Positions 1 through 36,791 of a DNA stretch of 36,791 nt are shown in pieces. Below the pieces are notes generated by a model. The model was given only the letters and a program-made list of their open reading frames with translations, ran no database searches and was not told where the DNA came from. The translations under genes were made by a program, and so were the position numbers. Source of the DNA: Lysobacteraceae bacterium NML95-0200 (GTDB taxonomy: Bacteria; Pseudomonadota; Gammaproteobacteria; Xanthomonadales; Xanthomonadaceae); contig NWQQ01000011.1 of the NCBI GenBank assembly GCA_002798255.1, forward strand, positions 1 through 36,791, given 5' to 3'. Every line of letters starts with the position of its first letter. The stretch's first letter is position 1.

Positions 1-127
1 CCTGTCCCGTGATTACGAACGATTGCCGGACGTGCTGGGGGGATTGCACTTTGTGGTCTTCGCCATTCTCATGTTACCCAATGCCATGCCCTTGATTCGA
101 TTGGCACAAAGTTCATAACACGCTCTA
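1..127 (+). mobile_element. Right end of an IS5-family insertion sequence
   Basis: This is the tail of an IS entering from the left edge. It holds the last codons of a transposase (2-118) followed directly by a putative terminal repeat around 107-127, which reads AAAGTTCATAACACGCTC before CTAG. The chromosomal gene resumes at about 128 in mid-protein, so the element lies inside a regulator gene. The left end and the target duplication are outside the window, so the group and exact boundary are inferred. Confidence 0.65.
2..118 (+). CDS. IS5-family transposase, C-terminal fragment
   Basis: The frame is open from the window edge and ends at TAA 116-118. The 38 visible residues begin LSRDYERLPDVLGGLHF, which matches the conserved C-terminal tail of IS5-type DDE transposases, where an SRDYERLPET-like motif follows the catalytic glutamate region. 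The catalytic D, D and E residues lie off the window, so activity cannot be judged. The stop is in the same frame as the interrupted WYL gene downstream, so no fusion protein is made. Confidence 0.7.
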   Translation: MSRDYERLPDVLGGLHFVVFAILMLPNAMPLIRLAQSS

Positions 128-573
128 GGCGCGCGCTGGGTGGCCAACCAGTCCGCCGACCCGGCATTGGCCGAGGCCGCCGGCCAGGCGCTGCGGCGCA
201 TCACCAGTGTGCTGCCCAACGATTTGCGGCTGGAGGTGGAAACCAGCGGCCTGTTCGTCCCCGGCCGCTGCGACGCACCATTGACTGAGACGTGGCTGCC
301 GACGCTGCGCCAGGCGATTCGCCGCGAGCACATCCTGCAACTGGACTACCGCGATGCTGAAGACAGCCCCAGCCAGCGCCGCATCTGGCCGTTCGCCATG
401 GCCTTCTTCGATGAAACCCGGCTGATTGCCGCCTGGTGCGAGCTGCGCCAGGACTTCCGCCACTTCCGCGCCGACCGCGTGCAGCGCCTGACCGACACCG
501 GCCAACGCTACCCCGAGCGCGCCCCCGCCTGCTGCGCCGCTGGAGCATTCAACAAGGTATTACGCTGGATTGA
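128..573 (+). pseudogene. YafY-type WYL-domain transcriptional regulator, broken by IS and frameshift
   Basis: This is the remnant of a HTH_11/WYL (YafY-like) regulator. It starts in mid-gene with GARWVANQSADP directly after the IS end, so the N-terminal helix-turn-helix is missing. The WYL region is visible from about 310 (LRQAIRREHILQLDYRD) to about 515 (RYPE). The open frame runs on to 622 with an unrelated tail. If one base is restored near 520, the other frame continues as RPRLLRRWSIQQGITLD and stops at 571-573, which is the expected YafY ending. Two independent lesions make a functional repressor very unlikely. A GTG at 140 could start a 160-residue fragment without DNA-binding ability. 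Confidence 0.75.
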
Positions 574-638
574 GCCTGCCACGGGCATCGAAACGACTCG
601 AATCACTCGACGCGCCCCGTAGCCATGACAGCCGCCCG

Positions 639-1127
639 CTACCCCATCGCGCGTTGCAACACCTCGCCCGGCAGGCCATCAAAGTCTTGAAACGCCTGAT
701 GGACAAAGCCATGCCTGACGAGAATCTTGCGCGAGGCCACATTGGCCGGGTCGATGATGGCGAACAGGCGTTCAAGCCGTGGCGCCTGCGCATTCGCCAC
801 GGCCAGCAACTGCGCAGCCACGCGGCTGCCAATGCCTTGCCCCCAGTATTCGGGCAGCAACATATAGCCCAGCTCCGCCGCACTACCATCGGCGCTTTCC
901 AGCGCCAATTTGCCCAGCCCCAGAAACGCCCCGTTTTCATCGAGCAGCTTGAAACTACCAAACGCCGGATGCCAGCCATTGTTTTCCAGCAGTTTGGCGT
1001 ATTCGGCGCGCGCCTCATCCTCGGGCAAGGCACGCTCGGTAATCATCGCCATCACCTGGGGATTGCCCACCAGGCGAAAGTAATCGGCAAAGTCAGCCGA
1101 ATCGAATTTGTGCATGGCAAGCGGCAT
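639..1127 (-). CDS. GNAT-family N-acetyltransferase (RimJ/RimL-like)
   Basis: A protein of about 162 residues with an Acetyltransf_3/GNAT fold, predicted to move an acetyl group from acetyl-CoA to an amine; the substrate is unknown. Family signs are the ELGYMLLPEYWGQGIGSRVA segment (the acetyl-CoA binding Q/R-x-x-G-x-G/A region) and the later NVASRKILVRHGF segment typical of the RimJ/RimL group. The ATG at 1127 is chosen because AAGAGAAC lies just upstream. The open frame extends further up to 1181, but without a good ribosome site. The gene is divergent from ogt and convergent with the WYL pseudogene. Confidence 0.8.
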   Translation of the reverse strand: MPLAMHKFDSADFADYFRLVGNPQVMAMITERALPEDEARAEYAKLLENNGWHPAFGSFKLLDENGAFLGLGKLALESADGSAAELGYMLLPEYWGQGIGSRVAAQLLAVANAQAPRLERLFAIIDPANVASRKILVRHGFVHQAFQDFDGLPGEVLQRAMG

Positions 1128-1207
1128 CACGTTCTCTTGAAGCGGTGTGATGCCAAGGATGGCATGATAGCCACACCCCATTCCAGCAGCCGTAAGCCCT
1201 GCCCGCC

Positions 1208-1690
1208 ATGCGCATCTTCCACGAATCCATCGACAGCCCCGTCGGTCGCCTGTTGATTGCCGCCAGCGATAACGGCCTGCACGCCATCGAGTTCCCGCAA
1301 GGCCGCCACCCGGTCAAGCGCGATAGCACTTGGCAAGAAGGCGCACACCCCCTGCTGGGCGAAACCGCCCGGCAACTGGGCGAATACTTCACCGGCCAGC
1401 GCCGTGTGTTCGATTTGCCGCTGGCGCCGCAGGGCACGGATTTCCAGCAGCGCGTCTGGCAGGCGCTGCGCGCCATCCCCTATGGGCAAACCCGCAGCTA
1501 TGCGCAACTGGCCGCAGCCATCGGCCAGCCCAAGGCGATGCGCGCCGTCGGCGCGGCCAATGGCCGCAACCCGCTGTCCATCGTCGTGCCCTGCCACCGC
1601 GTGATTGGCGCTGACGGCACGCTGGTCGGCTTCGGCGGCGGCCTGCCGGTCAAGACCTTTTTGCTGCGGCTGGAGGGCGCGCTGGCTTAA
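1208..1690 (+). CDS. ogt: Methylated-DNA--protein-cysteine S-methyltransferase
   Basis: A suicide DNA-repair enzyme that takes the alkyl group from O6-alkylguanine onto its own cysteine. The active-site motif VVPCHRVIG is present with the acceptor Cys at about residue 129. The helix-turn-helix-like DNA-binding segment (QALRAIPYGQTRSYAQLA) and the Asn hinge (AANGRNP) precede it. At 160 residues the protein has the single-domain Ogt length, without the Ada N-terminal metal-binding domain. It stands alone, divergent from the GNAT gene. The ribosome site is weak. Confidence 0.93.
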   Translation: MRIFHESIDSPVGRLLIAASDNGLHAIEFPQGRHPVKRDSTWQEGAHPLLGETARQLGEYFTGQRRVFDLPLAPQGTDFQQRVWQALRAIPYGQTRSYAQLAAAIGQPKAMRAVGAANGRNPLSIVVPCHRVIGADGTLVGFGGGLPVKTFLLRLEGALA

Positions 1691-1715
1691 TGTTGCTGGC
1701 AAAGCCCACACACTG

Positions 1716-1732
1716 CTGACAGAAACTGACAG
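1716..1732 (+). promoter_or_regulatory. CTGACAG-AAA-CTGACAG direct repeat upstream of GST gene
   Basis: Two perfect CTGACAG copies with a 10-bp period lie 80 bp upstream of the GST start, with TACAGT about 10 bp further on as a possible -10. A near-identical arrangement precedes the VOC gene (5941-5957). One helical turn between half-sites suggests a regulator bound on one face of the DNA. The binding protein is not known. A YafY/WYL regulator such as the one broken at 128-573 is a guess from proximity. Confidence 0.45.
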
Positions 1733-1811
1733 CCGCCTGCTCTACAGTGGCGCAGGTCGGGTCGGCTAAACCCCCGCCCCGCGCAAACCTGTCCACGCTT
1801 TGGAGATGCCC

Positions 1812-2444
1812 ATGTCTGCCCAACTCACCTTCTACACCCACCCCATGTCGCGCGGGCGCATCGTGCGCTGGATGCTGGAAGAAACCGGCCTGCCCTACGA
1901 CACCGTGCAGCTGGAATACGGCGCCACGATGAAAGCCCCCGAATACCGCGCCATCAACCCCATGGGCAAGGTGCCTGCGCTCAAGCACGGTGATACCGTC
2001 ATTACCGAAGTGGCGGCGATTTGCCTGTATCTGGCTGACCTCGTGCCCGAGAAAAAACTCGCCCCGCCGCCGGACAGCCCGGAGCGCGGCAGTTATTACC
2101 GCTGGATCAGCTTTATGGCGCCGCTGGAGCAGTTGATGATGGCCAAAGCCAACGGCAGCAATCTGCCCAAGCCGGAATCAGCCGGTTTCGGCACTGAGCA
2201 AGACCTGCTCGACACCCTGGAAGCCGCGCTCAAAAACCGCACCCATCTGGCCGGCGATAGCTTCACCGCCGCCGACCTGATGGTGTCCGCCTTCGTGGGT
2301 TGGTATCTGCAATTCAAACTGCTGGAGCCGCGCCCGGCCTTCGTCGCTTTTGCCCAAGCCCACAGCCAGCGCCCCGCCCGCCTGCGCGCCGACGAAATCG
2401 ACAACGCCCTGCTGCCTGAGCAGCACAGTTCAACGGAGGTCTGA
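1812..2444 (+). CDS. Glutathione S-transferase family protein
   Basis: A cytosolic GST of about 210 residues. The N-terminal thioredoxin-like half starts with LTFYTHPMSRGRIVRWMLEE; the Ser in this loop is the likely glutathione-activating residue. It also contains the cis-proline segment GKVPAL and the TEVAAICLYLAD glutathione-contact region. The all-helical C-terminal half includes the capping motif HLAGDSFTAADLM. The ATG at 1812 has GGAG (1802-1805) at good spacing; TTG 1800 and ATG 1806 are less likely. The gene is single, behind the CTGACAG repeat. It probably conjugates or reduces electrophiles; the substrate is unknown. Confidence 0.9.
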   Translation: MSAQLTFYTHPMSRGRIVRWMLEETGLPYDTVQLEYGATMKAPEYRAINPMGKVPALKHGDTVITEVAAICLYLADLVPEKKLAPPPDSPERGSYYRWISFMAPLEQLMMAKANGSNLPKPESAGFGTEQDLLDTLEAALKNRTHLAGDSFTAADLMVSAFVGWYLQFKLLEPRPAFVAFAQAHSQRPARLRADEIDNALLPEQHSSTEV

Positions 2445-2496
2445 GAGATGCCGCCGATGTGGCGCGTTTTTAATCGTCTGATTCACGGAGAAAACC

Positions 2497-3477
2497 ATGC
2501 CAATAGAAAACCTCCAGCCCTTTGTCGGCCAACACTGCGAAACCACCGCCACCGGCACCCTGCTGCGGCAACTGGGGATTGAGCTGTCCGAACCCATGCT
2601 GTTCGGGCTGGGCGAGGGGCTGGGTTTCATTTTCTGGAAGATGAAGTCCATGCCCGCCCCCTTCATCGGCGGCCGGGTCAAACCCGGCATCCTGACGCAA
2701 AACATCGCCAGAAACCTCCAGCTTGAGCTGGTTGAAAAAGAGACTTCATCTCCGCAAAAGGCGTGGAGCCAGGTCAAACAGCTTCTGGACGAAGGGCATG
2801 TCGTGGGGCTAAAGCTCGATTGCTTCCATCTTGAATACTTCAAAAACGCTGCGCATTTTGCAGGGCATTATGTCGCCATTTATGGCTATGACGCTGAAAA
2901 CGCCTTTCTGATTGATACCGAGCCGCAAGGCGTGCGGGTCAAAACCAGCCTGAACAGCCTGGCGCGAGCCAGGGCTGAAAAAGGCTTCATGGCCTCCAAG
3001 CACCTGCATTACACGCTCCGGCCTTCCGGCAAGCGTTTCCAGCTTGAAAAGGCCATCCCGGCCGCCATCGGCAACAACGCCCGCGAATACCTGAACCCGC
3101 CCATCGCCAATATCGGCTACAAAGGCATCCTGAAAGCCAGCTCGGAAATCGGAAAATGGTTCAAGACCAGCCAAAATGTCGAGCATGAATTCAAGACTGC
3201 GGCCATGCTGATGGAGCGCGCCGGAACCGGCGGCGCCCTGTTCAGAAACTTCTACCGGGATTTTTTGCTGGAAAGCCATCGCCTGCTGTCGCTTGAGCCA
3301 TTGAAAACCGGGCATGAAGCCTTTGTGGAAATTGCCAGCCTCTGGCAACAGGTGGCCGGGTTGTTGGAAAAAGCGGGTGAAAGCCGAGATTTCCAATACA
3401 TTGAGCAAGCCGCACAAACCTTGAAAACGCTATCTGCCAAGGAAAAAAGCGCCATGGAAATCCTGGCAAGGCTATAG
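2497..3477 (+). CDS. BtrH N-terminal domain / DUF4872 protein
   Basis: A 326-residue protein matching the BtrH_N plus DUF4872 architecture. BtrH transfers an acyl group from an acyl-carrier protein in butirosin synthesis, and the domain has a papain/C39-like fold. Cys14 (GQHCETTATGTLL), His124 (AGHYVAIYGYD) and Asp132 or Asp140 can form a catalytic set. LFGLGEGLGFIFW and FIGGR are also family-typical. The C-terminal half (about 180-326) is helical, without recognised motifs. GGAG upstream supports ATG 2497. No carrier protein or biosynthetic genes lie nearby, so the native substrate cannot be inferred and a stand-alone transferase or hydrolase is possible. Confidence 0.75.
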   Translation: MPIENLQPFVGQHCETTATGTLLRQLGIELSEPMLFGLGEGLGFIFWKMKSMPAPFIGGRVKPGILTQNIARNLQLELVEKETSSPQKAWSQVKQLLDEGHVVGLKLDCFHLEYFKNAAHFAGHYVAIYGYDAENAFLIDTEPQGVRVKTSLNSLARARAEKGFMASKHLHYTLRPSGKRFQLEKAIPAAIGNNAREYLNPPIANIGYKGILKASSEIGKWFKTSQNVEHEFKTAAMLMERAGTGGALFRNFYRDFLLESHRLLSLEPLKTGHEAFVEIASLWQQVAGLLEKAGESRDFQYIEQAAQTLKTLSAKEKSAMEILARL

Positions 3478-3558
3478 CCCGCGCCCATCCCGAGGCGCAA
3501 CGCCCGCCTGCTGCGCATACAGGCCACCATCTCCAAACCGCCCAGACAGGAGCCGCTC

Positions 3559-3933
3559 ATGCCCGCCAACCCCGACCTCACCGCCCACGTCCGCCGCCTG
3601 CTGGTCAAGCACCTGCCCGATGGCGTGGCGGTGAGCGAGATCACCGAGAAAAAGATGTTTGGCGGCCTGGCCTTCATGGTGCGCGGCAAACTGTGCGTGG
3701 GCATCAATGGCGACGGCTGCGAGGTGATGCTGCGCATTGGCAAGCCCCATCACGACGCCGCGCTGGCGCACGAAGGCGTGCGCACCACGGTGATGAAAGG
3801 CCGCGAATACCGCGGCTATATTGATGTGGACGAAACCGCCATGCCCCTGCTGGAAGACCTGGTGGCGCTGGCGCTGCGCCACAACCAGGAACTGAGCGCC
3901 GCCCCGCCGCGCCGCCGCAAGCAAAAGCCATGA
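3559..3933 (+). CDS. TfoX N-terminal domain protein
   Basis: A 124-residue protein made only of the TfoX_N domain. Signs are KKMFGGLAFMVRGKLCVGI near residues 32-51, the lysine-rich MKGREYRGYIDVD segment and a basic tail (PRRRKQKP). In TfoX/Sxy this domain is joined to a C-terminal domain and co-activates competence genes with CRP. The isolated domain has no assigned role. CAGGAG sits just ahead of the ATG. The stop overlaps the EVE gene by 4 bp, so the two are translationally coupled and probably act together with the hydrolase that follows. Confidence 0.85.
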   Translation: MPANPDLTAHVRRLLVKHLPDGVAVSEITEKKMFGGLAFMVRGKLCVGINGDGCEVMLRIGKPHHDAALAHEGVRTTVMKGREYRGYIDVDETAMPLLEDLVALALRHNQELSAAPPRRRKQKP

Positions 3934-4373
3934 GGTATTGGCTGGGCGTTGTCAGTCGCGAACACGTGTTGCGCGGCGTAGCCGGTGGTTTTTGCCAGCT
4001 CTGCCACGGCAAGGCCGCGCCGCTTCAGCGCATGCAGCCGGGCGACTGGCTGCTGTATTACAGCCCCACCCGGCGATTGGGCGAAGCACAGAAATACCAG
4101 GCCTTCACCGCCGTGGGTCGGATCACCGGCGCACACGCTTACCGCTTCCCAATGGCTGAAGACTTCATCCCCTGGCGCCGCGATGTGGATTACCTCGCCA
4201 TCCGCCGCGAATGCCCCATCACCGTCGCCCGCCAGCATCCCGAATGGCCAAGCTATACCCGGCAACTGCGTTATGGCCACTTCGAGATTTCCGCCGGTTT
4301 CGCCCAGTTCGTGCAGGCACAAATGCTGGACCATGCCGATACCAGCCAGACACCCCTTTGGCCGGAGCAATGA
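3930..4373 (+). CDS. EVE domain-containing protein
   Basis: A 147-residue EVE (PUA-like) domain protein, beginning YWLGVVSREHVLRGVAGGF with QPGDWLLYYSPTR and YQAFTAVGRI later. EVE/YTH/ASCH-type folds bind modified bases in RNA or DNA. Stand-alone EVE proteins are typical of proteobacteria and sometimes sit near defence or modification genes. Here the gene is sandwiched by 4-bp ATGA overlaps between TfoX_N and an alpha/beta hydrolase, giving a three-gene operon. No restriction or methylation gene is adjacent. Confidence 0.85.
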   Translation: MRYWLGVVSREHVLRGVAGGFCQLCHGKAAPLQRMQPGDWLLYYSPTRRLGEAQKYQAFTAVGRITGAHAYRFPMAEDFIPWRRDVDYLAIRRECPITVARQHPEWPSYTRQLRYGHFEISAGFAQFVQAQMLDHADTSQTPLWPEQ

Positions 4374-5134
4374 CCGACGCCACCCACACCATCCCTCATC
4401 TGGGCGCGGCGCTGCATGTGGCCGTGAGCGGCCGCAGCGATGCCCCGGCCGTTTTGCTGCTGCACGGCGGGCTGGGGTCGATGGATGATTTCGCGCCGCT
4501 GCTGCCGCGCTTGCAGCAAGCGTTTCACGTCATCGCCCCCGACAGCCGCGGCCATGGTCATTCCACCCTGGGCGATGCGCCCTTGAGTTATGCGCAACTG
4601 GCCGAAGATGCCCGCCATGTGTTGCAAACGCTGGACGTGGCGCGCTGCACCGTGATCGGCTTCAGCGATGGCGGCATCGCCGCCTACCGGCTGGCCGCCT
4701 GCCATCCGGGCATGGTCGAGCGCCTGATCACCATCGGCGCGCACTGGCACAGCGGCCAACTGGCCGGGATTCACCCGCTGTACGAGGCGCTGGACGAGGC
4801 CTTTGCACGCGAGCACATGCCGGCACAAGTGGCCGCCTATCTGGCGCACAACCCCGCTCCCAATTTGCCGCGCCTGCTCTCCGAACTCAAGCGCCTATGG
4901 CTGGATGAGAGCGCCAACGGCTACCCGGATGCGCTGATTGCACAGATTCGTGCGCCGCTGCTCAGCCTGCGCGGCGAGGACGATTTTCTGCTGTCGCTGC
5001 CCGACTGGGCTGCCCTCAAAACCATGCTGCCTGAAGCGCATCTGATGCAGGTGCCCTTCGCCGCGCACGAGGCCATCGCCGAACAACCGGATATGGTCTG
5101 GGCGGCGCTGCAAGCCTTCATCGCAGCTTGCTGA
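4370..5134 (+). CDS. Alpha/beta hydrolase
   Basis: A 254-residue cytoplasmic alpha/beta hydrolase with a complete catalytic set. The oxyanion loop is HGGLGS (32-37). The nucleophile elbow is GFSDGG with Ser99. The acid is Asp204 or Asp205 in LRGEDDFLL and the base is His233 in AAHEAIAE. DSRGHGHS around residue 58 is typical of the peroxidase/esterase-like group. The ATG at 4370 overlaps the EVE stop, so it is the last gene of a coupled trio. The substrate is unknown; an ester, lactone or C-C bond hydrolase is possible. Confidence 0.87.
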   Translation: MTDATHTIPHLGAALHVAVSGRSDAPAVLLLHGGLGSMDDFAPLLPRLQQAFHVIAPDSRGHGHSTLGDAPLSYAQLAEDARHVLQTLDVARCTVIGFSDGGIAAYRLAACHPGMVERLITIGAHWHSGQLAGIHPLYEALDEAFAREHMPAQVAAYLAHNPAPNLPRLLSELKRLWLDESANGYPDALIAQIRAPLLSLRGEDDFLLSLPDWAALKTMLPEAHLMQVPFAAHEAIAEQPDMVWAALQAFIAAC

Positions 5135-5175
5135 ACGCCGCCTGCCGACAGGTTGCGCGCAGGCTTCAGATACCA

Positions 5176-5204
5176 GCCGCAGCGTGACTGGTGCGCGCTG
5201 CGGC
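5176..5204. terminator. Hairpin between convergent genes
   Basis: A 9-bp perfect stem (GCCGCAGCG / CGCTGCGGC, loop 11 nt) lies in the 86-bp gap between the ends of the hydrolase and the MliC-like gene. There is no strong T run on either strand, so terminator function is only suggested by its place. Confidence 0.4.
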
Positions 5205-5220
5205 ATCTGTTCCAGCCGAT

Positions 5221-5598
5221 TTATTTGACGCGGCAGGTGGTTTCCAGCAAGCGGCGACTGCTGCGCCAGTCACTGGCCGGATAAGTGAAATGGGCAGTAT
5301 CGCCTTGCTCGTGCCAGCGCAGATTGCCCAAATCATTCACGTACTGGCTGCCCGAGGCAGCGGGCGTGCTATTGGCAATGACGACAAAAATATCCTTACC
5401 CGTGCTGAAGTTGATGCTGATTTGCTCCGGACTTTTGTACTTGACGCTCACCCGGTAGCCGTTATCGCAATGAAAGGCGCGGTAATCGCCATCCAGCTGA
5501 TAGCTATCGCCCCCCGGAAAGCTGACCCCGTCCAGGCTGACACAGGCGCTTGCCAACAGGGCTGCAAGCAGCGGCGCCATCAGTTTCAGATTGTTCAT
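5221..5598 (-). CDS. MliC-like lipoprotein (putative C-type lysozyme inhibitor)
   Basis: A 125-residue lipoprotein. The signal peptide MNNLKLMAPLLAALLASAC ends in a lipobox (LASAC), with Cys about residue 19 as the lipidation site. The mature part follows the MliC layout: FHCDNGYRVSVKY, a central SGSQYVNDLG strand (the family's SGxxY) and a final Cys in ETTCRVK able to pair with the Cys of FHCDNG. MliC proteins block host or environmental C-type lysozyme at the cell surface. The key SGSQY loop is close to, but not identical with, the usual SGARY, so inhibition is inferred. The first ATG at 5598 is preceded by GAGAGATGG. Confidence 0.7.
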   Translation of the reverse strand: MNNLKLMAPLLAALLASACVSLDGVSFPGGDSYQLDGDYRAFHCDNGYRVSVKYKSPEQISINFSTGKDIFVVIANSTPAASGSQYVNDLGNLRWHEQGDTAHFTYPASDWRSSRRLLETTCRVK

Positions 5599-5649
5599 CC
5601 ACCATCTCTCAAATTTCGGCAAGAAACCATAATTCTAGCCATGCGCACT

Positions 5650-5922
5650 TTAGAGCCTGTTCAAGGTCTCTTCTCGGTACCCGCAAGTGCAGCCCATGTG
5701 CAGGGGCAAGACGCACGCCGCGGCCAAGACTGGCTGTCTTGGCAAGGTGTGCAACAAAGCCCCTGTGCATGGGGTGCCTTGCCCAATGGGTTGCACCGCA
5801 AAGGCGGCATCTGCGCTGTTGCAAATGCTCGCCGGGCCACCAGCCCGCCTGCGCTTTGCGCCTTGCATCTGCCGCCTTTGCGAAGCAACGGATGCCAAGA
5901 AGAGACCTTGAACAGGCTCTTA
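5650..5922. mobile_element. MITE-like element with terminal inverted repeats and two large hairpins
   Basis: A 267-bp non-coding unit (5653-5919). Its ends are 25-bp inverted repeats differing at one base (5653-5677 and 5895-5919; the outer part reads GAGCCTGTTCAAGGTCTC). It is flanked on both sides by TTA (5650-5652 and 5920-5922), which looks like a target duplication. Inside are two strong hairpins. The first has arms 5693-5707 and 5759-5773 around a perfect inner stem at 5724-5742 (CCAAGAC-TGGCT-GTCTTGG). The second has arms 5798-5814 and 5865-5881 (core GCAAAGGCGG / CCGCCTTTGC). Open frames on both strands are by-products of the palindromes. A TTA duplication suggests mobilisation by an IS5-group transposase. 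It lies in the divergent gap between the MliC-like and VOC genes. Confidence 0.75.
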
Positions 5923-5940
5923 GCGGATGCCAACCCGCAG

Positions 5941-5957
5941 CTGCCAGAAACTGTCAG
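5941..5957 (+). promoter_or_regulatory. CTGCCAG-AAA-CTGTCAG repeat upstream of VOC gene
   Basis: The same pattern as at 1716-1732 (CTGnCAG, AAA, CTGnCAG, 10-bp period), 36 bp before the VOC start and 19 bp after the end of the MITE-like element. TATGCT at 5962-5967 could serve as -10. Its distance from the repeat differs from the GST copy, so if it is an operator the exact mode of control may differ. Confidence 0.45.
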
Positions 5958-5993
5958 CTGCTATGCTGGACACATGTTTTTAAGGAAAACCCC

Positions 5994-6416
5994 ATGAGCC
6001 GACCCAACCCCAGCATCAGCCTGCTCTCGCACGTCTCGCTCGGCACCAACCGCTTTGCCGAGGCAGTGTCGTTTTACGATGCCGTACTGGCCACGCTCGG
6101 CATTGGCCGGGTGATGGATGTCAGCGAGGTATTCCCCGCCATCGCCTATGGCCGCATCCATCCCGAGTTCTGGATACAGCAGCCGCACGACGGCCAGCCA
6201 GCGCAGGTCGCCAACGGCGTGCACATCGCCTTCATGGCCGCCAACCCGCAACAAGTGCATGCCTTCTATGAGGCGGCTCTGGCCGCTGGCGGCACGGGCG
6301 ATGGCGAACCCGGCCCACGCCCGCACTATGGCGAGCAGTATTACGGCTGCTTCGTGCGCGACCTGGACGGCCACAAAATCGAAGCCATGGCCTGGCTGGA
6401 ACAAACGCCTGCATGA
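5994..6416 (+). CDS. VOC family (glyoxalase/bleomycin-resistance-like) protein
   Basis: A 140-residue vicinal-oxygen-chelate protein. Two beta-alpha-beta-beta-beta modules are visible: SLLSHVSLGTNRFAEAVSFYD at the start and VHIAFMAANPQQVHAFYEAAL in the second half, ending YYGCFVRDLDGHKIEAM. Candidate metal ligands are His15 and the Glu of KIEAM. The ATG at 5994 has AAGGAAAA at about 8 nt. Its stop overlaps the OmdA gene (ATGA). The family covers dioxygenases, isomerases and resistance proteins; no specific activity can be named. It is probably driven from the promoter with the CTGnCAG repeat. Confidence 0.85.
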   Translation: MSRPNPSISLLSHVSLGTNRFAEAVSFYDAVLATLGIGRVMDVSEVFPAIAYGRIHPEFWIQQPHDGQPAQVANGVHIAFMAANPQQVHAFYEAALAAGGTGDGEPGPRPHYGEQYYGCFVRDLDGHKIEAMAWLEQTPA

Positions 6417-6604
6417 GCGCACTCCCCGCCGAGCTGGCCGAGGCGCTGGCGGCCGCCCCACAAGCGCACGTCCTGTTCCAGGCACTACCGCCTTCGCACC
6501 AGCGCGAATACAGCCGCTGGGTCGGCGAAGCCAAGCGCCCAACCACACGGCAGCAGCGCGCGGAAAAAGCCGTGGCGATGCTACTGGCCAAGGCCGCGCC
6601 ATAA
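6413..6604 (+). CDS. Small YdeI/OmpD-associated (OmdA) domain protein
   Basis: A 63-residue protein matching the C-terminal OmdA segment of YdeI-like bacteriocin-protection proteins. It has a short helix (LAEALAAAP), then ALPPSHQREYSRWVGEAKRPTTRQQRAEKAVAML cut across residues 24-59, which carries the family's SHQREYxxWxxEAK core. The usual N-terminal DUF1801-like part is missing, so this is a stand-alone short form. It is coupled to the VOC gene by a 4-bp overlap. Confidence 0.8.
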   Translation: MSALPAELAEALAAAPQAHVLFQALPPSHQREYSRWVGEAKRPTTRQQRAEKAVAMLLAKAAP

Positions 6605-6677
6605 GCCCGGCATCGCAACCCGGCGCGGCCAATGGCAAACTGGCTGCGCCCCCAAACGCAACCCAGGGAGCACGCTC

Positions 6678-6995
6678 ATGCAAACCCCGCTCAATTTGAA
6701 CGCCGAGCTTGAAAAGCTGCACGAATACTGGAAGCCGCAGGTTTTCAGCCAGGGGGATTTTGGTTTTCGCCTGGTCAAGTTCGCCGGAGATTTTGAGTGG
6801 CATCGCCATGCCGGCAGCGACAAAATCATTCTGGTGGTGAGCGGTGAAATGGGCGTGCGCTTTGACGATGGCCGCCCGGAAGTGCGCATCCGCGCCGGGG
6901 AATTGTTCGTGCTGCCCAAGGGCGTGCGTCACCAACCCCATGCCGAGCGCGAATGCGGGATCGTGCTGATTGAGCGTGCCGGACTGGGCGATTAG
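6678..6995 (+). CDS. Cupin domain protein
   Basis: A 105-residue single-domain cupin. Motif 1 reads FEWHRHAGSDKIILVVSGEM (two His and a downstream Glu-like position for metal binding). Motif 2 is GELFVLPKGVRHQPHAE (His91 region). GGGAG precedes the ATG. Small cupins of this type are metal-binding enzymes or sensors; no substrate can be named. The stop codon is followed within 2 bp by a decayed copy of the MITE end (6997-7020), so the insertion scar lies exactly behind the gene. Confidence 0.87.
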   Translation: MQTPLNLNAELEKLHEYWKPQVFSQGDFGFRLVKFAGDFEWHRHAGSDKIILVVSGEMGVRFDDGRPEVRIRAGELFVLPKGVRHQPHAERECGIVLIERAGLGD

Positions 6996-6996
6996 C

Positions 6997-7020
6997 TGCC
7001 TGCTCGAGGTCTCTTCTTGG
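6997..7020 (+). repeat. Decayed copy of the MITE terminal repeat
   Basis: A 24-bp stretch (core GAGGTCTCTTCTTGG) identical at 21 of 24 positions to the terminal repeat of the element at 5653-5919. It is unaccompanied by the internal hairpins or a second end. It is either a solo relic of an older insertion or a deletion remnant. Confidence 0.65.
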
Positions 7021-7030
7021 CTCCTGGCGC

Positions 7031-7207
7031 TTACTCATTTCTTCTTCCCCAAAACCTTCGTGCAAGCCTTTTCAACAGCCAAAACAGCGGCAAGGCGATG
7101 CTTGTCAGAAACCACAGCAGCAAAACGGCCAGTGCTTGCAGCAGGCGCCGGAGCGCCCGGCAAATGGCTTGAACGGTTGAACGCCAATCGGGCATCACTT
7201 TATCCAT
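7031..7207 (-). CDS. Small single-span membrane protein (58 aa), unrecognised
   Basis: A short frame of 58 residues reading MDKVMPDWRSTVQA, then a hydrophobic helix (roughly residues 22-46, rich in Leu/Ala/Val) and a very basic tail (KRLARRFWGRRNE). The charge pattern predicts an N-out or hairpin-like single span with the basic tail in the cytoplasm. AAGAG lies before the ATG at 7207. It ends 11 bp from the repeat relic and is divergent from uvrA by 61 bp. No family is recognised. Its amphipathic basic composition is also seen in type I toxins, but no antitoxin RNA is evident. Confidence 0.45.
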   Translation of the reverse strand: MDKVMPDWRSTVQAICRALRRLLQALAVLLLWFLTSIALPLFWLLKRLARRFWGRRNE

Positions 7208-7268
7208 TTGCTCTTGTCCGGCCTCGGCTCTAGGCTATCAGGTTCTTTATCATTGACCGGACAGCTTC

Positions 7269-10147
<2,879 letters not shown>

Positions 10148-10151
<4 letters not shown>

Positions 10152-10573
10152 AACACGGTATCCCGCAAGCTTTTCGCATGAAACTCTCGCCGCGCTGGGG
10201 CGATATGGATGCCATGAACCATGTCAATAACGCGGTGTATCTGCGCTATCTGGAAGAAGCCCGTATCCAGTGGCTCAGCGCGCAGCAGACCGACTGGTTT
10301 GATGATGGCCATGTGCCGGTGCTGGCGCAGGCCATACTCAATTACCGCCTGCCCATCACTTACCCGGCCACGGTGGTCATCGAGCTGTTCACCCGCCGCA
10401 TCGGCAACAGCAGCCTGACTGTCGGCCATCGCATCCAGGACAGCCACACCGGCGCGCTGCATTGCGATGGCGAGGTGGTGGTGGTCTGGATTGACCGCCA
10501 TAGCGGGCGGCCTGCCAGCCTGCCCGATGCCATTCGCCAGGCTGCAGAAAATATCGCCGTCCTGGATGAATGA
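10148..10573 (+). CDS. Acyl-CoA thioesterase, 4-hydroxybenzoyl-CoA thioesterase (YbgC/FadM) type
   Basis: A 141-residue hot-dog fold thioesterase hydrolysing acyl-CoA esters in the cytoplasm. The family motif is [24 protein letters not shown], given here in two parts: [13 protein letters not shown] and YLRYLEEAR. Asp ([10 protein letters not shown], first D) is the catalytic base in this group. Chain length preference cannot be read. It sits between uvrA and the M1 peptidase with ATGA overlaps on both sides, so it is made from a uvrA-led transcript. There is no obvious functional link to repair. Confidence 0.9.
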
Positions 10574-12579
10574 TGTCGCGCTTTGCAGCTCTGGCGCTTG
10601 CCCTGCTCTACCCGGTCATTGCGCAGGCAAAGCCCACAGCCACCTGCGCCGAAATCCCGCTGGCTTCTGCCGATGCCGCTGCCGTGCTCACCCCGAGTGC
10701 GGCAGATGCCTGGGGCGGTGTGCGCACTCACGCCCGGCATATAGCCAACTACCGCATCCATGCCCGGCTTGATGCGGAAAAGCACCGCATTGACGGCCAG
10801 CAAACCCTGACCTGGCATAACCGCAGCAGCCAGCCGGTTTGCGCGGTCTATCTGCATCTGTATCTGAATGCGTTTTCCGAAGGCAGCACTTTTCTTGCCG
10901 AGCGTGCCCAGGCCGACTTTGCTTTCCGCAGTGGCTTATCCGTTGGCGAGCAGGGCTACATCCAGCTGCAAAACATCACCCAGAACGGCAAGCCCGCCCG
11001 CTGGCAGTTCGTGCAGCCCGACGGCGGGCCTGCCAGCGACAGAACCGTTATCCGCCTGGAGTTGCCCACGCCGGTGGCGGCAGGCGCCAGCACCACGCTG
11101 GACATGGATTTTTCAAGCCAGTTGCCGCGCGTGATTGCCCGCACCGGCTATTTCGGCAGCTTTCATCTGGTGGCGCAGTGGTTTCCCAAGGTTGCGGTGC
11201 TGGAGCTGCCCGGCGAACGCGGCGCCACTGCACCGCGCTGGAATGCCCACGAATTTCATCTGCATAGCGAGTTCTATGCCGATTTCGGCCATTACGATGT
11301 CAGCATCGACGTGCCTGCCGACTACCGCGTGGGCGCGACCGGCGAGCTTGTGGAAAAGCGCAGCGCCAATGACCGCGCCATCTATCGCTATGTGCAGGGC
11401 GATGTGCATGATTTTGCCTGGACGGCGGACAGGCGCACAGCCAAACCGCTTGAAGCGCACTGGCGCAGCCCCGCAGGCGGCACGGTCAAGGTGCAAGTGC
11501 TGTACCCGCCCGAATACGCCCAACAGGCCGCCGTGGTGATGCAGGCCACACTCGATGCGCTGGAGGATTTTGCCCGCACACTCGCCCCCTACCCGTATCG
11601 CACCCTGACCGCGGTGATTCCGCCCTTCAACGCCGATGAAGCCGGCGGCATGGAATACCCCACGTTTTTTACCGCGATGAGTTTTCCGGGTTTCAAGCCC
11701 GGCGGCCATGAGCAGCATCTGCTGGAATTTGTCACCCTGCACGAGCTGGGGCATCAATACTTTCAGGGCATCCTCGCCTCCAACGAGTTTGAAGAACCAC
11801 TGCTGGATGAAGGCCTCAACCAGTACTGGAATAACCGTATCCTGCGCCAACACGGCCAGCAAGTGCCGCTGGCGCCGGCCTGGCTGGCACGGTTTGGCTT
11901 CATGCCAAAGATGGACGGCTTTGCGCTGGAGCGGCTGGCGGCGGGTCTGCATGAAAAACAGGACCGGCTGGGCAGCAATAGCTGGCAATGGCATTCCAGC
12001 GCCAGCTACGGCACGGTGTATTCGCGCTCGGCCACGCTGTTTGACAGCCTTGAGCGACAACTGGGCAGCGAGGCGATGGAGCGCGCCATCGGCCTGTACT
12101 ACCAACGCTGGAAGTTTCGCCACCCATCCATCGCCGACCTGCGCCAGGCACTGATTGACGGCACCGGCCAGCGCGAAATCATCGAGCGCAGCTTTGCCCA
12201 GCATGTTTATCAGGCCAGGGTGATTGACGATGGCATCAGCGCCTTGCAAAGCGAAAAAACCAACGGGCAACACTATCGCACCACCATCACCGTGCAGCGC
12301 CGCGGCGCGGATGTGCCGCAAACGCTGATAGTGCGCTTTGCCGATGGCAGCACTGAAACCGTGCGTTTTTCCGGCGCACAGGATGAATTCCGCTTTGAGT
12401 GGCTAAAACCCGTGCCTGCCAAAACCGCGCAGCTTGACCCGCAGCAGCATTACCCGCTGGATGTATCGCTGAGCGACAACCAGCGCAGCCTTACACCCAG
12501 CCCTGCCGCCCGCAACCTGGTGATGCAGCGCCTGCTTGGCTGGCTGCAAATCGCCCTGGCCTGGCTGCTGGGGGCTTGA
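10570..12579 (+). CDS. M1-family zinc metallopeptidase, secreted
   Basis: A 669-residue aminopeptidase-like protein. The signal peptide [20 protein letters not shown] ends at about residue 20. Zinc ligands are His391 and His395 in HELGHQYFQG and Glu414 in LLDEGLNQYW, with exactly 18 residues between His395 and Glu414 as in the M1 gluzincins. The exopeptidase motif is GGMEYP rather than the usual GAMEN, a known variant. A C-terminal hydrophobic helix (about 648-668, LLGWLQIALAWLLG) could anchor it. Expected to release N-terminal residues from peptides in the periplasm or envelope. The start may be ATG 10570 or the next codon. It is probably co-translated with the membrane protein downstream. 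Confidence 0.92.
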   Translation: MMSRFAALALALLYPVIAQAKPTATCAEIPLASADAAAVLTPSAADAWGGVRTHARHIANYRIHARLDAEKHRIDGQQTLTWHNRSSQPVCAVYLHLYLNAFSEGSTFLAERAQADFAFRSGLSVGEQGYIQLQNITQNGKPARWQFVQPDGGPASDRTVIRLELPTPVAAGASTTLDMDFSSQLPRVIARTGYFGSFHLVAQWFPKVAVLELPGERGATAPRWNAHEFHLHSEFYADFGHYDVSIDVPADYRVGATGELVEKRSANDRAIYRYVQGDVHDFAWTADRRTAKPLEAHWRSPAGGTVKVQVLYPPEYAQQAAVVMQATLDALEDFARTLAPYPYRTLTAVIPPFNADEAGGMEYPTFFTAMSFPGFKPGGHEQHLLEFVTLHELGHQYFQGILASNEFEEPLLDEGLNQYWNNRILRQHGQQVPLAPAWLARFGFMPKMDGFALERLAAGLHEKQDRLGSNSWQWHSSASYGTVYSRSATLFDSLERQLGSEAMERAIGLYYQRWKFRHPSIADLRQALIDGTGQREIIERSFAQHVYQARVIDDGISALQSEKTNGQHYRTTITVQRRGADVPQTLIVRFADGSTETVRFSGAQDEFRFEWLKPVPAKTAQLDPQQHYPLDVSLSDNQRSLTPSPAARNLVMQRLLGWLQIALAWLLGA

Positions 12580-12581
12580 GC

Positions 12582-13454
12582 ATGCACAGCACGCGCATTT
12601 CCGCCATCAGCGCCTTGCAGCTGGGCTGCTCCGCAAGCTTTGCCCACTGGCGGGTACTGCTGCTGTGGTGGCTGGCCGGACTTGTACCTGCCTTCTGGCT
12701 CACCCGGCAAGTCGCCAATGCCGCGCACGCGCTGTTTGCCTATCACCCCGATGCCATGCGCATCATCAGCGAACCTGATTTTGCAGCCCTGGCCGATGCC
12801 GTACTTGCGCATGACCGAGTCATCACGCAACTGACGCTGGACGTGCTGCCGCCATTGCTGCTGACCGCCATGCTCGCCCCCTGGGCAGCCGGCATTGCCG
12901 TGACCGGCCTGCGCGCAAGCAAGCCGCCTGGCTTTATCGCCCTGATACTCGGTGGCCTGCGCGAATATGCACCACAACTGCGGCTATACCTGCTGGCCTT
13001 GCTGCCACTGCTGCTGACACTTCCCGTTGCGGTAATTTCACTATCTATTGCCGACATGAAAGCCACACAGGCCATCACTTACTCGCAAGCTGCACCCTGG
13101 CATTACGGCGCCCGGGGATTTTCCGCATTACTGGTTTTGCTGCCTCTGGCCAGCATCGAAGCTGGCCGCGCCGCCTTTGCCGCCGACCCGGCACTACGTT
13201 CGGCGCTGCTGGCACTGAGTCGCGGCTGGCGGCTGATATACCGGCGCTTTTTTGCCTGGCTAGGCATCTGCTCGCTCACCTGGGCGGCCGGTCTTGCTGC
13301 GGGCAGCATCCTGCATGCAAGCGGCCAGCTTTCCGGCAACACATGGCTGGCACTTGCCTGCACCCAGGTAGCGGTCACAGCGATTGGCTGGAGCCGGCTG
13401 GCACGCCTCGCTGCCTTGCAGCGCCTGCTCCCCAAGTCCGGTCACGGGCGTTAG
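12582..13454 (+). CDS. Multi-span inner-membrane protein of unknown function
   Basis: A protein of about 290 residues with roughly six hydrophobic segments, for example VLLLWWLAGLVPAFWL near residue 26, VLPPLLLTAMLAPWAAGIAV near 90, and LYLLALLPLLLTLPVAVISL near 136. No catalytic motif is evident. The start is ATG 12582 just behind the M1 peptidase stop; TTG 12576 overlapping that stop is an alternative. Tight spacing suggests it works with, or anchors, the M1 peptidase (inference). The family is not recognised with certainty. Confidence 0.75.
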   Translation: MHSTRISAISALQLGCSASFAHWRVLLLWWLAGLVPAFWLTRQVANAAHALFAYHPDAMRIISEPDFAALADAVLAHDRVITQLTLDVLPPLLLTAMLAPWAAGIAVTGLRASKPPGFIALILGGLREYAPQLRLYLLALLPLLLTLPVAVISLSIADMKATQAITYSQAAPWHYGARGFSALLVLLPLASIEAGRAAFAADPALRSALLALSRGWRLIYRRFFAWLGICSLTWAAGLAAGSILHASGQLSGNTWLALACTQVAVTAIGWSRLARLAALQRLLPKSGHGR

Positions 13455-13489
13455 AATGTGCCGCATCATTTTTCGGGGAAAATTTTCAC

Positions 13490-14038
13490 ATGGCTTTGTT
13501 TGATATTTTCCGGCGTGGTGCCAATACCTCTGAAAAAATCAAAACAGCCACCTACTCCGGCATCAGCCGCCGCAAGAATCCGCGCGCCGATCCCCGCCCT
13601 GGTACCCGTATCCTGCTGGTGGATGACTCCCCCACCATCATTGCCCGGCTGAAAAAAGAACTGGGCGAAGAACGCTATCTGATTACCGAAGCGCATGATG
13701 GCCGCGCCGCGCTGCGGCAAATTGAAATGTTCGAGCCGGAACTGATTTTTCTGGATGTCATCCTGCCCGATACCGATGGTTTTTCGCTGCTGCGCCTGCT
13801 GCGCGAGCTGCCGCATACCCGCGATATTCCGATTATCGTCACCAGCGGCAACCCCAAGCCCACCGAACAAATGTATGTCCAGCGTCTGGGCGCCGAGGAC
13901 TTCATGAAAAAGCCGTTCACCCGCGCCGAAGTCTTCCGCCGCATCCAGCCGCTGCTGGATGCGCAGTACATTCCGCGCCGCGCCGCCCAACGGGTAGGCG
14001 TGCCGGTCGAACTGGCCGCCAAGACACCGGCAGGCTGA
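13490..14038 (+). CDS. Single-receiver response regulator (PilG/PilH-like)
   Basis: A 183-residue protein with one CheY-like receiver (about 39-157) and no output domain. The acid pair is Asp45/Asp46, the phospho-acceptor Asp89 ([14 protein letters not shown]), with Thr118/Ser119 and Lys141 (FMKKPF) completing the site. A basic, Arg-rich N-terminal extension of about 35 residues and an Ala/Pro C-tail flank it. GGGGA precedes ATG 13490. TGATG coupling to copA puts both on one message. Receivers of this type usually act in phosphorelay or twitching motility, so the tie to a copper pump is unusual. The cognate kinase is not in the window. Confidence 0.87.
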
Positions 14039-16479
14039 TGGCAGGCAACGGCACAGCCATCACCCTGCCTGTCGAGGGCATGAGTTGTGCCGCCTGCTCC
14101 AGTCGCCTTGAGCGGGTTCTGAAGGCTATTCCCGGCGTCACCGGCGCCTCGGTCAACCTTGCCAGCGCACGCGCTACGGTACAGGGCAACGCCGAGCCGC
14201 AATCACTGGTTGCAGCCATACAAAAAGCCGGGTTCGACGTCCCCTCATCCACGCATGTCCTGCATATTGAAGGCATGAGCTGCGCTGCCTGCAGCACCCG
14301 GCTTGAGCGCGTCCTGCAAGCCGTCCCCGGGGTCAGTGCAGCATCGGTGAACCTTGCCAGCGCGCGTGCCACGGTACTGGGACATGCCAGCCCGCAATCC
14401 CTGCTGAACGCCGTAGAGAAAACCGGCTTTTCTGCCCGGCTGGCGCAAGACAGGCAAGCCGATGAGGCCGCCCAGCAGGCGCAGCAACAACGCCAAAAGC
14501 AGCAGCTGCGACGCGATTTATTCATCGCCGCCAGCCTGACCTTGCCGGTGTTTGTACTGGAAATGGGCGGACACCTGCTGCCGCCCTTCCACCATTGGCT
14601 GATGGCGACATTCGGCCAGCAAAACCTGTGGTATCTGCAATGCCTGCTGACCACCTTGGTTCTGCTGATTCCCGGGCGGCATTTTTATCGACACGGCATT
14701 CCGGCCTTGCTGCGCGGAGCGCCGGACATGAATTCCCTGGTGGTGCTGGGCACGACTTCCGCCTGGCTGTATTCGCTTATCGCCACTTTCTGGTCAAGCC
14801 TGCTGCCTGATGGCACGGTCAATGTCTATTACGAAGCGGCAGCGGTCATCATCACCCTGATTTTGCTCGGCCGTTTTCTTGAAGCCCGCGCCAAAGGCCG
14901 CACTTCTCAAGCCATCAGCCGCCTGATTGGCCTGCAACCCAAGACTGCCCGCGTATTGCGCGAGGGCAAGCTGCACGATATGCCTGTCGCCGAAGTCGTC
15001 AGTGGCGACCTGCTCCAGGTGCGCCCCGGCGAGCGCCTGCCGGTGGATGGCGTGGTTGTGGAAGGCCAGAGTCTGGTCGATGAGTCGATGCTGAGCGGCG
15101 AGCCGGTGCCGGTGGCCAAATCCCCCGGCAGCGCCGTGATTGGCGGTACGGTCAACCAACAGGGTGCCCTGACCCTGCGCGCCACCACCGTCGGCAGCCA
15201 AAGCGTGCTGGCGCAAATCATCGCCCTGGTCGAGCAGGCACAGGCAGGCAAGCTGCCGATTCAGGCGCTGGTAGACAAGGTCACCCGCTGGTTCGTGCCT
15301 GCGGTGATATTGGCCGCAGTGCTGACCTTCAGCCTCTGGCTGTGGCTGGCGCCCGCACCGGCCTTGAGCCTGGCGCTGGTCAATGCGGTGGCCGTGCTGA
15401 TTGTCGCCTGCCCCTGCGCCATGGGACTGGCCACACCGACTTCCATCATGGTCGGAACCGGCCGCGCAGCCGAGCTCGGCCTGTTGTTTGCCAAGGGGCA
15501 AGCCCTGCAATCATTGAAAGACGCGCGCATCATCGCCCTGGACAAAACCGGCACGCTCACCCTCGGCAAGCCGGTACTGACCCATCTTGAAGCGGCCGCA
15601 GGCTTTGAAAAAACTGCCGTTTTGCAGCTGCTTGCCGCAGCGGAATCACAATCCGAGCACCCGCTGGCGCATGCCATCGTCGAAGCGGCCAGGGCGCAAA
15701 ACCTTGAACTGCCCGAAGTCGAGGATTTTCAATCCATCACCGGCATGGGCATCCGTGCGCAGGTGGCAGGCCGGCAAGTGGACATCGGCGCAGACCGGCA
15801 TATGCAGGCACTGGGGCTGGAAATTGGCCGCTTTGCCGACAGCAGCGCGCGTCTTGCCCGCGAAGGCCAGTCGCCGATGTATGCCGCGGTCGATGGCCAA
15901 CTTGCCGCACTCATCGCCGTGGCCGACCCAATCAAACCCGATACCAAGGCCGCGATTGCCGCCCTGCATGCCCAGGGGCTGAAAGTGGCGATGGTGAGCG
16001 GCGACAACCGCCATACCGCCGATGCCATCGCCCATCTGTTGGGAATCGAGGAAGTCATCGCCGAGGTATTGCCGCAAGGCAAGGTCGAAGCAGTCAAACA
16101 GCTCAAAGCCCGCTACGGCACCCTGGCCTTTGTCGGCGATGGCATCAACGACGCCCCGGCACTGGCCGAAGCCGATGTCGGCATCGCCATCGGCAGCGGT
16201 ACCGACATCGCCATGGAAGCGGCCGACCTGGTATTGATGTCCGGCAGCCTCAAGGGCGTGCATGATGCCATCGCCCTCTCCCGCGCCACCTTGCGCAATA
16301 TCCGCCAGAACCTGTTTTGGGCCTTTGCCTACAACACCGCGCTGATTCCGCTGGCCGCCGGACTGCTGTATCCAATCAATGGCCGCCTGCTCTCCCCGGT
16401 TTTTGCTGCCGGCGCGATGGCACTCTCCAGCGTATTCGTGCTTGGCAACGCCCTGCGCCTGCGCCGCTTCACGCCTTGA
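14038..16479 (+). CDS. copA: Copper-exporting P1B-type ATPase
   Basis: An 813-residue inner-membrane pump exporting Cu(I) from the cytoplasm. Two N-terminal HMA domains have metal sites C17/C20 ([12 protein letters not shown]) and C82/C85 ([12 protein letters not shown]). About eight membrane segments carry the Cu(I) motif CPC at 458-460. Asp502 in DKTGTLTLG is phosphorylated, HP at 541-542 is the P1B nucleotide marker, and GDGINDAP is at 700-707. The two HMA units are very alike over about 65 residues, pointing to a recent internal duplication. No CueR-type regulator or CueR box was seen nearby. The gene is convergent with tsaE, 9 bp away. Confidence 0.96.
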
Positions 16480-16488
16480 GCCCGGAGC

Positions 16489-16944
16489 TCAAACACCCAG
16501 TGCCGCCAGCCAGTCTTGCCCGGTTGGGCTGCTGGCTTTGGCCGTGAAGCGGCGGCCTGCACCCTCGATGGCAAGCTGAATTTCCATATCCGCAGGCGGC
16601 AGGGCGGCAGCGCCGCGCTCGGGCCACTCCACCAGCCAAAGCGCGACCGTATCCGGTTCAATGCCGAGAAACTCCAGCTCGCCGGGGTCGCCGATGCGGT
16701 ACAGGTCCATATGCAGCGCCTCGCGGCCATCGGCCAGCGGGTAGCGCTCCACCAGGGTATAGGTCGGGCTGCGGATGGCGCCTTGCACCCCCAGCGCCCG
16801 CAAAAACGCACGCGCAAAACTGGACTTGCCCGCGCCCAGGTCGCCATGCAGATGCACCACGGCTCTATCCGGGCGACTGGCAGCAAAGCGTGCCGCCAAG
16901 GCATCGGTGGCCTCGGCATCGGGGAGGAAGGTTTCTTTCATCAT
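16489..16944 (-). CDS. tsaE: tRNA threonylcarbamoyladenosine biosynthesis ATPase
   Basis: A 151-residue ATPase of the TsaBDE complex that makes t6A37 in ANN-reading tRNAs. Walker A is GDLGAGKSSFARAFL. SPTYTLVERYPL and HMDLYRIGDPGELEFLG are conserved family blocks, and LVEWPERG follows. Normal length. It starts right at the nnr stop (ATG 16944 beside TGA), so it is coupled to nnr as in many proteobacteria. The amiC gene that often follows tsaE is replaced here by convergent copA. Confidence 0.95.
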   Translation of the reverse strand: MMKETFLPDAEATDALAARFAASRPDRAVVHLHGDLGAGKSSFARAFLRALGVQGAIRSPTYTLVERYPLADGREALHMDLYRIGDPGELEFLGIEPDTVALWLVEWPERGAAALPPADMEIQLAIEGAGRRFTAKASSPTGQDWLAALGV

Positions 16945-18398
16945 TCAATACACTCGGAAAAAGCGCGACCCAGCTGGGCAATCAGATCACGCGCCAAAAG
17001 GCTGGCTTCACCACATTTCTGCACAGCTGCATCCCCGGCTCGGCCATGCAGCCAGGCGCCGATACTGGCCGCCTGCATGGGGGCATGCCCTTGTGCCAAC
17101 AGCGTGACAATGATGCCCGCCAAGGTATCGCCCATGCCCGGCGAGGCCATGCCGGGATTGCCCACATCCAGAATGCGCGGGGTTTGTCCCGGCGCGGCAA
17201 TCACGCTCCCTGCGCCTTTCAGCACCACGGCGCATTGATAGCGCCCGGCAAGCTCGCCGGCAGCGGCAATCCGGTCATGGCCAATATCGGCAGTGCTGCA
17301 ATCCAACAGCCGCGCCGCCTCGCCCGGATGCGGAGTCAGTACCGCCTGTGGCACGGGCTGCGGCTGCTCGGCCAGCAAGTTCAGCGCATCGGCATCCAGC
17401 ACGCAGGGTTTGCCGCTGGTCAGCACCCGCGCCAAGTGCGCCCGCGCCCAATCCCCCTGCCCCAGCCCCATGCCGAGCGCGATGGCATCGGCCGCCGCCA
17501 CGGCTTGGGGCAAAGCTTCATCATCAAGCACGCTCATCGCTTCCGGGCAGCGGCTGAGCAAAGCGCCGTGATGTTCGGTGCGAGTCGCCACCTGCACCCA
17601 GCCTGCGCCGCTGCGCAGCGCCGCCTCCGTGCTCAGCAGCACCGCACCGCCCATGCCGTGATCGCCACCAACAAGCAATACCCGACCATAATCGCCCTTG
17701 TGGCTGTCGCGTTTGCGACGCGGCAACTCAGGTTCCGCCATGATCTGCGCACGCGCTGGCAAGTCCTGGAAACACTCTCGCGGCACATCCAGTGACGCCA
17801 GCGCCAGAGTGCCGACATGATTGCAGGCTCGCCCGGTAGCCAGCCCGGCATGAGCCGCGATGAATTGCAGGGTGTACCGCGCCTCAATCGCCACGCCCGG
17901 CACCGCGCCGGTTTCGGCATTCACGCCGCTGGGGGTGTCAAGCGCCAGAATTTGCGCAGGGTGCTGGTTGGCAGCGGCAATCAAGGCGGCGACGTCCGTC
18001 TCCGGCGCGCGTGCCAGGCCGATGCCGAACAAGGCATCGACAATCACATCCGCAGGCGGCAATTCCCCAGCAAACACCTCGACCTTGCCGCCGGTCTCAC
18101 GGTATTCCTGCGCCATCTGCCGCGCCAGTTTGCTCTCAGGCGGCAGCGAGGCCGGTTGCAGCACGCATACCGCGCGCCCGGAAAGCAGCGCGTGCTGCGC
18201 CAGCACCAAGCCATCGCCACCATTATTGCCGGGGCCTGCCAGCACCAGGATTCGTTTGGCATCCGGCCAATGCGCAAGCAATACCCGCCACGCTGCCTGA
18301 CCGGCACGGCGCATCAGGCAGTCTTCATCCAGCCCGGCCTGCACACCTGCGCGGCGCTCCAGCACCCGCAATGCGGCATTGTCATAAAGCTCAAACAT
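16941..18398 (-). CDS. nnr: Bifunctional NAD(P)H-hydrate epimerase / ADP-dependent dehydratase
   Basis: A 485-residue metabolite-repair enzyme. The N-terminal half (about 1-215) is the YjeF_N epimerase with the nucleotide loop GPGNNGGDGL and the catalytic-aspartate segment VDALFGIG. The C-terminal half (about 225-485) is the ribokinase-like dehydratase with GDHGMGGA, LTPHPGEAARL and the anion-hole motif GNPGMASPGMGDTLAGI (catalytic Asp in GMGD). It turns damaged NAD(P)HX back to NAD(P)H using ADP. It is divergent from queG with only 22 bp between the two starts, so promoters must overlap coding DNA or the partner. Confidence 0.96.
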   Translation of the reverse strand: MFELYDNAALRVLERRAGVQAGLDEDCLMRRAGQAAWRVLLAHWPDAKRILVLAGPGNNGGDGLVLAQHALLSGRAVCVLQPASLPPESKLARQMAQEYRETGGKVEVFAGELPPADVIVDALFGIGLARAPETDVAALIAAANQHPAQILALDTPSGVNAETGAVPGVAIEARYTLQFIAAHAGLATGRACNHVGTLALASLDVPRECFQDLPARAQIMAEPELPRRKRDSHKGDYGRVLLVGGDHGMGGAVLLSTEAALRSGAGWVQVATRTEHHGALLSRCPEAMSVLDDEALPQAVAAADAIALGMGLGQGDWARAHLARVLTSGKPCVLDADALNLLAEQPQPVPQAVLTPHPGEAARLLDCSTADIGHDRIAAAGELAGRYQCAVVLKGAGSVIAAPGQTPRILDVGNPGMASPGMGDTLAGIIVTLLAQGHAPMQAASIGAWLHGRAGDAAVQKCGEASLLARDLIAQLGRAFSECIE

Positions 18399-18420
18399 GC
18401 GGGGATTTTATACTTGCCCA

Positions 18421-19488
18421 ATGTCTTTCCCCCAGCCAGCCCCCACCCGGCAAATTGTCGAACGCATCCGTGATCAGGCCATGCAGCTTGGCTTCAGCCG
18501 CTTTGGCATCAGCGGAATCGAGCTGGGCGAGGATGCCGAACATCTTCGCCGCTGGCTGGATGCAGGCATGCACGGAAGCATGCAGTGGATGGCCGCGCAC
18601 GGCGACAAGCGCGCCCGTCCCGCAGACTTGGTGCCCGGCACGCTGTCGGTGATTTCGGTGGGGCTTGATTATGGCCGCGCGCATGATGAGGCTTGGGAGA
18701 CGCTGGCCAATGGCGAGCGCGCCTATGTCGCCCGCTATGCGCTGGGGCGTGACTACCACAAGCTGATGCGCAACCGCCTGCAAAAACTGGCCGAGGCGGT
18801 ACAAGCGCTGCTGGGGCCGTTTGGCTATCGCGCCTTTACCGATTCGGCCCCGGTGCTGGAGCGCGCCTTGGCGCGCAATGCCGGGCTTGGCTGGATTGGC
18901 AAACATACCTGTCTTATCGACAAGAACGGCGGCTCCTGGTTCTTCCTCGGCGAGCTATACACCGACCTGCCGCTGCCGCCTTCAACCCCGGCCAGCAACC
19001 ACTGCGGCACCTGCAGCCGCTGCATCGACATTTGCCCGACCCAGGCCATCATCGCCCCGTACCGGCTGGATGCGCGCCGCTGCATCAGCTATCTGACCAT
19101 CGAGCATCAGGGCAGCATCCCCGAGGACTTGCGCCGCGGTATCGGTAACCGCATTTTCGGCTGCGACGACTGCCAGCTCATCTGCCCCTGGAACAAATTT
19201 GCCAGGCGCTTCGAGGAGCCGGATTTTGCGCCACGCAACCGTCTGGATGTGGCTTCGCTGGTGGAGCTGTTCGCCTGGGAAGAAGATGAATTCCTGCGCC
19301 GTACCGAAGGCTCGCCCATCCGCCGCAGTGGTCACGAGCGCTGGCTGCGCAATATCGCCGTGGCGCTGGGCAATGCGCCTACCACCCCCGCCATCATCGC
19401 CGCCCTGCACAGCCGTGCGCAGCATCCATCAGAACTGGTGCGTGAGCATGTGGCCTGGGCGCTGGCACAGCACACACTGCCTGTATAA
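18421..19488 (+). CDS. queG: Epoxyqueuosine reductase
   Basis: A 355-residue cobalamin- and Fe-S-dependent enzyme for the last step of queuosine synthesis in tRNA. Two ferredoxin-like clusters are visible: CGTCSRCIDICPTQAI and CDDCQLICPWN. The DUF1730 region (residues 50-150) and the catalytic-Asp region around YRAFTDSAPVLER precede them. ATG 18421 is chosen because the MSFPQPAPTRQIVERIR start fits the family; a frame extends 24 bp upstream. tsaE-nnr on one side and queG on the other reproduces the common gammaproteobacterial cluster in a divergent layout. Confidence 0.95.
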   Translation: MSFPQPAPTRQIVERIRDQAMQLGFSRFGISGIELGEDAEHLRRWLDAGMHGSMQWMAAHGDKRARPADLVPGTLSVISVGLDYGRAHDEAWETLANGERAYVARYALGRDYHKLMRNRLQKLAEAVQALLGPFGYRAFTDSAPVLERALARNAGLGWIGKHTCLIDKNGGSWFFLGELYTDLPLPPSTPASNHCGTCSRCIDICPTQAIIAPYRLDARRCISYLTIEHQGSIPEDLRRGIGNRIFGCDDCQLICPWNKFARRFEEPDFAPRNRLDVASLVELFAWEEDEFLRRTEGSPIRRSGHERWLRNIAVALGNAPTTPAIIAALHSRAQHPSELVREHVAWALAQHTLPV

Positions 19489-19516
19489 GGTCTGCCCAAA
19501 AGCAGCCCGGATGCAT

Positions 19517-20332
19517 CTAGGAGGCCACCGCTTCGGCGGCATCGCACAGCGATTGCAGCTCGTCGGCATCAAAGCCGGCCATCAGCCGCGCTTCCATATT
19601 GAACGGGCCGTGCAGCACCCCGCTGGCGTATTGGTGCAGCAGCTCGCGGAAGCGGCTGCGCGGCTCCACGCCGGCGCGCTGGCAATACCAGCGATACCAG
19701 CGCGAGCCTGCGGCGACATGGGCAATTTCCTCGCGCAGGATGATTTCAAGGCAGACAGCGGTTTGGGTATCGCCCAGGGACTTCAATTTTTCAATCATCC
19801 CCGGGGTGACATCCAGCCCGCGCGCCTCCAGCACCCGCGGCACCAGCGCCATCCGCGCCAGGCCATCGTGGGCGGTCTTGACGGTCATCTCCCACAGGCC
19901 GTTATGGGCATCGAAATCGCCATAGTCATAGCCCAGCTCGCGCAGGCGGTTGCGCATCATCACGAAATGCCGCGCCTCGTCATCGGCTACCTGCACCCAG
20001 TCGGCATAGAACGCCGGCGGCAGGCCGCGAAAGCGGTAAACCGCATCACAAGCTAGATCAATGGCGTTGAACTCGATATGCGCCACCGCATGAATGAAGG
20101 CTGCACGTCCGGCCAGCGAGCCAAAGCCACGCCGCGGCAGCTCACGCGGATGCACCAGTCGCGGCTTGGCAGGCCGCCCCGGCATGCCGATGGCGTCGGG
20201 CGCCGGGGCGTTTTCATCGACGCCGAGCTGCCCGGCACGGAACGCCGCCGCCATGGCGCGTGCGGCGGCCGGTTTTTCCTCCACACCGGCAGTGGCGAGC
20301 ACCGCTGCAGCGGCCTGATGAATACTTGACAT
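19517..20332 (-). CDS. DUF455 ferritin-like protein
   Basis: A 271-residue helical protein of the DUF455 family, a ferritin-like di-iron fold. Likely metal ligands are in AHIEFNAIDLACDA, in DDEARHFVMM and in REEIAHVAAG, which give the paired E..ExxH pattern. Homologues are thought to be related to MiaE-type hydroxylases, but no substrate is established. No strong ribosome site stands before ATG 20332. It is convergent with queG. Confidence 0.85.
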   Translation of the reverse strand: MSSIHQAAAAVLATAGVEEKPAAARAMAAAFRAGQLGVDENAPAPDAIGMPGRPAKPRLVHPRELPRRGFGSLAGRAAFIHAVAHIEFNAIDLACDAVYRFRGLPPAFYADWVQVADDEARHFVMMRNRLRELGYDYGDFDAHNGLWEMTVKTAHDGLARMALVPRVLEARGLDVTPGMIEKLKSLGDTQTAVCLEIILREEIAHVAAGSRWYRWYCQRAGVEPRSRFRELLHQYASGVLHGPFNMEARLMAGFDADELQSLCDAAEAVAS

Positions 20333-20358
20333 TAGGCAAGAAATATATTAGAAGGGGG

Positions 20359-20376
20359 CTATCTGCCATCAGATAG
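20359..20376 (+). promoter_or_regulatory. Leader hairpin just before the ribosome site
   Basis: A perfect 7-bp stem CTATCTG-CCAT-CAGATAG lies 3 bp before the GGGGGAG ribosome site of the secreted-protein gene at 20388. It would fold in the 5' leader, where it could stabilise the message or tune translation. The palindrome could equally be an operator. Confidence 0.4.
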
Positions 20377-20387
20377 ATGGGGGAGTC

Positions 20388-21332
20388 ATGCGAATTATAT
20401 TCATCTTGCTATTTGCCTGCTTCACGAGCTGGTCGGCAAAGCTATACGCAAGTACTTGGGATGAAGGTCGCTGGATTGTATGCAATACCTGCCAGAGCGA
20501 ACTTCAATTTCAACAGGCCGCAGTAAACATGCACGGCAGTGCCACGCATCCTGCAATTTATGCCGTAGGCAATTTCGAGTCCATTCGATTCAAGTACGTC
20601 ATTATCTATCCCAGACGTCATCCAGAAGCGCCCCACCCTGGTCAACGCCCACTAGGTCTGCCAGCAGCCCCCCATTTCTCCGGCAATATGCTTATTGCCC
20701 AATCTACATCCATGGCCGTGACATCACATCAAAATGTAACACCATCGCTGGCAGCCCGGCTTAATACTGGAATGCATATTGAAATCCGGGAGCCAACTCA
20801 CGGCGAGCGCTTGCAGTTCGAAGCCATCATCAGGATATCACGCAATTTTGTCGTAATCAGACCCGAAAATAGATATTTTTCAAGCTTTGCAGATGCCCAA
20901 CAAAAAATCGGCATTGTTGATGCCATGCTTAATGCAGCGCTTGTGGCGAACAACCCAGGTTACAGAAACAATGAAATATCAAAAAGCTTTCTAACGTCAT
21001 TATGGAGCATCCTCGGCCACATGTACGGGCGAGGCCCTGGAGGCTGCATCATTTTTGACAATGGCGACTCTGCTTGCTTCCAGATAAACATCATGCTCCC
21101 CGGTGCCGCACGTACACTTCGCGGTAGCGCAAAAGATATAAATGGCAAGCCGCTTGAGGAATGGAACTCGCTCCCCAATAAAAATGGCTATGGGCTATCT
21201 GTCAGCAAAGACAATCCGCAAACCGGCTGGTTTACCTGGACACCCATGCCCGGGAGCCGTGGTGGCGGTCGGCAGAGTGTAAGCTGCTCATCCCATAATG
21301 GTATCATGCGTTGTACGGTTCGGCCATATTGA
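20388..21332 (+). CDS. Secreted protein of unknown function (314 aa)
   Basis: No family is recognised. It has a clear signal peptide, MRIIFILLFACFTSWSAKLYAS, cut in about the first 22 residues. The mature part has several cysteines that could form disulfides: CNTCQ near residue 32, GGCIIFDNGDSACF near 225, and CSSHNGIMRC near 301. A Gly/Ser-rich stretch (PGSRGGGRQ) precedes the last pair. It has a strong GGGGGAG ribosome site. Base composition is visibly lower in GC than the flanking genes, and it is followed 8 bp later by a membrane-anchored protein, so the two form a transferred or fast-evolving pair. A secreted effector or surface factor is possible but unproven. Confidence 0.75.
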   Translation: MRIIFILLFACFTSWSAKLYASTWDEGRWIVCNTCQSELQFQQAAVNMHGSATHPAIYAVGNFESIRFKYVIIYPRRHPEAPHPGQRPLGLPAAPHFSGNMLIAQSTSMAVTSHQNVTPSLAARLNTGMHIEIREPTHGERLQFEAIIRISRNFVVIRPENRYFSSFADAQQKIGIVDAMLNAALVANNPGYRNNEISKSFLTSLWSILGHMYGRGPGGCIIFDNGDSACFQINIMLPGAARTLRGSAKDINGKPLEEWNSLPNKNGYGLSVSKDNPQTGWFTWTPMPGSRGGGRQSVSCSSHNGIMRCTVRPY

Positions 21333-21340
21333 GAATCCTC

Positions 21341-21883
21341 ATGAAGCGAAGAGCCTGGAAATTTTTGTCATATATCCTGATTTTTTCAACAGGATTACTT
21401 GCAGGCGTATTGGGCTGGCACTGGCTGACCCTCAAGGCGCGTGGCGATGTGGCTGATATTCACCTTGCCCAGATTCAGAAACACATGCATTATCTGAACG
21501 AGGCTCCGGCTTATCCCACCCCCTGCGACCCTGTGCGAAAGTGGGTATCTCTGGATTTTGTCCTGAGCCTGATAACGGCTACCGACCATTATGACGCTTA
21601 TGCCATTGCCGGCAATCGTGAGCGTATGCACCAGTTGGCCAAGACAAAAATGACCGGGGAAATGTTCCGCTGTGCCGGGCAGTCAGACCCACTCGTTGTC
21701 CTTGGACAACAATATGCTCAGTGTCTTGCACAAAATGCGCCGCAAAGCCACACACTGAAGGCCTGCATCAAGCAGGCACAAAGCACCTATACGCCTCGGC
21801 CAACGCTGTCCGAGTTGAGAGAAAAAGAGGCAAAGCAGGCATCCACAAAACAAGATCCCACCATGATGGAAGAGGCTCAATAG
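21341..21883 (+). CDS. Membrane-anchored protein of unknown function (180 aa)
   Basis: The N-terminus MKRRAWKFLSYILIF leads into one membrane span (about residues 7-28), leaving a mostly helical periplasmic part with four cysteines spaced like a helical-hairpin protein (PTPCDP, FRCAG, AQCLA, KACIK). The ATG at 21341 is chosen over an in-frame TTG at 21311 inside the previous gene. Its stop (21881-21883) directly abuts the purF stop on the other strand. No homologue is recognised. The pairing suggests it escorts or neutralises the secreted product upstream (inference only). Confidence 0.7.
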   Translation: MKRRAWKFLSYILIFSTGLLAGVLGWHWLTLKARGDVADIHLAQIQKHMHYLNEAPAYPTPCDPVRKWVSLDFVLSLITATDHYDAYAIAGNRERMHQLAKTKMTGEMFRCAGQSDPLVVLGQQYAQCLAQNAPQSHTLKACIKQAQSTYTPRPTLSELREKEAKQASTKQDPTMMEEAQ

Positions 21884-23350
21884 TCAGGATCTGCGTTTTT
21901 CCTTGGCCGCGTCCGAGCGCTGGGCCTTGAGCGATTCAAAATAACCGTCAGCAACTCCGGTGACGTATTCGCCGGAGAAGCATGAGGTGTCGAACTTCAT
22001 GCCGGGGTGTTTGGGGCCGGCCACGGCCGTTTCCAAGTCTTGCAGATCCTGATAAATCAGCCAGTCGCAGCCAATGAGTTTTTCCACTTCGGCAACGCTG
22101 CGGCCGTGGGCAATCAGCTCCTCGGCAGTGGGCATGTCGATGCCGTAGATATTGGGATAGCGCACTGGCGGTGCGGCCGAGGCCAGATACACCTTTTTGG
22201 CGCCGGCCTCGCGCGCCATCTGCACGATTTGATGACTGGTGGTGCCGCGCACGATGGAATCGTCCACCAGCAGCACCACGCGGTTGCGGAACTCCAGCGG
22301 AATCGGGTTCAACTTGCGGCGCACCGATTTGGCGCGCGCTTCCTGCCCGGGCATGATGAAGGTGCGCCCCACATAACGGTTCTTGATGAAGCCCTCGCGG
22401 TATTTCACGCCCAGCACATTGGCCAGCTCCAGCGCCGCATCGCGGCTGGTATCGGGAATCGGAATCACCGTATCAATGTCGTGGTCAGGACGCTCGCGCA
22501 GGATTTTCTCGCCCAGCGCCACGCCCATACGCATCCGCGCCTTGTGTACCGAGATATTGTCAATCATCGAATCCGGGCGAGCGAAATACACATGCTCGAA
22601 AATGCACGGCCGCGGCAGGATGTTGTCGGCCACGATGCGTGCATGCAGCTGCCGGTCTTGAGTAATCACCACCGCCTCGCCCGGCTCGATATCGCGCACG
22701 CGCTCAAAGCCGGTCAAATCCAGTGCCACTGACTCCGAGGCCAGTGCGTACTCATCGCCATCGGGCGTGCTGCGCTTGCCCAGCACCAATGGCCGGATGC
22801 CATTGGGATCACGGAAGGCCACCAGCCCCAGCCCCATCACCATGCACAGCACCGCATAGCCGCCCCTGGCGCGCTGCATCACGCCCTTGACCGCAGTGAA
22901 CGCGGCCTCTGCATCCAGCTGCGGCTGCGATGCCAGCTCGTGTGCAAACACGTTCAGCAACACCTCGGAGTCGGACTGGGTATTGACGCTGCGGCGGTCT
23001 TGCTCGAACACTTCGCGGCGCAGCGCCTCGGTATTGATGAGATTGCCGTTATGCGCCAGTGCAATGCCGTAGGGCGAGTTGACGTAGAACGGTTGCGCCT
23101 CGTCACTGCCCTCGCTGCCGGCAGTCGGGTAGCGGCAATGGGCAATGCCGATCTCGCCTTTCAAAAGCAGCATGCGGCTCTCATCGAATACATCACTGAC
23201 CAGACCATTGCCTTTTTCCACGCGCAATTGCTGTCCGTTACTGGTGGCGATACCGGCCGCATCCTGACCGCGATGCTGCAAAACAGTCAGACCGTCATAC
23301 AAACGGGCTGCCACTTCGTGGGGACTGACGATACCGATGATGCCGCACAT
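21884..23350 (-). CDS. purF: Amidophosphoribosyltransferase
   Basis: The first committed step of purine synthesis: PRPP plus glutamine gives phosphoribosylamine. At 488 residues it starts MCGIIGIVS, so Cys2 becomes the N-terminal nucleophile after Met removal. The glutaminase block has [10 protein letters not shown] and GIAHCRYPT. The PRPP loop is [14 protein letters not shown], and [11 protein letters not shown] is also typical. GGAG sits before ATG 23350. The cvpA gene that normally precedes purF in gammaproteobacteria is not present in the 81-bp gap. Confidence 0.97.
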
Positions 23351-23431
23351 GGATTATTTGCTCCGGGATAAGGCAGATGAATGAAAGCGCGCCATCAGTG
23401 CTGGCGCAAAACGGGGTGGATAACAGATGTT

Positions 23432-24460
23432 TCAGGGATGAGCGCGCACCATGCCGTCCACCCCCAGTTTGCTGCGCGCCTGCGCCTGGATGCGTTCGGC
23501 AGCCGCGCGGTCGGCCACAGGTCCAAGACGCACGCGCGTGAGCGTGCCCCTGTCGGTGCGCACGGTTTCGGTGATTGCCGAAAAACCCGCTGCACGGGCG
23601 CGCTCACGCAGCGCCTGGGCATCGGCGGCATTGGCAAAAGCACCCAGCTGCACGGCAAAGCCGGTGCTACTGGCAGCCGGTTTGGGGGGCGCAGGTACGG
23701 GCGCTGCTGCCGGTTTGGGCGCAGCTTCTGCCCTGGCCTGTGCGGCTGGCTTGTTTTCTGTCGCTGCCGGGCGTGCGGTTTGCGGGTACTGGGCAGGTTT
23801 GTTTTCTGTCACGACCGGACGTTCAGCAGCGGCTACCGGGACGGGTGTGGCTTGCTGCGCCACTTGCACCGGCGCTGCCGCTGCCACCGGCTGGCTGTCC
23901 ACTGCAGGCGCCGACTCGGCATCACGCGTCACCACCGTAGCGCGCGCGTTATTGCCAAGTGTCAGTGCGCGAATCCTGGCTTGTTCGGCATCGGCGCGGC
24001 TGGCAAAAGGGCCGATATACACCCGCCAGGCCTGCTTGTCCGCAAGCTTGACCGGCTCGGTCACGGCATTCAATTGCAAGCCGGCCAGGGCAGCCACAAT
24101 CCGGTCGGCATCGGCACGACTGGCATAGCTGCCGAAATTCACCGCATAGTCGCCTGCGGCCGTAGCCGGGCTGGGCGGCGGCGCAGGCAGTGCGTCCTGC
24201 ACCTGTGCATCCATTTTTACCGGCGCAGGTGGCGCCTCGCCCATGCCCATCACCCCGCCTTCGGGGACAGCGCCCGGGCCTGTCAGTGGCAGCTCGCGGG
24301 TTTCAAAGCCATCCTTGGGCGCGGGCGGCACCGCCATCGGGATGTCAGTCACCTCGCGCTCGGACAGTGTCGAGGACTCGAACAGCATCGGCAAAAAAAC
24401 CACGGCAAGGCCAGTGAGTACGGCGGCGCCAATCAGGCGCTGTTTCAGGGCAGTGTCCAT
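23432..24460 (-). CDS. SPOR-domain protein (DedD-like)
   Basis: A protein of about 342 residues. One N-terminal membrane span (RLIGAAVLTGLAVVFLPMLF) is followed by a long Ala/Pro-rich linker and two SPOR domains. The first begins DYAVNFGSYASRADADRI, the second FAVQLGAFANAADAQAL. SPOR domains bind denuded septal peptidoglycan, so the protein is expected at the division site. Two SPOR domains are more than the single one in E. coli DedD. ATG 24460 is chosen; a TTG 18 bp upstream is possible. It lies between folC and purF, as in related genomes. Confidence 0.85.
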   Translation of the reverse strand: MDTALKQRLIGAAVLTGLAVVFLPMLFESSTLSEREVTDIPMAVPPAPKDGFETRELPLTGPGAVPEGGVMGMGEAPPAPVKMDAQVQDALPAPPPSPATAAGDYAVNFGSYASRADADRIVAALAGLQLNAVTEPVKLADKQAWRVYIGPFASRADAEQARIRALTLGNNARATVVTRDAESAPAVDSQPVAAAAPVQVAQQATPVPVAAAERPVVTENKPAQYPQTARPAATENKPAAQARAEAAPKPAAAPVPAPPKPAASSTGFAVQLGAFANAADAQALRERARAAGFSAITETVRTDRGTLTRVRLGPVADRAAAERIQAQARSKLGVDGMVRAHP

Positions 24461-24490
24461 CCGGAGGCGGCATGACAAGGGGGAGCGCGA

Positions 24491-25783
24491 TTATATCGCG
24501 CACCCCGTGGCTGCCTGTTTTTCCTGCAAATGCCTGAGCGCCTGTTCAGCGGCATGAAAGCTGCCCAATACCAGCACCCTGCCCTGCCCGCCAGCAAGCT
24601 GCAATGCCGTATCGATGGCAGCGGTCACCGTGTTTTCCGCAGCGAGTACCGGCAAATCTTGCGGCAGCTTTTCGCGCAGCGCCTCTAGCCCAAGCCCGCG
24701 CGCACCGGCCTCCGTGCTTGCTGCCAGTACCCAGCCAGCAATCTGCGCGCGCAACGCCACCGCCACGCCAGCGGCATCTTTATCGGCCAGCGGCGCATAC
24801 ACCGCCAGTGTTTTTTCAGGCGTGGCCGCCAGTGCTTCAGCCAATGCGCGCGCTGCCTGCGGGTTATGCGCCACATCCACCCAAACCGGAACACCGCAGG
24901 CGTGAAAGACTTGCAGCCGTGCAGGCAGATGCGCCGTTTGCAGGGCACTGGCCACCGCTGTCGCTTGCAAGTCCAGGCCAAGCGCGCGCAATGCAGCGAT
25001 AGCGCAGGCGGCATTGCGCAGCTGCACCGGGGCGCTAAGCGATGGCAGCGGCAACTGCATTTCACAACCGACTTCACGGTAGCGCCACTGGCGCTCATCC
25101 AGTTTTTCTGCAAAAAAATCATTGGCGATGCGCCAGCTTGGGGCACCGATGGCATAGGCATGGCGCAGCACACTGGCGGGCGGGTCGTCATCGCCCAGTA
25201 CCAGCGGCTTGCCCTCGCGGGCAATCCCGACTTTTTCAAAGCCGATGGCCTCGGTATCTGCGCCCAACCAGTCCTGATGGTCAAGGTCAACGGTGGTGAT
25301 GACGGCGCAGTCGGCATCGACGATATTCACCGCATCCAGGCGGCCGCCCAGCCCCACTTCCAGCACGACGAGGTCAAGCCCGGCGCGGGCAAACAGCCAT
25401 AGCGCAGCCAGGGTGCCCGCCTCAAAATAAGTCAGCGAGACTTCGCCGCGCGCCGCTTCCACCGCTTCGAATGCAGCGATGAGCTCGGCATCACTGGCTT
25501 CACGCCCCTCAATGCGTACCCGCTCGTTATAGCGCAGCAGATGCGGCGAGGTATAACAGCCCACCCGCAGCCCGTGGGCGCGGGCAATGGCTTCGATAAA
25601 CGCCACGGTAGAGCCTTTGCCATTGGTTCCGGCTACGCTGATAACCTGCGCGGCGGGTTTGCCAAGCGCCATGCGCTGCGCGACTGCGCGCACCCGCTCA
25701 AGGCCAAGCTCAATGGCCTGCGGGTGCTGTGCCTGAAGACGCGCCAGCCAGTGCTGCAAACCTTCACTCATCGTCATCTTCAT
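24491..25783 (-). CDS. folC: Bifunctional dihydrofolate synthase / folylpolyglutamate synthase
   Basis: A 430-residue Mur-ligase-type enzyme that adds glutamate to dihydropteroate and to folates. The ATP loop is ISVAGTNGKGSTVAFIE. YTSPHLLRYNERVRI, EVGLGGRLDAVN and TTVDLDHQDWLG are conserved blocks; DVAHNPQAARAL is in the C-terminal domain. The start may be ATG 25783 or ATG 25771 (MSEGLQHW); either overlaps the end of the acidic protein gene upstream, so they are coupled. Confidence 0.95.
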   Translation of the reverse strand: MKMTMSEGLQHWLARLQAQHPQAIELGLERVRAVAQRMALGKPAAQVISVAGTNGKGSTVAFIEAIARAHGLRVGCYTSPHLLRYNERVRIEGREASDAELIAAFEAVEAARGEVSLTYFEAGTLAALWLFARAGLDLVVLEVGLGGRLDAVNIVDADCAVITTVDLDHQDWLGADTEAIGFEKVGIAREGKPLVLGDDDPPASVLRHAYAIGAPSWRIANDFFAEKLDERQWRYREVGCEMQLPLPSLSAPVQLRNAACAIAALRALGLDLQATAVASALQTAHLPARLQVFHACGVPVWVDVAHNPQAARALAEALAATPEKTLAVYAPLADKDAAGVAVALRAQIAGWVLAASTEAGARGLGLEALREKLPQDLPVLAAENTVTAAIDTALQLAGGQGRVLVLGSFHAAEQALRHLQEKQAATGCAI

Positions 25784-26177
25784 CCGCAGCGCCTTGCGCC
25801 AGGCTTTCCAGAATCATTCCCCAGATGTCTTCCAGCGGCACGTTGAACACCCCGGCCTCGCCCTTGTCGAAAGCCTCGCGCCATAGCCGGTAGCCTTCCA
25901 TATCGGCTTCATCCGGCTGCATGTGGCCGACCACCTGCAAGTTTGCCTGCTCGATGTGCTCGGCCCTGATGGGGAAATGCCCGAGGCGCTCGACTTCACG
26001 CAGGCTGTCCAGCTCCTCGGGCGCCAAGGTTTGCGGGTTTTCATCCATCATCAGGATGAACTGCGCCAGCGAATAAATCCCGCCAAGCGTCTGCTGTTCG
26101 TCGTGCGCCAGCATCCAGACCAAACGCCATTGGCCGTCCTCGCCCTGCCAGGTGGCGACATCGCTTTGTTTCAACAT
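25764..26177 (-). CDS. Acidic hypothetical protein (137 aa)
   Basis: No family is recognised with confidence. It starts MLKQSDVATWQGEDGQW, is rich in Asp and Glu and ends in ADEDDDE. GGAG lies 9 nt before ATG 26177, which is why this start is preferred to TTG 26192. No signal peptide or membrane segment is seen, so it is likely a soluble cytoplasmic protein. It overlaps folC and follows the S46 peptidase and its terminator, so it is the first gene of the folC-dedD-purF transcript. Confidence 0.7.
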   Translation of the reverse strand: MLKQSDVATWQGEDGQWRLVWMLAHDEQQTLGGIYSLAQFILMMDENPQTLAPEELDSLREVERLGHFPIRAEHIEQANLQVVGHMQPDEADMEGYRLWREAFDKGEAGVFNVPLEDIWGMILESLAQGAADEDDDE

Positions 26178-26197
26178 CTGATTTATCTCCAAAGAAG

Positions 26198-26222
26198 GCG
26201 GCAGGCTCTGGGAGCCTGCCGC
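26198..26222 (-). terminator. Intrinsic terminator of the S46 peptidase gene
   Basis: An 11-bp perfect stem (GCGGCAGGCTC / GAGCCTGCCGC) with a 3-nt loop lies 27 bp after the peptidase stop. On the minus strand it is followed by CTTCTTTGG, a short T-rich tract. It separates the peptidase from the acidic-protein operon. Confidence 0.7.
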
Positions 26223-26248
26223 ATCTACATTGTGACAAAGATTCGGGC

Positions 26249-28414
26249 TTATTTCGCTTGCGCGGGCACACCCATTTCCTGCAACAGGTTTGGTGCCGGA
26301 TAGACCTCCTGCATCACCCAGCGCATATAGCGCGCATCCATGGAAATGGTGCGGGTCTTGGCGGCATCGAATACCCAGTTGGACACCACCGAGTCGAAGG
26401 TCATATCAAACAACAGGCCTACCAGCTTGCCTTCGGCATCAAGTACCGGCGAGCCGGAATTGCCGCCGGTGACATCCAGGTCAGAGAGGAAGTTGACCGG
26501 CACGCTGCCCAGTGCAGCATCAGCCAGACCCCCATAACGCTTGGCGCGCACCGCATCAAGCAAGGCCTTGGGCGAGTCGAACGGCTCTTGGCCGGTGTCT
26601 TTGGGCAGGATGCCTTCAAGCGTGGTGAAGGCGGTGTACTCCACGCCATCGGCCGGGGCATAGCCCTGCACATTGCCGAAGGTGATGCGCAGCGAGGAAT
26701 TGGCATCCGGATACACGAACTGGCCACGGCTGGCGCGGTAGTCGGCCACGGCTTTGAGATACAGCGGCCTGTCCACCAGGGTTTCGCCTTCGACGCGACG
26801 GGCCTTTTCTTCCTGTGCCAGCACCGAGGGCATCAGCGCCACGGCAAGCTGGATGGCCGGGTCCTGGCTGGCCTCAAAAGCAGCACGGTCGGCCTTCAGC
26901 CATTTCAGGCGTTCTGCGGTATCACCCAGACGGCTCTGGTACAGCGCATCCAGCGCCCGCGACATGGCGACCGTATCGTTGCCGCCCAGCCAGGCATCAA
27001 TCTGCGCCGAACGCTTGCCAGCGGGCAGCTTCAGGTATTCACCCAGCCAGTATTCGCTGATTTTGCGGTCCATAGCCGGCACATAGCGGCGCTCCATCTG
27101 CCGCAGGCTGCCCTCGATACCCGCAAGGTCACGCGGCTGATAGCCACTCTGGCGCTCGGCCTCGGGCTTTTCGTTTTCAATCGCCAGCCGGTACAAAGTC
27201 ATCGCCGTGGCAAGCAGGGCATTGCGGCGAATCTGGCCGACCAGCAGATTGCGCTCGCTATTGGCGGCGGCCTCGGCATTGTTGGCCGTCAGCCTGCGAT
27301 GCGCCTCCAGTGCCGCGCGGCCAGCAGCGCCCTGGCTGCGCAGCCAGGTGAGCACCGCAGCTTCTTCGGCCTGCTTGTCGGCCAGCGCGTCGATGCGCCT
27401 GAAGCCTTGCAGCATGCCCTTCATGTTTTTGCTGCTGTTGGCAAGCCCGGCCAGGGTATTGGCGTATTTCACCTTGGTATCAGCATCGCGCGCACCGGCT
27501 TCTTCAATCAGCGCAATCACCCGGTCAAAGTGGCGGATGGACGCGGGATAGGCCTGATTCTGGGTGTGCTCGAACTCCCCGGCCAGTGCATAGCGGCTGG
27601 TGCGGCCAGGGTAGCCTGCCACCATCACGAAATCCCCGGCTCGCAGCGGTTTGTCGGCCAGCTTCAGCCAGTGCCTGGGCTGATACGGCACATTATCCGG
27701 GCTATAGGCCGCCGGTTTGCCGTCACGGCCGACATAGGCGCGGTAGAAGGAAAAATCGCCGGTATGCCGCGGCCACATCCAGTTATCAACATCGCCGCCG
27801 AATTTGCCAATGCCGCCAGGCGGGGCATAAGCAAGGCGCACGTCGCGGATTTCGATATTGCGGAACAGCCGGTAGCTATTGCCGCCCATGAAGCTGTACA
27901 GGCGGCAGCGATAACCCGGCTCGGCTTCGCACTTGGCCACCAGGCGGGTTTCCAGCGCATCCAGGGCGCGGCTGCGTTTGGCCGCATCGCGCTCGGCTGC
28001 CAGCGTGCTGCGCACCTCATCGGTCACGTCGGTAATCGAGTCCAGCACGAAAATCCGCGCATTGGGACCTGCGGACAACTCATCTGCCTGGCGGGCGGCA
28101 TGGAAACCATTGGCGATGAGGTTGTTCTCGGCGGTGGAATTGAGCTGAATCGCGCCATAGGCGCAGTGGTGGTTGGTGGCAACCAGCCCCTGCGGCGAGA
28201 CAAAACCCGCCGTGCAGCCACCCAATGACACCACTGCCCCCAGCGGGTCGCCGGTGAGGTCGGCCAGCTGCTGCGGGTCGAGCTTCAACCCGGCCTTGGC
28301 CAGCGGCTCGGCAATCTGCGGCAATTGCTGCGGCACCCACATGCCTTCACCGGCATGGGCGGCAGCTCCAGAAGCCGCAAGTACAAGCGCAACAGCCAAA
28401 GTATTCAGACGCAT
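26249..28414 (-). CDS. S46-family dipeptidyl peptidase, DPP7-like variant
   Basis: A 721-residue serine exopeptidase that removes dipeptides in the periplasm or at the surface. The signal peptide ends near AHAGEGMW. The catalytic set is His82/83 (ATNHHCAYG), Asp in DVDNWMWPRHTGDF, and Ser653 (GGNSGSPVLDAEG). The residue matching position 673 of Porphyromonas DPP7/DPP11 is Met671 (LLFDMTFD), which is neither Gly (DPP7) nor Arg/Ser (DPP11). The Phe two residues before it, linked to a hydrophobic P2 preference, is kept. The GGC/HHC cysteine pair is present. So it is S46 with certainty, but specificity is open. Confidence 0.93.
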   Translation of the reverse strand: MRLNTLAVALVLAASGAAAHAGEGMWVPQQLPQIAEPLAKAGLKLDPQQLADLTGDPLGAVVSLGGCTAGFVSPQGLVATNHHCAYGAIQLNSTAENNLIANGFHAARQADELSAGPNARIFVLDSITDVTDEVRSTLAAERDAAKRSRALDALETRLVAKCEAEPGYRCRLYSFMGGNSYRLFRNIEIRDVRLAYAPPGGIGKFGGDVDNWMWPRHTGDFSFYRAYVGRDGKPAAYSPDNVPYQPRHWLKLADKPLRAGDFVMVAGYPGRTSRYALAGEFEHTQNQAYPASIRHFDRVIALIEEAGARDADTKVKYANTLAGLANSSKNMKGMLQGFRRIDALADKQAEEAAVLTWLRSQGAAGRAALEAHRRLTANNAEAAANSERNLLVGQIRRNALLATAMTLYRLAIENEKPEAERQSGYQPRDLAGIEGSLRQMERRYVPAMDRKISEYWLGEYLKLPAGKRSAQIDAWLGGNDTVAMSRALDALYQSRLGDTAERLKWLKADRAAFEASQDPAIQLAVALMPSVLAQEEKARRVEGETLVDRPLYLKAVADYRASRGQFVYPDANSSLRITFGNVQGYAPADGVEYTAFTTLEGILPKDTGQEPFDSPKALLDAVRAKRYGGLADAALGSVPVNFLSDLDVTGGNSGSPVLDAEGKLVGLLFDMTFDSVVSNWVFDAAKTRTISMDARYMRWVMQEVYPAPNLLQEMGVPAQAK

Positions 28415-28757
28415 TGGAAGTCCTCATGAAAAATCAGAACGCAACAGAATATCAGCAAGCGACTTGTCATTCGCAGGCGCGAATAGACATTAATCAAGCA
28501 CGCAACACCCCTTAGACGCGGCTGCAAAGCCCAAGCGAAATGCGCCCACACAATAGTTATGGGCATATTGGGTTTGCCAGATTTGCAACACCGCACCGCA
28601 TCCAAGCGCAAGCAGCAGCCTTCAACCCCGAGTTTTGCCAAGTTTGATTGATACCGGCAAATGGGGTAATGCACAATAACTTCCCTGCCCCTGGTTATCA
28701 CGCTACCACACAACCCCTGCAAAGACCCAAGTCACCCGTTGACCCCATAAAAGCCCC
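28415..28757. other. Intergenic region, no gene seen
   Basis: 343 bp between the divergent S46 peptidase and the AT-rich membrane gene. A minus-strand frame here (28405-28722) has no ribosome site, codon bias or recognisable motif, so I do not call it. The region must hold the promoter of the peptidase, but no clear -35/-10 pair or operator stands out. Confidence 0.5.
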
Positions 28758-29333
28758 ATGAATGAAGTGGATTTCAAATTCAGAAAGCACAGCATAACCG
28801 CCGGACTGGCAACTGGAATTATTTCAGCCCTCTCAATGTTCTTCATTCTTGTGCTCGGAAACGGTTTTTTAATTTACAAAGTCAAAACCATAACATGCAT
28901 CTTGTTCGGCATAATGCTGGCAATCAATCTCCATTTCTCAAAAATAGTTCACATAACAATAGACATGGATGCCATAAAAATTACGGATGAAAAAACCGGA
29001 AAACAAACCATATTCTTGAGGGGCGACATCAACAACTACAACTTCAATATCTCGAAAAAAGGCTGGCTGGACATCCTGAGAATAAACCACAAAGGAAAAA
29101 ACAACTATTTCTGGCTGGGAGGAATGAATTTCAACAAAATAGAAAAATCCCACACAACAAACCGGGACAACCTTCTTGAAAAAATTGAAGAAAACTTCCC
29201 TCAGAAAAAAATAACGACCATAGACTCCGCAATAATTTTCTCAGGCAACAAACTAATCTACATAATTGCTGCAATCAGCATAGGGCTGCTGATAGCCTTT
29301 TTGCTTGTATTAGTTTTCATCCTGAAAGACTGA
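28758..29333 (+). CDS. AT-rich membrane protein of unknown function (191 aa)
   Basis: No family is recognised. Two hydrophobic segments lie near the N-terminus (about 14-35 and 40-58) and one at the C-terminus (about 167-188), with a cytoplasmic or periplasmic middle part of some 110 residues rich in Lys, Asn and Ile. The topology and the ITDEKTGKQTIFLRGDI stretch recall small PH-like membrane proteins, but I cannot confirm this. Codon use (AAA, ATA, AAT) is quite unlike all neighbours, a strong sign of recent gain. It has no obvious ribosome site and sits between two S46 paralogues, next to an IS fragment. Confidence 0.65.
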   Translation: MNEVDFKFRKHSITAGLATGIISALSMFFILVLGNGFLIYKVKTITCILFGIMLAINLHFSKIVHITIDMDAIKITDEKTGKQTIFLRGDINNYNFNISKKGWLDILRINHKGKNNYFWLGGMNFNKIEKSHTTNRDNLLEKIEENFPQKKITTIDSAIIFSGNKLIYIIAAISIGLLIAFLLVLVFILKD

Positions 29334-29360
29334 GCTGCTTCAGTGACCAACTGAATCCAT

Positions 29361-29606
29361 GTGAAAACAAGCAAAAACAGCCGCCCCCAAAAATCCCTAA
29401 AGAAGGATTTTCGAAAAATATTGCTTTATTCCGCCTTGGATCTGCCGGCCTCGGACACTGCAAGACTGACGGATGTGAGACTGCATTCGATAAACAACCT
29501 CATCCATAGTGACCGCTGGCGCAGCCATCACCGGCTGGGGATATGGCCATGCCAAGCGCAAGCTCCCCCGTCAAGGTCATCCGCCTTGACGGGGGAGCAG
29601 CAGTAG
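29361..29606 (+). pseudogene. IS1595-like transposase, N-terminal fragment
   Basis: The frame starts at GTG 29361 and contains KDFRKILLYSALDLPASD followed by TARLTDVRLHSINNL. This fits the N-terminal zinc-ribbon/helix-turn-helix part of IS1595-family transposases (pattern FRxILxxFALDLxAxxxAxLTGxxxxxxNxL). Similarity fades by about 29510, after which the frame is unrelated. The DDE core is absent, so the fragment is inactive. It lies directly downstream of the AT-rich gene and may mark how that gene arrived. Confidence 0.55.
29562..29598. terminator. Perfect 15-bp hairpin downstream of DPP11-like gene
   Basis: Stem GCTCCCCCGTCAAGG / CCTTGACGGGGGAGC with a 7-nt loop, 61 bp after the stop of the minus-strand peptidase. 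There is no T tract on either side, so it could be a transcript-stabilising structure, a repeat, or a relic end of the adjacent IS, rather than a classic terminator. The 29334-29658 gap otherwise holds only the IS1595 fragment. Confidence 0.55.
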
Positions 29607-29658
29607 CTTCATCTACTTGCAGGCTTTATAAAAAACTCAGAATCACTGGCACAGCCGC

Positions 29659-31818
29659 TTAATTGGCACGCTCAAGCTGCATTTCATCCAGCAGCCAGTG
29701 CGCGGGGTACACCTTGTCCATCAGCCAGCGCATGTAGCGGGCATCCACATGCACGGCGCGCTTGTAGCGGGCATCGAACATCCAGCTGGCGCTGACCGAT
29801 TCCCAGTTGCTGTCGAAATTGATGCCAATCAGCCTGCCCTGGGCATCCATCACCGGCGAGCCGGAATTGCCGCCGGTGGTGTCGAGATTGGTGAGGAAGT
29901 TCACCGTCTGCGTGCCGAGGGCGGCATCGGCGGTATTGCCGAAGTCACCCTTGTGGATGGCCGCCAAGAGTGCGGGCGGCGCATCAAACGGTTCCTTGCC
30001 GGTGTTTTTCTCGACAATTCCGGCCACCGTGGTGACCGGGTGGTAGCTCACCGCATCACGCGGGTTCAGTGCCTGCACCCGGCCATAGCTCACCCGCAGG
30101 GTGGAATTGGCATCGGGATAGACCGCCCTGCCCTGCGACTTGCGAAAGCCCACCAGCGCACGCATATAGGCCGGTCGCAGGCGCAGCAACTCGCCTTCGC
30201 GTGCCTTGCTTTCATCCTCCATGCGCAAGATGGCGGGCAGCAGCCGGGCAGCGGCGGCGAGCATGGTATCGGTGCTGGCCGCAAGGCTTTGTGCATCGGC
30301 GTGCATCGCCGCAAGTCGCGCAGCCTCCTCACCCAGCCCGGTCGCCGCATACAGCTGCGCCACCCGGGATTTGGCCGTGCCCATATCGGCGCCGAATACG
30401 GCATCCACTTCCGCCATGCGCTGCGCGGCGGGCAATGCGTAATAGCGACCCAGCAAATCCAGCACGATGGCCTGCTCCACGGCGCTGTCATAACGGCGCT
30501 GCACTTGCTTGAGGCGGCCTTCAATCAGCGCCAGGTCACGGGCTTGATAGCCGCTTTCGCGCTCGGCATCGGGCTTGGATTTTTCGGCCGCCAGCCGTTG
30601 CAGGGTAATGGCCGAGCTCAGAAGCTGCGTACGGCCAAACAAGGCACCAAGGATATGGTCGCGCTCGCGCGTGGCCTTGCCTGCATTCAATACCTGCCCC
30701 AGGGCATCAATATCGCGGCGCAGCGCACGGCCATCGGTCTGGCCAGCCAGCCAGGCCAGCATCGCGGCCTCGTCTTCGCGACGCACCCGCACCGCATCGC
30801 TGCGGCGCAGACCTTCGAGCTCGCCCTGCGCGCGCTTCAAGGTGTTCTTGAATGACTGCACTTGCGAGGCGTATTTCACTGCCGCCTCGGAGCCTTCCGG
30901 GGCGCTCGCCGCCACATCGCGCAGCAGGCTTTCAAACAGCTCGATGCGTGCGGGAAGCTGCCACTCGATTTGGCTGGCAAATTCCGCAGCGGTGCGATGC
31001 CGGAAGGTGATGCCGGGGTAGCCCGCCAGCATGGCGTAGTCGCCCGCCTTCACAGCGGCGGTGCTGACCTGCAAATGCGCCGGTGGGTTATAGGGCACAT
31101 TGTCGGCACTATAGGGCGCGGGCTTGCCATCCTTGCCGACATAGGCGCGCAGGAAGGTGAAGTCGCCACTGTGGCGAGGCCACATGAAGTTGTCAATTTC
31201 ATCGCCATAATTGCCGATGGCGCGCGGCGGCGCATACACCAGGCGAATATCCTTGAGCTCGAGCTGCTTCACCAGATAGAAATCGCTGCCGTAGTACATA
31301 TTGACCACGCTGCACCGATAGCCCGCATCGGCCTCGCATTCGGCCACCACGGACTTGCTGGCCGCCTCCACGGCATCGCGATAGCCGCGGCCATGCTTGC
31401 CCTGTGCATTGGCGATGATGCGCTCGGTGATCTTGTCAAAACCCACGGTCACCAGTACCCGGAAATCCGGGTTGGCGGGCAACTCCTCATGCATGCCTTG
31501 CGCGTAGAAACCATCGGTAATGATGTCCTTCTGCTGCGAGCTGTTGTACTGAATCACGCCAAAGGCCACATGGTGATTGGTCAGAATCAACCCCTTGCCG
31601 GACACAAAGCTGCCGGTGGCGCCCCCGGCCTTGACCACCGCCGCCAGCGGCGGGCGGGTGACATCAGCCATCTGCGCAGGCTCGCCGGCAAAACCGGCTG
31701 CCTTCATCGGCGCGCTGATGTCCGGCAGCTGCATCGGCAACCACATGCCTTCATCAGCCAGCAGTGCCGGGCTTGCCAGTGCCAGGGTGAGTGCCAGAAC
31801 CAAACCACGTTTGCGCAT
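29659..31818 (-). CDS. S46-family dipeptidyl peptidase, DPP11-like
   Basis: A 719-residue paralogue of the peptidase at 26249-28414. The signal peptide ends near ALLADEGMW. Catalytic residues are His82/83 (LTNHHVAFG), Asp in EIDNFMWPRHSGDF, and Ser652 (GGNSGSPVMDAQG). The residue matching 673 is Ser (INFDSNWE). Published work separates DPP7 (Gly) from DPP11 (Arg/Ser) at this site, so cleavage after Asp/Glu is predicted. The Cys pair seen in the other copy (GGC and HHC) is replaced by GGA and HHV, so one disulfide is lost. Together the two enzymes would widen the range of dipeptides released from proteins. Confidence 0.94.
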   Translation of the reverse strand: MRKRGLVLALTLALASPALLADEGMWLPMQLPDISAPMKAAGFAGEPAQMADVTRPPLAAVVKAGGATGSFVSGKGLILTNHHVAFGVIQYNSSQQKDIITDGFYAQGMHEELPANPDFRVLVTVGFDKITERIIANAQGKHGRGYRDAVEAASKSVVAECEADAGYRCSVVNMYYGSDFYLVKQLELKDIRLVYAPPRAIGNYGDEIDNFMWPRHSGDFTFLRAYVGKDGKPAPYSADNVPYNPPAHLQVSTAAVKAGDYAMLAGYPGITFRHRTAAEFASQIEWQLPARIELFESLLRDVAASAPEGSEAAVKYASQVQSFKNTLKRAQGELEGLRRSDAVRVRREDEAAMLAWLAGQTDGRALRRDIDALGQVLNAGKATRERDHILGALFGRTQLLSSAITLQRLAAEKSKPDAERESGYQARDLALIEGRLKQVQRRYDSAVEQAIVLDLLGRYYALPAAQRMAEVDAVFGADMGTAKSRVAQLYAATGLGEEAARLAAMHADAQSLAASTDTMLAAAARLLPAILRMEDESKAREGELLRLRPAYMRALVGFRKSQGRAVYPDANSTLRVSYGRVQALNPRDAVSYHPVTTVAGIVEKNTGKEPFDAPPALLAAIHKGDFGNTADAALGTQTVNFLTNLDTTGGNSGSPVMDAQGRLIGINFDSNWESVSASWMFDARYKRAVHVDARYMRWLMDKVYPAHWLLDEMQLERAN

Positions 31819-31920
31819 CTTCGTTGCCTCTCATCGCGAAACCAAAGGCGACATTAAACACCATGCAACAACACACAGACAGGTAAAATGCCGCGCTTAC
31901 CCCGTCCACAGGATTTTGAT

Positions 31921-32955
31921 ATGACGCAGATGATGAAGGCGCTGGTCAAGCGCGAAGCTGGCAAGGGCATCTGGATGGAACAAGTGCCTGTCCCCAGCCC
32001 CGGCCCCAACGAGGTGCTCATCAAGCTGGAAAAAACTGCCATCTGCGGCACCGACCTGCACATCTATCTGTGGGACGAATGGAGCCAGCGCACCATCAAG
32101 CCGGGTCTGGTGATCGGTCACGAATTTGTCGGCCGTATCGTGGAAATTGGCCCCGGTGTCAACGGCTACGAAATCGGCCAGCGGGTCAGCGCCGAAGGCC
32201 ATATCGTCTGCGGCCACTGCCGCAACTGCCGCGCTGGTCGCCAGCACCTGTGCCCCAATACCGTCGGCATCGGTGTCAACCGCAATGGCGCGTTTGCCGA
32301 ATATATCGTGATGCCGGCCAGCAACCTGTGGCCGATTCCCGATTCCATCCCCAGTGAATTGGCCGCCTTCTTCGACCCCTACGGCAATGCCGCGCACTGC
32401 GCGCTCGAGTTCGACGTGGTTGGCGAGGACGTGCTGATCACCGGCGCCGGCCCCATCGGCGTGATTGCCGCCGGCATCTGCAAACACATCGGCGCCCGCA
32501 ATGTGGTGGTCACCGATGTCAACGACTTCCGCCTGAAACTTGCCGCCGACATGGGCGCAACCCGCGTGGTCAATGTCACCAAGACTTCACTCAAGGACGT
32601 GATGGCCGAGCTGCACATGGAAGGTTTTGATGTGGGCCTGGAAATGAGCGGCAACCCGCACGCCTTCAACGACATGCTCGAATGCATGTACCACGGCGGC
32701 AAGATTGCCCTGCTCGGCATCATGCCCAATGGTGCCGGCATCAACTGGGACAAGGTGATTTTCAAGGGGCTGACCCTGCAAGGCATCTATGGCCGCAAGA
32801 TGTACGAGACTTGGTACAAGATGACGCAACTGGTGCAGGACGGTTTCCCGCTGGGCAAAGTGCTGACCCACCAACTGCCCATCGACGACTTCCAGAAAGG
32901 CTTTGAACTGATGGAATCGGGCAAGTCCGGCAAAGTGGTGTTGAACTGGAATTGA
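31921..32955 (+). CDS. tdh: L-threonine 3-dehydrogenase
   Basis: A 344-residue zinc alcohol-dehydrogenase-type enzyme oxidising threonine to 2-amino-3-ketobutyrate with NAD. The catalytic zinc site has Cys42 (ICGTDLHIY) and His67/Glu68 (IGHEF). The structural zinc is held by Cys97, 100, 103 and 111. The NAD loop is [17 protein letters not shown] 31921 has AGGA about 7 nt ahead. The gene is 40 bp from kbl, with which it forms the standard threonine-to-glycine pathway, and divergent from the DPP11-like peptidase that could supply its amino acids. Confidence 0.97.
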
Positions 32956-32995
32956 ACTCTGCCCGCTGTGCAAACCTACTGAATTTGGAGCCTGT

Positions 32996-34183
32996 ATGTC
33001 CCTGACTTCCCGCTATACCGCCACCTTGGACGAAATCCGTGATGCTGGCCTGTTCAAGTCCGAGCGCATCATTTCCAGCCCGCAGTCGGCAGAAATCACC
33101 CTGGCCGATGGCCGCCGGGTACTGAACTTCTGCGCCAACAATTATCTGGGACTGGCTGACCACCCTTCCATCATCGAGGCCGCCCACAAGGCGCTGGACA
33201 GCCACGGCTTTGGCATGGCCAGCGTGCGCTTCATCTGCGGCACGCAAGACCTGCACAAAGAGCTGGAAAACACCATTGCCCAGTTCTTCGGCAAAGAAGA
33301 CACCATTCTTTATGCCGCCTGCTTCGATGCCAACGGCGGGCTGTTCGAGCCGCTGCTGGACGAGAACGATGCGATTATTTCCGATGCGCTGAACCACGCC
33401 TCCATCATCGACGGCGTGCGACTGTGCAAGGCCAAGCGCTATCGCTATGCCAACTGCGATATGGCTGACCTTGAAAAGCAGCTGCAACAGGCCAAGGCCG
33501 ATGGCGCGCGCACACTGATGATTACCACCGATGGCGTGTTCTCGATGGACGGCTTCATCGCGCCACTGGATGAAATCACCGCACTGGCGGAGAAATACGG
33601 TGCGCTGGTGCATATCGACGAATGCCATGCCACCGGCTTTCTGGGCAAGACCGGCCGCGGCAGCGCCGAAGTCAAGGGCGTGCTGGACAAAATCGACATC
33701 ATCACCGGCACGCTCGGCAAGGCAATGGGCGGCGCTTTGGGCGGTTTTACCACCGGCAAGCGCGAAGTCATCGAACTTTTGCGCCAGCGCTCACGCCCGT
33801 ACCTGTTCTCCAACTCGCTGCCGCCGCATGTGGTCGCCGCTGGCACCCGCGCCTTCCAGATGCTCGATGAAGCGGGCGATCTGCGCGAGCAACTGGCAGA
33901 CAACACCCGCTATTTCCGTGAGGAAATGACAAAACGCGGCTTCGACATCAAACCCGGTGTACACCCGATTTGCCCGGTGATGCTGTATGACGCCCCACTG
34001 GCGCAACGCTTTGCCGAGCGCCTGCTCGAAGAAGGCATCTACGCCATCGGCTTCTTCTACCCTGTGGTCCCCAAAGAACAAGCACGTATCCGTACACAGA
34101 TGAGCGCTGCCCACACCCGTGAGCATCTTGACCGCGCCATCGACGCCTTCACCCGCATCGGCAAAGAGCTGGGCGTTATCTAA
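32996..34183 (+). CDS. kbl: 2-amino-3-ketobutyrate CoA ligase (glycine C-acetyltransferase)
   Basis: A 395-residue PLP enzyme of the alpha-oxoamine synthase family. It cleaves 2-amino-3-ketobutyrate with CoA to glycine and acetyl-CoA. Lys242 in [10 protein letters not shown] binds PLP; Asp208 in HIDECHATG contacts the pyridine nitrogen; [12 protein letters not shown] and [10 protein letters not shown] are family blocks. TTGGAG precedes the start. The product of tdh is unstable, so adjacency fits direct hand-over. Confidence 0.97.
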
Positions 34184-34217
34184 CCAGCCCCAAGTTTTTC
34201 CAGGATTTTGCAATACC

Positions 34218-34246
34218 TTTGGCCTGCCCTTCACCGGCAGGCCAAA
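34218..34246. terminator. Hairpin between kbl and metA-like gene
   Basis: An 11-bp perfect stem TTTGGCCTGCC / GGCAGGCCAAA (loop 7 nt) ends 1 bp before the stop codon of the minus-strand gene. T-rich flanks are short on both strands (TCATTTG and ATTGCAAAA). It probably ends both convergent transcripts. Confidence 0.7.
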
Positions 34247-35296
34247 TCATTTGAGCCAGCCCAGCGGATTGGCCGGATCAACACCATCCATATATTGCCG
34301 GGTACGGTCGTGGTGGGTGAGCTGGTAAATCAGTCCCAGCCAGTTGGCGAAAATCGCCTTGGCAGTATCACGCCAGGTGTTATCAATCAGCTCCGACAAT
34401 TCCGGATACGGAAACGGTGTATCGGGAAAGCCGTTCCGGATATAGTCATCCAGCAGCGCCTGCGCCTCATCGGAAAGATAGTTTTCAGGCAAATGCGGCT
34501 TCTGCGCACTTTCACCACGGGCATAGGCCAGCAAATCGCGCTTGTACTCTTTCAGGAGACTCAATTGGTCATATTCGGGATGGCCTTGCAGATAGACATG
34601 GCGGAAGCCGTCTTTGGAAGTTGCCAGCGCCACGCTGCCATCCATACCCGCCACCAGCACTGGCAGGCCATGTGCCTGCAAAGTGCTGGCAGAAACTTCG
34701 TTGCGGCGCGAATGCGGCATGTCAAAACGGGTATTGATGTTCGATAGCAATGGGTGCTTGCGATCGAGCACGCGGTGCGGAAATACACCAAAACACTTCT
34801 GTGTCAGCGGCTGACGCGCGATGCCATAAAAATGCTGGAATGCCGCGTGCGAGGCCAGACACGAGCACAACACCGAAGCCACGTTTTCATCTGCCCAGGC
34901 AAATACGCGCAACATTTCCTGCAAGTACGGCTCATCGCGCAAGTCAACATGGATGGGGTTGGTACCGGTGATGATCAAGCCATCCAGACCGTGTGCCGCC
35001 ACATCGTCAAAGCGCTCGTAATGCTGCGCGATATAGGCACGCGTTGCCTCGCTGCGTGGGATGCCATCAATACTGAAGATGTGCACATAAAACTGGGCAA
35101 TCCGGTTGCAGCTGCCAATCAAACGCAGGAATTGCCGCTCGGTGGCACGCAATGCGCCATCGGGCATCATGTTCAAAAGGCCGATGTGCAGCTCGCGAAT
35201 GTCCTGGTGCTCGGCACGTGCCACCTCCAGCACCTCCTGCCCTTCGGCACGGATGCGCTCAAGTGACTCAAGCGGACGGTGGGCAACCAGAGGCAT
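34247..35296 (-). CDS. MetA-family homoserine O-acyltransferase
   Basis: A 349-residue class-I-amidotransferase-like enzyme that activates homoserine for methionine synthesis. Cys146 (SCLASHAAF) is the nucleophile, and His239/Glu241 (GHPEYD) complete the triad. LLNMMPDGALRATERQFLRLIG is the conserved N-terminal block (two parts here: LLNMMPDGALR and ATERQFLRL). The position that sets succinyl (Gly) or acetyl (Glu) use in characterised MetA falls in TGTNPIHVDL and is occupied by neither residue in my hand alignment, so the acyl donor is uncertain. ATG 35296 is preferred; the frame extends to 35398 through the csp terminator. Confidence 0.87.
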   Translation of the reverse strand: MPLVAHRPLESLERIRAEGQEVLEVARAEHQDIRELHIGLLNMMPDGALRATERQFLRLIGSCNRIAQFYVHIFSIDGIPRSEATRAYIAQHYERFDDVAAHGLDGLIITGTNPIHVDLRDEPYLQEMLRVFAWADENVASVLCSCLASHAAFQHFYGIARQPLTQKCFGVFPHRVLDRKHPLLSNINTRFDMPHSRRNEVSASTLQAHGLPVLVAGMDGSVALATSKDGFRHVYLQGHPEYDQLSLLKEYKRDLLAYARGESAQKPHLPENYLSDEAQALLDDYIRNGFPDTPFPYPELSELIDNTWRDTAKAIFANWLGLIYQLTHHDRTRQYMDGVDPANPLGWLK

Positions 35297-35359
35297 GACA
35301 AAACTCGCAGTCAAAAACAGGCCGAACATTATCGGGCAATTGCCCTCAATCAGCCCTTG

Positions 35360-35388
35360 AAAAAAGCCCCGGCAGGATATGCCAGGGC
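35360..35388 (-). terminator. Intrinsic terminator of the cold-shock gene
   Basis: Read on the minus strand: stem GCCCTGGCA / TGCCGGGGC with one mismatch and a 5-nt loop, then TTTTTT. This is a textbook Rho-independent terminator 39 bp after the csp stop. Confidence 0.85.
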
Positions 35389-35426
35389 CTTGATTCAATC
35401 GTTTTTCTTCACAAATAGCAGCTCAA

Positions 35427-35636
35427 TCAGATCGGCTCCACTGCGTCGGCTTGCAGGCCTTTCTGACCCTCAACGACAGTGAACGCGACCTTCTGGCCTT
35501 CCTTCAAAGTCTTGAAGCCCTGCACCTGGATGGCGCGGAAATGCACAAACACGTCTTCACCACTTTCCCGGCTGATGAAGCCAAATCCCTTGGCATCGTT
35601 GAACCACTTCACGGTGCCTGTTTCACGGTTCGACAT
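35427..35636 (-). CDS. Cold-shock protein (CspA family)
   Basis: A 69-residue single cold-shock domain that binds single-stranded nucleic acid and melts RNA structure. RNP1 is KGFGFI and RNP2 is VFVHF. AAGGAG sits ahead of ATG 35636. It has its own terminator and a long upstream gap (up to about 245 bp to the next gene), consistent with a structured leader as in cspA mRNAs. Whether it is cold-inducible or constitutive cannot be read. Confidence 0.96.
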
Positions 35637-35882
35637 CGAACTTTGCTCCTTGGATCATTGCTGATTGAATGCCCCCGGATGGGGACAGGTACTGCTGGTT
35701 GCAAAGGAGATGGAACAGGTCAGACAGTGCAGCAATGAAGTGAATCAACCCCACACGCCAGGCCACGATTCACAGTGACCCTTGAAACTCAGCGACTCAA
35801 ACGTTAGCGCCATCAACAAGAAAATGCAAACGGCTCTCATCCCGGCGATACTCTTTTCCTTACGTCCACCTGGAGTCCGCAC
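35637..35882. other. Divergent control region of csp and DUF456 genes
   Basis: 246 bp with no gene. It must contain the csp promoter and 5' leader (minus strand) and the DUF456 promoter (plus strand). GGAG at 35872-35875 is the ribosome site of the latter. I could not pick a certain -35/-10 pair or a cold-box. Confidence 0.45.
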
Positions 35883-36383
35883 TTGGACAGCTCAATGATT
35901 TTTCACGTTATCGCCGCAGTGCTCATCCTCATCGGCATCTTCGGCATATTCCTGCCTGCGCTACCCGGTTTGCCGCTGGTATTTGCAGGTCTTTTACTGT
36001 CTGCCTGGGTCGATGGCTTCCATCATGTGCATTGGGGCTGGATGATATTTTTTGGCCTGGTCACTGCATTTTCACTGCTATTGGATTTCTGGGCGACCGC
36101 CGCAGGCGCCAAAAAGCTCGGAGCCAGCCGATTAGCCACCTGGTGCGCATTGCTGGGCACTGTGATTGGCTTGTTCTTCGGACTGCCGGGGGTACTTGTC
36201 GGGCCATTCATCGGCGCCATGACGGGTGAACTTATCAGCCGTCGCAGCGTGAGAAAACCGGATATTGATGCTGCAACCAAAATCGGCATTGGCACTTGGC
36301 TTGGCATTGTGGTTGGCACGGCGATGAAGCTGGCACTGGCTTTTGCCATGGTGGGCATGTTCGTGCTCGTCTGGTGGTTGTAG
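35883..36383 (+). CDS. DUF456 membrane protein
   Basis: A 166-residue inner-membrane protein with about four or five hydrophobic segments and the DUF456 hallmarks GIFLPALPGLPLVFAGLLL (residues 19-37) and GLFFGLPGVLVGPFIGA (about 98-114), i.e. repeated glycine/proline-rich loops. Function is unknown. TTG 35883 is chosen because GGAG lies 7 nt ahead; ATG 35895 is a possible start 12 bp later. It stands alone between the csp gene and the right-hand IS. Confidence 0.87.
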   Translation: MDSSMIFHVIAAVLILIGIFGIFLPALPGLPLVFAGLLLSAWVDGFHHVHWGWMIFFGLVTAFSLLLDFWATAAGAKKLGASRLATWCALLGTVIGLFFGLPGVLVGPFIGAMTGELISRRSVRKPDIDAATKIGIGTWLGIVVGTAMKLALAFAMVGMFVLVWWL

Positions 36384-36522
36384 GCAACTGCTCCGCCGTC
36401 GGGCAATCACACACAAACTCTCGGAAATCAAATGCAAAGCCAAGCATCAACAGCGTGCATTTCCAGCCTGCGGTTGACCCTTGAGCGTTCCGTCATTTAC
36501 CGAGCATTGCCCGCCCAAAAAA

Positions 36523-36547
36523 GAAGCCTTCCGCTCAGGAAGGCTTC
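36523..36547 (-). terminator. Minus-strand terminator-like hairpin at the IS border
   Basis: A 10-bp perfect stem GAAGCCTTCC / GGAAGGCTTC with a 5-nt loop. On the minus strand it is followed by TTTTTT (36517-36522). No minus-strand gene is present to its right inside the window, only the plus-strand IS. Either the IS entered beside the terminator of a gene now further right, or the hairpin belongs to the IS end. Confidence 0.6.
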
Positions 36548-36557
36548 AGACTGCTGA

Positions 36558-36583
36558 CAAACCCTGGCCTTGGCCTGGGTTTG
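36558..36583 (+). terminator. Hairpin with T tract ahead of the IS1182 transposase
   Basis: Stem CAAACCC / GGGTTTG followed by TTGTTTT, 16 bp before the transposase start. Structures here are common in insertion sequences, where they block transcription or translation coming in from outside. Confidence 0.5.
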
Positions 36584-36599
36584 TTGTTTTCATAGACAG

Positions 36600-36791
36600 A
36601 TGCTGAAAGCGCCCACGCCTGCGCAGCAGCAGCTTGAGATGGTGACGCTTGAGATGCTGGTGCTCCAAGACCACCTGTTGCGCAAGATCGACGCAACGGT
36701 GGATTTCTCCTTCATCCGTGACCATGTGGCGCATCTGTACTGCGCAGACAATGGCCGCCCGGCACTCGACCCGGTGGTCATGTTCAAACTG
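36600..36791 (+). CDS. IS1182-family transposase, N-terminal part
   Basis: ATG 36600 opens a frame that runs off the window (64 residues). The sequence VLQDHLLRKIDATVDFSFIR followed by HLYCADNGRPALDPVVMFKL is the typical start of IS1182-type (DUF772) transposases, where VPxDHLLRxI and NGRPSxDPVV are conserved. The DDE core lies beyond the edge. The left end of the element is probably near CAGACTGCTGACAAACC (36548-36564), but the exact border cannot be fixed from one end. Confidence 0.85.
   Translation, partial: MLKAPTPAQQQLEMVTLEMLVLQDHLLRKIDATVDFSFIRDHVAHLYCADNGRPALDPVVMFKL

Follow-up and report, generated by a model that had tools for sequence, protein, structure and literature searches.

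The window analysed here, a 36,791-nucleotide stretch of DNA from Lysobacteraceae bacterium NML95-0200, contains at positions 5653–5919 a 267-bp element that is almost certainly a MITE. What is new, and well supported, is its membership in a large structured family that extends across two families of the Lysobacterales, the window genome's own (f1) and another (f12); on the evidence of sequence comparison and predicted fold, this order-level assignment of the window copy is very likely to be correct. Taking all the evidence together, we lean towards an IS5-mobilised MITE whose core perhaps works as a two-way transcript-end structure.

Architecture, copies and locus

How is the element built? 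It is flanked by TTA at 5650–5652 and again at 5920–5922, two identical triplets that follow the TNA rule seen in the genus. A 32-nt inverted repeat (5652–5683 and 5889–5920) is 91% complementary, and over their outermost 22 bases the ends agree completely (22/22). The left end and the left arm of an outer stem (GAGCCTGTTCAAGGTCTCTTCT..., 5653–5681, plus strand), like the right arm and right end (5891–5919, minus strand), are supported by this repeat, by the fold and by the covariation of the two arms across 27 elements. The initial annotation described the hairpins as nested. This is incorrect: H1 and H2 stand side by side within the stem formed by the ends, separated by a 9-bp mini-hairpin. 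H1 occupies 5682–5781 (plus strand), with limits derived from a minus-strand model match at 5682–5790, and folds better on the plus strand (–72.8 kcal/mol versus –62.3 on the minus). The mini-hairpin, CCCAATGGG, lies at 5782–5790 and supplies the first nine positions of the match of model R1 at 5782–5890. That match covers H2 (5790–5890, minus strand), which runs from GTTGCACC... to ...CAACG, has its arms at 5790–5814 and 5865–5889, and folds better on the minus strand (–61.0 kcal/mol versus –57.9 on the plus). Folded as RNA, the whole element reaches –180.2 kcal/mol against –108.5 ± 5.4 in 200 dinucleotide shuffles, a z of –13.2 on the plus strand with no shuffle as low, and likewise –13.2 on the minus strand. 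The element holds no transposase gene; the overlapping open reading frames of at least 80 aa were judged mechanical.

Is it mobile? Its own genome gave 29 match rows, some of which are the two ends of one copy. Five copies, the window copy and four others, cover 257–267 of the 267 bases, five shorter ones of 160–192 bp retain both ends, and there are further fragments. A 25-base end pattern with at most three mismatches occurs 14 + 11 times there, its reversed control not at all. Among the 60 relatives searched there was a match in seven (own genome counted), substantial in G001, G006 and G010; three relatives match over 30–50 bases only. An identical TNA triplet stands on both sides of 12 of the 16 two-ended copies scored in the genus (11 of 15 in a first set, plus the G010 copy), which corresponds to 11 of 14 sites because two pairs of copies are the same site in two genomes. 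Equal TNA is lacking at C1 and C17 of G000, at the C17 site in G006 and at C27 of G001; C27 would fit the rule if an alternative right end were chosen.

We then have the sites themselves. When the joined flanks of eight copies were compared with four genomes, five of the eight sites proved to be spanned by element-free sequence in one or more other genomes. Four of these five were aligned: two are clean in G001, with a single TTA for the C23 copy and a single TAA for the C10 copy, and the other two show small differences at the junction. Of the three sites for which no crossing was shown, one is that of the C16 copy, which lies within a different abundant repeat, and the other two yielded no match across the junction. 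The element is thus neither single-copy nor devoid of empty sites, and its earlier description as a structured mobile repeat with inverted ends and a TTA duplication is borne out by the copies, the duplications, the match of the ends and the fold.

The exact 22-base end pattern was found in 11 stretches across 84,980 genomes: nine in the G001 MAG, one in NML07-0707 and one, with no facing partner, in a Deltaproteobacteria MAG. Since ten of the 11 fall in the first two, the exact window end is nearly private to the genus in that collection. Three individual copies deserve mention. The C16 copy (G000:C16:27521–27977; L002, L136) is embedded in another repeat, about 137 bp long (query 586–722), with matches at many places in G000, G001, G006 and G010. 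The C23 copy (G000:C23:36576–36842; L004) appears to interrupt a frame that runs unbroken in G001. In G072 (L164, 1501–1551) a 51-bp perfect palindrome, a minimal derivative, comprises little beyond the two ends.

What of the locus? As the initial annotation proposed, the element lies in a divergent intergenic region, between an MliC-like lipoprotein gene (minus strand) and a glyoxalase-fold (VOC) gene (plus strand). Recruitment of the window copy to control these two genes would suit that position, as it would the presence of the element at the same place in G001, which shares the left flank and the element at 96% as far as window position 5933. Against this, the gene arrangement is not conserved, since the homology of G001 stops at 5933 and that of G006 and G010 starts only at the VOC start (query 773, window 5993). 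Simple scans of 5500–6100 returned no sigma-70-like promoter and no U-tailed terminator; the negative promoter scan likewise speaks against recruitment, which we consider very unlikely, and leaves the promoter role once suggested for the element unsupported. Nor is the locus special, because the family occupies all kinds of gene arrangement. The window locus was occupied, or gave no unoccupied site, in the relatives examined (G001, G006 and G010).

Two short sequences close to the element were noted. At 5937–5961 a short inverted repeat, GCAGCTG / CAGCTGC, can be seen by eye and is probably the candidate operator of the initial annotation. Beside the orthologous element of G001 (L030, L070; G001:C40:48274–48298) there is an extra end-like sequence, GAGCCTGCTCAAGCTCTTTTCTTGG. 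A flip of the element between G000 and G001 was considered and rejected; both copies have the same direction, the loci being given in contig orientation.

The probable IS5-family partner

Which enzyme might move the element? Pfam DDE_Tnp_1 gave 11 match rows in its own genome, which carries one 848-bp IS and two deleted ones with ends GAGCCTGTTCAAAATC and unequal flanks. An 847-bp IS in G001 is flanked by TTA on either side; its ends are GAGCCTGTTCAAAATC / GAGCCTGTTCATAATC, and it shares about 13–14 end bases with the element. The end of a remnant in the same genome, TAA followed by GAGCCTGCTCAAGGTCTC, is 17/18 identical to the window end. The IS of G179 begins GAGCCTGTTCAAAGTCTC, 17/18 identical to the window end and 18/18 to the ends of f12 copies. 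NCBIfam IS5_3 matches both open reading frames of these elements as two halves, which lie in different frames and span profile positions 1–71 and 84–258; the C-terminal halves score above the cut-off and the N-terminal halves, at 92–93 bits, below it. Two-ORF elements of the IS5_3 type may belong to the IS427-like subgroup. They resemble the window element in their ends (GAGCCTGTTC...), in a TNA-type duplication (one copy) and in occupying the same genomes; they differ from it in being about 850 bp long with a transposase, whereas it has two hairpins and none.

We conclude that the element is a MITE because IS5-family elements with similar ends exist in the genus, one of them with a TTA duplication; the earlier guess of an IS5-group partner accordingly holds. 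That the element is moved in trans by an IS5-family enzyme is, from these likenesses of sequence, probable. Two observations count against such mobilisation: G179 has the IS but no two-hairpin family match among the three candidates scored, and the IS copies of the window genome share only about 12–14 end bases with the element and show no exact duplication. In G179, a carrier of 1.83 kb was considered as an autonomous element and rejected; it is made up of an IS fragment, a foreign 302-aa frame and an intact-looking IS. It occurs as two near-identical units (L243, 424–2253; L244, 403–2233) in which the second IS copy has the inverted direction.

How does the element compare with known repeats? 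REP/BIME, ERIC and Correia elements are structured intergenic repeats too, with different sizes and ends. Prokaryotic MITEs, according to a review, are short, have inverted ends and duplications, are expected to give transcripts that fold, and are moved in trans (PMC10969869). The element shares their short length, inverted ends and duplications; unlike the typical AT-rich MITE of that text it is GC-rich, and unlike MITEs generally it retains its fold from genus to genus and in two families, although stem sequences and ends vary. According to another paper, REPINs are palindromic mobile units, mostly extragenic, with paired stem changes (PMC3116915), and in each of these respects the element is like them. 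Could it then be REPIN-like and moved by a REP-associated tyrosine transposase? It is structured, intergenic and rich in paired double changes, as REPINs are described to be (PMC3116915). But REPINs have no duplication-generating DDE enzyme, and the absence of a target duplication that marks them is not what we find: in the genus, TNA is duplicated exactly and empty sites are clean, which fits a DDE enzyme, and the ends match those of IS5-family elements. With its 266 bp, two separate hairpins, TNA duplication and IS5-type ends, the element is hardly credible as a REPIN.

A family with a persistent fold

How far does the family extend? Of 398 genomes in the order, eight carry an 18-base end pattern, seven being f12 genomes; with one mismatch the pattern occurs in 47 of 233 f12 genomes. 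Facing pairs of ends in f12 repeat a distance of 265–266 bp and fold alike. A search with a single f12 element (E up to 0.001) matched 115 of 230 f12 genomes (18 of 26 genera) and 73 of 297 f1 genomes (27 of 54 genera), some of the f1 matches being short. This core query was run on f12 and f1; the other families of the order were covered by the window query and the end pattern only. Plasmids gave no match to the window or f12 query, and phages none to the f12 query. Members share a common fold, namely outer stem, H1, mini-hairpin CCCNNNGGG and H2, and are mostly 265–267 bp long; the f12 lengths derive partly from extrapolation to the ends of the query (20 core-only matches), while the end-pair distances are free of this.

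The window copy is tied to the family through H2. By BLAST its best match among f1 relatives was E 0.007 only, to one of ten. A recognition model was built from 43 H2 domains, of which f12 supplied 35, other f1 genera eight and the own genus none. The best match of this model in the whole window is 5782–5890, at 46 bits and E about 1.5e-8 (E-values are rough); elsewhere in the window it reaches no more than 18.6 bits, E 0.03. It is because a model without own-genus members recognises the window copy that we place it in the family. The alignment behind the model, A3, admitted only domains with CCCNNNGGG and a CAACG-like close. This left 77 of 85 candidates; 47 were kept as diverse, and four of the 47 were dropped for wrong trimming. 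The conservation of CCCNNNGGG and CAACG in A3 is thus by selection of the input, and the claim of conservation rests on the unfiltered alignments. Rfam gave no match in the window and, on ten loci at E up to 1, seven matches, all to microRNA families below gathering. We found no named family for the element in Rfam or the reachable literature; the initial annotation had not recognised one either.

Is the fold itself conserved? In a set of 27 elements (21 f12, six own genus) 96.6% of 1587 cells are paired, and 40 of 60 pairs show double changes. The covariation check on the stems is positive: 240 cells carry double changes, where shuffles give 65 ± 7 and slid structures no more than 46. The two counted pairs of the mini-hairpin are kept in 27/27 and 26/27 elements (one gap), and in 79 and 79 of 80 f12 elements. 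H1 of f12 contains four mismatched GA/GA internal loops, kept in 65, 66, 65 and 56 of 70 parsed elements; the four are consecutive. GA/GA internal loops form stable non-standard pairs.

The ends behave differently from the core. The same core carries ends such as GAGCCTGTTC, GGGCCTGTTCGCAC or GAGCCAGTCCTCAT, f1 members have other ends still, and similar ends can be seen by eye on other palindromic interiors (L168, L175, L179, L260, L273). Yet within a copy the ends agree. Comparing 25 end positions in 77 f12 elements gives 1.45 differences between the ends of a single copy and 8.34 between ends of different copies (0 of 2000 permutations came near); in 13 copies of the genus the corresponding values are 1.15 and 2.38 of 22 (1 of 2000 permutations as low). 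Might arm complementarity arise mainly from template switching, that is, quasipalindrome correction, with no selection on the fold? The strong agreement of the ends within each copy and the many paired double changes are what such copying would produce, but it should erase the GA/GA loops of H1, and these are kept; we regard it as improbable. That H1 is an inverted duplicate of H2 was also considered for the genus and found weakly supported: the minus-strand model match over H1 has 33.5 bits, and in seven copies H1 and inverted H2 are 19–61% identical (z 1.3–4.3). One f12 copy (L313) matches the H2 model in the same minus-strand way, at 29.1 bits.

Strand polarity and transcript ends

Which strand of each hairpin is the more stable? 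With RNA parameters H1 favours the plus strand in 71 of 72 f12 elements, 7 of 10 from other f1 genera and 10 of 11 from the own genus, and H2 the minus strand in 71 of 72, 10 of 10 and 11 of 11. DNA parameters give 71, 7 and 11 for H1 and 70, 9 and 10 for H2 (f12, f1 and own genus); none of these counts are independent, because the copies share descent. Changes to GU versus AC, counted on a tree that ignores recombination, number 45.8/13.0 in H1, 17.4/51.4 in H2 and 27.6/27.6 in the outer stem. An RNA role of the whole molecule, sought as a GU excess, was rejected: over Watson–Crick-majority pairs GU is 113 and AC 121, which argues against one RNA strand, and splitting by hairpin gave the opposite preferences just described. 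On the inward strand of H1, A is commoner than T, so a pure C-to-T strand bias is not favoured there as the cause of the polarity; for H2 it is possible.

Going inward from either end, one thus reads the strand on which the hairpin there folds better. We infer that the RNA entering from each flank matters. For the RNA or insulating role raised in the initial annotation, the strand-polarised hairpins are the one, indirect, line of support. Alternatively, the fold may act in DNA, a cruciform or single-strand hairpin joining the ends and aiding transposase or replication, with RNA irrelevant. The outer stem is without wobble preference, the ends agree far better within a copy than between copies, and DNA parameters yield the same polarity, all as this would have it. 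A cruciform, however, treats the strands alike, yet H1 and H2 favour opposite ones. We rate action in DNA as possible but doubtful, and give a tentative preference to the two-way transcript-end role, for which the polarity of the hairpin sequences argues.

How would such an element operate? An IS5-family transposase would move it in trans. RNA arriving from the left flank would fold H1 first, and RNA from the right flank H2 first. The core would be kept as a two-way transcript-end or read-through-damping structure, and with such damping an insertion, which often falls at a stop codon, would do next to no harm.

Where do the elements lie? In f12, 62 elements comprise 38 in tandem, 13 in convergent and 11 in divergent gene pairs, with one more unclassed. 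Facing 3' ends of genes are within 10 bp of the element in 32 of 64 cases, 19 of them touching; for facing 5' ends the figures are 12 of 60 and none, with genes called by a simple caller that drops open reading frames reaching more than 30 bp into the element. The proximity of 3' ends may need no selection, because TNA targets include stop codons. Equal flanking 3-mers occur in only 21 of 80 f12 copies (19 are TNA), so that these copies would be old, rearranged or using other targets; some copies in one f12 genus look by eye like TA duplications. Two results count against a terminator role: convergent sites are not in excess, and no U-tract terminator was found at the window copy.

What would this mean for the family? 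It may form, though we put this forward as no better than a speculative picture, an order-wide mobile class with a persisting two-hairpin core, exchangeable transposase ends and one hairpin for each side, tuned to fold in the RNA that comes from there, landing at stop codons. If this is true, the family is a mobile module for transcript ends in both directions that makes use of any IS5-type enzyme available. MITEs in bacteria are generally recognised by their ends; in this family the ends and stem letters vary and the fold persists, in two bacterial families. Should the polarity prove functional, the heavy structure of a MITE would have a testable explanation, the management of incoming transcripts. 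The family also provides natural covariation and polarity data with which to ask whether palindromes are shaped by RNA selection, by DNA extrusion or by arm-to-arm copying.
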